Shown: positions 1 to 64,000 of the stretch, piece by piece
How the letters are laid out: the number at the start of each line of letters is the position of its first letter
Position numbering within the stretch: position 1 is the first letter of the stretch
Origin: Pseudomonas sp. TH10
GTDB lineage: Bacteria > Pseudomonadota > Gammaproteobacteria > Pseudomonadales > Pseudomonadaceae
DNA length: 64,000 nucleotides
NCBI RefSeq assembly: GCF_016651255.1
Contig: NZ_JAEKEG010000002.1
Location: forward strand, 1-64,000
Direction: 5' to 3'
The notes under the pieces: model-generated
The model's database searches: none
What the model was told of the DNA's origin: nothing
What the model saw: only the letters and a program-made list of their open reading frames with translations
Translations under genes and position numbers: made by a program

Positions 1-285
1 GCCGGTTATGAGATCTGCGTGCCGCGCAACCTGTTCCCTGAATTGACCGACGGCGAGTACTACTGGTACCAGCTGGAAGGTCTGAAGGTTATCGATCAAC
101 TGGGGCAAATGCTCGGGAAAGTCGACCATCTTCTGGAAACCGGCGCCAATGATGTAATGGTAGTCAAGCCTTGCGCTGGCAGCCTGGATGATCGCGAACG
201 CTTGTTGCCCTATACGGGCCAATGTGTGTTGGCAGTCGATCTGGCCGCGGGCGAGATGAAGGTGGATTGGGACGCGGACTTCTAA
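1..285 (+). CDS. rimM: Ribosome maturation factor RimM, C-terminal part
   Basis: The open frame enters from the left edge, so the N-terminal RimM domain lies outside the window; about 94 residues remain. The visible part is the C-terminal PRC-barrel region ([31 protein letters not shown], ending KVDWDADF), typical of RimM, the 16S processing factor that binds ribosomal protein S19 during 30S assembly. It stops two bases before the trmD start, and trmD and rplS follow, which is the conserved rpsP-rimM-trmD-rplS operon order. The identification rests on both motif and synteny. Confidence 0.95.
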
Positions 286-287
286 GC

Positions 288-1040
288 GTGGCTAACTTGC
301 GCGTAGAAGTGATCAGTTTGTTTCCCGAGATGTTTTCCGCCATCGGCGACTACGGCATCACCAGTCGAGCGGTCAAACAGGGGCTCTTGCAGCTGACCTG
401 TTGGAACCCGCGGGATTACACGACGGATCGGCATCACACTGTGGACGATCGCCCGTTTGGCGGTGGTCCGGGCATGGTGATGAAGATCAAACCCCTGGAA
501 GATGCTCTGGTTCAGGCCAAGGCAGCAGCCGGGGAGGCGGCGAAGGTGATTTACCTGTCCCCCCAAGGCCGTCAACTGACTCAGTCGGCGGTACGCGAGT
601 TGGCACAATCGGATGCATTGATCCTGATTGCCGGCCGCTATGAAGGCATTGACGAGCGTTTTATTGAAGCTCATGTCGATGAAGAGTGGTCGATTGGCGA
701 CTATGTACTGTCTGGTGGCGAGCTGCCGGCGATGGTCCTGATCGATGCGGTTACACGACTGCTGCCTGGAGCTTTAGGGCATGCGGATTCCGCTGAGGAA
801 GATTCCTTTACGGATGGTCTGCTGGATTGCCCGCACTACACCCGACCTGAGGTGTATGCGGATCAGCGTGTTCCCGACGTGTTGCTAAGTGGCAATCACG
901 CGCATATCCGGCGTTGGCGTTTACAGCAGTCCCTTGGTAGGACCTATGAACGACGCGCCGATCTTCTGGAAAGCCGCTCGCTTTCTGGAGAAGAGAAGAA
1001 GCTGCTCGAGGAATACATCCGCGAGCGGGACGATAGTTAA
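288..1040 (+). CDS. trmD: tRNA (guanine-N1)-methyltransferase TrmD
   Basis: TrmD methylates G37 of tRNAs at N1 using S-adenosylmethionine and so limits +1 frameshifting. I start it at the GTG at 288 ([15 protein letters not shown]), giving 250 residues, the usual length; a longer open frame from 222 would run into rimM. The trefoil-knot SPOUT features are visible: [21 protein letters not shown] and [16 protein letters not shown]. The Asp of the [18 protein letters not shown] segment is the probable general base. It sits between rimM and rplS in the ribosomal operon, with a 45-base gap before rplS. Confidence 0.97.
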
Positions 1041-1085
1041 CAACGTATCGATGGTAGATCAGTTGATTTACCTTAGGAGCACAGC

Positions 1086-1436
1086 ATGACCAACAAAATC
1101 ATCCTTGCACTCGAAGCAGAGCAGATGACCAAAGAAATCCCTACCTTCGCCCCAGGCGACACTATTGTCGTTCAGGTGAAAGTGAAGGAAGGCGATCGTT
1201 CCCGTCTGCAAGCGTTCGAAGGCGTTGTAATCGCCAAGCGTAACCGCGGCGTGAACAGTGCGTTCACCGTTCGTAAAATCTCCAACGGTGTTGGCGTAGA
1301 ACGTACTTTCCAGACCTACTCCCCGCAGATCGACAGCATGGCTGTTAAACGTCGCGGTGACGTACGTAAAGCCAAGCTGTACTACCTGCGTGACCTGTCC
1401 GGTAAAGCAGCTCGCATCAAGGAAAAACTGGCTTAA
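1086..1436 (+). CDS. rplS: 50S ribosomal protein L19
   Basis: L19 is a large-subunit protein at the 30S-50S interface. The 116-residue product has the family core: [34 protein letters not shown] and [17 protein letters not shown], followed by the basic tail [19 protein letters not shown] good Shine-Dalgarno (TTAGGAG at about 1072-1078) precedes the ATG. It is the last gene of the operon, and a strong terminator follows 15 bases after the stop. Confidence 0.98.
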
Positions 1437-1451
1437 GTCCAGCTTCCGATG

Positions 1452-1480
1452 CAAAAAAGCAGCCTGCGGGCTGCTTTTTT
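1452..1480 (+). terminator. Rho-independent terminator after rplS
   Basis: The stem AGCAGCC/GGGCTGCT with a 3-4 base loop is followed by a run of T and preceded by a run of A, so it could work in both directions. It closes the rimM-trmD-rplS operon. Confidence 0.93.
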
Positions 1481-1631
1481 GTTGCCTGCGATTTACTGGT
1501 GGGCGCGTTAGATGCGGCGATCCGGCTTGCACGCGAATCGATCGACCAGGCAGCGCGTTGACATCAGGTTCTATAAACCCCCAGCAGTCTATGAAAGACT
1601 TACCGACAGTTGATCTGTCACCTGAGCCTTT

Positions 1632-2528
1632 ATGCCCGCCATCGAACATCCATTGATAGACCAATTCCTCGACGCGTTGTGGCTGGAGAAAGGCCTGTCG
1701 GACAACACGCGCGATGCGTATCGCAGTGACCTGGCCTTGTTCAACGGCTGGCTGCAGGAGAAGGGCCTGGAGTTAATCAACGCCGGCCGCGAGTTGATCC
1801 TCGACCACCTGGCCTGGCGCCTGGAGCAAAACTACAAGCCACGGTCCACGGCGCGTTTCCTCTCGGGAGTGCGTGGCTTTTATCGCTATCTGCTGCGGGA
1901 AAAGTTGATCGCAGTCGACCCGACCTTGCGTATCGACATGCCGCAACTCGGCAGGCCATTGCCCAAATCCTTGTCAGAGGCCGATGTCGAGGCGCTGCTG
2001 AAGGCGCCGGACCTGAGCGAAGCCATCGGCCAGCGCGACCGCGCCATGCTCGAGGTGTTGTATGCCTGTGGCCTGCGGGTAACGGAGCTGATCAGCCTGA
2101 CCCTGGAGCAGGTCAACCTGCGCCAGGGCGTGCTGCGGGTGATGGGCAAGGGCAGCAAGGAGCGGCTGGTGCCGATGGGGGAGGAGGCGATTGTCTGGGT
2201 CGAGCGCTACATGCGCGACGCTCGAGGCGAGTTGCTCGGCGGGCGTCCCAGTGATGTGCTGTTTCCCAGCCTGCGCGGTGAGCAGATGACCCGCCAGACG
2301 TTCTGGCATCGCATCAAGCACCAGGCGAAGGTGGCGGGTATCGGCAAGTCGCTGTCGCCGCACACCCTGCGCCACGCGTTTGCTACGCACCTGCTCAACC
2401 ACGGCGCTGACCTGCGGGTGGTGCAGATGTTGCTCGGCCACAGCGACCTGTCGACCACCCAGATTTACACCCACGTCGCCCGTGCCCGCCTGCAGGACCT
2501 GCACGCCAAACATCATCCCAGAGGTTGA
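1632..2528 (+). CDS. xerD: Site-specific tyrosine recombinase XerD
   Basis: XerD works with XerC at dif to resolve chromosome dimers at cell division. The product is 298 residues, the usual XerD length. The N-terminal SAM-like DNA-binding domain covers roughly residues 1-95 ([20 protein letters not shown]), and the catalytic domain the rest. The tyrosine-recombinase residues are visible: Arg in [13 protein letters not shown], the Lys in [37 protein letters not shown] with the second His and the nucleophile Tyr. In this region of Pseudomonas genomes xerD lies next to dsbC, as here. The start at ATG 1632 aligns with the usual N-terminus. Confidence 0.96.
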
Positions 2529-2536
2529 CGCAAATC

Positions 2537-2639
2537 CTGTAGGAGCGAGCTTGCTCGCGATGGTCTCAATAGCACCGCGTTGAACCAGATAGCATGCGCT
2601 ATCGTTAACGACCATCGCGAGCAAGCTCGCTCCTACAGG
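2537..2639. repeat. REP-like inverted repeat pair between xerD and dsbC
   Basis: CTGTAGGAGCGAGCTTGCTC at the left is matched by its reverse complement at the right (GAGCAAGCTCGCTCCTACAG), about 45 bases apart. The GCGAGCaaGCTCGC core is the palindromic head of a Pseudomonas REP. The same core recurs near 19993-20097 and 45130-45199. Confidence 0.85.
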
Positions 2640-2783
2640 GCCCAGCAATGTCTTGCGACAGGCGCATTCGGCCACCGTGACCTTATGTGTTAGGCTTTGC
2701 CGGTTTGCACGATGGACGGTTGTGACCCGGTGTTTCGACACGGGCGTTCTGACCGTTTCATTTGTCCGCCTTCAGGAGTTCTC

Positions 2784-3515
2784 ATGCGTCTGACCCAGAT
2801 TTTCGCCGCCGCAGCCATTGCGTTGGTCAGCACCTTTGCCGTCGCCGATGACGCGGCCGACAAAGCCATTCGTAAAAGCCTGGAAAACCTCCAGCTCGAA
2901 GTCCCGGTAGAGACCATCACCGCCAGTCCGCTGCCAGGCATGTACGAAGTCAAACTCAAAGGCAGCCGCGTGCTCTACGCCAGCGCCGATGGCCAGTACA
3001 TCGTTCAGGGCTACCTGTTCCAGCTCAAGGACGGCAAACCGGTCAACCTGACCGAGAAGACCGAACGCCTGGGCGTCTCCAAACTGGTCAACGCCATTCC
3101 GGTCGCCGAAACCGTGGTCTACCCGGCTATCGGCGAGACCAAATCGCACATCACCGTGTTCACCGACACCACCTGCCCGTACTGCCACAAGCTGCACGCC
3201 GAAGTGCCTGAGCTGAACAAGCGCGGCATCGAAGTGCGTTATGTAGCGTTCCCGCGCCAGGGCCTCGGCTCGCCGGGTGACGAACAACTGCAAGCCGTGT
3301 GGTGCTCGAAAGACAAGAAAGCCGCCATGGACAAAATGGTCGATGGCAAGGAAATCAAGGCCGCCAAGTGCGAGAACCCGGTTTCCAAACAGTTCGCCCT
3401 CGGTCAGTCGATCGGCGTGAACGGCACACCGGCCATCGTTTTGGCCGACGGACAAGTCATTCCGGGCTACCAGCCTGCGCCACAAGTCGCCAAACTGGCG
3501 CTGGGCGCGAAGTAA
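2784..3515 (+). CDS. dsbC: Periplasmic thiol:disulfide isomerase DsbC
   Basis: DsbC reshuffles wrong disulfides in periplasmic proteins and is kept reduced by DsbD. I start at ATG 2784, preceded by CAGGAG, giving 243 residues. Residues 1-22 form a signal peptide (MRLTQIFAAAAIALVSTFAVA then DDA). The N-terminal dimerisation domain is at about 23-90, then a thioredoxin fold with the redox motif in FTDTTCPYCHKLH. Near the C-terminus, VNGTPAIVLADGQ carries the cis-Pro loop, and a second cysteine pair (VWCSKDKK, AAKCENP) matches the structural disulfide of the family. An upstream in-frame ATG at 2697 gives no signal peptide and is unlikely. Confidence 0.95.
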   Translation: MRLTQIFAAAAIALVSTFAVADDAADKAIRKSLENLQLEVPVETITASPLPGMYEVKLKGSRVLYASADGQYIVQGYLFQLKDGKPVNLTEKTERLGVSKLVNAIPVAETVVYPAIGETKSHITVFTDTTCPYCHKLHAEVPELNKRGIEVRYVAFPRQGLGSPGDEQLQAVWCSKDKKAAMDKMVDGKEIKAAKCENPVSKQFALGQSIGVNGTPAIVLADGQVIPGYQPAPQVAKLALGAK

Positions 3516-3583
3516 TTCGCATTGTCACGGTCAGCCTTTGACGATCATGGCTCGGCAGCAGCATTGCCGGGCCATTAATAGAG

Positions 3584-3632
3584 AACCGCGAGCACGCGGT
3601 TGTTTTCCGGCCGACCCTGCGTCGGCCGTTTT
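3584..3632 (+). terminator. Two hairpins in tandem just upstream of hom
   Basis: AACCGCG-AGCA-CGCGGTT (3584-3601) followed by TGTTTT, then CGGCCGAC-CCTGC-GTCGGCCG (3608-3628) followed by TTTT. Either can act as an intrinsic terminator for dsbC. The second ends only 14 bases before the hom start codon, with the hom ribosome-binding site (GGGGAG) in between, so any transcript starting upstream must pass both. Confidence 0.7.
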
Positions 3633-3646
3633 ATGGGGAGTTCACA

Positions 3647-4951
3647 GTGAATCCGGTCAAAGTAGGCATCTGTGGGTTAGGGACCGTCGGTGGCGGTACC
3701 TTCAACGTACTTCAGCGCAACGCCGAGGAAATTGCTCGTCGTGCCGGGCGTGGGATCGAAGTGGCACAAATTGCCATGCGCACGCCAAAGCCTCAGTTCC
3801 AGACGACCGGTATTGCGATTACCAACGATGTCTTCGAAGTGGCCACAAACCCTGAGATCGACATCGTCATAGAGCTGATGGGCGGCTACACCGTTGCCCG
3901 CGAGCTGGTACTCAAGGCCATCGAGAATGGCAAGCATGTGGTCACCGCGAACAAGGCTCTGATTGCCGTTCACGGTAATGAAATTTTCGCCAAGGCACGT
4001 GAGAAAGGCGTGATCGTGGCGTTTGAAGCGGCTGTGGCTGGTGGCATTCCGGTGATCAAGGCGATCCGTGAAGGTCTGTCTGCCAACCGCATCAACTGGG
4101 TGGCCGGGATCATCAACGGCACCGGCAACTTCATCCTCACCGAAATGCGCGAGAAGGGCCGTACGTTTGAAGACGTGCTGGCCGAAGCGCAAGCGCTGGG
4201 TTACGCCGAAGCCGATCCGACCTTCGACGTTGAAGGCATTGATGCCGCGCACAAACTGACGATTCTGGCGTCCATTGCGTTCGGTATTCCGCTGCAATTC
4301 GACAAGGCTTACACCGAAGGCATCACCAAGCTGACCACCGCTGACGTCAACTACGCCGAAGCGCTGGGCTATCGCATCAAGCACCTTGGTGTGGCGCGCA
4401 GTACGCCTGCCGGCATCGAGTTGCGCGTGCACCCGACGCTGATCCCGGCCGATCGTCTGATCGCCAACGTCAACGGCGTGATGAACGCGGTGATGGTCAA
4501 CGGTGACGCCGCCGGTTCGACGCTGTTCTACGGCGCCGGCGCTGGCATGGAGCCTACCGCTTCGTCGGTGATTGCCGATCTGGTCGACGTGGTTCGCGCC
4601 ATGACTTCCGATCCGGAGAACCGTGTGCCGCACCTGGCCTTCCAGCCAGACTCGCTGTCGGCCCATCCGATCCTGCCGATCGAAGCCTGCGAAAGCGCTT
4701 ACTACCTGCGCATTCAGGCCAAGGATCATCCGGGCGTACTGGCTCAGGTGGCGAGCATCCTCTCGGAGCGCGGCATCAACATCGAGTCGATCATGCAGAA
4801 GGAAGTCGAGGAACACGACGGTCTGGTGCCGATGATCCTGCTGACCCACCGCGTGCTGGAACAGCACATGAATGATGCCATCGCCGCCCTGGAAGCCCTG
4901 GCGGGCGTGGTCGGTCCGGTGGTACGGATCCGCGTCGAGCACCTGAACTAA
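3647..4951 (+). CDS. hom: Homoserine dehydrogenase
   Basis: It reduces aspartate semialdehyde to homoserine with NAD(P)H, the branch point towards threonine and methionine. The 434-residue product has the Rossmann motif GICGLGTVGGGTF at the start, the catalytic core with TANKALIAVHG, FEAAVAGGIPVIKA and GIINGTGNFILTEM, and a C-terminal ACT domain from about residue 350 (YLRIQAKDHPGVLAQVASIL), which usually mediates threonine feedback. The start is a GTG at 3647 preceded by GGGGAG. thrC follows after 66 bases, so the two genes are probably co-transcribed. Confidence 0.97.
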   Translation: MNPVKVGICGLGTVGGGTFNVLQRNAEEIARRAGRGIEVAQIAMRTPKPQFQTTGIAITNDVFEVATNPEIDIVIELMGGYTVARELVLKAIENGKHVVTANKALIAVHGNEIFAKAREKGVIVAFEAAVAGGIPVIKAIREGLSANRINWVAGIINGTGNFILTEMREKGRTFEDVLAEAQALGYAEADPTFDVEGIDAAHKLTILASIAFGIPLQFDKAYTEGITKLTTADVNYAEALGYRIKHLGVARSTPAGIELRVHPTLIPADRLIANVNGVMNAVMVNGDAAGSTLFYGAGAGMEPTASSVIADLVDVVRAMTSDPENRVPHLAFQPDSLSAHPILPIEACESAYYLRIQAKDHPGVLAQVASILSERGINIESIMQKEVEEHDGLVPMILLTHRVLEQHMNDAIAALEALAGVVGPVVRIRVEHLN

Positions 4952-5017
4952 GCCGTTATCGTTCACCGGGCTCGCGTGCGGGCCCGGGTTTGCGAACACT
5001 GTCTATTGGAGCCAGTC

Positions 5018-6427
5018 ATGCGTTATATCAGTACCCGCGGCCAGGCACCGGCCCTGAATTTCGAAGACGTCCTGCTGGCTGGTCTGGCGACCGACGGCGG
5101 TCTGTACGTCCCGGAAAATCTGCCACGTTTCACCCAGGAAGAAATCGCGTCCTGGGCCGGCCTGCCGTATCACGAACTGGCTTTCCGGGTGATGCGCCCG
5201 TTCGTGACCGGGAGCATTCCCGATGCGGATTTCAAGAAGATCCTGGAAGAAACCTACGGCGTGTTTTCGCACAGTGCCGTCGCGCCGCTGCGTCAGTTGA
5301 ACGGCAATGAATGGGTGCTGGAGCTGTTCCACGGCCCGACCCTGGCGTTCAAGGACTTCGCCCTGCAACTGCTCGGTCGTTTGCTCGACTACGTGCTGGA
5401 AAAACGCGGCGAGCGCGTTGTCATCGTCGGCGCCACCTCCGGTGATACCGGTTCGGCCGCCATCGAAGGCTGCAAGCACTGCGAAAACGTCGACATCTTC
5501 ATCCTGCACCCGCACAACCGTGTGTCCGAAGTGCAGCGTCGCCAGATGACCACGATTTTCGGCGAGAACATCCACAACATCGCCATCGAAGGCAACTTCG
5601 ATGACTGCCAGGAAATGGTCAAGGCGAGCTTCGCCGACCAAAGCTTCCTCAAAGGCACGCGTCTGGTGGCGGTGAACTCGATCAACTGGGCGCGGATCAT
5701 GGCCCAGATCGTTTACTACTTCCACGCAGCGCTGCAGTTGGGCGGCCCGGCGCGTTCGGTATCGTTCTCGGTGCCGACCGGCAACTTCGGCGACATCTTC
5801 GCCGGTTACCTGGCGCGCAACATGGGCCTGCCGATCAACCAGTTGATCGTCGCCACCAACCGCAACGACATCCTGCACCGCTTCATGAGCGGCAACCAGT
5901 ACGTCAAGGAAACCCTGCATGCCACGCTGTCGCCGTCGATGGACATCATGGTGTCGTCGAACTTCGAACGTCTGCTGTTCGACCTGCACGGTCGCAACGG
6001 TGCGGCGATTGCCGGCCTGATGGACTCGTTCAAGAAGGACGGCAGCTTCAGCGTCGAGCAGGAGCGCTGGACCGAAGCGCGCAAACTGTTCGACTCGCTG
6101 GCCGTGGACGATGCGCAAACCTGCGAAACCATCGCCGAAGTCTACGAGCAGACCGGCGAAGTGTTGGACCCCCACACCGCTATCGGCGTTAAAGCTGCAC
6201 GCGAATGCCGTCGCAGCCTGGACATCCCGATGGTGATCCTTGGTACGGCCCACCCGGTCAAGTTCCCGGACGCGGTGCTGAAGGCCGGCGTCGGCAAGGC
6301 CCTGGAACTGCCAGTGCACCTGACCGACCTATTCGAGCGCGATGAGCGCTGCACCGTGCTGCCCAATGACCTGAAAGCCGTCCAGGCGTTCGTCAGCCAG
6401 CATGGGAATCGCGGTAAACCGCTGTAG
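5018..6427 (+). CDS. thrC: Threonine synthase
   Basis: This PLP enzyme converts O-phosphohomoserine to threonine, the last step after hom and thrB. I start at ATG 5018 (MRYISTRGQAP), preceded by TTGGAG, giving 469 residues, the usual length for the long form of ThrC. The PLP-binding lysine is in HGPTLAFKDFALQLLGR, the phosphate-binding loop is GATSGDTGSAAIEG, and further family marks are VNSINWARIMAQIVYYFHA and VPTGNFGDIFAGYLA. The upstream in-frame start at 4976 would add 14 residues not typical for the family. Confidence 0.97.
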   Translation: MRYISTRGQAPALNFEDVLLAGLATDGGLYVPENLPRFTQEEIASWAGLPYHELAFRVMRPFVTGSIPDADFKKILEETYGVFSHSAVAPLRQLNGNEWVLELFHGPTLAFKDFALQLLGRLLDYVLEKRGERVVIVGATSGDTGSAAIEGCKHCENVDIFILHPHNRVSEVQRRQMTTIFGENIHNIAIEGNFDDCQEMVKASFADQSFLKGTRLVAVNSINWARIMAQIVYYFHAALQLGGPARSVSFSVPTGNFGDIFAGYLARNMGLPINQLIVATNRNDILHRFMSGNQYVKETLHATLSPSMDIMVSSNFERLLFDLHGRNGAAIAGLMDSFKKDGSFSVEQERWTEARKLFDSLAVDDAQTCETIAEVYEQTGEVLDPHTAIGVKAARECRRSLDIPMVILGTAHPVKFPDAVLKAGVGKALELPVHLTDLFERDERCTVLPNDLKAVQAFVSQHGNRGKPL

Positions 6428-6445
6428 GCCCAAAGCCTCGAACTG

Positions 6446-6472
6446 AAAAGCCCGTCTTCTGACGGGCTTTTT
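6446..6472 (+). terminator. Rho-independent terminator after thrC
   Basis: AAAAGCCCGTC-TTCT-GACGGGCTTTTT, an 11-base stem with a four-base loop and a T tract, 18 bases after the thrC stop. Confidence 0.93.
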
Positions 6473-6634
6473 CGTTCATGCAGCGCGCCGCTGTTTTTTC
6501 CTGTCATCTTCGTCATGCATGCTTCAACTACCAGAGGCGTCGACGTCCCTGCGGATACCATTCAGAACTTTCTTCTGAGGCCGATGGTCATTTACAGTAG
6601 ACCTGCCCCAGGCACTTTGTTTTCGGACTAATGA

Positions 6635-6934
6635 GTGGTGATCGATTTGGAAAGTATCAGTCTATTGCTCGCAGAGGCGCTGAGCCCGTATCAAGTAACG
6701 CTGACCCCATCGGGTCTGCACGGCGAATGCCTGGTGACTCTGAAGAGTTCAACCGGCGCGATCGTGGTCGAACGGGCTTTCAACCAGACTCAGTTGAGCG
6801 ACAAGCGCTTGCTCACGGACGTGGTCGACGGTTTGCGCCGCGACTTGATGATTGCCGAAGGTCGTCTGGAACCCTGTGTTATCGCGGCGTTGCGCAACGC
6901 TGCACAGGACAAGCTGCTCGCCAGTCGAAATTGA
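6635..6934 (+). CDS. DUF3509 domain protein
   Basis: A 99-residue protein (or 98 if the second of two adjacent GTG codons, 6638, is used). The sequence ISLLLAEALSPYQVTLTPSG, with GAIVVERAFNQTQLSDKRLL and VDGLRRDLMIAEGRL, matches DUF3509, a small soluble family seen in Pseudomonas; its role is unknown. It has no signal peptide or membrane segment. It is separated from thrC by that gene's terminator, so it probably has its own promoter. No strong Shine-Dalgarno is seen, which leaves the exact start open. Confidence 0.75.
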   Translation: MVIDLESISLLLAEALSPYQVTLTPSGLHGECLVTLKSSTGAIVVERAFNQTQLSDKRLLTDVVDGLRRDLMIAEGRLEPCVIAALRNAAQDKLLASRN

Positions 6935-6980
6935 ATCGCATCTTGCGGGAACCTAATCCCGGGATCGCCAGTCAGAGTAT

Positions 6981-7092
6981 GTAACAGCAGGAACAAGCAT
7001 TGTGCTCCGGTGCCTGGCGCTTGCTGTTACTGGTCTTTATGTAGACCACGTTTAACCCCGAGTCGTCTCCCCACTTCTCGGGGTTTCTTTTT
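6981..7092 (+). ncRNA. Candidate small RNA with 3' terminator
   Basis: This short intergenic stretch is dense in stems. GTAACAGCA (6981-6989) pairs with TGCTGTTAC (7022-7030), followed by TGGTCT-TTATG-AGACCA-like pairing, then a strong terminator. No plausible reading frame occupies it. I recall that a Pseudomonas small RNA (P11 in Rfam) is reported beside thrC, but I cannot confirm that this is the same RNA. The 5' end is inferred from the first stem; no convincing promoter was identified. Confidence 0.5.
7054..7092 (+). terminator. Intrinsic terminator of the candidate small RNA
   Basis: AACCCCGAG (7054-7062) pairs with CTCGGGGTT (7077-7085) around a 14-base loop, followed by TCTTTTT. It ends transcription rightward, towards the convergent CoA-transferase gene. 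Confidence 0.85.
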
Positions 7093-7104
7093 GCCTGCGA
7101 TTTG

Positions 7105-7326
7105 TCACGGCAGCGCCGGGTGCTCGAAAAATGCTCGAGTGTCCTTCAGGCTGCCGGTGGCCACATTGCCATCGTGGAAGTCGCGCAGCACCCAGATCAG
7201 CGTGTCCCTGGCCTGCGCCAGGTTGGGCGAGACCAGCCCGGCCAACAACGCAATAGCCGCCAGGGCCAGGCGGTTGTGCGGTGCGGGTGGCAACAGGCGT
7301 TTGAGCTTAAATGGCTCCGTCTTCAC
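7105..7326 (-). pseudogene. Remnant of a secreted protein, 73 residues, probably internally deleted
   Basis: A GTG at 7326, inside the end of the CoA-transferase gene, opens a 73-residue frame. It has a clear signal peptide (hydrophobic LALAAIALLAGLVSPNLAQA) followed by RDTLIWVLRDF, which looks like the first strand of a periplasmic solute-binding-type protein. It then jumps to HDGNVATGSLKDTRAFFEHP and stops. The start of a mature domain joined directly to what looks like a C-terminal helix suggests that the middle of the gene was lost by an in-frame deletion. This is inference; it could instead be a short secreted protein of unknown role. Confidence 0.4.
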
Positions 7327-8506
7327 GCAGTTTGGTGATCTGGGCCTGGTCGTAGCCAAGGTCGTTGAGTACCTGCGAGTTGTGTTCGCCCAGTTGGGGG
7401 CCGACCCATTCTGCGGATCCCGGGGTCTCGGAGAGTTTTGGGACGATCCCGGGCATCTTGAAGTCTTTGCCATCTGGCAGTTTGGCCTGGAGGAACATCT
7501 CCCGGGCCAGGTATTGCGGGTCCGCGAACATGTCTTCGGCACTGAAGATTCGGCTGGCCGGTACTTCGGCCTGGTTCAGTTGCTCGATGATGGCGTCCAG
7601 GGGCAGTGAGTTGGCCCAGCGGTCGATGACCCCGTAGAGCTCGTCGCGCCGGGTGTCGCGCCCGTCGTTGCTGGCCAGGACTGGGTCATTGGCCAGGTCC
7701 TCGCGGCCGATGATCAGCATGAAGCGCTTGAAGATCGCATCGCCGTTGGCGCCGATCTGCACGTGCTTGCCGTCGGCGCTGGTGTGGATCGAGGAGGGCG
7801 TGATGCCCGGCATGATGTTGCCGGTACGTTCGCGGATGAAGCCGAACACGTCGAACTCCGGCACCATGCTTTCCATCATGGCGAAGATCGCTTCATACAA
7901 TGCCACGTCCACTACCTGGCCCTGGCCACCGTTGACCTCACGATGACGCAACGCCATCAGCGCGCCGATCACGCCCCAGAGGGCGGCGATCGAGTCACCA
8001 ATGGAAATGCCGGTGCGCACGGGTGGGCGATCCTCGAAGCCGGTGATGTAGCGCAGACCGCCCATGGACTCGCCAACCGCACCAAACCCTGGCTGATCCT
8101 TCATTGGCCCGGTCTGGCCGAATCCCGACAGCCGCACCATCACCAGCTTGGGGTTCAAGGCGTGCAGGACATCCCAGCCCAGGCCAAGCTTTTCCAGGAC
8201 GCCGGGGCGGAAGTTCTCGATGAGGATGTCTGCTTCGCCGAGCAGCTTTTTCAGGACGGCCAGGCCTTCGGGGTGCTTGAGGTTCAGCGTCAGGGACTTT
8301 TTATTGCGCGCCTGGACGAACCACCACAGCGAGGTGCCTTCATAGATTTTGCGCCATTTGCGCAATGGATCACCGCCGTCGGGCGATTCGACCTTGATCA
8401 CCTCAGCGCCGAACTCGCCGCAAATCCGCGACGCAAAGGGCCCGGCGATCAGGGTGCCCAATTCGATGACTTTCAAGCCTGAGAGCGGTTTGGCGGTGAA
8501 CGGCAT
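7307..8506 (-). CDS. CaiB/BaiF family CoA transferase
   Basis: A 399-residue class III CoA transferase, which moves CoA between acyl groups through a covalent aspartyl intermediate. The N-terminal LSGLKVIELGTLIAGPFASR, FGAEVIKVESPDGGDPLR and NKKSLTLNLKHPEG segments are typical. The catalytic Asp is the one in GGQGQVVDVALYEAIF. The motif IENFRPGVLEKLGLGWD and the C-terminal LGEHNSQVLNDLGYD are also conserved. The substrate cannot be told from sequence. It is transcribed leftward, convergent with the DUF3509/small-RNA unit, and its end overlaps the 73-residue remnant by 20 bases. Confidence 0.92.
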   Translation of the reverse strand: MPFTAKPLSGLKVIELGTLIAGPFASRICGEFGAEVIKVESPDGGDPLRKWRKIYEGTSLWWFVQARNKKSLTLNLKHPEGLAVLKKLLGEADILIENFRPGVLEKLGLGWDVLHALNPKLVMVRLSGFGQTGPMKDQPGFGAVGESMGGLRYITGFEDRPPVRTGISIGDSIAALWGVIGALMALRHREVNGGQGQVVDVALYEAIFAMMESMVPEFDVFGFIRERTGNIMPGITPSSIHTSADGKHVQIGANGDAIFKRFMLIIGREDLANDPVLASNDGRDTRRDELYGVIDRWANSLPLDAIIEQLNQAEVPASRIFSAEDMFADPQYLAREMFLQAKLPDGKDFKMPGIVPKLSETPGSAEWVGPQLGEHNSQVLNDLGYDQAQITKLREDGAI

Positions 8507-8651
8507 GCTGGATCCTGTAGGACAAAGGCTGGCTGATAGAGCGTTTTAGCATAGCCGGGCGTCAGTCGCCCAAGGTTCATCGCTACAATTCGTTGATTGG
8601 TGGTCGCATCGGTTAGACTTGCCGACTTTCCTCGTATCAAGAAGCCCGTTC

Positions 8652-9194
8652 ATGGCCCAGCCTTCGACCACCTACAAGTTTGAACTGAACCTCACCGACC
8701 TCGACCGCAGCGTCTACGAGAGCGTCAAGCAGACCATCGCCCGTCACCCTTCGGAGACCGAAGAGCGCATGACCGTGCGGCTGTTGGCCTACGCCCTCTG
8801 GTACAACGAGCAGTTGTCGTTTGGTCGTGGTCTGTCAGACGTGGATGAACCTGCGCTGTGGGAAAAGAGCCTGGACGACCGCGTTCTGCACTGGATCGAA
8901 GTCGGTCAGCCTGACGCCGATCGCCTGACCTGGTGCTCGCGTCGCACCGAGCGCACCAGCCTGCTCGCCTACGGCAGCCTGCGTGTGTGGGAAACCAAGG
9001 TGATCCCGGCGATCAAGAACCTGAAGAACGTCAACATCGCCGCAGTCCCGCAAGAAGTGCTGGAGACTCTGGCCAAGGACATGCCCCGCGTTATCAAGTG
9101 GGACGTGATGATCAGCGAAGGGACGATCTTCGTTACCGACGACCGTGGTCAGCACGAAGTCCAGTTGCAATGGCTGCAAGGTGAGCGCGGCTGA
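8652..9194 (+). CDS. yaeQ: YaeQ family protein
   Basis: A 180-residue protein of the YaeQ family, which adopts a PD-(D/E)XK nuclease-like fold. Its cellular role is not settled; early reports linked it to suppression of rfaH defects. Family marks include YKFELNLTDLDRSVYESV, TVRLLAYALWYNEQLSFG and TWCSRRTERTSLLAYG. I start at ATG 8652 (MAQPSTTYKF); an in-frame ATG at 8619 adds 11 residues but is not supported by the family N-terminus. recJ follows after 55 bases. Confidence 0.92.
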   Translation: MAQPSTTYKFELNLTDLDRSVYESVKQTIARHPSETEERMTVRLLAYALWYNEQLSFGRGLSDVDEPALWEKSLDDRVLHWIEVGQPDADRLTWCSRRTERTSLLAYGSLRVWETKVIPAIKNLKNVNIAAVPQEVLETLAKDMPRVIKWDVMISEGTIFVTDDRGQHEVQLQWLQGERG

Positions 9195-9249
9195 TCCCGC
9201 GCCTTTAACTGATTAATCCCACGTATTAAAGAGAAGTCTCCGTCACCCC

Positions 9250-10958
9250 ATGCGTATCGAACCTCGTCAACTGCCTGCCACTCTGCCCTTTCTGGGTGAT
9301 ATTCCGCCGCTGCTGACCCGCTTGTATGCGGCGCGGGGCGTGCATTCCGAGGCAGAACTGGACAAGAGCCTGGCGCGGTTGATCCCGTTTCAGCAGCTCA
9401 AGGGCATCGACGCAGCGGTGGACTTGCTGGTGACGGCGCTGGAGCAACGCCAGCGCATCCTGATCGTTGGCGACTTCGATGCCGATGGCGCGACCGCCAG
9501 CACCGTAGGCGTGCTGGGGCTGCGCCTGCTGGGCGCCGCCCACGTCGACTATCTGGTGCCCAACCGTTTTGAGTACGGCTACGGCCTGACGCCGGAAATC
9601 GTCGAAGTGGCGTTAACCCGGACCCCGCAGTTGCTGATTACCGTGGACAACGGCATCTCCAGCGTTGAAGGCGTCGCGGCGGCAAAAAGGCCGGGCTGCA
9701 GGTGCTGGTCACCGATCACCACTTGCCCGGCGATGAGTTGCCGCTGGCCGATGCCATCGTCAATCCGAATCAGCCAGGTTGCACTTTCCCGAGCAAGGCG
9801 CTGGCGGGTGTCGGCGTGATTTTCTACGTGCTGATGGCCCTGCGGGCGCGGTTGCGCGACCTCGGCTGGTATGCGACCAAACCGCAGCCAAACATCGGTG
9901 AATTGCTGGACCTGGTGGCGCTGGGCAGCGTCGCCGACGTGGTGCCCCTGGATGCCAATAACCGGATCCTGGTGCATCAGGGCCTTGAGCGGATTCGCGC
10001 CGGGCGCGCGCGGCCAGGGGTCAAGGCGATTCTCGAAGTGGCCAAGCGTGACCATGCCCGCATCACCTCCACTGACCTCGGTTTCATCGTCGGCCCGCGC
10101 TTGAACGCGGCGGGGCGCCTGGATGACATGAGCCTGGGCATTGAATGCCTGCTGACCGACAGCCAGGCCCTGGCCCGGGAAATGGCAGTGCAGCTCGACG
10201 GCATGAACCAGGACCGTAAATCCATCGAGCAGGGCATGCAGCGCGAGGCGCTGGCCCAGCTCAAGGATCTGCCGGTGGAGTCCATGCCGTTCGGTTTGTG
10301 CCTGTTCGATCCCGAGTGGCACCAAGGCGTGATCGGCATCCTCGCGTCGCGGATGAAGGAGCGTTACTTCCGTCCGACCATCGCTTTTGCCGATGCCGGT
10401 GATGGGCTGCTCAAGGGTTCGGGGCGCTCGGTGCAGGGGTTTCATATCCGTGACGCCTTGAGCGTGGTAGCGGCGCAGCATCCGACACTGATCAGCAAGT
10501 ATGGTGGCCATGCGATGGCCGCTGGTCTGACCTTGCCGCAAGAGAATTTTGCGCTTTTCGCCGAGGCCTTTGACGCTGAAGTGCGTAGGCAACTTCGCGA
10601 GGAAGACCTGACCGGGCGCCTGTTGACCGATGGCACGCTGGCGGTTGAGGAATTCCACCTCGAACTGGCCCGCGCCCTGCGCCATGCCGGGCCTTGGGGC
10701 CAGCACTTCCCGGAGCCGTTGTTTCACGGTGTGTTCCAGTTGGTCGAGCAGCGCGTGGTTGGTGAGCGACATCTGAAGGTGGTGCTGAAGAGCGAGTGTG
10801 GCTCGGTAAAACTGGATGGCATCGCGTTTGGTATCGACCGGGATATCTGGCCGAATCCGACGATTCAGTGGGTTGAGCTGGCGTATAAGCTCGACGTTAA
10901 CGAGTTTCGTGGTAACGAGACTGTTCAACTGATGATTGCCCACATCGAACCGCGTTGA
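9250..10958 (+). pseudogene. recJ: Single-strand-specific exonuclease RecJ, one frameshift
   Basis: RecJ degrades single-stranded DNA 5' to 3' in recombination and mismatch repair. The frame from ATG 9250 carries the DHH-family motifs (VGDFDADGATAST, TVDNGIS), then breaks at GGCAAAAAGG (run of five A, 9684-9688). The protein continues perfectly in the -1 frame with LVTDHHLPGDELPLADAIVN and runs to 10958 through the DHHA1 and OB-like regions (GFIVGPRLNAAGRLDDM, SGRSVQGFHIRDAL, KYGGHAMAAGLTL). Adding one A restores a 569-residue protein of standard length. The downstream half is otherwise intact, so a base-call error or very recent mutation is likely. Confidence 0.92.
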
Positions 10959-10963
10959 CGCCA

Positions 10964-11029
10964 TTCGCAAGCAGGCTCGCTCCCACAGGGATAGGCATTC
11001 CCGAATGTGGGAGCGAGCCTGTTCGCGAA
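10964..11029. repeat. REP-like inverted repeat after recJ
   Basis: TTCGCAAGCAGGCTCGCTCC and its near-complement GGAGCGAGCCTGTTCGCGAA flank about 20 bases. It lies directly downstream of recJ and may also stabilise the 3' end of the transcript. Confidence 0.8.
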
Positions 11030-11228
11030 AGCACCCTTTCACACGCTGAATCCCTCTGAACCCTCCCTCATCCCCCGTTGTCGACTAGGCTCTAAGCACT
11101 GCTTGATTGGCCTTGTGACGTCTTGTCGAATTTTTTGCCCGCGGGGGCGGGTGCTCCACCTTTTCCTGTCACTCGTCGACTTTTCAAACAGAACCCTGGA
11201 GCCTGCCCACTGATTTGAGAGGTGCCCC

Positions 11229-12335
11229 ATGAGTCTGCTGCTTGAACCCTTCACTCTGCGCCAACTGACCCTGCCCAACCGCATCGCCGTATCACCCATG
11301 TGCCAATATTCGAGCGTCGATGGCCTGGCCAATGACTGGCATCTGGTTCACCTTGGCAGCCGCGCGGTGGGTGGCGCTGGCCTGATCTTCACTGAGGCCA
11401 CCGCGGTCACCGCCGATGGCCGGATCACCGCCGAAGACCTCGGCCTGTGGAACGATGCACAGATCGAACCACTGCAACGCATCACCCGATTCATTACCTC
11501 CCAAGGCGCGGTTGCCGGCATTCAACTGGCTCACGCAGGGCGCAAGGCCAGCACTTATCGGCCGTGGCTGGGCAAGCACGGCAGCGTCAAACCCGATGAT
11601 GGCGGCTGGACACCGGTCGGGCCGTCGCCGATTGCCTTTGACCCACAACACACACAGCCAAAACAGCTCGATGAAGGCCAGATTGCTGAAGTCATTCAGG
11701 CGTTTGTCGATGCCGCGAAACGTGCGCTGACGGCGGGTTTCAGTGTCGTCGAAGTGCATGCTGCCCATGGTTATCTGCTGCATCAGTTTCTGTCGCCGTT
11801 GAGCAACCAGCGCCGTGACCAGTACGGCGGCTCGTTCGAAAATCGCATCCGTCTGGTGCTGCAGGTGACTGAAGCGGTCAGGGCGGTTTGGCCGGAGGAG
11901 TTGCCGGTGTTTGTTCGCGTCTCGGCCACTGACTGGGTGGAGGATGGCTGGAATCCGGATGAAACCGTGGAGCTGGCGCGACGCCTTCACACGCTTGGCG
12001 CGGATCTGATCGATGTGTCGTCGGGCGGCACTGCTGCCAACGCAGAGATCCCGGTCGGGCCGGGTTATCAGACGCGCTTTGCCGAGCGCGTACGCAAAGA
12101 GTCAGGCATCGCCACCGGCACTGTGGGAATGATTACCGAGCCGGCGCAGGCCGAGCACATTTTGCGCACCTGCCAGGCCGACATCATCTTCCTCGCCCGC
12201 GAGCTGCTGCGTGATCCGTACTGGCCGCTGCATGCCGACGATGATCTGGGTGGACGCAAAGCGGTGTGGCCAGCGCAGTATCAGCGTGCGACGCATCGGG
12301 ATCAGCCGATTCATGAGTCTGATTTGCGCGATTAA
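11229..12335 (+). CDS. xenA: Old yellow enzyme, NADH:flavin oxidoreductase (XenA type)
   Basis: An FMN-dependent ene-reductase of 368 residues, close in layout to xenobiotic reductase A of Pseudomonas, which reduces activated double bonds and nitro compounds with NAD(P)H. The start RQLTLPNRIAVSPMCQYSS places a cysteine at residue 25, the flavin-tuning Cys of XenA/YqjM enzymes. The substrate-binding pair is in EVHAAHGYLLHQFLSPLSN, followed by QYGGSFENRIR. The C-terminal FMN phosphate site is in TVGMI...IIFLARELLRDPYWPL. It is a single gene with its own terminator; natural substrate unknown. Confidence 0.9.
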   Translation: MSLLLEPFTLRQLTLPNRIAVSPMCQYSSVDGLANDWHLVHLGSRAVGGAGLIFTEATAVTADGRITAEDLGLWNDAQIEPLQRITRFITSQGAVAGIQLAHAGRKASTYRPWLGKHGSVKPDDGGWTPVGPSPIAFDPQHTQPKQLDEGQIAEVIQAFVDAAKRALTAGFSVVEVHAAHGYLLHQFLSPLSNQRRDQYGGSFENRIRLVLQVTEAVRAVWPEELPVFVRVSATDWVEDGWNPDETVELARRLHTLGADLIDVSSGGTAANAEIPVGPGYQTRFAERVRKESGIATGTVGMITEPAQAEHILRTCQADIIFLARELLRDPYWPLHADDDLGGRKAVWPAQYQRATHRDQPIHESDLRD

Positions 12336-12352
12336 GTGAACCGCTGAAAAGC

Positions 12353-12386
12353 AAAAAGCCCCGGTCAGTGATGGCCGGGGCTTTTT
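12353..12386 (+). terminator. Rho-independent terminator after the xenA-type gene
   Basis: AAAAAGCCCCGG...CCGGGGCTTTTT, a long stem with about ten bases in the loop and A and T tracts on both sides, so it is probably bidirectional. It serves both this gene and the convergent opgD. Confidence 0.92.
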
Positions 12387-12426
12387 CATTTTCATCTTTT
12401 GATTATGTAGTGCCTGGTGAACCGCC

Positions 12427-12516
12427 ATCGCTGGCAAGCCAGCTCCCACAGGTTTTGTGTTGAAACACGGTCGGCGTTTCACCTTGATCACTGTGGGAGC
12501 TGGCTTGCCAGCGATG
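12427..12516. repeat. REP-like inverted repeat pair
   Basis: ATCGCTGGCAAGCCAGCTCC and, 45 bases on, GGAGCTGGCTTGCCAGCGAT. This is a second REP class, with core GCTGGCaaGCCAGC, distinct from the GCGAGCaaGCTCGC class at 2537. It lies between the terminator and the end of opgD. Confidence 0.85.
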
Positions 12517-12541
12517 AGGCCCGTACAGGCGCCTCAAATCG

Positions 12542-14170
12542 TCAAGGATACTTACGCTTATCCGGAGCCGGCGGGAAGTACTGGTACAACCACGTCTCGC
12601 TCAACGTACGATCGTTGGTGCGGATAAACAACCGCAGCTCCACCGGCTCAACGCTGTCATTGGTCGGGTACCAGTCAAACAGAATCCGGTAACCCTTGAT
12701 GTCATCCAGCACCAGCACGCTGAAGTCCTGCACCTTGCCGTTCGAGCAGGTGATCACTGGCTCAATCCCGGTACCCGCTGGCAAGCGGTCGAGGCCTCCA
12801 CCGGTGAAGTCCACGGCAAAACGACGCGCCCAGACTGGCGGGTAATGCTCGCCCGGTGCCCAGCCTTCAACGAAACCGCCCATGCCGGAACGGGTCGCCT
12901 GTACTCGCGCCAACGGCGTGCTCACCGGAGGCAAAGCGCTCCAGTAAAGCTTGTAGCCGTAGTTCAGCGAATCACCGGCAGCGACCGGTTTTTTCGGTGT
13001 CCAGAACGCGACGATGTTGTCGAGGGTCTCGCCAGTCGTAGGAATTTCCAGCAGATCGATCGAGCCTTCGCCCCACGCGGTGGTCGGTTCTACCCACAGG
13101 CTTGGGCGCTTGCTGTACCAGTCCACGGTGTCCTGATAGTTGGCGAACTCGTGGTCGGTCTGCACCAGGCCGAAACCTTTCGGATCGGTGTCGGCAAACG
13201 CGTTGAATTGCAGGGTTGCCGGATTGTTCAGCGGGCGGCAGATCCACTCGCCATTGCCGCGCCACATGGCCAGACGATCCGAGTCATGGATTTGCGGGTG
13301 AATGGTGTCGCACATGCGGCGTTCGTGGGTGCCGCAGCTGAACATGCTGGTCATCGGCGAAATGCCCAGTTGTTCTATAGCGGTGCGGGCGTTGATGTAA
13401 GCGTCCACGGCCATGACCACCTGAGTAGCCTGGCAGTCGATATCGAACCGATAGGCACCGGTGGCACTCGGCGAGTCGAGCAAGGCGTAGACCACAAAAC
13501 GCGTGGCGTTCTGGTCCGGCGTCTCGAACCAGAACTTGGTGAAGTCAGGGAATTCTTCGCGCTTCTTGGCATAAGTGTCGATCGCCAGACCGCGCGCGGA
13601 GAGGCCATATTGGCCAGTCGCATCGACTGCACGGAAATAACTGGCGCCCAGGAATGACAACACGTCGTGCCGATCCAGCTCGGGTGCCTTGAACAACTTG
13701 AATCCAGAGAACCCCAGGTCGCCCTTGAGCTGCTGGGTGTCGACCGTGGTTTTCTCATAATTGAACAGGGAAGGGCGGAAATGCACTTCACGGGCCTGAC
13801 GCGTCTTGGGATCGACGCTGTACATGCGCACGGGCTGCTTGAACCCCATGCCGACGTGGAAGAACTGCACGTCGAGCTGACCGTTGAGGTCATTCCACAG
13901 CGAGTGATCAGCGTCGTAACGAATTGCATTGAAATTTTGCGGCGTCATGGTCGCCAGGGTCGGCGGCAGCACCTGTTTGGTGTCCTGATAGGCACTGCCA
14001 GCGAGTTGCTTGGCCTGGCGCTTCAATGCTTCGAAGTCAAACGCCTGTGCCTCACCATCAGCGGCGCCGCCATTGGCAGCCCACGCACGGGTGGCCAGCA
14101 GGCCGGTGGCCGAAAGACCGGTGTAAGCCGCAATGGCCATGGACGCTTTGAGCAAATTCCTGCGGTGCAT
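12542..14170 (-). CDS. opgD: Periplasmic glucan biosynthesis protein D
   Basis: OpgD (MdoD) shapes the backbone of osmoregulated periplasmic glucans. I start at the ATG at 14170, giving 542 residues with a twin-arginine signal peptide ([20 protein letters not shown], processed near [10 protein letters not shown]), as expected for a Tat-exported OpgD. Family segments include [29 protein letters not shown]-type strand, [20 protein letters not shown], and a C-terminal Ig-like part with [21 protein letters not shown] longer frame from 14260 lacks a signal and is unlikely. The gene is monocistronic here. Confidence 0.93.
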
Positions 14171-14559
14171 AAATACAACCTGTCGTGTGCAATCCCGCGC
14201 CCTTCCTGGCACGTGCTGGATCAGAAATAACGGTTCGGACAAGCCTTCGGCCAAACGCAACGGACTATAAACAGATGCCGGCTAGCTTAAACCGTTCGCT
14301 CGCAATGCAAAATTCGTTGATTCACTGCGTGAGTGTGTCAATGAAACAAGACATGTCGGTTAAAAATCTGACAGGACGTTCTGATTTACACGGCATATCT
14401 GCTTTTCTCGACTAATTACTCTAAAAATCGCTTTTCAGCGCCGAATTAATTTCTATTCTATGAGCATGACCGGTTTCTGCCCTTCAGGCCGGTGGCTGCA
14501 CAAGTGGATAGGGGCGATGGGTATTTTGGTTTTCTCTGACATATGGAAGGACATCGCCC
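14171..14559. other. Intergenic region between opgD and the small gene at 14560
   Basis: About 390 bases that must hold the leftward opgD promoter and the rightward promoter of the 61-residue gene. The AT-rich part (14400-14460) is the likely promoter zone. I see a short palindrome TCACTGCGTGA (14322-14332) and a weak ACCGG...CCGGT stem near 14468-14490, but no gene I can support. Confidence 0.5.
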
Positions 14560-14745
14560 ATGGCGAAAGTACAAGGCATTACCGAAATGTTAGGAATCTT
14601 TCCTTGCTTCAATGTCAGTCGTCGAAGGCGTCGATTGAGTTCGGATGAAATGAAATTGGTGGAGCAATACCGCGACCTGTCGGAAAGCGACCGGATCGCC
14701 ATGCGTTACCTCGTGGATGCGATGCGAACCGTGTCGCGGTTTTGA
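14560..14745 (+). CDS. Small basic protein of unknown function
   Basis: A 61-residue frame starting MAKVQGITEMLGIFPCF, with an arginine cluster VSRRRRRLSSDE and a helical C-terminus KLVEQYRDLSESDRIAMRYL. A plausible ribosome-binding site (GGAAGGAC, 14545-14552) sits eight bases upstream, and a terminator follows. The C-terminal half resembles the short regulatory helices seen after HTH domains, but there is no HTH here. I do not recognise a characterised family; the codon use and signals support a real gene. Confidence 0.7.
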   Translation: MAKVQGITEMLGIFPCFNVSRRRRRLSSDEMKLVEQYRDLSESDRIAMRYLVDAMRTVSRF

Positions 14746-14757
14746 TGAGAAATGGGA

Positions 14758-14790
14758 TCGGCCGCGACGGGAGTTGCGGCCGAATCTTTT
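14758..14790 (+). terminator. Intrinsic terminator after the small gene
   Basis: TCGGCCGC (14758-14765) pairs with GCGGCCGA (14776-14783) around a ten-base loop, followed by ATCTTTT. It separates the small gene from the convergent flavoprotein gene. Confidence 0.8.
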
Positions 14791-14794
14791 CCGA

Positions 14795-16656
14795 CTATCC
14801 GACTTCTTCCACTGCTCGATACGCCTCATCAATCGCCGCATGCGCATAAGCACTCCACGCCGCGTCCGAGTTGGCGATGCTGACTCGACCCACGGGCTGA
14901 CGCGCCAGGTTCATCAGTTTTTCGCTTTCATCCGCATCGTCGTACAGGCTGTTGGAGAAATAGGCGTAGCCGTGCGACCAGCGATTGACCGTGATCGCCA
15001 GGATGTCGGTCTGGTGGTTGAAACCGCCAGGGCCGAGCATGCGTTGCAGTTGATCGCGCAGTTGCGCTTCGAGTTGTTCGAACGACTGGCCGTACAGCCG
15101 ACCACGGCCGGCGCGAGCCTGGTCGCGGGCGTTCATGCCGCTGTTGGGGCTGGTGGGGACGTAGACCATGTGCAGGCCGATGGGTTGTTTCGGGTCGCGA
15201 GGATGGTCGTAGCCACCCATGCTGACCGGGTAATCGAGCTTGATGCGGCTGTAGGGTTGGGTCGCGGCATAGATTTCGTGCACGCCCAGCTTCTGGAACG
15301 ACTCCCAGTTGCGTATCACGACTTTGGTGTAGACCAGCGGGAACTTCACATTCTGGCTCAGCGCGTGCGACTGCTCGGCTGACAGGTCCCGCAACAGGTA
15401 CGGGATGACCATGTTGTAGCAGGCCATGATGCAGTGTTTGCCGCGCACCTGGTTGAGTTGACCGCCACGGCTGTAGCCGACGTTCACGCCATTGCCGACG
15501 TTGCGTACGCTGACCGCCGTACTGTTGAGGCGGATGCGCACGGCGGCCTTGGGCTGATCGAGCCTGGCGTAGTCGAACGGGGCGAGGACCACATCGTCCA
15601 TCGTGTGTCCCGGTGCGACGGACGGGATCAGGCTGCGCACCAGCAGGCGGGCAAGCGATGCGTTGCCGTCGGGGAAGTGGTAGATATAGGGCTCTTCCAT
15701 TTCCGCCCGGGCTTCTTCGCTGATGGGTTCCAGATTCATCGCGCTAAAGCCTGGGAAACCGACCGAGTAGGCGTCGGAAGCGGCGACGGCGTCGATGCTC
15801 AGCGCCATGAAATCATTGGTGCGACTCTGGAAGTACTTCACCGCCTGGGCTGACAGTCCTACGTCCTTGAGCAGGAAATCCTGGTAGCTGGTGGCTTCCA
15901 GGTGCGCGTTTTTTCCTCGGTGGTCTTGCCGGCCAGATAATCCTTGGGCGTCATGTGCAGCGCAATCAGCGCCTGGCGATCGGCTGGCGGCAGCGGGAAG
16001 TCGTTGATGAAGTCGGTGATGGAACGGGCGTGGAGCTGATCGGGGGCAATGTCGTCAGCCACCATCGGTGTCGGGTCGCCGCTGACCAGTTTGTCTTCGC
16101 CGAAGTTTTCCTTGTCGAAGAACACCGCGCGGGACAAGCCCAGGTCGGGATAGAACTGGCGGTCGAAGGCGGTCTCGAAGCGCTTGATGTCGACACCCAG
16201 TTTTTTCAGCAGGCCGTTCACCTCCTTGCTGTACAAATGATTGGGCGACTGGAAGGCTTCGCTGCCGCCGTAGCCGATGATGGTACGACCGCCGGCCGAG
16301 AACTCGTTGCGCTTGGCGTGACCGCCAAAGTCATCGTGGTTTTCCAGAATCAGGATGCGTGCTTTTGGATGTTTCTCACGGTAAAACCAGGCTGCGGACA
16401 GACCGCTGAGGCCTCCTCCGACAACCACAAGGTCATAGTCCTCGGTGATGGGCAGCTTGTCGGTGTCGAAGACCTTTTTCTCCCAGCCCATCTGGTGGGC
16501 AATTTCGAAGGAGCCAACGTGGCTGCCGCGCAGGCCGGTGAGGGCAGGCGGGTAATAGCGTCCATCGGGGGCAGCCTGAAGAATCTGCAGTGGCGTCATG
16601 CCGGCAGCGATAGTGACTGCAACGCCGTTGAGGAAGTCGCGGCGGGTGATGTCCAT
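14795..16656 (-). pseudogene. spdH: Spermidine dehydrogenase-like flavoprotein, one frameshift
   Basis: The N-terminal part from ATG 16656 has a twin-arginine-like leader (MDITRRDFLNGVAVTIAAGM), then a FAD-binding motif DLVVVGGGLSGLSAAWFYR and ENHDDFGGHAKRNEF. At 15909-15914 (six T on the plus strand) the frame breaks after KTTEEK and continues in the next frame with VKYFQSRTNDFMALSID to 14795. Adding one base restores about 620 residues, which matches Pseudomonas spermidine dehydrogenase SpdH in length and layout. SpdH cleaves spermidine to an aminoaldehyde and a diamine. Nearby aminoaldehyde dehydrogenase and permeases fit. Substrate assignment is by recall, not alignment. Confidence 0.8.
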
Positions 16657-16720
16657 GTTCAATCCTTGTGGGTTTTCATAAATCACCCCGGCACCCGCTC
16701 AGGTGCCGGGGCGAGGGCCG

Positions 16721-18202
16721 TTACCGGCTGATTTTCCAGGCATCGCCCGCAGGCGCGGTGCCGTGGTCGTAAGGTTTGGCGAGCCACATGTACAGCAGGC
16801 CCAGGCCAATGACGATGGCGGTGCTCAATACCATGGCGTAGTTGACGTACCAAGCCGCATCCGGGGTGCGTGGCCAGGCCATGTTGATGATAGCGGCGAC
16901 ACCATAGACCAGCGCGCCGATATTGATCGCCCAGCCCCATGCGCCCAGGGTGAACTTGCCGCTCGGCTTCCAGCCCTTGATGCGTGCATACAGCGCTGCC
17001 AGCACAATCATCTGGAAGGCGAGGTAAATACCGATTGCCGCGAAGCTGACGATCGTTGCGACCGCATCCTGCAGGAAGAAGCCCAGCACTATGATGAGTG
17101 CGGGCAGAACGCCGGACACGAACAGCGCAGCAACCGGCACCTGGGTTGTAGAAGAAATCTTCTTCAGCAGCGAACTGCCGATGACCATTTCATCGCGAGC
17201 GTAGGAGTACAGCAGACGGCTCGCCGCTGCTTGTAGGCTGATGACGCAGGAGATGAAGGAAATCATCACCACGCCCATCACCACTTTCGAGCCGACCGGG
17301 CCGAAGGCGTTGTTGAGGATGGTGGTGACCGGGTCTTTGTCGGTGCCATTGATCACGGCTTGCATGTCCGGCACGGCGAGGATCAGCGCCAGGCAGGCGA
17401 ACATCGCCGCGATGCCGCCGATGTAGATGGTCATGCGCATGGCCACCGGGATTTTCGCGCTCGGGTTCGGGGTTTCTTCGGCGACGTCGCCGCAAGCCTC
17501 GAAGCCGTAGTAGAGGAACATCCCCGCCAGCGATGCGGTGAGGAATGCCGGCAGGTACGAGCCGTCGACGCTGATGTCGAAGGTGTTGAACAGCACGCTC
17601 AGCGGTTGGTGACGTTCGAACACCAGCAGGTAAACGCCAACGATCACCGCGCCGACCAGTTCGCAGAGGAAGCCGAACATGGCGATGCGCGCCAGCACTT
17701 TGGTGCCGCTGAGGTTGACCAGCGTGGCAAACAAGGTCAGCACCAGAGCGATGACGATGTTGGTGTTGTTGCTCGGCTCAAAACCGAGCATGGCGGCCAG
17801 GTACGGACCCGCACCGACGGCGACCGCAGCGATGGTGACGCAGAGGGCGATGGAGTAGATCCAGCCGACCATCCATGCCCATTTTTTACCGACCAATCGA
17901 CGTGCCCAAGGGTATACACCGCCGGAAATCGGGAACTGCGAAACCACTTCGCCGAAGATCAGGCACACCAGCAACTGGCCGCAACCGACCAATAAATAGG
18001 CCCAGAACATCGGTGGCCCGCCAGCGGCAAGGCACAGGCCGAAGAGGGTATAAACCCCTACGACCGGTGACAGATAAGTGAAGCCCAAGGCGAAGTTTTC
18101 CCACAGGCTCATGCTGCGGTTGAAGTTGGAGGTATAACCCAGCTTACGTAGCTGCTCGGCATCGCTGTCGGCGGCTGTGGGGAGATCGGTTGATGCACTC
18201 AT
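16721..18202 (-). CDS. APC superfamily amino acid/amine permease
   Basis: A 493-residue membrane protein with about twelve hydrophobic segments. The APC signature is visible in SLWENFALGFTYLSPVVGVY, GEVVSQFPISGGVYPWARR and ASLAGMFLYYGFEACGDVAEE. It is a proton-coupled importer of an amino acid or amine by family. It is closely similar along its whole length to the permease at 20104-21642. The gene lies directly upstream of the spermidine dehydrogenase-like gene (64 bases apart) and downstream of the aminoaldehyde dehydrogenase, which suggests polyamine or related amine uptake. The exact substrate is not readable. Confidence 0.9.
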   Translation of the reverse strand: MSASTDLPTAADSDAEQLRKLGYTSNFNRSMSLWENFALGFTYLSPVVGVYTLFGLCLAAGGPPMFWAYLLVGCGQLLVCLIFGEVVSQFPISGGVYPWARRLVGKKWAWMVGWIYSIALCVTIAAVAVGAGPYLAAMLGFEPSNNTNIVIALVLTLFATLVNLSGTKVLARIAMFGFLCELVGAVIVGVYLLVFERHQPLSVLFNTFDISVDGSYLPAFLTASLAGMFLYYGFEACGDVAEETPNPSAKIPVAMRMTIYIGGIAAMFACLALILAVPDMQAVINGTDKDPVTTILNNAFGPVGSKVVMGVVMISFISCVISLQAAASRLLYSYARDEMVIGSSLLKKISSTTQVPVAALFVSGVLPALIIVLGFFLQDAVATIVSFAAIGIYLAFQMIVLAALYARIKGWKPSGKFTLGAWGWAINIGALVYGVAAIINMAWPRTPDAAWYVNYAMVLSTAIVIGLGLLYMWLAKPYDHGTAPAGDAWKISR

Positions 18203-18360
18203 GGTCTGTCAGCTCCGGAAAATCGGCAGATTTCGGATGTCCGATGCCGTGGCGTGGCTGTGACAGCGCGCCCGGTTCGGTGGTTTTTGTTTTGACTTCT
18301 TTGGGGTGGTGCCTGGTGGTGCGTATTGCCGGTTTCTGCCTTGAAACCGAGGTGACGCCA

Positions 18361-18518
18361 TCGCTGGCAAGCCAGCTCCCACATGATTTGTGGTTGACCA
18401 CAGAGTTGGGTAAGTCCCAACCCTTGTCGGAGCTGGCAAGCCAGCTCCCACAGGATTTGTGGTTGACCACAGAGTTGGGTACGTCCCCAACCCTTGTGGG
18501 AGCTGGCTTGCCAGCGAT
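18361..18518. repeat. REP cluster with a 69-base tandem duplication
   Basis: Two tandem copies, 69 bases apart, start with GCTGGCAAGCCAGCTCCCAC (18363 and 18432) and continue through TTTGTGGTTGACCACAGAG. The right end carries the inverted copy GGGAGCTGGCTTGCCAGCGA. The second class of REP (core GCTGGCaaGCCAGC) has thus been duplicated together with its spacer. Confidence 0.85.
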
Positions 18519-18523
18519 GCTTT

Positions 18524-19948
18524 TTAGTGCTTGAACATCACATGCCGAACCGTGGTGTAGTCCTCCAGCCCGTACATGGACATGTCCTTGCCGTAACCGG
18601 ACAATTTCTGACCGCCATGGGGCATTTCGCTGACGAGCATGAAGTGCGTGTTCACCCACGTGCAGCCGTACTGCAAGCGTGCCGACATGCGATGCGCGCG
18701 TCCGACGTCCGCTGTCCACACCGAGGAGGCGAGGCCGTAGTCCGAATCGTTGGCCCACTCCAGCGCCTGCGCTTCATCGGTAAACTTGGTCACCGAAACC
18801 ACCGGCCCGAACACCTCGCGACGGACGATTTCGTCGTCCTGTTGCGCATCGGCCAACACCGTCGGTTCGAAGAAGAAGCCGTTGCCCTCGACTGCCTTGC
18901 CACCAGTGATCAGACGAATGTGCGGCTGAGCCACGGCACGCTCGACAAACCCGGCAACACGGTCGCGATGTTGGGCAGTGATCAACGGCCCCAACTCGGT
19001 CGACGGATCATCCTGCAAACCGTGCTTGATGCTACTGACCGCCGCGCCGAGTTTCTCGACAAACTTGTCGTAAATGCCTTGCTGCGCGTAGATCCGGCAC
19101 GCGGCGGTGCAGTCCTGCCCGGCGTTGTAGAAACCGAAGGTGCGAATGCCTTCAACCGCCGCATCGATATCGGCGTCATCGAAGATGATCACCGGTGCCT
19201 TGCCGCCCAGTTCCATGTGCATGCGTTTGACGCTGTCGGCGGTGCTGGAAATGATGTTGGCGCCCGTGGCGATGGAGCCCGTCAGCGAAACCATGCGCAC
19301 TTTCGGGTGCGTAACCAACGGACTGCCAACGGTAGGACCGCGACCGAATACCAGATTGAGTACACCAGCCGGGAAGATTTCCGACGCCAGTTCGGCCAGA
19401 CGCAACGCGGTCAGTGGGGTTTGTTCCGACGGCTTGAGCACCACGGTATTACCGGCAGCCAGCGCTGGGGCGATTTTCCAGGCAACCATCATCAGCGGGT
19501 AGTTCCACGGCGCAATGGAGGCGATCACGCCAACCGGGTCGCGGCGAATCATCGACGTGTGGCCGGGTAAATATTCGCCGCCCGCCGAACCGCTCATGCA
19601 ACGGCTGGCGCCAGCGAAGAAACGGAACACGTCGGCAATCGCCGGGATCTCGTCATTCAGAGCGGCGCTGTAAGGCTTGCCGCAGTTGTCCGATTCCAGC
19701 TTGGCCAGCTCTTCGCCGTGGGCCTCGATGACGTCGGCGAGCTTCAGCAGCAGCAGGGCGCGATCCTTCGGCGGGGTCTGTGACCAACCATCGAACGCCG
19801 CATCGGCGGCCCGCACGGCAGCATCGACCTGGGCTTCGCTGGCTTCGTTGATCTCCACCAGGACTCGGCCCAGTGACGGGTTGAACACGGCTTGGGCGGG
19901 GCCTTCGCCAGCGATCAACTGGCCGTTGATCAGGAGTTTGGTTTGCAT
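18524..19948 (-). CDS. Aminoaldehyde dehydrogenase (4-aminobutyraldehyde type)
   Basis: A 474-residue NAD-dependent aldehyde dehydrogenase, starting at ATG 19948 behind AGAGGACA. It has the catalytic set: [20 protein letters not shown], the Glu in [18 protein letters not shown] and the nucleophile Cys in [17 protein letters not shown], plus the NAD site [12 protein letters not shown]. Length and the [19 protein letters not shown] ending resemble gamma-aminobutyraldehyde dehydrogenase (PatD/KauB-like), which oxidises aldehydes from putrescine, spermidine or agmatine breakdown. Its place between two amine permeases and near the spermidine dehydrogenase-like gene fits that use. Confidence 0.85.
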
Positions 19949-19992
19949 GGCATTGTCCTCTCTGAAGCAATTCTGGTTTTCAAACCGGACCC

Positions 19993-20097
19993 TTGTAGGA
20001 GCGAGCTTGCTCGCGATGGACGTCAACGATGACGAGGGCTGCCTGAATGCACGCGGCGCCCTCAGGTTCATCGCGAGCAAGCTCGCTCCCTACAGGG
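19993..20097. repeat. REP-like inverted repeat pair
   Basis: TGTAGGAGCGAGCTTGCTCG at the left and its complement CGAGCAAGCTCGCTCCCTACA at the right, 60 bases apart. It is the same class as 2537-2639 and lies in the gap between permease and dehydrogenase. Confidence 0.85.
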
Positions 20098-20103
20098 GTG
20101 TTG

Positions 20104-21642
20104 TTAAATTGAAGGTCTGTTGATCGCCGCAGCGGACACATCAGCAGCCTTGGCCGGTGGCCTGGAGAACTTCCATGCATCGCCTGCAGGCGCTGTGCCC
20201 TTGTCGTACGGTTTGCCGAGCAACATGTAGACCAGGCCGGCACCCATCACGACCAGGGTGGTCAGGATCATCGAATAGTTGATGAACCACGGCGCATCCG
20301 GCGAGCGCGGCCAGACCATATTGATGATCGCGCAGACGCCATAGATCAGCGCGGCGAGGTTCACCCACAGGCCCCAGGCGCCGAGGGTGAACTGCCCGTT
20401 CGGACGCCAGCCCTTGGCGCGGGCGATCAAGGCCGCAATGACGATCAGCTGGAAGGCGACATAAATACCAATGGCCGCGAAACCGACGATGGTCGCCACC
20501 GCATCGGCCATGAACATGCCGAGGCAGACGATGCCAGCCGGCACCAGGCCGCTGATCAACAGGGCGAACGACGGCACGTGGTTGCCCGACAGCCGCTTGA
20601 GCAGCGAGCTGCCGATGATCATTTCGTCACGGGCATAGGCAAACAACAGGCGGCTGGCGGCCGCTTGCAGGCTCAGTACGCAAGAGATGAACGACACCAT
20701 CACCACCGCCATCACCAGGCGCGAACCCACCGGGCCGAAGGCGTTGGCCAGAATGGTCGCTACCGGGTCGGTGTCTTCACCAGCGAGGACCTTGGCCATG
20801 TCAGGCACCGACAGGATCAGCGCCAGGCAGGCGAACATCGCCGCCGCACCACCGATGTAGATGGTCATGCGCATGGCTTTGGGAATGCGCTTGCCAGGGT
20901 TTGGCGTTTCTTCGGCGACATCGCCGCAGGCCTCGAAGCCGTAGTACTGGAACAGGCCGGCAAGCGATGCCGCAAGGAACGCTGGCAGGTATGAACCGTT
21001 GACTTCGAGATTGAAGGTGTCGAACAGCACGCTGAACGGCTGGTGCCGTTCAAAGATCAGCAGGTAGCCACCCACCAGGATGGCGCCGACCAGCTCGCAG
21101 AGGAAGCCGAACATCGCCACCCGCGCCAGCAGCTTGGTGCCGACCAGGTTCAGCGCGGTCGACAGTGCAATGATCGTCAGGGCGATATAGATATTGGCCT
21201 CGGGCCCCGGATTGAAACCCAGCATGATGGCCAGGTAAGGTCCCGCACCGACTGCGACGCCGGCGATGGTTGCACACAGCGCCCAGGCGTAAACCCAGCC
21301 GACCATCCACGCCCAGCGCTTGCCCACCAGACGGCGCGCCCATGGATAGACCCCACCGGAGATGGGGAACTGCGAGACGATTTCACCGAAGATCAGGCAC
21401 ACCAGCAATTGCCCGGCGCCGATCAACAGGTACGACCAGAACATCGGCGGGCCGCCGGCGGCCAGGCACAGGCCAAACAGGGTGTAGACGCCGACCACCG
21501 GTGACAGGTAAGTGAAGCCCAGGGAAAAATTCTCCCACAGGCTCATGCTCCGATTGAAATCCGAGCTGTAGCCGAGGGCGCGTAGTTGTTCCGCGTCCTG
21601 ATCGGCGCTGCTGCTTGCACGCGTGTTGGATGAGCCACTCAT
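20104..21642 (-). CDS. APC superfamily amino acid/amine permease, paralogue
   Basis: A 512-residue permease with about twelve membrane segments, a paralogue of 16721-18202: both share ALGYxSxFNRSMSLWENF, LSPVVGVYTLFGLCLAAGGP, QFPISGGVYPWARRLVGK and YYGFEACGDVAEETPNP. The N-terminal and C-terminal tails differ, and this copy has extra C-terminal residues (AKAADVSAAAINRPSI). Two similar importers bracketing one dehydrogenase suggest related but distinct amine substrates. Upstream lies the N-demethylase gene, 201 bases away across a repeat cluster. Confidence 0.9.
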   Translation of the reverse strand: MSGSSNTRASSSADQDAEQLRALGYSSDFNRSMSLWENFSLGFTYLSPVVGVYTLFGLCLAAGGPPMFWSYLLIGAGQLLVCLIFGEIVSQFPISGGVYPWARRLVGKRWAWMVGWVYAWALCATIAGVAVGAGPYLAIMLGFNPGPEANIYIALTIIALSTALNLVGTKLLARVAMFGFLCELVGAILVGGYLLIFERHQPFSVLFDTFNLEVNGSYLPAFLAASLAGLFQYYGFEACGDVAEETPNPGKRIPKAMRMTIYIGGAAAMFACLALILSVPDMAKVLAGEDTDPVATILANAFGPVGSRLVMAVVMVSFISCVLSLQAAASRLLFAYARDEMIIGSSLLKRLSGNHVPSFALLISGLVPAGIVCLGMFMADAVATIVGFAAIGIYVAFQLIVIAALIARAKGWRPNGQFTLGAWGLWVNLAALIYGVCAIINMVWPRSPDAPWFINYSMILTTLVVMGAGLVYMLLGKPYDKGTAPAGDAWKFSRPPAKAADVSAAAINRPSI

Positions 21643-21718
21643 TTTATTTCCTCATTATCAATGGCAGTGGATTGCGGTGCTGGCGGGTTGGCCCGCCAAT
21701 TATTGGATACCTCGAACC

Positions 21719-21785
21719 TGTGGGAGCCAGCCTGCTGGCGATGGCGACTTCAAGGCAGCCAATCGCCAGCAGGCTGGCTCCCACA
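21719..21785. repeat. REP-like inverted repeat, third class
   Basis: TGTGGGAGCCAGCCTGCTGG and its complement CCAGCAGGCTGGCTCCCACA, 27 bases apart (inner ends further extend the stem). The core GCCAGCctGCTGGC differs from the two other REP classes in the window. Confidence 0.85.
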
Positions 21786-21840
21786 GGGGCTCCCACAGGG
21801 GCTCCCACAGGGGCTCCCACAGGGGCTCCCACAGGGGCTC
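21774..21840. repeat. Tandem array of a 12-base unit
   Basis: About five and a half head-to-tail copies of GGCTCCCACAGG (rotated GGGGCTCCCACA), continuing directly from the right arm of the REP. It ends four bases before the stop of the N-demethylase gene. The array is perfect, which suggests recent expansion by slippage. Confidence 0.95.
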
Positions 21841-21843
21841 GCG

Positions 21844-22866
21844 TCAGGGTTTGGCTTCGGTGTCGTACTGCGAAAGCCATTCCACCGCTGCATCGCGATA
21901 ACGGCTGAAGCCCTTGTAATCGACCAGTTGCTGGTTCAAGTCCCGCAGCACCCGGTGCATGCGCCGCGCCCATGCAGGGTTGGTAGCGATGTCCTCGAGG
22001 CTAAGCAGGTAAGTACGAATCGGAAACACGATCGCGTTGCTGCGAGGCAGGCGGTGCAGTGGCTGTAACTCGATGCGCAGGTACACCAGCTTGCCGGCGT
22101 TCTGTGCCGTCACGATGGTGCGGTCCGGTGCCCATTCCGGCAGGCTTTCGGCGGAGACTTCCAGGCGCGGGTTGACCGTCAGTGACCAGTTCAGGCGACG
22201 CACCGGATGCCCGGTGCGCAAGCGCAACAGGAACTTCAAGGCACGGTCCAGCATGCCGATTTCCTTGACCAGTGGCACCGGGCCGTGGAATTCCTCCCAG
22301 CTCATGCCCAGGTTGAAGCGCAGTGAGTAATCGGCACGTTGGGTGGCGATGCCGGCGCCCCAAAACAGCGTGCCGTCGCGTTCTTCCTGCAACACCCAAT
22401 CGCCCTGGGCCTGGCGGGTCACGTATTCCATCGGCTCGTAGGGCAGGGTGGCCGGATCACCGAAGGTGAAGTGGTCATCAATGTCCAGCAGACGGTTGGT
22501 CCAGTGCCACTGGCGGCCCTCGCGCTGCAGGCTGAAGTACTGCGGATAATCGCGGGCGTAGGACTCCATGATCAGCTCCAGCAAGTCCCACTGCGCCTCC
22601 ATCATGTGAGGAGCCGAGACGTAGTGCATGCCTGGGTCTTTATCCAGGGTGATCGCCCGGTCCTTGCACTCGCTGATGTAATGTTCGTCGATGTCGAAAG
22701 CTGCGCGGAACGCGCCATCGCCTACCGAGACATGCGGCTCGAGATTCATCGAGTACATGTAGTCGTCATCAGGGAATGGGAAGGGCGCACGGGCGATGGT
22801 TTCCGGGCTGTTGGCGAAGGTGTAGTCGTCGCGGTAGGTTTCGTCGGGATTGAATTTAATATTCAT
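21844..22866 (-). CDS. Heme-dependent oxidative N-demethylase (DUF3445)
   Basis: A 340-residue protein of the DUF3445 family, the heme-binding oxygenase subunit of dimethylamine-monooxygenase-type enzymes, which hydroxylate an N-methyl group and release formaldehyde. Visible family segments are FPFPDDDYMYSMNLEPHVS, MHYVSAPHMMEAQWDLLELI and WGAGIATQRADYSLRFNLG, followed by LNWSLTVNPRLE and RIELQPLHRLPRSNAIVFPI. It is the third gene of a leftward operon behind the DmmA-like protein and the reductase, with an 18-base gap to the reductase. The true amine substrate is unknown. Confidence 0.85.
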   Translation of the reverse strand: MNIKFNPDETYRDDYTFANSPETIARAPFPFPDDDYMYSMNLEPHVSVGDGAFRAAFDIDEHYISECKDRAITLDKDPGMHYVSAPHMMEAQWDLLELIMESYARDYPQYFSLQREGRQWHWTNRLLDIDDHFTFGDPATLPYEPMEYVTRQAQGDWVLQEERDGTLFWGAGIATQRADYSLRFNLGMSWEEFHGPVPLVKEIGMLDRALKFLLRLRTGHPVRRLNWSLTVNPRLEVSAESLPEWAPDRTIVTAQNAGKLVYLRIELQPLHRLPRSNAIVFPIRTYLLSLEDIATNPAWARRMHRVLRDLNQQLVDYKGFSRYRDAAVEWLSQYDTEAKP

Positions 22867-22884
22867 TTTTATGTTTTCCGTCGA

Positions 22885-23853
22885 TCAGAGGTCGATGACC
22901 AGGCGATTGCATTTGGCGCGGGATACGCAGGGCATGATTTTCTTGCGGCTGGTCTTGTCCTCATCCGACAGCCAGTCATCGCCGTGCAGCAGCTCGCCAT
23001 CAAGTTCCAGTACGGTGGTTTCGCAATGGCCACAGGCGCCGCCACGACACAGGTAAGGCATGCTGTAGCCAGCGGCTTCTACTGCTTCGAGCATGGTCTG
23101 GTCGGGAGAGACCTCGATGGTCGTGCCGCTATGGCCGAGGGTGAAACTGAAGGCTTCGCCGCCGCTGCTCTGCTCCAGGAATCGCTCGAAGTGCACATGG
23201 CTGTCGGTCCAGCCCAGTTCCCGGGCGCACGCCAGCGTGGCGTCGATCATGCTGTCCGGGCCGCAGACGTACACGTGGCTACCCAGCGGGCGGTCGGCCA
23301 GGACCCTACCGATGTCCATGCGCGAGTCGACACCCTTGCGATACAGATGCACCTGTTCGCCATAGGTGGCCTGCAATTCCTTGCCAAGTTGTGCATGCGC
23401 TTCGCCGCGCACCGCGTAATGCAGTTCAAAAGGCACCTTGCTCAGGCGCAGTTCCTCCAGCTGCGAGATGACCGGTGTAATGCCGACGCCGCCCGCGATA
23501 AAGATGTGCAGCCGCGCCTGCTTGATGAGCGGGAACAGGTTGACCGGTGGCGTCACCTCGATCACATCCCCTTCGCTGACATCGTCGTGCAGCGAGACCG
23601 AGCCGCCACGACCGTTGTCCACCCGGCGCACGGCAATCTGATAACTGCTGGTGTCGTACGGCGAGCTGAGCAGTGAATAGGGGTTGCGCAGGGTGTTCTG
23701 CGAGTGGGCGATCAGCACCACCACGTGGCTGCCACCGGAAAACGCGGGCAGGTGAGCGCCGGTCGGCGACACCAGGGTGAAGCGCTTGATTTCCGGGGTC
23801 ACCGCTTCGATGCGGGCTACGCGCAAATTCAATGTGCCGTTGTTCTGGCTCAT
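22885..23853 (-). CDS. PDR/VanB family oxidoreductase, FMN and 2Fe-2S reductase
   Basis: A 322-residue phthalate-dioxygenase-reductase-type electron carrier. The order is the flavin domain (about 1-105, NPYSLLSSPYDTSSYQIAVR), an NAD domain (FIAGGVGITPVISQLEEL, YVCGPDSMIDATLACA), and a C-terminal plant-type ferredoxin (YLCRGGACGHCETTVL, final Cys in MPCVSRAKC). It should pass electrons from NADH to the heme demethylase. It overlaps the stop of the DmmA-like gene by four bases (ATGA), so translation is coupled. The ferredoxin cysteines appear complete. Confidence 0.9.
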   Translation of the reverse strand: MSQNNGTLNLRVARIEAVTPEIKRFTLVSPTGAHLPAFSGGSHVVVLIAHSQNTLRNPYSLLSSPYDTSSYQIAVRRVDNGRGGSVSLHDDVSEGDVIEVTPPVNLFPLIKQARLHIFIAGGVGITPVISQLEELRLSKVPFELHYAVRGEAHAQLGKELQATYGEQVHLYRKGVDSRMDIGRVLADRPLGSHVYVCGPDSMIDATLACARELGWTDSHVHFERFLEQSSGGEAFSFTLGHSGTTIEVSPDQTMLEAVEAAGYSMPYLCRGGACGHCETTVLELDGELLHGDDWLSDEDKTSRKKIMPCVSRAKCNRLVIDL

Positions 23854-24452
23854 GTGTCGAGCTCCTCGGCTTCGGGCAATTCACCCGGGACTTCAGCATC
23901 GGCCTTGACCGCCTGAAAGGCGGCCAGGCGACGGGAATAATGATCGCGCACCACCAGCGTCACGCCGCATCCAGGGCAGTCGTAGACCCGTTGAGTGACG
24001 TTCTCGGTGTAGGTGTCGCAATGCACGCACCAGACCCGGCGTACCAGGGTGCCGGAATGCTCGCGTAGCACTTCGTCGCGATTGAGGTCGAAATGCGTGG
24101 CCACTTGCATGGCGCTGCCGAGAAAGCTTTCCGAGCCGGCGAGGTACAGGCGGGTGCCCATGCGTGCTTCGCCGAGCAGGGTCCTGAGTGCTTCGATCAG
24201 CGCCTGATTGGACGAGTGCACGTGCAGTGGAAGCTGCGGATGCTCCTGTAACTGGCCGAGGAAATCCTGCCCGGAGAAGGACTCCTGGGAATACAGCAGG
24301 GTGATGGGGCCCGCAGATGCGGCCATCTCGTCCAGTAATCGCAACATGGCGCGCCCACCACTGCCCTGGCCGGCGATGATGTGGTGCAGACCGCCTGGCA
24401 GCGGTTCCAGCCGGTCATAGACCGGTCGGCTTTTGATCCCGGTGATCAACAT
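23850..24452 (-). CDS. Dimethylamine monooxygenase subunit DmmA-like protein
   Basis: A 200-residue protein with an NAD-reductase-like alpha/beta part (TLLYSQESFSGQDFLGQL, RLYLAGSESFLGSAMQVA) and a C-terminal zinc-ribbon-like or metal site: VRRVWCVHCDTYTENVT and YDCPGCGVTLVVRDHYSRR. This architecture and its position next to a PDR reductase and DUF3445 match the DmmA family of dimethylamine monooxygenase clusters. It is the first gene of the operon, with a strong ribosome-binding site (AGGAGG) ten bases upstream and a sigma-54-type promoter about 85 bases upstream. Confidence 0.82.
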   Translation of the reverse strand: MLITGIKSRPVYDRLEPLPGGLHHIIAGQGSGGRAMLRLLDEMAASAGPITLLYSQESFSGQDFLGQLQEHPQLPLHVHSSNQALIEALRTLLGEARMGTRLYLAGSESFLGSAMQVATHFDLNRDEVLREHSGTLVRRVWCVHCDTYTENVTQRVYDCPGCGVTLVVRDHYSRRLAAFQAVKADAEVPGELPEAEELDT

Positions 24453-24536
24453 TTTTATTATTCCTCCTGGCTACCGGCGCGGCGGTAAAGCCGGCCTTGT
24501 GCAAAGCCCAACGATGGTGGGTTGCAGATAGCAGGA

Positions 24537-24551
24537 GCACAGGTCGTGCCA
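24537..24551 (-). promoter_or_regulatory. Sigma-54 (-24/-12) promoter of the N-demethylase operon
   Basis: On the minus strand the site reads TGGCACGACCTGTGC. It matches the consensus TGGCACG-N4-TTGC at every position but one, with GG and GC at the exact spacing. The predicted start point is near 24525, about 75 bases before the DmmA-like start codon. The adjacent upstream gene encodes a sigma-54 activator. Confidence 0.85.
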
Positions 24552-24685
24552 GTTATATAAGTCTATGAATCCAAAGGGATATGTTGTTTGGCGAAGAAAA
24601 GAGGAAGGCAAAAGTAACTTGATATGTATGCGTTTTCGCAGCGCTTTCAGGTGAAACAGCACCTCTACGCTGCTACGTTTTCAAA

Positions 24686-26113
24686 TCACTCGCGCTGCAA
24701 CTTGCGAATCAACGTGCCAATGTCGATACCCAGGTGCACCGCCGCCTTGCGCTTGCTGCCGCACAGGTGCACCGCCCGGAGGATCACCTGGCGTTCGAAA
24801 TGCTGGACCTGCAGCTTGAGGTTCTGCTGCGCATCCTCTTCGTCGGCCAGTCGGGCATCCACTGATTCCCGAGGGCGCTGCGGTTCGAGCATTTCGGCAG
24901 GCAGATGATGTTCCTGTGCTTCATCATCGGCGAGGACGGCCAGGCGCTCGAAAATGTTCACCAGCTCGCGGATATTGCCCGGGTAGTCGTAGCTCAGGAG
25001 CCGCTTGCGACAGCCCGCTGAGAGGCTCAGGGATGGTTCACGGTCTCCATTGATGCGGCTGAGCAGAATGTCGATCAGGAAGGGCAAATCATCACGATGC
25101 TGGCGCAACGGCGGGATTTCCACCGGCAGCACGGCCAGGCGGTAGTACAGGTCGGCACGGAACTCGCCCAGGCTGACCAGGTGTCGCAAATCCTTGTTGG
25201 TGGCGGCAATGACCTGCACCTGCACCGATTTGCTCAGGGGCGAGCCGACCGATTGAATGGTGCTGTCTTCGAGAAATTTCAACAACTTGGCCTGGACGTG
25301 CAGCGGTATCTCGCCGATCTCGTCGAGGAACAGCGTCCCGCCGGCAGCCGCTTCGATATAGCCTTGCTTGCCGCCCGCCAGCGCGCCGGTAAAGGCCCCG
25401 CGTTCATAACCGAACATCTCCGATTCGAACAGGCTCTCGGGAATGCTCCCGCAATTGACATGAATGAACGGCCGATCGCCCCAGCCCGCAGCTCGGTGTA
25501 TGTGTCGGGCGATCGCAGTCTTGCCCACTCCTGGTTCACCCAACAGCAACAGGCGCGCGCGTCGACGGAAGGCGCGCACGCCAGTGTCGGCGATGCCTGA
25601 GAGCTGTGGGGACAGATGCAGCGCGTTATCTTGCGGGTCGCGCAGGCCGTGGGATTCAACCGGCCTGGCGCCCAGGGACGCTCGGCGTTGCGGCTGGCTG
25701 CCGTCAAAATCTTTCTGGGTCAGCATGCGAAAAGGCTTTTCATAAGCCCCGGTGGGAATCGCATGGGTGCTGCTGAGCAGCACGCGGCCCTCTCGGGAGC
25801 GCGTCAAGGCGCTATTGCCGCCGCGATGGAGCGCCGCTTGCAGGTCGTCGTAGTTGAGTGCAGAGCGCTGGAAAAACTCACTGTCCGATAACCCGATGGC
25901 CTGCTGTTTGGACAGTCGATTGACCCGCTCGGCGGCCAGGTTGAGAAAGCGTACGCGGCCTTCGCCGTCAGTCACGATGAGCGCCTCGCTGAAGCTGTCG
26001 AGGAGGGCGTGCAGGGCCGGGGTCTGCAGTAACGCGCCGAGCACTTCGCTGCTGACATTGACCGAGGAACGCATGCCCATCTGCAGGCTGGGTGGCAGGT
26101 TCGAGTCTTTCAT
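24686..26113 (-). CDS. Sigma-54-dependent transcriptional activator
   Basis: A 475-residue enhancer-binding protein. An N-terminal PAS-like domain (about residues 35-100, LLDSFSEALIVTDGEGRVRF) is followed by the AAA+ domain with Walker A LLGEPGVGKTAIARHIH, the sigma-54 contact loop ERGAFTGALAG, Walker B GGTLFLDEIGEI, and a C-terminal Fis-type HTH (RAVHLCGSKRKAAVHLGID). It probably activates the operon directly downstream and its own operon; both carry -24/-12 promoters. Its ATG overlaps the stop of the PAS gene (ATGA), so the two sensors are co-expressed. The signal is unknown. Confidence 0.93.
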   Translation of the reverse strand: MKDSNLPPSLQMGMRSSVNVSSEVLGALLQTPALHALLDSFSEALIVTDGEGRVRFLNLAAERVNRLSKQQAIGLSDSEFFQRSALNYDDLQAALHRGGNSALTRSREGRVLLSSTHAIPTGAYEKPFRMLTQKDFDGSQPQRRASLGARPVESHGLRDPQDNALHLSPQLSGIADTGVRAFRRRARLLLLGEPGVGKTAIARHIHRAAGWGDRPFIHVNCGSIPESLFESEMFGYERGAFTGALAGGKQGYIEAAAGGTLFLDEIGEIPLHVQAKLLKFLEDSTIQSVGSPLSKSVQVQVIAATNKDLRHLVSLGEFRADLYYRLAVLPVEIPPLRQHRDDLPFLIDILLSRINGDREPSLSLSAGCRKRLLSYDYPGNIRELVNIFERLAVLADDEAQEHHLPAEMLEPQRPRESVDARLADEEDAQQNLKLQVQHFERQVILRAVHLCGSKRKAAVHLGIDIGTLIRKLQRE

Positions 26114-27237
26114 GGGTGCAACTCTTGGGTGCGCACGCCCTGGCGCTGACGGAACACTGCAACGCGCCAGGCTACGCCTTCGCGAATCAGGATGCGCGAA
26201 CAGTGCACGTCGAAGTCCGGCGCACGCCCACTCAGATCCGGCAGCGGCAGACGGTGCCAGGTGCGTTCCGGCAGTGCGTTATCCAGCAACAGGCGAGCGA
26301 TACCCGCGCCGTTGGTGATGCCGAATGTCTCTTCAAACACTGCGTTGCGCCATTGCGGCTGCAAGTGTTCGTCAATCACCAGCACGGCGTCCGGTACCGC
26401 ATCGAACACTCGGCGCAGCGCATCTATGCGTTGTTCTGCATCGTGTTGCATGCGCAGTTCCTGGCTGACATCGCGAATGCTGCCCCACATGCGTAACAGG
26501 TGCCCGTTGACGATGGTTGCGCGCACGTCGTTCTCGACGTAGGCGGGCGATCCGTCATGGCGGCGATCCACGGACAAGGCGCAGTCGACGCTGAATCCGG
26601 CTTCGATCAGGCGCCGCACAAATTCCTCGTTGGCCGGGCTGCGCGGCCAGTAGAGCCGGACCGGTTGCTGGTTGAAATCGACATCCGACGGCATTTCGTA
26701 GACGTCGGCCATCGCGCGGTTGCACAGGCGCCAGTGCGAGTCGTTCTCGAAGACCTGTCGCACGATTTCATCGGGCGAGTTGTTGATGTCTACCGCCTCA
26801 GCAAACTCGATGCACCAGTAGGCCACCTTGGCGCTCTGCAGCATCTGGCTCATCACTTCATTGGCGTTGTGCATTTCCCGCAGGCGATGACCCAGTGTAC
26901 CCAGCGGTATGTTCAACAAGTGCAGGCAGGCCGGCTGAACCTCACGCCACTGCAGCAACCCGCTGGCAATCACGTGCAGCAGGCTGCCGTTGTGGCGGAT
27001 CAGGGTCAGCTCAAGGCTCTGGACCAACTCGTCCGCAGGCGGGTTGGCGAACAGTGCGCGCAGGGTGCGAACCGATTCGACGCTGTAGAGGTGTTCGATC
27101 GGCTGGTTCAAAGAGTCTTCCGGCGAGTAACCCAACTGGTCGCTCAAACTGGCGGACAGGCTCACGAGCAGCCCGTCGGCACTCAGGGTGCTGGTGCAGG
27201 GCGGCGCCTTGTGGGCCAGCAAATTCAGGATATCCAT
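26110..27237 (-). CDS. PAS domain sensor protein, partner of the sigma-54 activator
   Basis: A 375-residue protein starting at ATG 27237 (MDILNLLAHKAPP). At least two PAS modules are visible: residues about 20-125 (LVSLSASLSDQLGYSPEDSL) and 275-340 (VFDAVPDAVLVIDEHLQP), with a PAC-like stretch between (VENDVRATIVNGHLLRMWG). There is no kinase, GGDEF or HTH output domain, so it presumably acts by binding a ligand or the downstream activator. It shares a four-base overlap with the activator gene and lies behind a -24/-12 promoter. A longer frame starting at 27735 crosses the promoter and is not real. Confidence 0.85.
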   Translation of the reverse strand: MDILNLLAHKAPPCTSTLSADGLLVSLSASLSDQLGYSPEDSLNQPIEHLYSVESVRTLRALFANPPADELVQSLELTLIRHNGSLLHVIASGLLQWREVQPACLHLLNIPLGTLGHRLREMHNANEVMSQMLQSAKVAYWCIEFAEAVDINNSPDEIVRQVFENDSHWRLCNRAMADVYEMPSDVDFNQQPVRLYWPRSPANEEFVRRLIEAGFSVDCALSVDRRHDGSPAYVENDVRATIVNGHLLRMWGSIRDVSQELRMQHDAEQRIDALRRVFDAVPDAVLVIDEHLQPQWRNAVFEETFGITNGAGIARLLLDNALPERTWHRLPLPDLSGRAPDFDVHCSRILIREGVAWRVAVFRQRQGVRTQELHP

Positions 27238-27277
27238 GGCGAATCGGCTCGGGTTGGCTGAGGGTCTCAAAAGCAGG

Positions 27278-27292
27278 GCACATCGCATGCCA
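27278..27292 (-). promoter_or_regulatory. Sigma-54-type promoter of the PAS/activator operon
   Basis: The minus strand reads TGGCATGCGATGTGC. GG and GC are at the -24/-12 spacing, and the bases resemble the demethylase promoter (TGGCACGACCTGTGC). It lies 41 bases upstream of the PAS start codon, which suggests autoactivation. Confidence 0.7.
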
Positions 27293-27346
27293 AGCAGATC
27301 TTTCGTAGCACCTGGAGCCGTTGTAGCAACTGCAGCAGATGGAGCA

Positions 27347-27412
27347 GCTGTACAGCGTGTGCTCCCACAATCTTTGGCAGCTGCACAAAAGTGCTGCGAT
27401 ATTGCAGCACGT
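27347..27412. promoter_or_regulatory. Palindromes upstream of the regulator promoter, likely activator sites
   Basis: GTGCTGC-GATATT-GCAGCAC is a perfect 7-base inverted repeat at 27393-27412, about 100-120 bases upstream of the -24 element, the usual distance for an enhancer. A second palindrome GCTGTACAGC lies at 27347-27356, closer to the promoter. They are also upstream of the divergent DyP peroxidase gene and could control it. Confidence 0.6.
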
Positions 27413-27534
27413 TTAGCATTTTTACAGCGATCAAGCGACGAAGCGGGCATGCGCAGGTCCTGCTCTACATGAAAAACGCATGTGTATACGATCCAGGACC
27501 CCGGTAAACTGCGCTCCTTTTTCAAGGAGTCGAT

Positions 27535-28421
27535 ATGAGTCACTACCAGCCGGGCATCCTCGCCACCCCGTTCCGCTGCAAGCCCGTCATCTGTTCTTCG
27601 CGCTGGTGTCCGTCGAAGCCCTGCCGGCTGCGCTCGACAACCTGATGCAACTGGTAGACGGCAAATCTGCCGTAGTGGGCTTTGGTGAGTCCCTGGCCAT
27701 GGCACTACACGCCCGTATCGATGGCCTGCGGGCATTTCCGGCGATGACCGGCGTGGGCGTCGACAACCCGTCGACCCAGCATGCGCTGTGGTGCTGGCTG
27801 CATGGCATCGACCGTGGCGAACTGCTCAATCGCAGCCAGGCCATCGAAGCGGCACTGGCTCCGGCGTTGCGTCTGGTACAGATGAATGAAACTTTTCGCC
27901 ACCTGACCGGCCACGACCTGACCGGTTACGAGGACGGTACGGAAAACCCCCATGACGAAGCGGCCGTGGCGGCGGCGTTGCTGGGCGAGGGCGCTGAGGG
28001 CCTGGTCGGTGGCAGTTTTGCCGCGATCCAGCAGTGGCAGCACGACTTGAAAGGTTTTCGCGCGTTGCCGTCCCATGAGACGGACAACATCATGGGCCGG
28101 CGCCTGAGCGACAACGAAGAACTGGACGATGCGCCAATCTCTGCTCACGTCAAACGCACCGCCCAGGAAAGTTTTGCCCCCGAGGCGTTTGTGGTGCGTC
28201 GTTCCATGCCCTGGATTGAAGGCGACCGTGCCGGCCTGATGTTCCTCGCTTTCGGCTTCTCCCTGGACGCCTTCGAAGCCCAGCTGCGCCGCATGAGCGG
28301 CCTGGAAGACGGCATCACCGATGGCCTGTATCGCATCAGCCGACCGATCACCGGCGGCTACTACTGGTGCCCGCCGCTCAAGGGCGGCCACCTCGACCTG
28401 CGCGCGCTGCGCATGGGCTGA
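27535..28421 (+). pseudogene. DyP-type peroxidase, one frameshift near the start
   Basis: DyP peroxidases are heme enzymes that oxidise dyes and aromatic compounds. ATG 27535 opens MSHYQPGILATP behind a strong ribosome-binding site (AAGGAG), but at the four-C run 27566-27569 the frame is lost and continues in the -1 frame as VPLQARHLFFALVSVE to 28421. Adding one C gives a 295-residue class B DyP. The GXXDG motif (LTGYEDGTENPHDEA), the proximal His region (ISAHVKRTAQESF) and the distal Arg (FVVRRSMPWIEGD) are present. It is divergent from the PAS/activator operon. Confidence 0.9.
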
Positions 28422-28522
28422 CACCGGTTGGCAGGGTGAAGGAGCAGGCGCCTTCACCTGAAACTGCCGACTAACCTTATACCCAAACGTTATTTCCCAG
28501 CCGCAAATCAGCTCGATATGAT

Positions 28523-28546
28523 CTTGTCATAACTCGTTATAACAAG
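28523..28546. promoter_or_regulatory. Probable operator of the GntR regulator
   Basis: CTTGTCATAACTCGTTATAACAAG is a near-perfect 24-base inverted repeat (CTTGT-ATAAC arms), ending ten bases before the GntR start codon. HutC-type GntR proteins bind such GT-TATAAC sites, so autoregulation of the whole operon is likely. Confidence 0.75.
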
Positions 28547-28556
28547 TGATTCCGTG

Positions 28557-29309
28557 ATGACCGATAACGTTCTCTCCCTAAGCAGCGTTCCTTTGCACAC
28601 TCAACTGCGCGACGTCCTCCGTGCGCGCATTCTGGACGGTGAATACCCGCAAGACAGCCAGATGCCTTCCGAAAGCGAACTGGGTGCGCTGTTCAAAGTC
28701 AGCCGCATCACCGTGCGCCAGGCGCTCGGCGATCTGCAAAAGGAAGGGCTGATCTTCAAGATCCACGGCAAAGGCACTTTTGTTGCCAAGCCGAAAACCT
28801 TTCAAAACGTCAGCAGCCTGCAAGGCCTCGCCGAGTCCATGACCGGGCGTGGCTACGAGGTGATCAACCGCCTGCGCAGTTTCAAATTCATCCCCGCCGA
28901 TAAACGCGTCGCCGAGCGTTTGCAAGTCGCGGAAGGCGAGACCGTGGCGCAGATCAAACGCGTACGGCTGATCAACCGCGAGCCGATCTCGCTGGAAATC
29001 ACCTACCTGCCCAAAGCCGTCGGCGAGCGCCTGGAGAAGGCTGATCTGGTCACCCGCGACATCTTCCTGATTCTCGAAAACGACTGCGGCATTGCCCTCG
29101 GCCACGCCGATCTGGCGATCGACGCGGTGCTGGCCGACAGCGACCTGACCCAGGCACTGAACGTCGAGGCCGGCTCGCCGATCATGCGCATCGAGCGCCT
29201 GACCCACAACGCCAACGGCCAGCCGCTGGACTTCGAATACCTTTACTACCGTGGCGACGCCTTCCAGTACCGCCTGCGAATCGACCGGCAAAAAGGAGCG
29301 CAGGCATGA
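28557..29309 (+). CDS. GntR/HutC family transcriptional regulator
   Basis: A 250-residue regulator. The winged HTH occupies about residues 10-75 (LHTQLRDVLRARILDGEYP, MPSESELGALFKVSRITVRQ, FKIHGKGTFVAKPK), and the UTRA effector domain follows (about 95-245, RVRLINREPISLEITYLP, FEYLYYRGDAFQYRLRID). The start is ATG 28557; a GTG three bases earlier is possible. Its stop overlaps the start of the flavoprotein gene (ATGA), so the regulator is part of the operon it probably controls through the palindrome at 28523-28546. The effector is unknown, presumably the imported substrate. Confidence 0.92.
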   Translation: MTDNVLSLSSVPLHTQLRDVLRARILDGEYPQDSQMPSESELGALFKVSRITVRQALGDLQKEGLIFKIHGKGTFVAKPKTFQNVSSLQGLAESMTGRGYEVINRLRSFKFIPADKRVAERLQVAEGETVAQIKRVRLINREPISLEITYLPKAVGERLEKADLVTRDIFLILENDCGIALGHADLAIDAVLADSDLTQALNVEAGSPIMRIERLTHNANGQPLDFEYLYYRGDAFQYRLRIDRQKGAQA

Positions 29310-31036
29310 CCCGCAACGTTCTCGAACAGGAGTACGACATCGTCGTTATCGGCGGTGGCACTGCCGGCCCGATGGCCGCGATCAAGGCCAAGGAAAAGAA
29401 CCGCGACTTGCGCGTGTTGCTGGTCGACAAGGCCAACGTCAAACGCAGCGGCGCGATCAGCATGGGCATGGACGGCCTGAACAACGCGATCATTCCCGGC
29501 CACTCGACGCCGGAGCAGTACACCAAGGAAATCACCATCGCCAACGACGGCATCGTCAATCAGGCGGCGGTGTACGCCTACGCCACGCATAGTTTCGAAA
29601 CCATTGAGCAACTCGACCGCTGGGGCGTGAAGTTCGAAAAGGACGAAACCGGCGATTACGCGGTGAAAAAAGTCCACCACATGGGCGCCTACGTGCTGCC
29701 AATGCCGGAAGGACACGACATCAAGAAGGTCTTGTATCGCCAGTTGAAACGCGCTCGGGTCAACATCACCAATCGCCTGGTGTGCACGCGTTTGCTGACC
29801 GACGAGGAGGGCACCGTCAATGGCGTGATGGGCTTCGATTGCCGCACCGCCGACTTCCATGTGATCAAGGCCAAAGCGGTGATCCTCGCGTGCGGTGCCG
29901 CCGGACGCCTCGGTCTGCCGTCGTCGGGTTACCTGATGGGCACCTACGAAAACCCGACCAACGCTGGCGATGGTTACGCGATGGCCTATCACGCCGGAGC
30001 CGAACTGGCGAACCTCGAGTGCTTCCAGATCAACCCGTTGATCAAGGATTACAACGGCCCGGCCTGCGCTTACGTCACTGGCCCGTTGGGCGGCTATACC
30101 GCCAACAACAAGGGCGAACGCTTCATCGAGTGCGACTACTGGAGCGGGCAGATGATGTGGGAGTTCCACCAGGAGCTGGAAAGCGGCAACGGTCCGGTGT
30201 TTCTCAAACTCGATCATCTGGCCGAGGAAACCATCCAGAACATCGAGGAGATTCTGCACAGCAACGAACGCCCGAGCCGGGGCCAGTTTCACGCCAATCG
30301 CGGCACCGATTACCGCACGCAAATGGTCGAGATGCACATCTCCGAAATCGGTTTTTGCAGTGGTCATTCGGCGTCCGGTGTGTGGGTCAACGAGCGTGCC
30401 GAGACCTCGGTGAAAGGCTTGTACTCGGCCGGTGACATGGCCGCCGTGCCGCACAACTACATGCTTGGCGCTTTCACCTACGGCTGGTTCGCCGGGCACA
30501 ACGCTGCGGACTTTGTCGCCGGGCGCGAGTTTTCTGCGCTGGATGCCGAGCAGATCGAAAAGGAAAAGGCCCGAGTCTACGCGCCACTGGATCGCGAAAA
30601 CGGTCTGCCGCCCGCACAGGTCGAGTACAAGCTGCGGCGCTTCGTCAACGATTACCTGCAACCGCCGAAAGTCACCAAGAAGATGCAGATCGGCCTGCAA
30701 CGTTTCAGCGACATCGAGCGCGACCTCGAGCAGATGAAGGCCAACAACGCCCACGAACTGATGCGCGCGATGGAAGTCAGCGTGATCCGCGATTGCGCCG
30801 AAATGGCTGCTCGCGCCTCATTGTTCCGCGCCGAAAGCCGTTGGGGGCTGTACCACCATCGGGTCGATTACCCGCAGCGCAATGACCGCGACTGGTTCTG
30901 CCATTGCCACCTGAAGAAGGGCGATGACGGCTTGATGACCAGTTTCAAGAAAGCCGTCGAGCCTTACATCATCCCGCTCGATGCCGAAGAAATGCAGGCC
31001 TACGACCGCTTGCGAGTCGGTGCCTTTGCCGCGTGA
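29306..31036 (+). CDS. AprA/fumarate reductase-type flavoprotein subunit
   Basis: A 576-residue FAD protein of the succinate dehydrogenase/fumarate reductase and adenylylsulfate reductase superfamily. The FAD motif is YDIVVIGGGTAGPMAAIKA, then KANVKRSGAISMGMDGLNN, ILACGAAGRLGLPSSGY, and the capping region with RTQMVEMHISEIGFCSGH and LYSAGDMAAVPHNYMLGAF. The companion ferredoxin of AprB type follows after 27 bases, which points to a soluble two-subunit oxidoreductase rather than a membrane complex. It does not sit with sulfate-activation or respiratory genes, so its substrate is probably the solute brought in by the ABC transporter in the same operon. The reaction is unknown. Confidence 0.85.
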   Translation: MTRNVLEQEYDIVVIGGGTAGPMAAIKAKEKNRDLRVLLVDKANVKRSGAISMGMDGLNNAIIPGHSTPEQYTKEITIANDGIVNQAAVYAYATHSFETIEQLDRWGVKFEKDETGDYAVKKVHHMGAYVLPMPEGHDIKKVLYRQLKRARVNITNRLVCTRLLTDEEGTVNGVMGFDCRTADFHVIKAKAVILACGAAGRLGLPSSGYLMGTYENPTNAGDGYAMAYHAGAELANLECFQINPLIKDYNGPACAYVTGPLGGYTANNKGERFIECDYWSGQMMWEFHQELESGNGPVFLKLDHLAEETIQNIEEILHSNERPSRGQFHANRGTDYRTQMVEMHISEIGFCSGHSASGVWVNERAETSVKGLYSAGDMAAVPHNYMLGAFTYGWFAGHNAADFVAGREFSALDAEQIEKEKARVYAPLDRENGLPPAQVEYKLRRFVNDYLQPPKVTKKMQIGLQRFSDIERDLEQMKANNAHELMRAMEVSVIRDCAEMAARASLFRAESRWGLYHHRVDYPQRNDRDWFCHCHLKKGDDGLMTSFKKAVEPYIIPLDAEEMQAYDRLRVGAFAA

Positions 31037-31063
31037 TGCATCACTGAAAAGAGAGTCCGAACC

Positions 31064-31309
31064 ATGGCCTATCAAGCCCAGGAAATCTTCTTCCGCTCCA
31101 ATGCCCCCGTCACCGTGGACGAGGACAAATGCATCGCCGAAAAGGGTTGCACCGTGTGCGTTGACGTCTGCCCGATGGACCTGCTGGCGATCAACCCGGC
31201 GACGCAAAAGGCTTACATGGCGTTCGATGAATGCTGGTACTGCATGCCGTGCGAGAAGGACTGCCCGACCGGGGCGGTGAAGGTCGAGATTCCCTATCTG
31301 TTGCGCTAA
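31064..31309 (+). CDS. Two-cluster 4Fe-4S ferredoxin, AprB-like
   Basis: An 81-residue protein with eight cysteines in two groups: CIAEKGCTVCVDVCP and CWYCMPCEKDCP. This is the 2[4Fe-4S] pattern of AprB-type ferredoxins. It lies behind the flavoprotein gene with a good ribosome-binding site (GAGAG) and would pass electrons to or from that protein. A 149-base gap with a CCCCTCG...CGAGGGG stem (about 31387-31452) separates it from the ABC transporter genes. Confidence 0.9.
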   Translation: MAYQAQEIFFRSNAPVTVDEDKCIAEKGCTVCVDVCPMDLLAINPATQKAYMAFDECWYCMPCEKDCPTGAVKVEIPYLLR

Positions 31310-31458
31310 ATCCCAATCATTGTGGGATCGAGTACAGACAACTTGTAAAGCCATCCGGTGAACCCCGGACGCTGGATTCATCGAACACCCCTCGTTTCCC
31401 ACCGCGCCCTGATCGCGGCGGAGACGAACTCAAATAAACGATTCGAGGGGAAACACTC

Positions 31459-32862
31459 ATGTTGCGTGCAGCAATCGCCGGTCTGGTACTGGCCTCATTT
31501 ACCTTGTCGGCCTCAGCCGAAACCATCCGCATCGCCATCGGCACCCAGGACACCACCATCAACTGCGCCGCAGGCGGTTTGCTGATTCGTGAACTCGGTC
31601 TGCTCGACAAATACCTGCCCCACGACGGCGCCTACAAAGACGCCCAATACGAGGTGCAGTGGAAAAACTTCACCAGCGGTGCGCCCCTGACCAATGAGAT
31701 GGTCGCCGGCAAACTCGACTTCGGCGCCATGGCGGATTTCCCCGGCACCTTCAACGGGGTGGCGTTTGAAGCCGCTGGCAAGCACAGCCTGTTCATCAGC
31801 GTGTTGTCGGGCAGTATCAAAGGCAGCGGTAACGGCATCGTGGTGCCCAGCGCGTCCAGCGTGCAATCCCTGGCCGAGCTCAAGGGCAAGACCATCTCCG
31901 TACCGTTCGCCTCGACGGCCCACGGCATGTTGTTGCGAGCGGTGGCGGCGCAGGGCTGGGATCCGCTGAAAGATGTGAACATCATCGCCCAGCCGCCGGA
32001 GGTCGCCGGCTCGGCATTACAGGCCGGCAAAATCGACGCTCACGCCGATTTCGTGCCGTTCGCCGAACTGTTCCCGAGCCGTGGTTTTGCTCGCAAGATC
32101 TACGACGGCGCCCAGGCCAATGCGCCGACGTTCCATGGTGCGCTGGTGGATCAGGCGTATGCGAAGAAGTACCCGGAGATCGTCGTTGCTTATTTGCGGG
32201 CGAGCATTGAGGCCAATCAACTGCTCGCCGCCGAACCAGAGAAGTACAGCGAGCTGATCGCCAAAGTCACCGGCGTCGATGCCGAGGTCAACTACCTGTT
32301 CCACGGCCCGCTCGGCGTGCAGACCCGCGACTTGAGTTGGAAGCCGGAATATCGTCAGGCGGTCGGCACCGCCATCGACACGTTGAAGCTGCTGAAGAAG
32401 GCCGACCGAGGCCTCGATCTGAATACCTTCATCGACGACCAATACATTCGCGCCGCGTTCAAGGCGTCGAACCTGGATTACTCCGCCCAGCTTGGCAATT
32501 ACGCCCAGAGCCCGTTGAAGGCAGTGGATGCAGCGAACGGCCAGGTCATCACCGACTTCAGTCACGTGGCCGAGATCTGGGTGCGCGGTGAACCCAAGGT
32601 TCGCCAGTATGCCTCGGCGCAGACAGCGTTCAGCGCATTGGCGCAGTTGAAAGCCGAGGGCAAAAACGTCCGGGCGGTGTATGCGCAGGCCAGTGACAGC
32701 GGAATCAAGTTATTGGCCGACCAGGCGTGGTTTGCCAGCGATGCCAAGGGTCGCTTGAGTGCGTTCCTGCTCAAGGGCCAGGCCCAGCAATTTGCAGCGG
32801 CGCAGGGCGGCAAAGTTTTCGACTTCACCGACGCCACCACCCAGGCGGTTGCTGCCCGGTAA
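31459..32862 (+). CDS. ABC transporter substrate-binding protein, sulfonate/taurine type with extra C-terminal domain
   Basis: A 467-residue secreted binding protein. Residues 1-21 form a signal peptide (MLRAAIAGLVLASFTLSASA), and the SsuA/TauA-like fold follows (IRIAIGTQDTTINCAAGGLL, KLDFGAMADFPGTFNGVAF, AELKGKTISVPFASTAHGM). It is about 130 residues longer than usual. The C-terminal part (from about 360) ends AWFASDAKGRLSAFLLKGQA and FAAAQGGKVFDF, which resembles NosL-type domains. The gene starts a transporter set with permease and ATPase, following the flavoprotein and ferredoxin. The ligand is unknown. Confidence 0.85.
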   Translation: MLRAAIAGLVLASFTLSASAETIRIAIGTQDTTINCAAGGLLIRELGLLDKYLPHDGAYKDAQYEVQWKNFTSGAPLTNEMVAGKLDFGAMADFPGTFNGVAFEAAGKHSLFISVLSGSIKGSGNGIVVPSASSVQSLAELKGKTISVPFASTAHGMLLRAVAAQGWDPLKDVNIIAQPPEVAGSALQAGKIDAHADFVPFAELFPSRGFARKIYDGAQANAPTFHGALVDQAYAKKYPEIVVAYLRASIEANQLLAAEPEKYSELIAKVTGVDAEVNYLFHGPLGVQTRDLSWKPEYRQAVGTAIDTLKLLKKADRGLDLNTFIDDQYIRAAFKASNLDYSAQLGNYAQSPLKAVDAANGQVITDFSHVAEIWVRGEPKVRQYASAQTAFSALAQLKAEGKNVRAVYAQASDSGIKLLADQAWFASDAKGRLSAFLLKGQAQQFAAAQGGKVFDFTDATTQAVAAR

Positions 32863-32884
32863 TCAAACTGGAATGCGGTCAACG

Positions 32885-32916
32885 TAGGAGCTGCCGAAGG
32901 CTCCGGCAGCTCCTAC
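32885..32916. repeat. REP-like hairpin
   Basis: GTAGGAGCTGCCG-aaggct-CGGCAGCTCCTAC forms a nearly perfect stem between the binding-protein and permease genes. It may adjust transcript stability, keeping the binding-protein message more abundant. Confidence 0.8.
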
Positions 32917-32944
32917 GGGGGCGTGTCGCCATTGGGAATTGTTT

Positions 32945-33727
32945 ATGTACCGATCATTTATCCGCTGGACCCCCAGGGCCGCTTCATTGCTGCTCTGCCT
33001 GCTGTTCTGGCAACTCGCCGCCAGCCACCACTGGAACCTCGGCCTCGTCACCTTCGCCAACGTGCCGACACCCATCGCGGTGATCGAAGCGGCGCTTGGC
33101 TTGGGCGACTCCGGCAAGCTCCTGCAACACCTGACCGCCAGCCTCAGCCGCGTCTTCGCCGGCTACCTCGCGGCACTGGTCATCGGCATCGCCCTGGGCC
33201 TGGCCATCGGTCGCTCGAAGCGGGCTGAAGACTGGCTGCTGCCGCCCCTGGAAGTGCTGCGCCCGATTCCCGCCGTGGCCTGGATTCCCCTGGCCATCCT
33301 GATGTTTCCCTCGTCGGAGCTGTCGATGGTTTTCATCACCTTCACGGGCGCACTGTTCCCGATCCTGTTGAATACCGTGCACGGCGTCGAAGGCGTCGAC
33401 CCACGCCTGATTGCCTCAGCGAAAAGCCTCGGAGCAGGGCGCCGGGCGATCCTGCTGGAAGTGATCCTGCCCGGCGCCGCGCCGAGCATCATCACCGGTC
33501 TGGCGATCGGCATGGGCACGTCGTGGTTCTGCCTGGTCACCGCAGAAATGATCTCCGGCCAGTTCGGCATCGGTTACTACACCTGGGAGTCCTACACCAT
33601 TCAAAACTATGCCGACATCGTCGTCGGCATGCTCTTGATCGGTGTGCTGGGCATGGGCAGCAGTTTGCTGATCAAACGCCTGGGCGGGTTGTTCACGCCT
33701 TGGCATCGACCGCGAGGAAAAGCCTGA
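32945..33727 (+). CDS. ABC transporter permease, sulfonate/taurine type
   Basis: A 260-residue inner-membrane permease with six predicted helices. It starts at ATG 32945 (MYRSFIRWTP), preferred over a TTG at 32939. The EAA loop is visible as GVDPRLIASAKSLGAGRRAI followed by LPGAAPSIITGLAIGMGTSW. Family members pair with SsuB/TauB ATPases. Its stop shares a base with the start of the ATPase gene (TGATG), so the two are translationally coupled. Confidence 0.92.
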   Translation: MYRSFIRWTPRAASLLLCLLFWQLAASHHWNLGLVTFANVPTPIAVIEAALGLGDSGKLLQHLTASLSRVFAGYLAALVIGIALGLAIGRSKRAEDWLLPPLEVLRPIPAVAWIPLAILMFPSSELSMVFITFTGALFPILLNTVHGVEGVDPRLIASAKSLGAGRRAILLEVILPGAAPSIITGLAIGMGTSWFCLVTAEMISGQFGIGYYTWESYTIQNYADIVVGMLLIGVLGMGSSLLIKRLGGLFTPWHRPRGKA

Positions 33728-34575
33728 TGAGCGTGATGCAAACCCCGGAAGGACGGATTGATATCCGCCAGTTATCCATTGTTCTTGGCGAAGGGCTGCA
33801 AGCATTCGAAGCCGTGCAAGGCCTCGACTGCCAGATCGAGCCAGGCCAGTTTGTGTGCATTCTCGGCCCGTCCGGTTGCGGCAAATCGACCTTGCTCGGC
33901 GCCTTGGCCGGGCATCTCAACGCCCATGCCGGTAGCCTGAAAGTCGATGGCAGCGAAGTCTCAGGCCCATCACCGCAGCGCGGCATGGTGTTCCAGCATC
34001 ACACGTTGTTCCCCTGGCGCACGGTGCGTGACAACGTCGCCTTCGGCCTGAAGATGCGTGGCATCGGTAAAACCGAGCGACACCAGGCCGCTGACGAGAT
34101 CCTGGCCCTGGTCGGGCTTGAAGGGTTCGCCGAGCGCTGGCCTGATCAGTTGTCCGGGGGCATGCAGCAACGTGTCGAAATCGCCCGTGTGCTGGTCAAT
34201 CGCCCGCGCCTGTTGCTGATGGACGAGCCGTTCGGCGCGCTGGATGCGCTGACCCGTCTGAACATGCAAGAGCTGCTGCTGGACATCTGGACGCGCATCC
34301 GCACCACCGTGGTCTTCGTCACCCACGACATCGACGAAGCGCTGTTCCTTGCCGACCGTTTGCTGGTGATGAGCGCACGGCCGGGGCGAATCATCGAAGA
34401 CTTGCGCCTGGATTTCGTCCGACCCCGCACCAGCGAATTGGTCACCAGCCACGAATTCTCCCGACTCAAGCGTCACTGCCTTGAGTTGTTGCGTCACGAA
34501 GACGGTCGGCAGCTACCGCGCCTGAACCCTCTCGGACTTCCCCCAGAAAATAAACTGCCGCGATTTGCCCTATGA
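33727..34575 (+). CDS. ABC transporter ATP-binding protein, sulfonate/taurine type
   Basis: A 282-residue ATPase starting at ATG 33727. Walker A is LGPSGCGKSTLLGALAGH, the signature is DQLSGGMQQRVEIARVLV, Walker B is LLLMDEPFGALDALTR and the switch His is in VVFVTHDIDEALFLADR. It powers the adjacent permease and shares the SsuB/TauB layout. Its stop overlaps the start of the HEAT-repeat gene by four bases, tying that gene to the transporter. Confidence 0.94.
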   Translation: MSVMQTPEGRIDIRQLSIVLGEGLQAFEAVQGLDCQIEPGQFVCILGPSGCGKSTLLGALAGHLNAHAGSLKVDGSEVSGPSPQRGMVFQHHTLFPWRTVRDNVAFGLKMRGIGKTERHQAADEILALVGLEGFAERWPDQLSGGMQQRVEIARVLVNRPRLLLMDEPFGALDALTRLNMQELLLDIWTRIRTTVVFVTHDIDEALFLADRLLVMSARPGRIIEDLRLDFVRPRTSELVTSHEFSRLKRHCLELLRHEDGRQLPRLNPLGLPPENKLPRFAL

Positions 34576-35534
34576 CCTCTCTATTCGATGTGACCGATAA
34601 CGCTGACATTCTTGCCCTGCAAACACGCCTGAGTGATGAGGATCCGGGCGTGCGCAGGATTGCCCTGATTGAACTGGCTGATCTCGAGGAGCCTGAAGGC
34701 CTGGTCTGGCTGGTCGACCGACTGGCCGAGGATCCGGCTGAAGAAGTTCGTGCCGAAGCCGCACGGCTGCTGGAAGCCTGGGAGGATGACCCGGTCGTCG
34801 AGGCATTGTGCCAGGCCCTGACCGACCCTGCGCAGACAGTGCAGGCCGCCGCCGCGCAGAGCCTCAGCCTGCTCAAGAGCGAGGCGGCAGGCAAGGTGAT
34901 CCTGCCGTGGACCGTGCATGCCGAAGTGCAGGTGCGCGTCGCCGCGTTTCGGGCTCTGCGCGAGTTGCGCTTCCCCGGTGCCGCCGCTGCCGCCTCTGCC
35001 GCCTTGCTCGATGTGGACCCAGGTGTGCGCCGCGAGGCGGTCGGCGTGCTCGGCTGGCTCAAGCAGCTCGATGCCTTGCCGGCGCTGGCGACGCTGGCCA
35101 GCCAGGATCCCGACACAGAAGTTCGTCGTGCCGCCACCGGCGCCCTCGGTCTGGCTTGCGATGCCCAGGTCCTGCCGGCCCTGCGTCAGGCCCTGCGGGA
35201 CAACGCCTGGCAGGTTCGTGAGGAAGCCGCTACGACCCTGGGCAAGGTCGGCCACGTTGACGCGGGCCCGGCGCTGGTCGATGCCCTGGGCGACGATTAC
35301 TGGCAAGTACGCCTGCGCGCCACCCGCAGCCTCGGGCGCTTGCGCTATGTCCCGGCGCTTGAGGCCCTGATCGACACCCTCGGCCATCGCATCAGCAACC
35401 TGCGCAAGGAAGCCGCACTGGCCCTGGGTGAACTGAATGATCGCGGCGCTGTGGCCGCATTGCAGGCTGCGCAGGATGACGGCGACCCGGAAGTGCGCAA
35501 AGCCGTGCGCATTGCCTTGAGTCAGTTGCAATGA
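34572..35534 (+). CDS. HEAT-repeat (PBS-lyase-type) protein
   Basis: A 320-residue protein built from about nine tandem HEAT repeats of about 31 residues, each with the motif DPxVRRxAxxALG: VRRIALIELADLEEPEGLVW, VRREAVGVLGWLKQLDALPA, VRRAATGALGLACDAQVLPA, VREEAATTLGKVGHVDAGPA. Such proteins are scaffolds or chaperone-like partners; CpcE-type relatives attach bilins. It has no signal peptide, so it is cytoplasmic. It overlaps both neighbours (ATPase and DUF971), so it works within this operon, perhaps holding or maturing the flavoprotein/ferredoxin. Function unknown. Confidence 0.88.
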   Translation: MTSLFDVTDNADILALQTRLSDEDPGVRRIALIELADLEEPEGLVWLVDRLAEDPAEEVRAEAARLLEAWEDDPVVEALCQALTDPAQTVQAAAAQSLSLLKSEAAGKVILPWTVHAEVQVRVAAFRALRELRFPGAAAAASAALLDVDPGVRREAVGVLGWLKQLDALPALATLASQDPDTEVRRAATGALGLACDAQVLPALRQALRDNAWQVREEAATTLGKVGHVDAGPALVDALGDDYWQVRLRATRSLGRLRYVPALEALIDTLGHRISNLRKEAALALGELNDRGAVAALQAAQDDGDPEVRKAVRIALSQLQ

Positions 35535-35818
35535 ACCCGCGGTCGGTGGGGAATTCGCAGGCTCGACAGCAATTGCGCCTCAACTGGCCGGATGGCCGTG
35601 AACAATTGCTGGACCATGCTGAACTGCGCCGCCAGTGCCCGTGCTCGCAATGCCGGGCGTTTCGGCTGCGAGGGCAGGCGCCGCTGGTGGACTCGCGGGT
35701 GCGGGTGATCGAGGTCAATGACCAGGGGTATGGGGTGCAGCTGGTATTCAGTGATGGACATGAGCGGGGAATTTTTCCGTGGGGCTTTCTCGCCGGACTG
35801 GCTAATAACTCCAATTGA
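35531..35818 (+). CDS. DUF971 domain protein
   Basis: A 95-residue protein with the DUF971 core: LRLNWPDGREQLLDHAELRR, CPCSQCRAFRLRGQ and a C-terminal GVQLVFSDGHERGIFPWGFL. This fold is the N-terminal domain of gamma-butyrobetaine hydroxylase, and it also occurs in Fe-S-related proteins; here it stands alone. The three cysteines (CPCSQC) suggest metal binding. It overlaps the HEAT-repeat stop by four bases and is the last gene of the cryptic operon; lexA2 begins 66 bases on. Confidence 0.85.
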   Translation: MNPRSVGNSQARQQLRLNWPDGREQLLDHAELRRQCPCSQCRAFRLRGQAPLVDSRVRVIEVNDQGYGVQLVFSDGHERGIFPWGFLAGLANNSN

Positions 35819-35875
35819 ACACGCCCCCACGGGGCATGTCATGGACGGATGGTGCTTGTCACCAAAACCGCAGAA

Positions 35876-35891
35876 GAGTACAAATGTACTC
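35876..35891. promoter_or_regulatory. LexA2 box (SOS operator)
   Basis: GAGTACAAATGTACTC contains GTAC-AAAT-GTAC, the GTAC-N4-GTAC site described for the second LexA of Pseudomonas putida. It overlaps the first possible lexA2 start codon (ATG 35884) and should control the whole lexA2-imuA-imuB-dnaE2 cassette. Confidence 0.88.
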
Positions 35892-36501
35892 CATGACCAA
35901 CCTCACTCCCCGCCGTACCGCCATTCTGACTTTTATCCGCGATCGCATCGCCGAGCACGGTCAGCCCCCAAGCCTCGCTGAAATCAGCGAGGCGTTCGGT
36001 TTCGCCTCCCGAAGTGTGGCGCGCAAGCATGTGCTGGCGCTTACCGAAGCCGGGTTCATCGAGGTCAACCCCCATCAGGCCCGAGGCATTCGTTTGCTTG
36101 GGCAACCGGCGCGCCCGGAGTTGCTCGACATTCCCGTGCTCGGCCGCGTCGCTGCCGGTGCGCCGATTGGCGCCGATGCCGAGGTTGACCGGCGCTTGAT
36201 GCTCGACCCGGCGCTGTTCTCGCGCACGCCCGATTACATGCTGCGGGTGCAGGGCGACTCAATGATCGAGGACGGCATTCTCGACGGCGATCTGGTCGGC
36301 GTGCGGCGCAATCCCGAAGCGCTCAACGGCCAGATCGTTGTGGCGCGGCTCGACGGTGAAGTCACTATCAAACGTTTCGAACGGCTCGGCGATGAAGTGC
36401 GGCTGTTGCCGCGCAACCCGGCGTATCAGCCGATTGTCGTGCGCGACGATCAGGATCTGGCCATCGAAGGAGTGTTCTGCGGTCTGGTGAGGCAAGGCTG
36501 A
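35884..36501 (+). CDS. lexA2: SOS repressor LexA2 of the mutagenesis cassette
   Basis: A 205-residue repressor (from ATG 35884; ATG 35893 would give 202). The HTH is at about residues 25-50 (PSLAEISEAFGFASRSVARK), and the cleavage site is the Ala-Gly of LGRVAAGAPIGADA. The catalytic Ser and Lys are in QGDSMIEDGILDGDLVGVRR and RLDGEVTIKRFERLG. After RecA-dependent self-cleavage the cassette is derepressed. The operator at 35876-35891 overlaps the first ATG, so the start is uncertain. It shares a base with the imuA start (TGATG). Confidence 0.93.
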   Translation: MYSMTNLTPRRTAILTFIRDRIAEHGQPPSLAEISEAFGFASRSVARKHVLALTEAGFIEVNPHQARGIRLLGQPARPELLDIPVLGRVAAGAPIGADAEVDRRLMLDPALFSRTPDYMLRVQGDSMIEDGILDGDLVGVRRNPEALNGQIVVARLDGEVTIKRFERLGDEVRLLPRNPAYQPIVVRDDQDLAIEGVFCGLVRQG

Positions 36502-37118
36502 TGGGCGCCGTCGTTGCGTTGGATACGCTGTTCAATGGCGGCCAGGTCTGGAAGGGCCGGCCCGCGCCCTCGGCCGCCAGCCCGCAACCCACCGGGCACG
36601 CGGTGCTGGATGCCGCGCTGCCCACCGGTGGCTGGCCGGAAGCGGCACTGACTGAAATCCTCCTGGCCGGGCAGGGCGTGGGTGAATTGCAACTGGTGTG
36701 GCCGGCCCTGGCGCGGTTGTCCGCAGCGGGGGAGCGGATTGTCCTGGTGGCGCCGCCCTTTGTTCCCTACCCCCAAGCCTGGGAAAACGCCGGGGTCGAT
36801 CTGCGTCAACTGTCCATCATCCAGGCCAGCGAGCGCGATGCCTTGTGGGCAGCGGAGCAGTGCCTGCGCTCGGGCAGTTGCGGCGCGGTGCTGTGCTGGC
36901 CGCATAAAGCCGATGACCGTGCATTGCGTCGCTTGCAAGTGGCAGCAGAAACCGGCTCGACCCTGGCGTTTGCCTATCGCTCGATCCAGGAGGCCATCAA
37001 CCCTTCGCCTGCAGCCTTGCGCATCGCCATCGATGCGCGCCCCGCGCAACTGCGTGTGCTCAAGTGCCGGGGCGGGCTGGCCCGTTCGGCGCCAATCGCC
37101 TTTGCCGTGGGGCATTGA
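36501..37118 (+). CDS. imuA: Translesion synthesis-associated protein ImuA
   Basis: A 205-residue RecA-like (SulA-like) protein that works with ImuB and DnaE2 in error-prone lesion bypass. Recognisable segments are HAVLDAALPTGGWPEAALTE, GVGELQLVWPALARLSAAGE and a Walker-B-like IVLVAPPFVPYPQAWENAG. The C-terminal LRVLKCRGGLARSAPIAFAV is typical. The start overlaps the lexA2 stop (TGATG), and imuB starts eight bases downstream, so the genes form one transcript. Confidence 0.93.
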   Translation: MGAVVALDTLFNGGQVWKGRPAPSAASPQPTGHAVLDAALPTGGWPEAALTEILLAGQGVGELQLVWPALARLSAAGERIVLVAPPFVPYPQAWENAGVDLRQLSIIQASERDALWAAEQCLRSGSCGAVLCWPHKADDRALRRLQVAAETGSTLAFAYRSIQEAINPSPAALRIAIDARPAQLRVLKCRGGLARSAPIAFAVGH

Positions 37119-37125
37119 GGTTGCC

Positions 37126-38541
37126 ATGCGTTGGGTATGTATTCTCTTCCCGCAATTGGCGCTGGACGCGGTCTTGCGTCAGCGCAGCGACCCGGATCAA
37201 CCGCTGGCGCTGTTGACCGGCCCGGCCCAGCGCCGTGTGTTGCAGGCAGTCAACGCTTCTGCAAGGGCACTGGGCTTGCGTCCAGGCCAGTCAATGACTG
37301 CCGCCCAGGCATTGAGCAAGGCCTTTGTCACGGCGGAGTACGACGCCGCAGAAATCGAACACTGGCAGCAATTCCTCGCGGCCTGGGCCTATCGGTTCAG
37401 TTCCCAGGTCAGCGTGCATTACCCCCGTGCACTGGTGTTCGAGATCGAATCCAGCCTGGGCCTGTTCGGCCCCTGGTCGCAATTCGAGGCCCGCTTGCGC
37501 AGCGAGCTGGGGGAGCTGGGTTTTCGCCATCGCATAGTCGCAGCCCCCAACCCGGTGGCCGCACGGGTATTGGCCAACCTGCATGACGGTCTGGTGGTCG
37601 CGGATGACGCCGCCTTGCAATGGCACCTCGCGCAATTGCCCATCGACCGCATTGCCCTGGAACCGACGGTAGCCACGGCTTTGTCGCGCATGGGGCTGCG
37701 CACCCTGGACCAGCTGCAGGCTTTGCCGCGTAACAGCCTGGCACGGCGGTTCGAAGCCCGTGTACTGCTGCACCTGGACACCTTGTGCGGGATCCGGCCA
37801 TTGGCCCTGGCGTTCTACCTGCCACCTGACCGTTTTGATGTGCGCATCGAGCTCAATTTTGATGTGCAGTCCCACCAGGCGTTGCTGTTTCCATTACGCC
37901 GCCTGACCGGCGATCTCGCGGCGTTCCTGTGCGGGCGCGACAGTGGCGTGCAGCGTTTTGACCTGCACCTGGAACACTCAGGCTTGCCTGACAGCGTGAT
38001 CAAGGTCGGCCTGCTCAGCGCTGAGCGCGATCCGGCGATGCTCTTTGAACTGGCCCGTGGGCGGCTGGAGCAAGTGCAGGTGCAGGCCCCGGTGCGCGGC
38101 TTTCGCTTGCGAGCCGAAGACTTGCCCGCCTTTGTGCCCCAGCATCAGGAGCTGTTCGACGACCGTCCGCAACAGTCCTTGCCCTGGGAGCAATTGCGCG
38201 AGCGCTTGCGGGCCCGGCTTGGGGATGATGCGGTTCACGGCTTGCGCTTTCAGGCCGACCACCGACCTGAATGTGCCTGGCAGGCCGGGGCCGATAACCA
38301 GCGCGGCAACGGGCTGTGCGGTGTGCAACGTCCAGGGTGGCTGCTGACTGAACCGCTGGCGGTGCAGGAAGGGTCGGCGCGCATTGTCATGGGGCCGGAG
38401 CGAATCGAGTCCGGTTGGTGGGATGGCGGCGATGTGCGACGCGACTATTACCTGATTGAAACCCGCTCCGGCCAGCAGGCCTGGGCCTATCGAGCGGTAG
38501 GCGAGGGTGGTCCATTGTGGCTGCAGGGCTGGTTCGCATGA
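37126..38541 (+). CDS. imuB: Y-family polymerase-like protein ImuB
   Basis: A 471-residue ImuB (also DinP-like), the hub that binds the beta clamp, ImuA and DnaE2 but lacks polymerase activity. It starts at ATG 37126 ([16 protein letters not shown]). Palm and fingers remnants are visible ([31 protein letters not shown]), followed by a helix-hairpin-helix ([19 protein letters not shown]). The acidic residues of active Y-polymerases are not all kept, as expected for ImuB. The stop overlaps the dnaE2 ATG (ATGA). Confidence 0.93.
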
Positions 38542-41500
38542 CCAGCGCCTACGCGGAACTGCATTGCCTGTCGAACTTCAGCTTCCAGCGCGGCGCATCC
38601 AGTGCGCTTGAGCTGTTCCAGCGGGCAAAAAGCAGGGCTACCAGGCGCTGGCCATTACTGATGAATGCACGCTGGCAGGCATCGTCCGAGCCTGGCAGGC
38701 GGCCAGGTCGGTGGACTTGCCGCTGATCATCGGCAGTGAAATCCGCATCGAGAACGGCCCGAAACTGGTGCTCCTGGTGGAAAATCTCGAGGGTTATCAG
38801 CACCTGTGCCGGCTGATCACCCGGGCCCGACGTCGTACGCAGAAAGGCCAGTATCAGGTGCTGCGCGAGGATTTCAGCGAGCCGTTGCCGGGTTTACTGG
38901 CGCTGTGGGTGCCTGACGCTGTGGATGATACGGGCAGTGGTCAGTGGCTGCGGCAAGTGTTTGCTGAACGTCTGTGGCTGGCGGTGCAGTTGCACTGTGG
39001 GCAGAATGACCGGCGCCGACTGGCCGACCTGATGAGCCTGGCGGGCGAGCTGCAAATCCCGATGGTAGCCAGCGGCGACGTGCACATGCATGTGCGCGGG
39101 CGACGCGCGCTGCAGGACACCATGACCGCCATCCGCCATCACGTGCCGGTGGCAGCCGCCGGTTTACGCCTGCACCCCAATGGCGAGCGGCACCTGCGCA
39201 GTCTCGATGCACTGGGCGCGCTCTATCCCCAGGCCTTGCTCGACGAAACAGTCAGGATCGCCCGGCGTTGCACCTTCGACCTGAGCCAGTTGCGCTACCA
39301 ATACCCACGTGAGCTTGTGCCCGAGGGGCACAGCGGGGTCTCGTGGCTGAGGGTACTGACCGAGCGCGGGATTCGCCAGCGTTGGCCCGAAGGTGCGAGT
39401 GACAAGGTTCGGCAACTGATCGACAAGGAACTGGGCCTGATCGCCGAGCTGGGTTATGAAAGTTATTTCCTCACCGTGCAAGACATCGTCGCGTTCGCCC
39501 GACGCGAGCGCATTCTCTGCCAGGGACGCGGCTCGGCGGCCAACTCTGCGGTGTGCTTTGCCCTGGGCATCACCGAGATCGACCCGGCACGCATGAACAT
39601 GCTGTTCGAGCGTTTCCTTTCCAAGGAGCGTAACGAACCGCCAGACATCGACGTCGATTTCGAACACGAACGTCGCGAAGAAGTCCTGCAATACGTGTTT
39701 CAGCGCTACGGTCGCACCCGTGCAGCCCTGACCGCAGTGGTCAGCTCTTATCACGCTGCCGGAGCGGTGCGTGACGTGGCCAAGGCGCTGGGGTTGCCGC
39801 CGGACCAGATCAACGCCCTGGCCGATTGTTGCGGCCACTGGAGCGATCAGACGCCGCCATTGGAGCGCTTGCGCGAAAGCGGTTTCGACCCCGAAAGCCC
39901 GGTGTTGCGTCGGGTGCTCAGCCTCACCGGACAACTGATCGGCTTTCCCCGGCACCTGTCCCAGCATCCGGGTGGCTTTGTCATTTCCGAGCAGCCACTC
40001 GACACCCTGGTGCCGGTGGAGAACGCGGCCATGGCCGAGCGCACCATCATTCAATGGGACAAGGACGACCTGGATGCGGTCGGTCTGCTCAAGGTCGATA
40101 TCCTGGCGCTGGGCATGCTCAGTGCCATTCGCCGTTGTTTTGACCTGTTGCGTCGCCACCGCAACCTCGACCTGAGCCTGGCCACGGTGCCGGCTGAAGA
40201 CCCCCAGACCTACGAAATGATTGGCCGTGCGGATACGGTCGGGGTGTTCCAGATCGAGTCCCGGGCGCAGATGTCGATGTTGCCCAGGCTCAAGCCCAAA
40301 GAGTTCTATGACCTTGTCATTGAGGTAGCGATCGTGCGACCCGGGCCTATCCAGGGTGGCATGGTGCATCCGTATCTGCGGCGACGAAACGGTGAAGAGC
40401 TTGAAACCTATCCGTCCGAGCAATTGCGCGAAGTGTTGAAGCGCACGCTTGGGGTGCCGTTGTTCCAGGAGCAGGTGATGCAGATCGCCATTGTTGCCGC
40501 CGACTACAGCCCCGGGGAGGCCGACCAGTTGCGTCGCTCCATGGCGGCCTGGAAACGCCACGGCGGGCTTGAACCGCACAAGTTGCGCCTGGCTGCCGGG
40601 ATGAAGAAAAACGGCTATACGGCGCAATTCGCCGAGCTGATCTTCGAACAGATCAAGGGGTTTGGCAGCTATGGTTTTCCCGAGTCCCACGCCGCAAGCT
40701 TTGCCTTGCTGACTTACGCCAGTTGCTGGCTGAAGTGCCACGAACCTGCGGCATTTGCCTGCGCGCTGATTAACAGCTGGCCCATGGGTTTCTACAGTCC
40801 CGACCAGATCCTGCAGGATGCACGCCGCCACCATTTACAGATTCGCCCGGTGGATGTGCGCGCCAGTGACTGGGATTGCAGCCTTGAACCCGTTGCCGGG
40901 GCGCAGCCGGCGATCCGTATGGGCTTGCGCATGATCAAGGGCTTTCGCGAGGACGATGCACGACGCATCGAGGTGGCCCGGGCTCGAGGGCATTTGTCGA
41001 CATCGCCGACCTCGGCGAACGGGCACGGCTCGAAGCCCGCGCCCAGGAGCAGTTGGCCGATGCTGGAGCCCTGCGCGGGCTGGCGGGAGATCGCCATCGC
41101 GCGCGCTGGGAAGTGGCAGGGGTGCACAAGCAACTGGGACTGTTTGCCGGGCTGCGCGATGCAGGAGGAGGAACCTGGTGGCCTTACCCAAGCCCACGGT
41201 TGGCGAGGATCTGCTGGCTGACTACACCACGTGTCGGTACCACCCTCGGCCCACATCCGCTGGCGCTTGTTACGCGGCGAGCTGAAAGCGCGGCGCTGTC
41301 GCAGTTCCAGGGAATTGCTGGAGGTCGAGCATGGCCGTCCGGTCAGCGTCGCCGGCCTGGTCACCGGTCGCCAGCGACCGGGTACCGCCAGTGGTGTGAC
41401 CTTCGTCACCCTGGAAGATGAGTTCGGCAACGTCAACGTGATCGTCTGGCGCGACCTGGCCGAGCGTCAGCGAAAAGTGCTGGTGGGCTCGCAGTTGCTC

Positions 41501-41617
41501 AAGGTCGATGGGCGCTGGGAGAGCCAGGGCGAGGTTCGTCACCTGATTGCCGGAAGAATGAGTGACCTGAGTGAGTTGCTGGACGGGATGAGCATTCGCA
41601 GTCGGGATTTCCATTGA
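38538..41617 (+). pseudogene. dnaE2: Error-prone DNA polymerase DnaE2 (ImuC), several frameshifts
   Basis: DnaE2 is the C-family polymerase of the mutasome. The PHP domain starts at ATG 38538 ([19 protein letters not shown]) and breaks at a five-A run (38627-38631). The main frame then runs from about 38632 with the Asp motif in [17 protein letters not shown] and [19 protein letters not shown], up to 40988-40990 (three G). In the last 300 bases the protein moves through three more frames (marks [56 protein letters not shown]), ending at 41617 with the OB domain. At least five length changes are needed, so the gene as written is broken. Confidence 0.9.
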
Positions 41618-41642
41618 TGAATCCATCCTCTATCCCCTCTCC

Positions 41643-41735
41643 GTAGGAGCTGCCGAGTGCAACGAGGCTGCGATCTTTTGATCGTAAAAAACAAAATCAA
41701 GAGATCGCAGCCTCGTTGCACTCGACAGCTCCTAC
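41643..41735. repeat. Long REP-like inverted repeat
   Basis: Arms of about 40 bases with few mismatches: GTAGGAGCTGCCGAGTGCAA pairs with TTGCACTCGACAGCTCCTAC, and the inner CGAGGCTGCGATC with GATCGCAGCCTCG. The right arm ends inside the last codons of the flavin reductase gene. A related copy is at 49931-50027. Confidence 0.85.
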
Positions 41736-42391
41736 ACTTCAGGCCAGACCCGCTCGCCGCCGCCCGGCGCTTGCGTCCAGGCCTGCAGCGATCGCGTCGG
41801 CAAGTCGAAATAGTCCCGGGTGCGCGCATAACCATGGCCGCCCATGCGCCCGATGGCATCCAGCCCCAGCTGATCGATGTACAAGGTTTTCGGGTCGATC
41901 AACTCATCGCGCACGTGCGCCATCAAGACCTCACCAAAAATAATCTCTCGCGACTGACCGATGTTAAGCGCCATCATCCGCCGACACTCCAGTGCCACCG
42001 GTGCTTCACCGATGCGTGGGCATTTGACGGTGGTGCCGGCAATCGCCGTCAGTCCCGCCGCCGTCAATTCATCGAACCCCGGTGCAAACGGCACGGCACA
42101 CACATTCATTGCTTCCACCAGCGCATCGCTGACGATGTTCACGGTGAATTCCTGATTCAACTGAATGTTGCGCGTGGTGTCCTTCGGGCTCTGGTCGCCG
42201 TAATTCTCCACGCCCAGCGCCAGAATCGGTGGATCCGCCGACAGCGCATTGAAGAAGCTGAACGGCGCGGCGTTGACCCGGCCCTCGCCATCAATGGTAG
42301 TGACCAGGGCGATCGGCCGGGGCACCACACTGCCGATCAGGATTTTGTATTTTTCCCGTGGGCTGAGCTGGCTGAAATCGAAACTGTGCAT
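41732..42391 (-). CDS. Flavin reductase (DIM6/NTAB) family protein
   Basis: A 219-residue FMN-binding protein of the flavin reductase-like family. The FMN site is visible as GSVVPRPIALVTTIDGEGRV and NAAPFSFFNALSADPPILA, then NIQLNQEFTVNIVSDALVEA. Related proteins supply reduced flavin or act on small substrates themselves. It follows the amidohydrolase gene by 11 bases in a leftward operon with an ABC importer, so it probably takes part in breaking down the imported compound. No partner monooxygenase is seen in the window. Confidence 0.85.
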   Translation of the reverse strand: MHSFDFSQLSPREKYKILIGSVVPRPIALVTTIDGEGRVNAAPFSFFNALSADPPILALGVENYGDQSPKDTTRNIQLNQEFTVNIVSDALVEAMNVCAVPFAPGFDELTAAGLTAIAGTTVKCPRIGEAPVALECRRMMALNIGQSREIIFGEVLMAHVRDELIDPKTLYIDQLGLDAIGRMGGHGYARTRDYFDLPTRSLQAWTQAPGGGERVWPEV

Positions 42392-42402
42392 GGCAGAACT
42401 CT

Positions 42403-43901
42403 CTAGGAAAGTGGATCGATTGCGCTCAATGGCGCGTCGGCGCTGTAGTCATCGGCGAACGGAATGGCCGGCTGGAACAGGCTTTTCCAGTCCGGTCGGG
42501 CAAAGGCTCGCTCGCTGTGGCTGCGCATCAGTTTTTCGTATTGGCGTTGCGCCTGGCGTTGCAGGGCGGGGTAGTCGACACCGTTGACCTGACCGTCGTG
42601 CATCACGCAGCGACCGTCGATGTAACTGGCGATGCAGTCGTCGCCACGCCCGGCCAACAGCAGGTTTTTCAGCGGATCGAACAAGGGCCCCAAGTGCAGA
42701 CCGCGCAGGTTGAACACAGTGATGTCGGCCTTGGCACCGGGCGCCAGACGTCCGAGGTCATCACGACCCAGCGCCCGCGCACCACCAAGGGTGGCGGCGT
42801 TGTAGAGGTCGAGACTACTGGTCAGCGCCGAACCACCCTCCATCAACCGCGCGATGTGCAAACCGTGGCGCATGTTTTCCAGCAGATCGGCCGGCCAGGT
42901 ATCCGTGCCGAGGGCAAAATTGATGCCCTTGGCCCGATAACGTCCGAAGGCATTCAGCGCCTCGCCATCGCGGGCGAACACCAGCGGGCAATGCACCAGA
43001 CTCGCGCCGCCATCGATGACCCGCTGCAAGTCGTCATCGCCCGTGGTGTAGATGCCGTGCGGTAACAGGCTGCGCGGCGTGAGCAAGTCCAGCTGCTGCA
43101 ACCAACCCAGCGGTGAACAACCGTGCAGTTGCTCGACCATCGCGACCTCGCCAAGCCCCTGGCAGCAGTGCAGGCGCACTGGCGCTGCAAGTTCGCGGCT
43201 TAAAGCAGCGGTGCGTTGCAGTAACCCTTGCGTACAGGTCTGGATGCGGTCCGGCAGCAACGCGCCGCGAATCAGCCCGCCGTGGGCACCGTCGAAATCC
43301 TGGAAAAATCGTTCAGCCGCTGCCAGCCCGGCCAACCCCTGGCCTCATCAAAGTGATGCCCCAGGGTTGCGTCTGCACGCCAGTAGCTCATGCCGCTCAT
43401 GTAGCAAGGGCCGAGGTAGGTCCGCAGGCCCAGCTCGCCGGCAACCTGGGCGACGGCGGCAAACTCGTCGTAGGTTTCCGCCCACTCGCGGTAGTACATC
43501 GAGGTGATCGGCATCGCTGTGGTGATGCCGTTGCGGATCAACTGGGTAAAGGCATAGCGGTATTTGAATACCTCTTCTTGCAGGCTGTAAGTCTCACGTG
43601 GGCCAGCGGCCAGATACTCGGAAGACCACATGCGCCCCATGCTGCGTTCGTCGCCGTTATCCAGGGTCAACACCGTGGAGTCGAGATCGCCCAGCGCATC
43701 GAGATCGATAAAACCCGGGCCGATCAACGCATTGCCGTAATCGATCCACTGATCCACCGGCCCCGTATAACCCCGTCCGACGAACTCGATGCGCGACCCA
43801 GCGAACACCACTTCGCCGTCGCGCCACAGCACATGCCGGGAGCCGTCGAAACCGACCACACAAGCTGCTTTGAGGCCGATGATGGTTGCCCGGCGACTCA
43901 C
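42403..43901 (-). pseudogene. Amidohydrolase-superfamily protein, one frameshift
   Basis: The frame from ATG 43901 (MSRRATIIGLKAACVVGFDG) holds the N-terminal beta domain and barrel start, then fails at a four-C run (plus strand 43336-43339) and continues in the next frame with LAAAERFFQDFDGAHGG to 42403. One added base gives 499 residues. It is an aminohydrolase/deaminase relative: HCPLVFARDGEALNAFG and NFALGTDTWPADLLENMRHG carry a conserved His and Asp. But where the first metal motif HxH should be, it reads PGFIDLDALGDLDSTVL. The metal site may be altered. It overlaps the preceding gene by four bases. Confidence 0.75.
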
Positions 43902-45088
43902 AGGCGACTGTCCAGCAATCGTCCATCGCAGGCAATCAACTGGCCCTGGCGATAAACCTGGCGCAATGGCCGCGCGACCACTGCTTCGCCCAGGGTCTGT
44001 ACCGGCATCAACAGGAAGTCCGCCGGGCGGCCGAGCTCCAAGCCGTAGTGTTCGATGCCTAATGCGCGGGCGCCATTGACGGTCGCGGCATCGAACGCGG
44101 CGGTCAGTTCATCGTCCTTGTTCAGGTCGAAACGAAAGGCGAGAAGCATCGCCCGTTCCAGCATGTCGCCGTTGCCCATGGGCGACCAGGCGTCGCGGAT
44201 ACCGTCGGAACCCAGGCACATGTTGACCCCGACCTGGCGTAACGCGAGGAACGGTGGCACTGCGCAGTCCGCTGGCGCCGAACTCATCAGCGAAATACCG
44301 AGGGCAGCCAGACGCTCGGCCACGGGTTTGACCTGGTTCCAGGGCAACATGCCAAGGCAGTAGGCATGACTGATCATTACCTGTCCCTGGCGTGCGAAAC
44401 GCTCGGTGTAGTCGGCAATCAGGGCGATCTGCCACAGGCCCAGTTCGCCTTTGTCATGCAGGTGGATGTCCACCCCACGGTCGAATTCGCTGGCGAGCTT
44501 GAACACGAAGTCGAGCTGGGCGACGGGATCATTGTCGATGCCACAGGGGTCCAGGCCGCCGACGTTTTCCACGCCCAGGGTCATGGCTTCGCGCATCAGG
44601 TCGGCAGTGCCGGGGCGGCTGATCAGGCCGGTTTGCGGGAACACCACCAGTTGCAGGTCGATGAGGTCGCGGTAGCGCTCGCGCAGTTGCTGCATGGCTT
44701 CGACGTGGCGCAGGCCGAACTCAGGGTCGATGTCGACGTGACAGCGCATGGTCAGCGAGCCGCGTGCGATGCAGTTTTCCAGAAGTGCGCCAGCCCGGTG
44801 GGCGATGGGCGAGTCGACTTCACGCAGGACGCTTCGCTCGTTGGCAATGTAGTCCTTCAGAGTCGGCCCGGCGCTGTTCGGGCGCCAGGGCTGGCCCCAG
44901 AGGGTTTTATCGAGATGCACATGGCTTTCCACCAGGGCCGGGGTGAGCAGTTGATGACCGCCGTCGATGTCGGTGGCGCTGAGCGCTGCGTTTGTTGCCG
45001 GGCGGCGTTGCTTGAGCAGGCCGTCTTCGATCAGCAGGTCTTCAGCGGGGGCGCCGTAGGGGCGCACGTTGCGTAGCCATTGGATCAT
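43898..45088 (-). CDS. Cytosine deaminase-like amidohydrolase
   Basis: A 396-residue metal-dependent hydrolase of the cytosine deaminase group. The metal motif is complete: LLTPALVESHVHLDKTLWG (HxH), HLHDKGELGLWQ, VMISHAYCLGML and CLGSDGIRDAWSPMGNGDML. The Lys near the first motif (LDKTLW) is typical of cytosine deaminases. It stands behind an ABC importer gene set and its stop overlaps the next amidohydrolase by four bases. The true substrate could be a pyrimidine, triazine or other cyclic amine; it cannot be fixed from sequence. Confidence 0.85.
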   Translation of the reverse strand: MIQWLRNVRPYGAPAEDLLIEDGLLKQRRPATNAALSATDIDGGHQLLTPALVESHVHLDKTLWGQPWRPNSAGPTLKDYIANERSVLREVDSPIAHRAGALLENCIARGSLTMRCHVDIDPEFGLRHVEAMQQLRERYRDLIDLQLVVFPQTGLISRPGTADLMREAMTLGVENVGGLDPCGIDNDPVAQLDFVFKLASEFDRGVDIHLHDKGELGLWQIALIADYTERFARQGQVMISHAYCLGMLPWNQVKPVAERLAALGISLMSSAPADCAVPPFLALRQVGVNMCLGSDGIRDAWSPMGNGDMLERAMLLAFRFDLNKDDELTAAFDAATVNGARALGIEHYGLELGRPADFLLMPVQTLGEAVVARPLRQVYRQGQLIACDGRLLDSRL

Positions 45089-45129
45089 TACGTATCTCCG
45101 GATCTTGTGAGGTCAGAGTTGGCTCCATA

Positions 45130-45199
45130 GCGAGCAAGGTCACTCCCACAAGGGACCCGTGGGGGCCAGGCCCCCTGTGGGAGCGAGCTTGCTCGCGAA
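45130..45199. repeat. REP-like inverted repeat with an inner hairpin
   Basis: GCGAGCAAGGTCACTCCCAC at the left is matched by GTGGGAGCGAGCTTGCTCGC at the right with one mismatch zone, and an inner GGGGGCCAGGCCCCC stem. It lies between the amidohydrolase and the binding-protein gene. Confidence 0.8.
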
Positions 45200-45227
45200 G
45201 GCCGCACCTCGGTTTCAAATCAGGCAC

Positions 45228-46280
45228 TCAACCCTTGAGCTTCGACCAGATCCGATCCTGCAGCTCGCGCGCCTTGTTGCTGCATTCCTTCTCGGGGCGC
45301 AAACGCGAGGCGTATTCCTCGGGCATGTTGATCGCGTCCATGACCTTCCATTTCGGATCGAGCAACTGATCACTCTGAATGCCGTTGGCGTAGGCAATGG
45401 CGTTGGACACGGCCGCCGCGTTTTCCGGTTTCATCATCCAGTCGATGAAGATCTTCGCGTTGCCCGGATGCGGTGCGCTTTTCGGCACGGCAAAGTTGTC
45501 CTGGAACATCGCCACGCCTTCACGCGGATACACGTACTTGATCGTGCTTTTCTGCAAGGTGGCCCGCGCGGTAGAACCGTTCCAGTTCTGCATCATGATC
45601 ACCTCGCCGGAAGCCATGCGGTCGACAGTGTTGTCGGAGCTGTACATCTTCAAGAACGGCTTTTGTTTTTGCAGCAATTCAAGGATGCGCTTGGCGTCCT
45701 GCGGGTTTTCGCTGCATTCGTCGACGTTCAGGTAATGGCTGGCGGCATTGATCACGCTGCTCGACGTATCCAGCGCGGCGAGCTGGCCTTGCAGCTCTTT
45801 GCGCGGTTCGAAGAACTCCTTCCATGAATCATCCAGCTTGCCGCCCGGCACCCGCGCACTGTCATAGGAAAACCCGGTGGTGCCCCACAGATACGGCGCC
45901 GAGAACTTGCGGCCGGGGTCGAACCCCGGATCGCGGAACGGCCCTTTGACGTACTGAAAGTTGCTCAGGGTCGGCGTGTCGATTTCCATCAGCAGATCCT
46001 GTTTGATCAGCGTCTGCATGATGGATTGTGACGGTACGATCACGTCATACGCGGCGCCCCCGGCCTGCAACTTGGCGAGCAGGGTCTCGTTGCTGTCGTA
46101 GCCGTCCATGGTGACCTTGATGCCGGTTTCTTTCTCGAATTTGGCCAGCAGGTCGACCGGGTAGTAATCGGTCCAGTTGTAGAAGAACAGCTCCTTGGGC
46201 TCGGCGGCTTGCGCAGTAAAAACCGTCAGGCAACTGAGTGCCAGACCGGCGACGCCATACCGCAGGGTTTTCATTTTCAT
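45228..46280 (-). CDS. PotD-type ABC transporter substrate-binding protein
   Basis: A 350-residue secreted binding protein, starting at ATG 46280 (an ATG six bases on is an alternative). Signal peptide residues 1-25 (MKMKTLRYGVAGLALSCLTV), then the polyamine-binding-protein fold: LFFYNWTDYYPVDLLAKFEK, YDVIVPSQSIMQTLIKQDLL, MQNWNGSTARATLQ and AIAYANGIQSDQLL. The family binds spermidine, putrescine or similar cations, but here the operon carries amidohydrolases, so the ligand may be another organic amine. It lies 17 bases behind the permease gene. Confidence 0.9.
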   Translation of the reverse strand: MKMKTLRYGVAGLALSCLTVFTAQAAEPKELFFYNWTDYYPVDLLAKFEKETGIKVTMDGYDSNETLLAKLQAGGAAYDVIVPSQSIMQTLIKQDLLMEIDTPTLSNFQYVKGPFRDPGFDPGRKFSAPYLWGTTGFSYDSARVPGGKLDDSWKEFFEPRKELQGQLAALDTSSSVINAASHYLNVDECSENPQDAKRILELLQKQKPFLKMYSSDNTVDRMASGEVIMMQNWNGSTARATLQKSTIKYVYPREGVAMFQDNFAVPKSAPHPGNAKIFIDWMMKPENAAAVSNAIAYANGIQSDQLLDPKWKVMDAINMPEEYASRLRPEKECSNKARELQDRIWSKLKG

Positions 46281-46297
46281 GACAGAACACTCCAGGC

Positions 46298-47086
46298 TCA
46301 TTGGTTTTTGCCGCGCTGACCCAGCCAGAAGGCCAGGACCACCAGCACGATGGAAATCACCAGCATCAGGGTCGAAATCGCATTGATCTCCGGCGTCACG
46401 CCGGCCTTGATTGCGGAGAAGATGTACACCGGCAGGGTTGTGGATCCCGGGCCGGCGACGAAGAAAGTCATGATGAAATCGTCGAGGCTGACCACGAACG
46501 CCAGCACCGCACCGGACAACACCGCCGGCCACAGCAGTGGCAAGGTCACGCGGCGAAACACCTGCCACGGATTGGCGTACAGATCGTTCGCCGCTTCCAG
46601 CAGGCTCTTGTCCAGATCGTTGAGCCGCGCCCGAATCGGTAAATAAGCGAAGGGAATGCAGAAGCCAATGTGCGCAACGATCACTGTCAGCAACCCGAGC
46701 TTGATGCCCAAGGCCATGAACAGCAGCAGCGTGGCCACCGCAGTGACGATTTCCGGCAGGATCAGCGGCAGATTGATCCCGCCCTCGACCATTTTCTGTC
46801 CGTAGAAAGGTCGATAGGTCGCCAGCGCCGCCAGCAGCGCAATCGCCGTGGCGCACACCGTGGCGATGGTTGCGACGATGATCGAATTCAGCGCCGCGGT
46901 CTGAATCGACGGGTTGGCCAGAATCCGTCCGTACCAGGCAAAGGAGAACTCGGTCCACACCGTCGCCGAGCGGTTGGCGTTGAAGCTGTAGGCGATCAAC
47001 ACAAAGATCGGCAGATACAGATAAGCCAGAATCAGCAGGCTGATTTCACGGGTTGCCGGGAGTTTTTTCAGGTGCAGAGAAATCAT
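46298..47086 (-). CDS. PotC-type ABC transporter permease
   Basis: A 262-residue permease with six membrane helices (LLILAYLYLPIFVLIAYSF at the first). The conserved cytoplasmic loop reads LDKSLLEAANDLYANPWQVF followed by RRVTLPLLWPAVLSGAVLAF. It pairs with the PotB-type permease, whose stop overlaps its start by four bases. The pair matches the spermidine/putrescine importer layout. Confidence 0.92.
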   Translation of the reverse strand: MISLHLKKLPATREISLLILAYLYLPIFVLIAYSFNANRSATVWTEFSFAWYGRILANPSIQTAALNSIIVATIATVCATAIALLAALATYRPFYGQKMVEGGINLPLILPEIVTAVATLLLFMALGIKLGLLTVIVAHIGFCIPFAYLPIRARLNDLDKSLLEAANDLYANPWQVFRRVTLPLLWPAVLSGAVLAFVVSLDDFIMTFFVAGPGSTTLPVYIFSAIKAGVTPEINAISTLMLVISIVLVVLAFWLGQRGKNQ

Positions 47087-48000
47087 GCTTTGGCTCCCCG
47101 ATTCAGGGTCTTCGACGTATGGCGGCTGTAGAGGGCGTAGAGCACCAGCGACACCAGCAGAATCGCCAGCAACAGGAACGACAGCGAACTGCCCAGCGGC
47201 CAGTTGCGCGCGGTGCCGAACTGCTGCTGGATAAGATTGCCGATCATCAGCGTCTTGCCGCCGCCGAGAATCGCCGGGGTGATGAAGGCGCCCAGACTCG
47301 GCACGAACACCAGCAGCGCACCGGCAATCACGCCCGGCATCGACAGCGGCAGGATGATCCGCCGCAAGGCGTGCCAGCGGTTGGCGCCGAGGTCGTAGGC
47401 GGCTTCGACCAGACGCCAGTCGAGTTTTTCCAGGGTCGAGTAGATCGGCAGGATCATGAACGGCAGAAAGCTGTAGACCAGGCCGACGCTCACCGCGAAA
47501 TCGTTGTAGAGCAGGGTGATGCCGCCGGCACTCGGGAACAGCGCGTTAAGACTCTGTGCGACCCAACCGTGTTCGCGCAGGATGATCAGCCACGCGTAGT
47601 TGCGGATCAGCAGGTTGGTCCAGAACGGAATGGTGATGAGCAACACCATCAGATTGCGTCGACGCGGGGTCAGGCTCGACATCCACAGCGCCACCGGAAA
47701 ACCGAACAGAAAGCACAGTACGGTCGTGCCACCGGCCTGCAGCACCGAACGTAACAGCGCTTGCGCGTAGACCCAGTTCAGTTCGAGTTCGCCATCAAAA
47801 CCTTCCTGGAAAAACAGTTGCACGTAGCTTTGCAATTGCCAGTCGGCCTGCCAGTCGACTCCGCCGTAGACGTTGCGCGGCAGGAGGCTGATGTAGCCCA
47901 TGATGCCCAGGGGAATGGCGATCAGGGCGAGCAAGGTAAGGACCACCGGGCTGAGCAACAGCGCACGGCTCAAGGCGGGGGAAGTGCTGCTGACGCTCAT
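47083..48000 (-). CDS. PotB-type ABC transporter permease
   Basis: A 305-residue permease with six helices and a family loop LDWRLVEAAYDLGANRWHAL then RRIILPLSMPGVIAGALLVF. The periplasmic stretch after helix 1 (GGVDWQADWQLQSYVQLFFQ) is longer than in the PotC partner, as usual for PotB. It starts one base after the stop of the ATPase gene, so translation is coupled. Confidence 0.92.
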   Translation of the reverse strand: MSVSSTSPALSRALLLSPVVLTLLALIAIPLGIMGYISLLPRNVYGGVDWQADWQLQSYVQLFFQEGFDGELELNWVYAQALLRSVLQAGGTTVLCFLFGFPVALWMSSLTPRRRNLMVLLITIPFWTNLLIRNYAWLIILREHGWVAQSLNALFPSAGGITLLYNDFAVSVGLVYSFLPFMILPIYSTLEKLDWRLVEAAYDLGANRWHALRRIILPLSMPGVIAGALLVFVPSLGAFITPAILGGGKTLMIGNLIQQQFGTARNWPLGSSLSFLLLAILLVSLVLYALYSRHTSKTLNRGAKA

Positions 48001-48001
48001 C

Positions 48002-49087
48002 TCAGGCCTCCATCAACAGGCAGGCGTGGGGCGGCAGATGCACGGCGACGCGTTCACCGACCGCGCGGCCACGGTTCAGGCCTTCGTTGTTTTCGCGCAG
48101 CATGACTTTGATGTCATTGTTCAAACGGCACTGGTACAGCGTTGCGGTGCCGACATAGAGCACCGCTTCGATGACGCCACGCAGGTGATGTGGCTGGCTG
48201 GCGTCGACCAGTTGCGAACGCTCGGGCCGAAACGCCAGTTGCACGCTGCTGCCGTCGAAACCCTGCGGCGGGCAGGCAATCTCCACTGGCATGCCGTTGG
48301 GCACGAACAGCTTTTCGTTGTGCTCGCCGTGTTTCAGGTGGCCGGGAAGGAAGTTGATATCGCCGATAAACTGCGCGACAAAGCGGTGTTTTGGATGCTC
48401 GTAGATATCGGTCGGGGTGCCGATCTGCAAGATCTTGCCGGCCGACATCACGGCGATGCGATCGGACAGCGTCAGCGCTTCTTCCTGATCGTGGGTGACA
48501 AAGATGAAGGTGATGCCGGCTTCTTTCTGCACACGCTTGAGTTCGACCTGCATTTCCTTGCGCAGCTTTAGGTCGAGCGCCGAAAGCGGCTCATCCAGCA
48601 ACAGCACTTTCGGTTTCGGCGCCAAGGCCCGGGCCAGCGCCACGCGTTGCTGTTGGCCACCGGACAACTCCGAAGGTTTGCGATTGGCCAGATGCTCCAT
48701 TTGCACCAGCGCGAGCATCTCGTTGAGCCGATCCGGGATCAACTTGCGATCAAGACCCTGCATCTCAAGCCCGAAGGCGATATTCTGCGCCACACTCATG
48801 TGCGGAAACAGCGCGTAACTCTGGAATACCGTGTTGACCCGGCGTTTGAACGGCGGCAGGTCATTGACCGGCTCGCCGGCCAGACGAATCTCGCCTTCAC
48901 TGACGTGTTCGAAGCCGGCGATGGTGCGTAGCAGAGTGGTTTTGCCGCAGCCGGAAGGGCCGAGCAGGGTGAAGAACTCGTTGTCGGCGATGTTCACCGA
49001 AACATTGTCGAGGGCCGGCGCGAGGCCAGGATCGTCAGAGTACCGTTTGGAGACGTTGCGCACTTCAATTGCTATTGGTTGACCCAT
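48002..49087 (-). CDS. PotA-type ABC transporter ATP-binding protein
   Basis: A 361-residue ATPase with Walker A LLGPSGCGKTTLLRTIAGF, signature PSELSGGQQQRVALARAL, Walker B VLLLDEPLSALDLKLRK and a C-terminal TOBE domain (LAFRPERSQLVDASQPHHLR). It leads the leftward operon. Upstream, 20-30 bases away, a TTGTATGCAA-like palindrome may bind the divergent GntR/FCD regulator, so the importer is probably repressed in the absence of its substrate. Confidence 0.93.
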   Translation of the reverse strand: MGQPIAIEVRNVSKRYSDDPGLAPALDNVSVNIADNEFFTLLGPSGCGKTTLLRTIAGFEHVSEGEIRLAGEPVNDLPPFKRRVNTVFQSYALFPHMSVAQNIAFGLEMQGLDRKLIPDRLNEMLALVQMEHLANRKPSELSGGQQQRVALARALAPKPKVLLLDEPLSALDLKLRKEMQVELKRVQKEAGITFIFVTHDQEEALTLSDRIAVMSAGKILQIGTPTDIYEHPKHRFVAQFIGDINFLPGHLKHGEHNEKLFVPNGMPVEIACPPQGFDGSSVQLAFRPERSQLVDASQPHHLRGVIEAVLYVGTATLYQCRLNNDIKVMLRENNEGLNRGRAVGERVAVHLPPHACLLMEA

Positions 49088-49107
49088 AATGGTGCAATCC
49101 TCTATTT

Positions 49108-49119
49108 ATTGTATGCAAT
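49108..49119. promoter_or_regulatory. Possible GntR/FCD operator
   Basis: ATTGTATGCAAT is a 12-base near-palindrome, and a related half-site TGCAATTT follows at about 49127-49134. It lies in the divergent promoter region between the ATPase gene and the regulator gene, the usual place for a FadR-type operator. Confidence 0.5.
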
Positions 49120-49227
49120 ATCTGAATGCAATTTAGAAATACCCGGATTAATCTGCGTGTGCAACCCCCTTTTTTCCGGCTGTTCATTCGCCAGGGCAGC
49201 GTTGCCAGCACCTAAAGGAGTTTTTCA

Positions 49228-49917
49228 ATGACCGAGAAGAAACTGGAAACCACGGTCGACCGCGTCTACCAAGGGGTTTACGAGGCGATCAGCAAGCGTT
49301 CGCTGCGTCCGGGGATGAAGCTGGGCGAGGCCTCGCTGGCCGAGTTATTTAATGTCAGCCGCACATCGGTTCGCGCCGCGCTGAAGCAATTGGAGGCCGA
49401 CGGACTGGTCACCACCGAGCCCAATAAAGGTGCGTCGGTGTCGCTGCCGAGCAATGAAGAAATCCGTTCGCTGTTCGAAACCCGCCGTCTGATCGAGATC
49501 GGCATCGTCACCGAACTGTGCCGGCGCAAGGACACGGCGGCGATGCAGGATTTGCGCGAGCACCTGCTGCTGGAAGATGAAGCCCACGCCGCCGGTGACC
49601 ACGAACGGCTGATTCATCTGCTCGGCGAGTTCCACATCAAACTGGCACGCAGCCTCAACAATCCGGTGCTGCTGGACTGGTTCCAGAAGCTGATTTCCCG
49701 CGCGTCGCTGTACGCTGCGGCGCTGGATGACGACAGCCACGAAGCTTGCCGCGATGACGAACACCTGCGACTGCTCGAGTACATCGAGGCGGGCAATCAG
49801 AGCGCGGCGATTGAATTGACCTGCATGCACCTCAATGGCATCGAAAAAGCCATTCTCGACGTCGCCGCCAAGATGAAAACTGGCTACCATCCGCTCAAGC
49901 ATCTGATTGAAGTGTGA
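49228..49917 (+). CDS. GntR family regulator with FCD domain
   Basis: A 229-residue regulator. The winged HTH is at about residues 8-75 (YEAISKRSLRPGMKLGEASL, ELFNVSRTSVRAALKQLEAD), and the all-helical FCD effector domain follows (FETRRLIEIGIVTELCRRKD, LIHLLGEFHIKLARSLNN, HEACRDDEHLRLLEYIEAGN), with Asp/His residues that often bind a metal and an acid ligand. It is transcribed divergently from the ABC/amidohydrolase operon and probably represses it. The ribosome-binding site AAAGGAG is clear. Confidence 0.92.
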   Translation: MTEKKLETTVDRVYQGVYEAISKRSLRPGMKLGEASLAELFNVSRTSVRAALKQLEADGLVTTEPNKGASVSLPSNEEIRSLFETRRLIEIGIVTELCRRKDTAAMQDLREHLLLEDEAHAAGDHERLIHLLGEFHIKLARSLNNPVLLDWFQKLISRASLYAAALDDDSHEACRDDEHLRLLEYIEAGNQSAAIELTCMHLNGIEKAILDVAAKMKTGYHPLKHLIEV

Positions 49918-49930
49918 TGATCTGGAAATT

Positions 49931-50027
49931 CAGGCAGGAGCTACCGCAGGCAGCGATCTTTTGATCTTGTTTGGCTAGCGCCAGGATCAAAGGATCGCAG
50001 CCTCGTTTCTCTCGACAGCGCCTGCGC
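49931..50027. repeat. Long imperfect inverted repeat
   Basis: CAGGAGCTACCGCAGGCAGC with GATCTTTTGATC at the left and GATCAAAGGATCGCAGCCTC with CGACAGCGCCTG at the right. It resembles the copy at 41643-41735 but is more diverged, and lies between the regulator and the hybrid kinase. Confidence 0.75.
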
Positions 50028-50128
50028 GTGCTTCAAATCGCTACGATGTGCTTGTAGGCAATGAAACCATTGGCGCCGCGTATGCTCGAAGCAGACAGGT
50101 GTCATTTCAGGGACTAAAGAGTCAGTCG

Positions 50129-52240
50129 ATGCAGTTTCTAGACGCAAGCCACGGGTGTGCCGGCTGGAACGGTGAGATGGCCGGACGCATTCGTGCATTC
50201 GACTGGAGCCTGACCGAGCTTGGGCCTGTCCAGAATTGGCAGAAAAGCCTGTGCAGCACCGTGCAGTTGATGCTTGCGTCGCCCTTGCCAATGGTCATGC
50301 TCTGGGGCCGGGCCGGGTACATGATCTACAACGACGCCTACTCGGAATTCGCTGGCGGCCGCCATCCTTACCTGCTGGGCTCTCCGGTGGAGCTGGGTTG
50401 GCCGGAAGTCGCCGAATTCAACCGGCATGTGGTGGACACGTGCCTGGGCGGGGGCACCTTGTCCTATCAGAACAAGGAACTGGTGCTGTTACGCAACGGG
50501 GTCCCCGAAGACGTCTGGCTCGATCTCTATTACAGCCCGGTGGCCAATGACGAGGGTCGGCCCGCAGGCGTCATGGCGATGGTGGTGGATACCACCGACC
50601 ATGTCATTTCCGAGCGCCGGCGCCGGGCGGCTGAAGATGCCTATCGCGCCGATAACGAGCGGGTCCGCCTGGCACTGAATGCCGGGGCCTTGCTGGGCTC
50701 CTTCGTCTGGGACCTCAAGGCCGACATTCTTTCCGGCGACGACCGATTCGCCCGCACATTCTCCTTTCCGCCAGGCTACGACCTGTCCAACCTGCCCAGT
50801 GCCGTCGCTGAATCGCGGATTCACCCCGAGGACGTAGGCTGGGTCCGTGAGCAGGTTAAGCAGGCGCAGAAGACCGGTGAACCCTTTAACGCCGAATACC
50901 GCGTGCTGCGGCCCGACGGCAGCCATCTGTGGGTGCTGGCCAGCGGCGCTTGCGAGTTCGACGAAAGGGGCGAACCGTTGCGCTTCCCCGGAGTGCTGAT
51001 CGACATTCATGTGCGCAAGACGGCTGAAGAATCACTGCTCAAGTTCACCCGCAATCTGGAACAACGTGTCGCTGAAGAGGTCGGCGCGCGGCTGCAGGCC
51101 GAGGAGCAATTGCGTCAGTCGCAGAAGCTCGAAGCCATCGGTGGCCTCACGGGTGGCGTAGCTCACGACTTCAATAACCTGCTGCAGGTGATCGCCGGCA
51201 ACCTGCACCTGCTGGCGCGGCATGAGCCGGACAACGCCAATGTGCAACGTCGGGTCAAGGCCTCGATTGCAGCGGTCGAGCGCGGGGCCAAGCTGTCCTC
51301 GCAACTGCTCGCGTTTGCCCGGCGCCAGCCTTTGTCCCCGGCGGTCTACGACCCACGGCAAATCTTCGAAGGCCTGGCCGAGTTGCTGCAGCGAGCGCTG
51401 GGCGAAACCTTGCAGATCGATGTGCGGGTCCCGCAAGAGTCCTGGCATCTCAACGTTGACCGTAATCAGTTGGAAAACGCCATCCTCAACCTGGCAATCA
51501 ATGCCCGGGACGCCATGCGGGGCGAGGGCACGGTGATACTCAGCGCCGAAAATGTTGCACTGGACCGCCAGTTCTGTGCCGGCAAGGGCATTGTCGCCGG
51601 CGATTATGTGCGGGTTGCGGTAGTTGACACGGGTGTTGGCATGCCCCCCCAGGTGCTGGCGCAGGCGTTTGAACCCTTTTTCACTACCAAGGCGGATGGC
51701 CAGGGCACCGGGTTGGGCCTGAGCATGGTGTTCGGCTTCGTCAAGCAAAGCGGCGGGCATATCGAGATGTCCAGCTTTGAAGGCCAGGGCACTCGGGTCG
51801 AGCTTTATTTTCCGCGGTGCCTGCGCGGGCTGTCTGTTGAATCAGCGGTGCACGACGCGCAGCATCCAGGCGGCCACGAAACTGTCCTGGTGGTGGAGGA
51901 TAACGAGGCGGTGCGCGCCGCGGCCGTGGAGCTGCTGCACGAGGAGGGTTACAAGGTGCTGATCGCTGCCAACGGGGACATCGCCATGCAGATGTTGCTG
52001 GAAGGCGTAGCGGTGGATCTGATTTTCACTGACGTGGTCATGCCCGGGCTGATCAAGAGCTCGGACCTGGCCGCCTGGGCCAAGGTCCAGAAACCGCCGG
52101 TTGCGGTGCTGTTCACGTCGGGGCATACCCGCGACATCATTTCGCGCAATCACCAGCTCAGTCCCGATACCCATCTGTTGAGCAAGCCTTATGGGCCGGA
52201 AGCGCTGACGCGCATGGTCCGTAATGTTCTGAGCGGTTGA
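50129..52240 (+). CDS. Soluble hybrid histidine kinase with PAS domains
   Basis: A 703-residue kinase starting at ATG 50129. Two PAS modules come first (about 35-160, LPMVMLWGRAGYMIYNDAYS; and 195-310, FNAEYRVLRPDGSHLWVLA), then a phosphoacceptor helix GGLTGGVAHDFNNLLQVIAG, the ATPase (N-box NLAINARDAM, G boxes DTGVGMPPQV and GQGTGLGLSMVFGF) and a C-terminal receiver (VLVVEDNEAVRAAAVELL, phospho-Asp in IFTDVVMPG). There are no membrane helices or HTH. The phosphorelay partner is not nearby, so the output is unknown. Confidence 0.92.
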   Translation: MQFLDASHGCAGWNGEMAGRIRAFDWSLTELGPVQNWQKSLCSTVQLMLASPLPMVMLWGRAGYMIYNDAYSEFAGGRHPYLLGSPVELGWPEVAEFNRHVVDTCLGGGTLSYQNKELVLLRNGVPEDVWLDLYYSPVANDEGRPAGVMAMVVDTTDHVISERRRRAAEDAYRADNERVRLALNAGALLGSFVWDLKADILSGDDRFARTFSFPPGYDLSNLPSAVAESRIHPEDVGWVREQVKQAQKTGEPFNAEYRVLRPDGSHLWVLASGACEFDERGEPLRFPGVLIDIHVRKTAEESLLKFTRNLEQRVAEEVGARLQAEEQLRQSQKLEAIGGLTGGVAHDFNNLLQVIAGNLHLLARHEPDNANVQRRVKASIAAVERGAKLSSQLLAFARRQPLSPAVYDPRQIFEGLAELLQRALGETLQIDVRVPQESWHLNVDRNQLENAILNLAINARDAMRGEGTVILSAENVALDRQFCAGKGIVAGDYVRVAVVDTGVGMPPQVLAQAFEPFFTTKADGQGTGLGLSMVFGFVKQSGGHIEMSSFEGQGTRVELYFPRCLRGLSVESAVHDAQHPGGHETVLVVEDNEAVRAAAVELLHEEGYKVLIAANGDIAMQMLLEGVAVDLIFTDVVMPGLIKSSDLAAWAKVQKPPVAVLFTSGHTRDIISRNHQLSPDTHLLSKPYGPEALTRMVRNVLSG

Positions 52241-52324
52241 AGTGAATTATCGGGATTTGCAAGGAACCAACGTAGGAGCTGGTAAACCTGAGATTAAGCA
52301 TCCTCAATTCAATCAAGGCAGCCT

Positions 52325-54944
52325 ATGAATTCCGATCCAACCTCCGGCATGGTCCGGGTGCGTGGCGCCCGTGAACATAACCTGAAGAACGTCGACGTCG
52401 ACATCCCTCGCGATTCGCTGGTGGTGTTCACTGGCGTGTCCGGCTCGGGCAAATCCTCGCTGGCGTTCTCGACCTTGTATGCCGAAGCGCAACGGCGTTA
52501 TTTCGAGTCAGTGGCGCCCTATGCCAGGCGCCTGATCGATCAGGTGGGTGTGCCGGACGTTGACTCCATCGAAGGCCTGCCGCCTGCCGTGGCGTTGCAG
52601 CAACAGCGCGGCACGCCGAGCACGCGCTCGTCGGTGGGCAGCGTGACCACCTTGTCGAGCCTGATCCGCATGCTCTATTCCCGGGCCGGCAGCTACCCGC
52701 CCGGGCAACCGATGCTGTACGCCGAAGACTTCTCGCCCAACACGCCACAGGGCGCCTGCCCGGAATGTCATGGTCTTGGTCGCGTGTATGAGGTCACCGA
52801 AGCGCTGATGGTGCCCGATCCGAACCTGACCATTCGCCAACGCGCCGTGGCGTCCTGGCCGTTGGCCTGGCAGGGGCAAAACCTGCGCGACATCCTCGTG
52901 ACCCTGGGCATCGACGTCGATATCCCATGGAAAAAGCTGCCGAAAAAACAGCGCGACTGGATTCTCTTCACCGAAGAAACCCCGACCGTGCCGGTGTACG
53001 CCGGGCTGACCCCGGAAGAAACCCGCGTCGCCCTCAAACGCAAGATGGAGCCGAGTTATCAGGGCACGTTTACCGGCGCCCGACGCTACATCCTGCACAC
53101 CTTCACCCATTCCCAAAGCGCGCTGATGAAAAAGCGGGTTGCGCAGTTCATGCTCGGCAATCCATGCCCGGTGTGCGACGGCAAACGCCTCAAGCGCGAA
53201 GCGTTGTCGGTGAAGTTCGCCGGTTATGACATCGGCGAGTTGTCGCAGATGCCCTTGCTGCAGTTTGCCGAGGTGCTGAAACCGGTGGCGGCGCAGACCT
53301 ATCTGGACCAGGCCGAGGAAGCGGGTGACGTCTTCACGCCAAGCCAAACCCTGGAAGCCCGGGCCCAGCGCGTCGCCCACGGGGCCAGTGCGCATGCCAA
53401 TGCGCCGGATGTGCGGCATACGCCCAACCTGTCGGTGGAAAAGCGTCTGGCGGCGCAGCGTATCGCTCAGGATCTGCTGGAACGGGTCAGTACCCTGACC
53501 GACCTGGGCCTGGGCTACCTGGCACTGGAGCGCAGCACGCCGACCCTGTCCTCCGGCGAGTTGCAACGCCTGCGCCTGGCGACCCAGTTGGGTTCGCAAC
53601 TGTTCGGCGTGATCTACGTGCTCGACGAACCCTCGGCGGGCCTGCACCCGGCGGACGGCGAGGCGCTGTTCGATGCCTTGCAACGGCTGAAGGCCTGCGG
53701 CAATACCTTGTTTGTGGTCGAGCACGACCTGGAAACCATGCGCCGTGCCGATTGGCTGATCGACGTCGGCCCGGCGGCCGGTGAACATGGCGGGCGGATC
53801 TTGTACAGCGGGCCACCGGCCGGCCTGGAGCAGGTCAAGGAATCGCAAACCCGCGACTACCTGTTCGCCGAGGCAGCGAGCCAGGCGCGCACCTGCCGCA
53901 AGCCAGCCGACTGGCTGCGACTGGAGGGATCACCCGCAACAACCTGGACAACCTCAGTGTGGAGTTTCCACTGGGCTGTTTCACTTCGGTTACCGGTGTT
54001 TCGGGGTCGGGGAAATCGAGCCTGGTCAGCCAGGCGCTGCTGGAACTGGTGGGCGCGCACTTGGGACGCCCGGTGGCTGAGAGTGATGCCGAGGAACCGA
54101 GCCTGGAGGACGATGCGCCCCAGGTCAGCGGCGGTCAGGTGACTGCGGGGCTGACGTCGATCAAGCGCCTGGTGCAAGTCGACCAGAAACCGATTGGCCG
54201 TACGCCGCGCTCGAACCTGGCGACCTATACGGGCCTGTTCGACAGCGTGCGCAAGCTGTATGCCGCCACTGATCAGGCGCGGGCGCAAGGCTACGATGCC
54301 GGGCAGTTCTCTTTTAATGTCGCCAAGGGCCGCTGCCCGACCTGTGAAGGCGAAGGTTTTGTCAGCGTCGAGTTGCTGTTCATGCCCAGCGTGTATGCGC
54401 CATGCCCAACCTGCCATGGTGCGCGCTACAACCCCCAGACTCTGGCTATCACCTGGCAAGGCTTGAACATCGCCCAGGTGCTGCAGCTGACCGTGGATGA
54501 AGCGGTGACGGTGTTTGCCGAGCAGGCTGGCATCCGCCGTTCACTGGACGTGTTGCGTGACATTGGCCTGGGGTATTTGCGCCTCGGCCAGCCAGCCACC
54601 GAGCTGTCGGGCGGCGAAGCCCAGCGCATCAAACTGGCTACTGAACTGCAGCGCAACCAGCGCGGCGCCACCCTGTACGTGCTCGACGAACCGACCACCG
54701 GGTTGCACCCCGGGATGTCGATCGGCTGATGGAACAGCTCAACACCCTGGTGTCGGCGGGGCATACGGTCATAGTGGTCGAGCACGAGATGCGCGTGGTA
54801 GCGCAGAGTGACTGGGTGATTGATATCGGGCCCGGGGCAGGGGATCAGGGCGGTAAAATTGTGGTGGCGGGAACGCCGCTGAAAGTTGCCAAAAGCAGGA
54901 AGAGCAAGACTGCACCGTTTTTGGCCAGGACGCTCAACCTGTAG
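52325..54944 (+). pseudogene. UvrA-like excinuclease ATPase (UvrA2 type), two frameshifts
   Basis: A class II UvrA paralogue with two ABC ATPase units. The first half holds [18 protein letters not shown], a zinc finger CPECHGLGR and the signature STPTLSSGELQRLRLATQ. Frame one breaks at a three-G run (53926-53928) after WLRLEG and resumes with [20 protein letters not shown]. It breaks again at CCCCGGGATG (54711-54715) before DRLMEQLNTLVSAGHT. Repairing both gives about 873 residues. The second signature ELSGGEAQRIKLATEL and zinc fingers CPTCEGEGF and CPTCHG are intact. UvrA2-type proteins are linked to drug or damage tolerance, not shown here. Confidence 0.88.
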
Positions 54945-54948
54945 AAGC

Positions 54949-54981
54949 AGGACCGGAATGAGCATTGCTCCCACCGGTCCT
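54949..54981 (+). terminator. Inverted repeat after the uvrA-like gene
   Basis: AGGACCGG (54949-54956) pairs with CCGGTCCT (54974-54981) around a 17-base loop. There is no T tract, so it may be a weak terminator or a protecting hairpin between convergent genes. Confidence 0.5.
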
Positions 54982-54999
54982 ACTCCCACAAACGGTAGA

Positions 55000-56942
55000 T
55001 CAAACCCTATCAATCGTACGTCGCACCTTGTCCAGTAGCTCGTTGATCTGGAATGGCTTGACCAGCATTTCCATGCCGTCGCCGAGGAACACCTGGCGGT
55101 TGATCGCGTTTTCCGCATAGCCGGTCATGAACAGGATCGGCAACTGCGCGCGCCAGCCTCGGGCTACGTCCGCCAACTCGCGGCCGGTCATGCGCGGCAG
55201 GCCGACGTCGGTCAGCAGCAGGTCGATCGACGGGTCGTTCTGCAACCGCTCGAGTGCGCTTTCAATGTCGCCGACCTGGGTGCAGCGGTAACCGGCGTCC
55301 ATCAGCACCTCAGCGACGAACATGCGCACTGACGGCATGTCCTCGACGATCAGCACGTGCTCGCCATCGCCCTGAGCATCTGCCGTGAGTGGGGGCCTCG
55401 CTGGAGGTCGGGTCGGAAGTAGCGGGCAACATGATCGTCACTTCCGTACCGCGTCGAGCCACGCTGCGAATGTGTGCATCGCCACCCGATTGCCGGGCGA
55501 AACCATAGATCGTCGACAGCCCCAATCCGGTTCCCTGACCCAGGGGTTTGGTGGTGAAAAACGGATCGAACACCTTATCGATCACGTTGTGATCGATGCC
55601 AGTACCGTCATCGCGCACGGCCAGGGCGACATAAGCACCGTCCGCCAGGTTGGGATCACCGTGGGAGAAGGCGGCATAGGTACTGACCCAGATATTACCG
55701 CCCTGGGGCAGCGCATCGCGCGCGTTGATCACCAGGTTGAGAACGGCACTTTCCAGCTGGACCGGGTCGACCAGGGCGATCGCCGCCTTGGACGTCAGCT
55801 CAAGTTTCAAGGCGATGCGCTCGCCGATAGTGCGCATCAGTAATTCTTCCAGCGAACGCACCTGGGCGTTGATGTCCACCGGCCGGGTGTCCAGTGGCTG
55901 CTGGCGGGCAAAAGCCAGCAGGCGATGAGTGAGGGAGGCGGCACTCATGGCAGAGCTCAAGGCGGCTTCGGTATACAACTGGACCTTGTCGGTGCGTGAC
56001 GCGGCGATGCGCTTCTGGATCAGTTCGAGGCTGGTGATGATGCCGGTCAGCAGGTTGTTGAAGTCATGAGCGATACCGCCGGTGAGCTTGCCCAGCGCGT
56101 CCATCTTCTGCACCTGCAGCAGCTGCGCCTTCGGTGCGCGCCCGTTGCGCGACTTCGTTGGCCAGCTGGGTAGTGGCGTCATCCAGGCGCGCCAGATGCG
56201 AGCGTTCACGATGACGGTGCTCGGTGACGTCCTCGACGAACACCAGGCTCAGTTCAGGTGTGCGGTAGGGTGAGAGCTGCCATTCGGTCTCGCGGACTTC
56301 GCCGTACACGCGCATATTCAGCGTGCCTTTCCAGCGCTCGCCATAGGCCAGTCGCAGGCGCAGTTCATCAATGACCGCGCCCTGGTCCGGGGCAAAACAC
56401 TCGCGCAGGGCATCCGGGTCGAGGTTGTCCTGCATCAGCTGCGTGAACGCGTGATTGCATTCGTGCACCTTGAGCTGCGCGTCCAGCACCGCGATGGGCG
56501 CAGACACATTGACAAAGATCTCCCGAAAACGCGCCTCGCTCTCGCGCAGCGCATTTTCCGTTTCACGCACCCGCAGCAAGGTGCGCAGGGTCGCCAGCAG
56601 CACATCCGGGTCCACCGGGTGAATCAGGTAGGCATCCGCGCCAGCGTCCAGGCCGGTGATGATATCGCCAGTCTGGATCGACGCCGCCGACACGTGAATC
56701 ACCGGCAGCAGGGCGGTGTCGGGGTCGCAGCGTAGCTTGCGCACGATGTCGAAACCGCTCATGTCCGGCAGGTTGACGTCGAGGATAAGCGCATCCAGCG
56801 GCTCACTTTCGATCAGCGCCAGCCCCTCAGTGCCGGTGCCAGCCTCCAGCACTTCATAGCCGTGACGCTCCAGCCGCCGGCGCAGGGCGTAGCGGGTGGC
56901 GACGTTGTCATCGACGACCAGCAGGCGGATGTCACGTTTCAT
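55000..56942 (-). pseudogene. Receiver-PAS-histidine kinase-receiver protein, two frameshifts
   Basis: From ATG 56942: receiver (LLVVDDNVATRYALRRRLE, phospho-Asp in LILDVNLPDMSGFD), PAS (about 150-265), then HisKA. The frame shifts near 56128-56129, where one extra G is read on the coding strand, and resumes as AQLLQVQKMDALGKLTGG with IAHDFNNLLTGI and GQGTGLGLSTIYGF. It shifts again at five C (plus strand G run 55391-55395), then continues as GEHVLIVEDMPSVRMFV with the second receiver (LLLTDVGLPRMTG) to 55000. Removing both bases gives 646 residues. It is the last gene of the stressosome operon. Confidence 0.85.
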
Positions 56943-57807
56943 CGACGGGCTCCATGGCAATTGCCAGCGGGATGATCACGAAAAAAGTCGAGCCCAGGCC
57001 CGGCTTGCTCTCCAGGCCGACTTCACCACCGAGCAACTGGGCGAAGCGTTTGCACAGGGACAGTCCGAGCCCGGTGCCGCGAAGGCGCTTCTGCAGCGGT
57101 GAGTCGACCTGGGAAAAGTCCTCGAACAATGCGCCATGTAGCTCCGGGGCGATACCTATTCCGGTGTCGCTGACGGCAAAACGTACGTGAGTCGCGTCGT
57201 GCAGCCGTGCCGAGACCCGGACTTCGCCGCGGGTGGTGAACTTCAGCGAGTTGGAAATGAAGTTGCGCAGGATCTGTGCGAGTTTCTTGTCATCGGTGTA
57301 CAGGCGCGGCAGGCCGTTCGGTTCTTCGAAGATCAGATCGACCGCCGTCGCATCGACGATCGGCCGGAACATCCCGCGCAGGGCCGAGAACAGGTCGAAC
57401 ATGTCGAACCATGCCGGGGAAATGCTGATGCGTCCGGCCTCGATTTTCGCCAGGTCGAGCAAGTCATCGACCATGTCGCTCAGCTCGCGAGCGGCAGTGC
57501 TGACGAATGCCACCTGCTTGTGTTGCTCGGGGCTGAGCGGGCCGTCGAGTTCATCGGCAAGCAGGCTGTTGATGCTCAGGATCGAACCCAGCGGCGTGCG
57601 GAACTCATGGCTCATGTAAGAGAGGAAGCGGCTTTTCAAATCAGAAGCCTGGCGCAATTCCTCTGCCTGGGTGTCGAGTTCGGCGTACAAGGCCAGCACG
57701 CCCTGATTGGTCTCATCGAGTTCTTCGCGCAGGGCGGCGGATTCGCTCTGTAACTGCGCGATGAGCGCAGCCTGTTCGGCATTGCTCAAGATGGGCGACT
57801 CAGCCAT
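56932..57807 (-). CDS. Histidine kinase without own sensor domain
   Basis: A 291-residue kinase starting at ATG 57807. An N-terminal coiled coil (residues 10-60, ALIAQLQSESAALREELDET) leads to the phosphoacceptor helix FLSYMSHEFRTPLGSILSIN, then the N-box NFISNSLKFTTRGEV, DTGIGIAPEL and RLRGTGLGLSLCKRFAQLL. With no membrane or ligand domain it must take its signal from partners, presumably the RsbT/SpoIIE module upstream in the operon. It overlaps both neighbours (8 and 11 bases). Confidence 0.9.
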   Translation of the reverse strand: MAESPILSNAEQAALIAQLQSESAALREELDETNQGVLALYAELDTQAEELRQASDLKSRFLSYMSHEFRTPLGSILSINSLLADELDGPLSPEQHKQVAFVSTAARELSDMVDDLLDLAKIEAGRISISPAWFDMFDLFSALRGMFRPIVDATAVDLIFEEPNGLPRLYTDDKKLAQILRNFISNSLKFTTRGEVRVSARLHDATHVRFAVSDTGIGIAPELHGALFEDFSQVDSPLQKRLRGTGLGLSLCKRFAQLLGGEVGLESKPGLGSTFFVIIPLAIAMEPVDET

Positions 57808-58816
57808 GGGCGGCCTCCAGGGCAACGACCAGCACCGTTACATCGTCGCGCCCGCGACAGAAATCGCGGTGCAGGACGCTGGCTATCACGGCGGGATGGC
57901 GGTGCACCAGGCCGGGGTAGTCTTGAAGGTTCCAACGGGACTGTAAGCCGTCGCTGTACATGATCAATAGATGTCCGTTCACGTGAGCATAGTCAAAGGG
58001 CTGGGCTTTTCGGTATTGACCGCCAACGATCCCGGGGTGGGACGCCAGGCCGCGTGATTTTCCCGGGGCGATCAGACAGGCACCGATGTTGCCGATGCCG
58101 ACGAATTTCAGTGCATCGACATCGCCGTCGAACTGTGCAATCGCCAGGGCGCCGCCGCGGGTGCCGATCATGTCGCGATGGATGTCTTCGAGCAGCATCA
58201 CCGGCGTGGTGAACGGCGCCAAGGCGAAGGTTTGTTCACCCGCACGTGCGGCGCGTTCGGCGTCGTCGCCATGGCCCAGGCCATCGATCACCAGGGCACT
58301 GATACGCGAGCCGTCAAAGGCCAGGTGCCAGACATCACCACAGGCGGGGTCGTTGCGCAGGGAATGCTGGCTGACGCCGAACCGCTGGTCCGCAGCCTTG
58401 TCGCTGCGTGGGTATAGCCTGGCCAGCAGCACAGCGCCGCGGGCGTCGGCATACACATCAAAGACCTGGGTCTGGCGCGACACCGCGCCCAGGCCGATGC
58501 CCTGGGTACCACCGGTAGAAAAACCGTCGGCCAGGCAGGCCTCCAGGTCAAATCCGTTGGCCCGGTCGATAGCGAGCATTTCAATCCCGGCACCGGCTGT
58601 GCGAGGCAGCACACGCAGGTGCAACTCACCGCTGGCGGCATGTTTGAGGATATTGCTGGCAAGCTCGGTGGCGACCAGTGCCACGCGCCCGGCATCCGTG
58701 GCGTCGAAGCCGTGTTGCTCGGCGAGTTGCTGCGCGGTCCGGCGGGCGTGACCGATCTGGCTGGTGTCTTCGATGGGGAGTACTTGCGTCATCGAACCGC
58801 TGATGTTCATACCCAT
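57800..58816 (-). CDS. SpoIIE/PP2C phosphatase with N-terminal RsbW-like ATPase domain
   Basis: A 338-residue fusion. Residues about 20-135 form a GHKL ATPase like RsbW/RsbT (RVALVATELASNILKHAAS, TGGTQGIGLGAVSRQTQVFD). Residues about 150-335 form a SpoIIE/RsbX-type PP2C phosphatase (ALVIDGLGHGDDAERAAR, MYSDGLQSRWNLQDY, CRGRDDVTVLVVALEA) with the metal-binding Asp residues. It probably removes phosphates from the RsbR/RsbS STAS proteins, as RsbX does. Possible starts are 58816 and 58810, the latter overlapping the repaired rsbT stop (ATGA). Confidence 0.88.
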   Translation of the reverse strand: MGMNISGSMTQVLPIEDTSQIGHARRTAQQLAEQHGFDATDAGRVALVATELASNILKHAASGELHLRVLPRTAGAGIEMLAIDRANGFDLEACLADGFSTGGTQGIGLGAVSRQTQVFDVYADARGAVLLARLYPRSDKAADQRFGVSQHSLRNDPACGDVWHLAFDGSRISALVIDGLGHGDDAERAARAGEQTFALAPFTTPVMLLEDIHRDMIGTRGGALAIAQFDGDVDALKFVGIGNIGACLIAPGKSRGLASHPGIVGGQYRKAQPFDYAHVNGHLLIMYSDGLQSRWNLQDYPGLVHRHPAVIASVLHRDFCRGRDDVTVLVVALEAAHG

Positions 58817-59210
58817 CGTGTGATCGTTATGCGAGTACCCTTGCCGGGCGCGGTATCGAGTTCGAATTCTTCCACCAGGCGTTTGGCGCCGGTCAGGCCA
58901 AGGCCCAGGCCACCCCGGACGTCCAGCCGTCGGTCATCGCCAGCTTGATGTCGGGTATGCCCGGCCCCTCGTCGCGGAACACCAGGCGCAGCCCGACCCG
59001 GCCGTTTTCATCGAGGATCTGCCAGTCCATGTCACCGCCACCGCCGTAAACCATGGTGTTGCGCGCCAGCTCGCTGACGGCGGTCACCAGTTTGGTCAGA
59101 TCGATCAGGCGCATGCCGCACTCGGTACACAGTTTGCGCGCGGTCTGACGCGCCAGCACCACGTCCTGTTCGATGTTGATCGCTTGAGTACCGCTGCTGC
59201 GCACGCTCAT
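58807..59210 (-). pseudogene. rsbT: RsbT-like serine kinase/anti-sigma-type ATPase, one frameshift
   Basis: RsbT phosphorylates RsbS and RsbR in the stressosome and is then released to signal. From ATG 59210 the N-box is complete (VTAVSELARNTMVYGGGG), followed by FRDEGPGIPDIKLAMTDGW. At the four-C run 58913-58916 the frame is lost and a stop appears at 58893. With one added base, the coding strand reads TSGGGLGLGLTGAKRLVEEF to a stop at 58807, giving 134 residues and the usual G-box. The start overlaps the rsbS stop by four bases. Confidence 0.88.
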
Positions 59211-59569
59211 TGCTGGCGTACTCGTTCCTGCAGCAGTTTCATGCCGCGCTCGACGTTCAATGCCGTGCTGACGCCCGGCAACGTCAGGCCCAGCTCGACC
59301 AGCGTGATCGCCACGGCCGGTTGCATGCCGACCAGCATGGTTTCGGCATCCATGATTTTCGACAGACCGGAAATCGTGCCGATCATCCGGCCGATGAACG
59401 AGTCGACCATGTCCAGCGCCGAGATGTCGATCAAGACCCCGCGCGCCGAGGTTTTGCTGATGCGCTCGGACAAATCATCCTGAAGGGTCAGGGCGAGCTG
59501 GTCATGCATGTCGACCTGAATGGTCACCAGCAGAAAGTCGCCCATTTGTAGAATCGGGATACGTTCCAT
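59207..59569 (-). CDS. rsbS: Stressosome STAS protein RsbS
   Basis: A 120-residue single STAS domain. The phosphorylation motif ARGVLIDISALDMVDSFIGR matches RsbS, with the phospho-Ser at residue 57. The start MERIPILQMGDFLLVTIQVD is also typical. RsbS forms the stressosome core with RsbR and holds RsbT until phosphorylated. The gene sits four bases behind rsbR and overlaps rsbT. Confidence 0.93.
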   Translation of the reverse strand: MERIPILQMGDFLLVTIQVDMHDQLALTLQDDLSERISKTSARGVLIDISALDMVDSFIGRMIGTISGLSKIMDAETMLVGMQPAVAITLVELGLTLPGVSTALNVERGMKLLQERVRQQ

Positions 59570-59573
59570 TGGC

Positions 59574-60425
59574 TCAGACCGCTTTGCCGAGGCTGATGCC
59601 CAGGCGTGTCAGCGCGAGTTTCAGCGCGTCGGCCAGATTGGCCTTGGTCACCACGCCTTGCAGGTCAAGCCCGAGGTGGACGATGGTTTGTGCGATCTGC
59701 GGGCGCACGCCGCTGATGATGCAATCGGCGCCCATCAGGCGGATGGCCGTGACGGTTTTCAGCAGGTGCTGGGCGACGAGTGTGTCGACGGTGGGCACGC
59801 CAGTGATGTCGATAATGGCGATTTCCGAACCGGTGTCGACGATGCGTTGCAGCAGCGATTCCATCACGACCTGGGTGCGTTGCGAGTCCAGCGTACCGAT
59901 CATCGGCAGCGCCAGAACGCCGTCCCACAGCTTGACCACTGGTGTCGACAGTTCCAGCAGTTCTTCCTGCTGGCGCTTGATGACGGCTTCGCGGGATTTC
60001 TGGAAGGTGCGGATAGTGTGCATGCCCAGAGCGTCGAGCAGTTCGGAGACTTCCCACAGTTGTTCGGCCAGCAGTGCAGGGTTGTCCTGATAATGATTTT
60101 GCAGCATCGCAAACATCGGACCCTTGAGCGAGAAGATGAAATTGGCGGTCTGATGGGAGTCCTGGCCGAGGAGGGCACGGCTGTGGGACAGCTTCTCGAG
60201 GAACTGGCGAATCTCGTCCCAGCCTGGGGCAGTAACGTTCTGACCATTGCCTTGTTCCAGGCCGGCGACGATCAGTTGTAGAAATTGCGCAGTCTGTTGC
60301 TTGAGGTCCTGCTCCTTGACGTTGCGCGAGGCACCGTTGGCTTCCAGGCGCTGCGCCCAATCAGCCAGCAGTTGATTCTGGTTGATTTTCATTGCATCGA
60401 GTGTGCTGGTCTGCAGTGCTGCCAT
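59574..60425 (-). CDS. rsbR: Stressosome sensor protein RsbR
   Basis: A 283-residue RsbR. Residues 1-150 form an all-helical sensor domain (LLADWAQRLEANGASRNVK, LEKLSHSRALLGQDSHQTA); the STAS domain covers about 160-275, with two conserved threonines that are phospho-sites in Bacillus RsbR: DITGVPTVDTLVAQHLL (Thr215) and RPQIAQTIVHLGLDLQGVV (Thr247). It is the first gene of the leftward stressosome operon. The upstream 210 bases hold the promoter. The N-terminal domain is not PAS and its ligand is unknown. Confidence 0.93.
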   Translation of the reverse strand: MAALQTSTLDAMKINQNQLLADWAQRLEANGASRNVKEQDLKQQTAQFLQLIVAGLEQGNGQNVTAPGWDEIRQFLEKLSHSRALLGQDSHQTANFIFSLKGPMFAMLQNHYQDNPALLAEQLWEVSELLDALGMHTIRTFQKSREAVIKRQQEELLELSTPVVKLWDGVLALPMIGTLDSQRTQVVMESLLQRIVDTGSEIAIIDITGVPTVDTLVAQHLLKTVTAIRLMGADCIISGVRPQIAQTIVHLGLDLQGVVTKANLADALKLALTRLGISLGKAV

Positions 60426-60638
60426 GTGCCTGAACTCCTTGAAATTATTGGCCGATTACGCGAATTTTGGATCATTGCAAAGCAATGACATTTGCCGTTC
60501 GAAATAGTTGTCGTGCTGCGCAGTTATTTATCATCTCACACAGCGTAGGTGATCATGGATGGAACGTTGTTCGAGGCGCAGATTCGAAGCTATAAGGCGA
60601 GTGTCTCAGCCTGCCCTGTACTGATGAATGAGGTACCT

Positions 60639-60896
60639 ATGAAAGACGACTCGATGACGCAGCAACAGAATCAAGCGGTGGACCGCAACGATCCGGCGAT
60701 TGACCCGCAGACCCCCGGTGACAACTCTGCTTCGCAGCAGCAGACCAGCGAGCCGGACAGCGCCGACTCGGCGGTGGATCAGAAGAATCAGCACGACGAC
60801 AACGACAATGAATTCAGCCCGGGCTTCAAGCCTGAACCGGATCGGGCCAAACCTGGTGATAACACCGATGGCGATATTGATACCGATGGCGGCTAG
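60639..60896 (+). CDS. Small acidic hydrophilic protein
   Basis: An 85-residue protein starting at ATG 60639 behind a GAGGT site. It is very rich in Asp, Gln, Asn, Pro and Ser (DNSASQQQTSEPDSADSAVD, DIDTDGG), with almost no hydrophobic residues, so it is probably disordered. An upstream in-frame ATG at 60549 is possible but weakly supported. I do not recognise a family; such proteins are often stress-induced. Confidence 0.65.
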   Translation: MKDDSMTQQQNQAVDRNDPAIDPQTPGDNSASQQQTSEPDSADSAVDQKNQHDDNDNEFSPGFKPEPDRAKPGDNTDGDIDTDGG

Positions 60897-60913
60897 GCGC
60901 GTTGTGGCCACAT

Positions 60914-60947
60914 AAAAAAGGCCGCATCGATTGATGCGGCCTTTTTA
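60914..60947. terminator. Bidirectional intrinsic terminator
   Basis: AAAAAAGGCCGCATC-GATT-GATGCGGCCTTTTTA, a 15-base stem with a four-base loop. It serves the acidic-protein gene and the convergent DUF4142 gene. Confidence 0.93.
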
Positions 60948-60957
60948 TTGGAGCGCC

Positions 60958-61479
60958 TTACTTGTCTGGATGTGCAGCTTGCAGTTCTTTCGCGGCGGCG
61001 AGGTGTTTTTCCAGCGCCGGGAGCATTTTCTGTGCAAAGGCTTTCAGTTCGGTGGCGCCTTTGACCTTGTCGTCGGTCACGGTGTTAGCTTCTTTCTTGA
61101 ACAGCTCGATGGTTTCTTCGTGGGCCTTGACCTGATTATTGGCGTAGGCCGCATCGAAAGACTCATCGCGCATGTCGAGGATTTTTTCCTTGGCTTGCTT
61201 GACCAGGGTTGTTGTGTCCGGAACCTTGATGTCGTTGGACTGGGCAATGCTCGCCAGCTCATCGTTGGCCTTGCCGTGATCGGTGATCATCATGTTGGCG
61301 AATTCTTTGATGTCAGCCGATGAACTCTTTTCCAGCGCCAGGCGACTGGTTTCGATTTCGGCGATGCCACCCGCAGCGGCATTGTCGACGAAGGTATTGG
61401 AAGTGGCAGCGAACGCGCTGCCCATGCCGGTGCTCAAAGCGACAGCCAGCACTAGGTGACGCAGGTTGAATCCGTCCAT
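60958..61479 (-). CDS. DUF4142 periplasmic protein
   Basis: A 173-residue protein. Residues 1-25 are a signal peptide (HLVLAVALSTGMGSAFA). The mature part is helical, ferritin-like: FVDNAAAGGIAEIETSRLAL, IKEFANMMITDHGKANDELA and FDAAYANNQVKAHEETIEL, with the conserved His residues in DHGKAN and KAHEE. The DUF4142 family is found in many soil bacteria; its role is unclear. It faces the acidic-protein gene across a shared terminator. Confidence 0.88.
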   Translation of the reverse strand: MDGFNLRHLVLAVALSTGMGSAFAATSNTFVDNAAAGGIAEIETSRLALEKSSSADIKEFANMMITDHGKANDELASIAQSNDIKVPDTTTLVKQAKEKILDMRDESFDAAYANNQVKAHEETIELFKKEANTVTDDKVKGATELKAFAQKMLPALEKHLAAAKELQAAHPDK

Positions 61480-61686
61480 TGATCATTCTCCACACAGTTT
61501 TTATAAGCGATCCGTTGATCGTTAATAAATGGAGCCGGATGAATGGCCAAAGGTTTGATCGTGTTTGCGCCAGCACGACGAACGGACACTCCCGGTATCG
61601 ACAGGACCCGCCAACCAAGGCCATTCTGATCACTGGCCAGCGCAATCGGTCGCGTTGACCAGCCGATCAATTGACGGAGGTGTTCC

Positions 61687-61926
61687 ATGCCGGTGACCCA
61701 TGACTTGTTACAGGATTTGAAACTGACGAAGGAAGAGATCCAGCAAAAACGCACCGCGGATCCACATCTGGACGCACTGATCAACAAGTATTCCCAAGCG
61801 GATGCCGAGGTAGTCAAGGCCGAGACGGCGACCTCGGATGCACCCAGCGACGACACGCTGAAAAAACTCAAAGAGAAACGCTTGCAAGTCAAAGACAAGA
61901 TCGTCGAGCAATTACAGGCCAGGTAG
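61687..61926 (+). CDS. YdcH-like DUF465 protein
   Basis: A 79-residue, mostly helical protein: VTHDLLQDLKLTKEEIQQKR, DPHLDALINKYSQADAEVVK and LKKLKEKRLQVKDKIVEQL. The last segment, with KEKRLxxKDxI, is the hallmark of DUF465 (YdcH). Such proteins form small coiled coils of unknown role. A good ribosome-binding site (GGAGG) precedes the ATG. Confidence 0.85.
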   Translation: MPVTHDLLQDLKLTKEEIQQKRTADPHLDALINKYSQADAEVVKAETATSDAPSDDTLKKLKEKRLQVKDKIVEQLQAR

Positions 61927-61938
61927 CGACCCTGACAT

Positions 61939-61967
61939 GCAGGAGCCTGCAACTGGCCGGCTCCTGC
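61939..61967 (+). terminator. Hairpin after the DUF465 gene
   Basis: GCAGGAGCC (61939-61947) pairs with GGCTCCTGC (61959-61967) around an 11-base loop. There is no clear T tract. It lies between convergent genes, and may end or protect either message. Confidence 0.6.
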
Positions 61968-61976
61968 AAGGTCCGA

Positions 61977-63065
61977 TTATTGGAGCGCCTTCGCCAAAGG
62001 CAACCGCACCATGTGATCGGCCTTCAGCGAACCAAAATACAACCACTCGCCATATTCGCGCACGGTGGTGATCGGCGAATAATTGTCGCGACTCCCGTCC
62101 TGCAGATTGGCGATCACCTGTCCTTGCACATCCAGACCCAGAGCAAACCCGCGCTTTTCTACTGGCTTTGGCAGCACGCTCATGGCCCGGGCAATCATTT
62201 TTCGCACGAAGGGGTGCGGCGCCGTGGCATCCAGCAGGGCGTTACGCGGGGCGTAGAGCGCCACCCAGAAACGGTTTTCGCCGTTGAACGACAGGTTGTC
62301 GGGCATACCTGGCAGGTTGTCGATAAACACATCATGAGTGCCCGCTTTCGGACCGCTCAACCAGTAGCGGCTGATGCGATAGGCGCCCGTTTCGTTGACC
62401 AGCACAAAGCTCTCGTCCGGGCCCAGCGCTACGCCGTTGGCGAACTCCAGCTTGTCCAGTAGCACGGCGGTCTTGCCGGTCTGGAAGTCGTAGCGCAGCA
62501 AGCGCCCGTCGCCGCCATGCTCGATGATGGCATCGCCATCGCTGCCATAACCGAACCGGCTGGAAGCGTCGCTGAAATAGGCATAGTGCCCGGACTTGTC
62601 GATGGCCACGTCGTCGGTAAAACCCAAGGGCACACCCTTGGCCTCAGTGACCAATGGAATCAGGCGCCCCTGGGCATCCAGGGATAACAAGCCCTTGACC
62701 CCGTCGGCAATCACCAGCAAACCGTTGGGATGTCGCGCCAGGCCCAATGGCCGGCCTCCAGTGTCTGCCAGGACCTGGGTGAACTTGCCGTCGAGGCTGG
62801 TACGGATCAACCGACCGTCGTGCAGCCCGGTGATCAGCGCACTGTCTTCGAGCAGCAAGGCCTCCGGGCCTTCCAGGTGGCCGGCACCCACGGGCTCAAC
62901 GTCTTTGAGGCGCTGATTGTCTGCGTAGACCCCACTGGTGAGCGAAGGCGCCGGTGGCGGGTTCCAGGCCACCGGTTGCACCTTGGTGGGCATCAACAAC
63001 AGGAACGCCGCAATAACCACCAGCACCAGCAATACGACATGACGAAACCTTATGGATCGACTCAC
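61977..63065 (-). CDS. SMP-30/strictosidine synthase-like beta-propeller protein
   Basis: A 362-residue protein with an N-terminal membrane anchor or signal (FRHVVLLVLVVIAAFLLLM), then a six-bladed beta-propeller: GPEALLLEDSALITGLHDGR, NGLLVIADGVKGLLSLDAQG, DDVAIDKSGHYAYFSDASSR and NLPGMPDNLSFNGENRFWVA. The metal-binding Glu, Asn and Asp of gluconolactonase/strictosidine synthase folds are in EGPEALL, FANGVALGPDES and PDNL. Substrate unknown; the anchor puts it in the periplasm. The start overlaps the stop of the upstream gene by four bases. Confidence 0.87.
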   Translation of the reverse strand: MSRSIRFRHVVLLVLVVIAAFLLLMPTKVQPVAWNPPPAPSLTSGVYADNQRLKDVEPVGAGHLEGPEALLLEDSALITGLHDGRLIRTSLDGKFTQVLADTGGRPLGLARHPNGLLVIADGVKGLLSLDAQGRLIPLVTEAKGVPLGFTDDVAIDKSGHYAYFSDASSRFGYGSDGDAIIEHGGDGRLLRYDFQTGKTAVLLDKLEFANGVALGPDESFVLVNETGAYRISRYWLSGPKAGTHDVFIDNLPGMPDNLSFNGENRFWVALYAPRNALLDATAPHPFVRKMIARAMSVLPKPVEKRGFALGLDVQGQVIANLQDGSRDNYSPITTVREYGEWLYFGSLKADHMVRLPLAKALQ

Positions 63066-64000
63066 GCAGTCGCTCCCGTGGGGGCCAGGTGCTGTTGCGC
63101 CATTGTGCGCAAGGCCAGCATGGATTGCGCAGACTCGCGGTCAATGCGGCGCTTGAGCAGAAGATGATTGGCCAGGCGCATCGCCAGGCTCTCGAACTGA
63201 TAGTCCAGGGTGCGGATAAACCGTGTGCCATTGCCCTGGGCCGCGCACTCATAGGTCAGCAGCAGCGACAGGCCGTTATCGCCCTGGGCGCGGGCAATCC
63301 AGCGCCGTCCCGGCAAGTATTCCTCGACCACCCAGCTCAGGTGACCTTCACGGCCTCCGGCGCGAATGTCTTCTTCGAAGCGTGACCCTGCATGCAGCGG
63401 GCCGGCCTGTCCGTCGACTGTCAGGGACGACGGGTGCCACTCCGGCCAGCGGGTTGCGGCGCTGGCGTAGGCGAGCACCTCAATCGGGTTTGCGGCGATG
63501 TCGACTTGATGCTGCATGCGGGTCATGGGCCTACTCGTCTGGGGCGTGGTGAGGTGTTCCGGCTCCCAGTAGAGGGTGCCGAACAGGTAATCCATCAGTG
63601 GCAAAACGATGTTGAAGTTGCGCTCTTGCATACGCTCGCGACGGTGATGCAATTCGTGCAGTCGGCGCATCTGGCGAATCCACGGCAGGCGCGTCAATGG
63701 ATTGCTCGGGGGCAAATGCTCAAAGGCATGAAACACTTCGTATGCCAGATAACCGAGCACCATGCAGCCGCCGAACAGCCCGGCAACGTTGCTGTTCAGC
63801 TGCGCGAACAACCACCACAAGGGCAGGGTGATGACCAGTGTATGAATCACGATCAGCCACGCCGGGAACAGAATCACTCGCCAGTCGCGGGCGCTGTCGA
63901 AGGTCATGTGGCCGGGAGTGAAGAAGCTGTGATGATCACCCGCGTGGCGGGCGTAGAACATTTTCGCGAAGGTTTTTTTGTGGTGGCCGAGATGGCGATG
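63062..64000 (-). CDS. Fatty-acid hydroxylase-like protein fused to an SRPBCC domain, partial
   Basis: The open frame continues to the right edge, so the N-terminus is missing; the first visible residues are HRHLGHHKKTFAKMFYARHA, a His box of the membrane fatty-acid hydroxylase superfamily. More His boxes follow (FEHLPPSN, RRLHELHHRRERMQERNF), with membrane segments between. From about 63530 down to the stop, a soluble SRPBCC/polyketide-cyclase-like domain follows (AATRWPEWHPSSLTVDGQ, RWIARAQGDNGLSLLLTYE). The gene overlaps the SMP-30-like gene by four bases, so both act together. The ATG at 63961 is internal. Confidence 0.8.
   Translation of the reverse strand, partial: HRHLGHHKKTFAKMFYARHAGDHHSFFTPGHMTFDSARDWRVILFPAWLIVIHTLVITLPLWWLFAQLNSNVAGLFGGCMVLGYLAYEVFHAFEHLPPSNPLTRLPWIRQMRRLHELHHRRERMQERNFNIVLPLMDYLFGTLYWEPEHLTTPQTSRPMTRMQHQVDIAANPIEVLAYASAATRWPEWHPSSLTVDGQAGPLHAGSRFEEDIRAGGREGHLSWVVEEYLPGRRWIARAQGDNGLSLLLTYECAAQGNGTRFIRTLDYQFESLAMRLANHLLLKRRIDRESAQSMLALRTMAQQHLAPTGATA

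Follow-up and report, generated by a model that had tools for sequence, protein, structure and literature searches.

A NosL-like domain without the known copper site on an SsuA/TauA-type receptor of Pseudomonas sp. TH10, and the gene cassette that carries it

Known systems and the TH10 locus

NosL sits on the NosDFY transporter, MerB depends on a catalytic Cys, the SAO system has a partner with the MerB fold, and in AprA the Arg of the RFxxxR stretch is an active-site residue. Extracts of two studies report that NosL binds Cu(I) (PMC6530538, PMC7558416), and an extract of Bennett et al. 2019 (PMC6530538) identifies, as likely Cu(I) ligands of NosL, a Cys and a Met that belong to a CXM motif, and describes one other Met as absolutely conserved. 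NosL and MerB are described, in excerpted text, as one fold of duplicated beta-beta-alpha-beta units (PMC4999995, PMC7558416). The Clostridioides SAO system couples a related ABC importer type with a MerB-like protein, according to a reference within an excerpt of PMC13188914, and a Trp of the small AprAB subunit has been proposed to take part in electron transfer (PMC10322725, in extract).

We analysed a window of 64,000 nucleotides from Pseudomonas sp. TH10, in which an uninterrupted open reading frame (31459-32862, + strand) encodes a receptor of 467 residues. The gene belongs to an eight-gene cassette in the order GntR, flavoprotein, ferredoxin, receptor, permease, ATPase, HEAT, DUF971:

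28554..29309, + strand: GntR/UTRA transcriptional regulator, first cassette gene (Pfam GntR and UTRA; its stop overlaps the flavoprotein start, ATGA)
29306..31036, + strand: AprA-like FAD flavoprotein (NCBIfam PRK08275, NF006131)
31064..31309, + strand: AprB-like ferredoxin of 81 residues (solved-structure matches, conserved Cys and Trp)
31459..32862, + strand: receptor, a periplasmic binding protein, SsuA/TauA-like, with NosL-like tail, 467 aa (open reading frame, Pfam, NCBIfam, solved-chain alignments)
32494..32859, + strand: C-terminal stretch of the receptor with the NosL-like domain, residues 346-467 (Pfam match to residues 369-463, 32563-32847)
32945..33727, + strand: ABC permease, BPD_transp_1 (ATG at 32945; frame listed from TTG at 32939)
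33727..34575, + strand: ABC ATPase (ATG overlaps the permease stop, TGATG)
34572..35534, + strand: HEAT-repeat protein (Pfam HEAT_2, 6.8e-55; start overlaps the ATPase stop)
35531..35818, + strand: DUF971 / GBBH-like_N protein (Pfam PF06155, 1.4e-19; start overlaps the HEAT stop)

Overlaps of 1-4 bases join GntR to flavoprotein, permease to ATPase, ATPase to HEAT and HEAT to DUF971. A scan of 28300-36000 for promoters and terminators did no better than shuffled sequence (1 versus a mean of 1.5, and 5 versus a mean of 7.0, respectively). Between receptor and permease, a GC-rich inverted repeat noticed by eye (32884-32920) resembles Pseudomonas REP elements. Upstream of the cassette lie haem-dependent dimethylamine monooxygenase genes (HODM, DmmA-like; 21844-23853), which adjoin amino acid permeases, an aldehyde dehydrogenase and a sigma-54 activator. 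Downstream, at 35815-41221, a LexA-like gene is accompanied by one for a DNA polymerase III of alpha type (the latter by domain scan), and the region is probably a lexA-imuAB-dnaE2 mutagenesis cassette.

The receptor N-terminus (MLRAAIAGLVLASFTLSASA), read directly, resembles a Sec signal peptide and has no lipobox Cys. Its binding-protein part scores above the cut-offs of Pfam NMT1_2 (PF13379; residues 56-266, 48.3 bits versus 24.7) and of PF09084 of the NMT1 family (38.9 bits versus 20.5), and below those of NCBIfam SsuA_fam (residues 59-330, 126.1 bits versus 163.5), TauA (89.1 bits versus 304.25) and SaoX (25.4 bits versus 300). Solved SsuA/TauA chains align with it as far as about residue 284. 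The sub-threshold NCBIfam scores led us to reject the protein as an SsuA, TauA or SaoX equivalog; we read it as the periplasmic receptor of an SsuA/TauA-type ABC importer, as part of an overall explanation in which we place slightly more belief than doubt. The original prediction that it exceeds the usual SsuA/TauA length is borne out by its 467 residues, about 130 of them extra. Its best public relatives are from Pseudomonas, with that of P. gregormendelii 97% identical; the gene is also present in P. umsongensis DSM 16611 and P. jessenii DSM 17150, and no more distant receptor sequences turned up in the viral contigs scanned. The full-length AlphaFold model, with 24 close Pseudomonas sequences, reached pLDDT 39.2 and pTM 0.27, too low for a reading of the ligand pocket; even so, its best counterpart in the PDB was NosL (7og7, Z 7.3), matched over residues 352-413.

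The same eight genes occur in the same order at 74 of 89 loci (80 from Pseudomonas and 9 plasmid records). At four further loci the sole difference is that permease and ATPase are sorted the other way round, probably an effect of sorting by stop-to-stop frames, and 11 are incomplete or rearranged, some of them at contig ends. Receptor, permease, ATPase, flavoprotein, ferredoxin and HEAT genes are also all present in 10 of 11 other genome regions. Plasmids bearing the cassette come from Rhizobium, Sinorhizobium, Mesorhizobium, Bradyrhizobium, Methylobacterium, Methylocystis, Cupriavidus, Paraburkholderia, Aquabacterium and Acinetobacter, and from the cyanobacteria Pseudanabaena and Leptolyngbya, and the gene set is common to Alpha-, Beta- and Gammaproteobacteria and Cyanobacteria. 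The cyanobacterial plasmid versions (L115, L116 and L167) have LysR-type regulators of about 670 residues, and two of them (L116 and L167) have an Mrp/NBP35 gene after HEAT. On a 44 kb plasmid of Acinetobacter baumannii (L117), the cassette adjoins a chromate efflux gene.

Relation of the receptor tail to NosL

Scanned alone, the TH10 tail falls just short of the NosL cut-off (PF05573; 23.8 bits, E 6.3e-5, cut-off 24), and within the full-length receptor the domain scores 18.6 bits (E 0.0024, same cut-off). Since the TH10 tail itself is borderline, the NosL identity was drawn from the whole family: when 31 diverse receptor tails, as little as 31% identical to that of TH10, were aligned and scanned one by one, all 31 matched NosL (counted at E<=1; best 6.6e-10), while the next-best family was matched by at most 2 of the 31, leaving no rival domain in the profile check. 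A NosL search that did not name the receptor picked up 11 receptors above the cut-off in 119 Pseudomonadaceae genomes, beside true NosL genes, and all 11 of these places, on checking, lie inside receptor genes. At E<=0.001 the NosL search of 398 Pseudomonadota genomes recovered 10 of the 20 receptors and thus missed half of them; at the same threshold, the TH10 genome (assembly 78% complete) gave no match and no other NosL, so that the search also passed over the receptor's own tail. Searched against the PDB at E<=10, the tail profile returned four matches, every one of them NosL (7og7, 1.5e-6; 7osf, 0.018; 7znq, 0.02; 2hpu, 0.45). Profile-profile alignment with hhalign against 30 true NosL sequences gave a probability of 96.7% (E 3.5e-10), and chance likeness was ruled out by decoys, the reversed tail reaching 1.7% and none of 50 column shuffles exceeding 1.9%.

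Structure prediction of the tail by itself, with 79 close sequences, gave a best model of five with pLDDT 76.9 and pTM 0.68 (the other four ranged from pLDDT 58.8 to 41.8). The fold similarity of this model to NosL was found by both Foldseek and VIA-align, each placing 7og7 first. In Foldseek, 7og7 was the only PDB match at E<=0.001 (1.3e-4, probability 1.00, TM 0.63/0.60), followed by three further NosL chains and then by MerB at E 1.1. In VIA-align, six NosL entries took ranks 1-6 (Z 8.7 to 6.4), with 109 residues of 7og7 aligned at an rmsd of 3.1 and Z 8.7, and the next row stood at Z 4.6 and MerB at Z 4.2; only one Z exceeds 8, yet the NosL rows are well separated from the others. We considered the tail as a MerB-like lyase and rejected this because the Cys is missing and MerB scores poorly (E no better than 1.1 in Foldseek, Z 4.2). 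The original prediction of a NosL-like domain in the last 110 residues or so is thus upheld by scans of all 31 tails, the PDB profile search, hhalign at 96.7% and the predicted fold, which agree, and the identification of this part of the receptor as a NosL-superfamily domain is confirmed.

The tail is a regular part of this receptor. Among 57 related genomes, all 15 strong receptor matches extend to residue 461 or further, and all other matches, among the matches listed, stop by residue 341; in the TH10 genome, this receptor alone has the tail among the 4 listed of 6 binding-protein matches. In the larger set of 398 Pseudomonadota genomes the receptor is present in 20 (E<=1e-60), and none of these 20 matches stops short of residue 460. 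Tail and receptor share a single open frame at 119 of 120 loci (L001-L120, a redundant set that includes the TH10 locus, 80 of them being the best 80 of 331), on which ground we rejected an assembly or frame error as the source of the tail. At the remaining locus (L035, Pseudomonas sp. UYIF39), an in-frame stop falls exactly at the receptor/tail junction, through either natural truncation or sequencing error. Against 79 Pseudomonas loci, the tail has a median dN/dS (Nei-Gojobori) of 0.057, with a maximum of 0.134, and the receptor part has a median of 0.027; these figures are rough because synonymous sites are near saturation. The Rhizobium protein is 54% identical in the tail and 79% in the receptor part, and 4 residues are invariant across the 31 tails, Trp374 and Lys417 among them. 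As judged from these sequence comparisons, the tail evolves more quickly than the receptor part, yet is clearly constrained by purifying selection.

The known copper site of NosL is not retained. In a joint alignment, CXM is present in 30 of 30 true NosL sequences and in 0 of 31 tails; the column of its Met holds Met in none of the 31, and where all 30 NosL sequences have their second Met, every tail is gapped. The TH10 tail contains no Cys, no Met and one His, and its Pfam NosL match begins at profile position 23, past the CXM motif. With CXM and the second Met absent, the tail is therefore a relative of NosL by descent and shape that lacks the known copper site, and the copper reading of the TH10 tail was rejected on the missing motif. 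Eight of the 31 tails (the Bradyrhizobium type, L106-L113) have two Cys, one of them in the CXM Cys column, possibly a remnant or a different metal site.

The AprAB-like pair, its coupling to the importer and the sulfur context

The flavoprotein scores 1139 bits against PRK08275 (NF006131; cut-off 587), and remains below the cut-offs of aprA (196 bits versus 641.75) and NF005331 (307.7 bits versus 557). Its closest solved structure is 8a8o, the PAPS reductase alpha subunit of Methanothermococcus thermolithotrophicus (E 6.3e-65), followed by AprA. For the ferredoxin, the solved-structure matches are led by a polyferredoxin (3.7e-14) with AprB second (5.7e-10), and its score against aprB is 37 bits (cut-off 135.65). 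The eight Cys and Trp58 of the ferredoxin are invariant in 22 of 22 sequences, and Trp58 aligns with the Trp of AprB (3gyx_B). The AprA stretch RFIPFRFKD reads CFQINPLIKD in the cassette flavoprotein, with Leu245 in the place of the AprA Arg in 22 of 22. As AprA and AprB equivalogs, the cassette pair was rejected because both proteins fall under the curated cut-offs. The Leu in place of the AprA Arg, together with the sub-threshold aprA scores, suggests that the substrate is probably not APS; on sequence grounds, then, the flavoprotein and ferredoxin are AprAB-like in build and probably act on another compound.

Phylogenetic distribution links the importer to this enzyme. The flavoprotein (NF006131, E<=1e-150) occurs in 21 of the 398 Pseudomonadota genomes, including all 20 that have the receptor (naive hypergeometric 8e-33, a value that ignores kinship); counted by genus, this comes to 9 receptor genera and 10 flavoprotein genera out of 212. 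One genome (G084) has both an ABC cassette and an enzyme cassette, about 2.9 Mb apart. The single genome with the flavoprotein and no receptor (G377) keeps GntR, flavoprotein, ferredoxin, HEAT and DUF971 genes (L168), with matching ABC genes absent within the 19 kb examined; an MFS transporter gene lies alongside this enzyme cassette. Gene order and co-occurrence show that the importer is coupled to the AprAB-like pair, the HEAT protein and the DUF971 protein.

The surroundings of the cassette give a weak sulfur context. A stretch was counted as positive when a gene outside the cassette had a sulfur-compound product name (taurine, sulfonate, SsuA-type receptor, LLM/DmoA monooxygenase, TauD, TauE/SafE, 3-mercaptopropionate dioxygenase, rhodanese). 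Such genes flank the cassette in 7 of 12 plasmid records (L093, L094, L119, L120, L162, L165 and L166), and control stretches elsewhere in the same 12 records were positive in 0 of 12 (Fisher one-sided 0.0023), in a comparison in which the word list was set after the test stretches had been viewed and before the controls, the list includes the broad TauE/SafE and TauD/TfdA families, and the controls were often plasmid backbone or transposons. Three records that offered no control (L116, L117 and L167) are negative, so that overall 7 of 15 are positive and 8 are not.

Proposed role, alternatives and comparison with known systems

The explanation towards which we lean, holding it a little better than evenly probable, is an importer with an AprAB-like reductase for a sulfur compound, in which the tail is a repurposed docking or accessory domain. 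The receptor would catch a small anionic sulfur compound (an oxyanion, sulfonate or similar) in the periplasm, the permease and ATPase would import it, and the flavoprotein would reduce it with electrons from the ferredoxin, the direction of the reaction being likewise conjectural. The HEAT and DUF971 proteins would aid enzyme assembly; for HEAT, the role is suggested because a HEAT part is fused to the flavoprotein in PRK13800, to which the cassette HEAT protein is similar. The tail would most likely be a periplasmic accessory that serves the transporter in docking or gating, or else forms a part of the substrate site, and it would keep the NosL fold, not the metal site, and carry no copper. 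By analogy, it may be NosL-like in other respects, for instance in being seated on an ABC transporter. Docking is proposed on two grounds: the seating of NosL on NosDFY, and the PDB titles of 7osf-7osj and 7znq. More tentatively, and with considerable doubt, we put forward an as yet undescribed import-and-reduce pathway of Proteobacteria and Cyanobacteria that would join cytoplasmic reduction of an unactivated sulfur or other oxyanion compound by the AprAB-like flavoprotein to a metal-stripped copper-chaperone fold, serving as the receptor's substrate-handing or docking module.

Other roles for the tail have to be weighed against this one. In our estimate the tail is unlikely to be a second ligand-binding or organo-element module, in which a MerB/NosL-fold pocket would accommodate part of the substrate outside the cleft of the binding protein: MerB does come next after NosL in Foldseek, SAO in Clostridioides pairs a related importer type with a MerB-like protein (PMC13188914, in excerpt), and permease and ATPase have good SaoP and SaoA scores, though under the cut-off, but MerB matches only weakly (Z 4.2, and E no better than 1.1 in Foldseek), the TH10 tail has no Cys, and the receptor reaches 25 bits against SaoX where the cut-off is 300. 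That the tail simply stabilises the protein or acts as a spacer, with no specific role, would agree with its faster evolution, as in the 54% versus 79% identity of the Rhizobium protein; its retention in 20 of 20 relatives among the 398 genomes, a dN/dS far below 1 and the four residues invariant in 31 tails make this reading improbable.

We consider it very improbable that the tail still binds copper or another metal and that the imported substrate is a metal complex or a metal-linked compound. NosL binds Cu(I) (PMC6530538, PMC7558416, in extract), the fold of the tail is common to MerB (VIA-align; PMC4999995, in extract), and eight tails (L106-L113) keep the CXM-column Cys and a second Cys. 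Against this, CXM is absent from 31 of 31 tails and the other NosL Met column is gapped in all 31, the TH10 tail has neither Cys nor Met, and the cassette partners are AprAB-like rather than metal-handling. The original prediction of a metal-linked or metal-complexed substrate is therefore not supported, the motif and partner-gene comparisons having given no evidence for it: the motif is missing throughout, and the partners resemble APS/PAPS reductase.

The locus joins three things that are unconnected in the literature searched: an importer's receptor with a degenerate NosL domain, a reductase of the AprAB-like type that stands apart from sulfate respiration, and a fixed HEAT/DUF971 cassette. 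Its carriers are plant-associated and soil bacteria and plasmids, and knowing the substrate would establish a new nutrient route. The tail is also a case of a metal-chaperone fold whose shape is kept and whose metal site is lost, and it should be noted for annotation that 'NosL' is not to be taken to mean 'copper'.

In comparison with known systems, the TH10 importer has the same receptor part, permease type and ATPase type as SsuA/TauA/NMT1 systems, but its receptor is about 130 residues longer and scores under the SsuA_fam and TauA cut-offs, and its partner enzyme is AprAB-like where those of SsuA and TauA are monooxygenases or dioxygenases. APS/PAPS reductase AprAB (including 8a8o) likewise consists of an FAD subunit and a two-cluster ferredoxin with a Trp proposed to transfer electrons, whereas the cassette pair is under the AprA and AprB cut-offs, has Leu245 in 22 of 22 where AprA has Arg, and includes a short ferredoxin that is missing the C-terminal part of AprB. 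The SAO (selenocysteine-assisted organometallic) system shares an NMT1-type importer and a MerB-fold partner (PMC13188914, in excerpt), but the TH10 receptor reaches 25 bits against SaoX (cut-off 300), and the MerB-like protein of SAO is separate and unfused. The organomercurial lyase MerB is related to the tail in fold (Foldseek, VIA-align; PMC4999995, in extract), but the TH10 tail is without Cys, and the MerB family is unmatched at E<=1 in the 31 tails. Titles, abstract starts and term counts of the papers listed from the literature searched yielded no description of the fusion or the cassette, which is not proof of absence. The tail is like NosL in its sequence profile, its two beta-beta-alpha-beta halves and its fold, and unlike NosL in lacking CXM and the second conserved Met, in being fused to a binding protein that has no lipobox, and in lying away from nos genes; the receptor-NosL fusion is a new architecture made from known parts.
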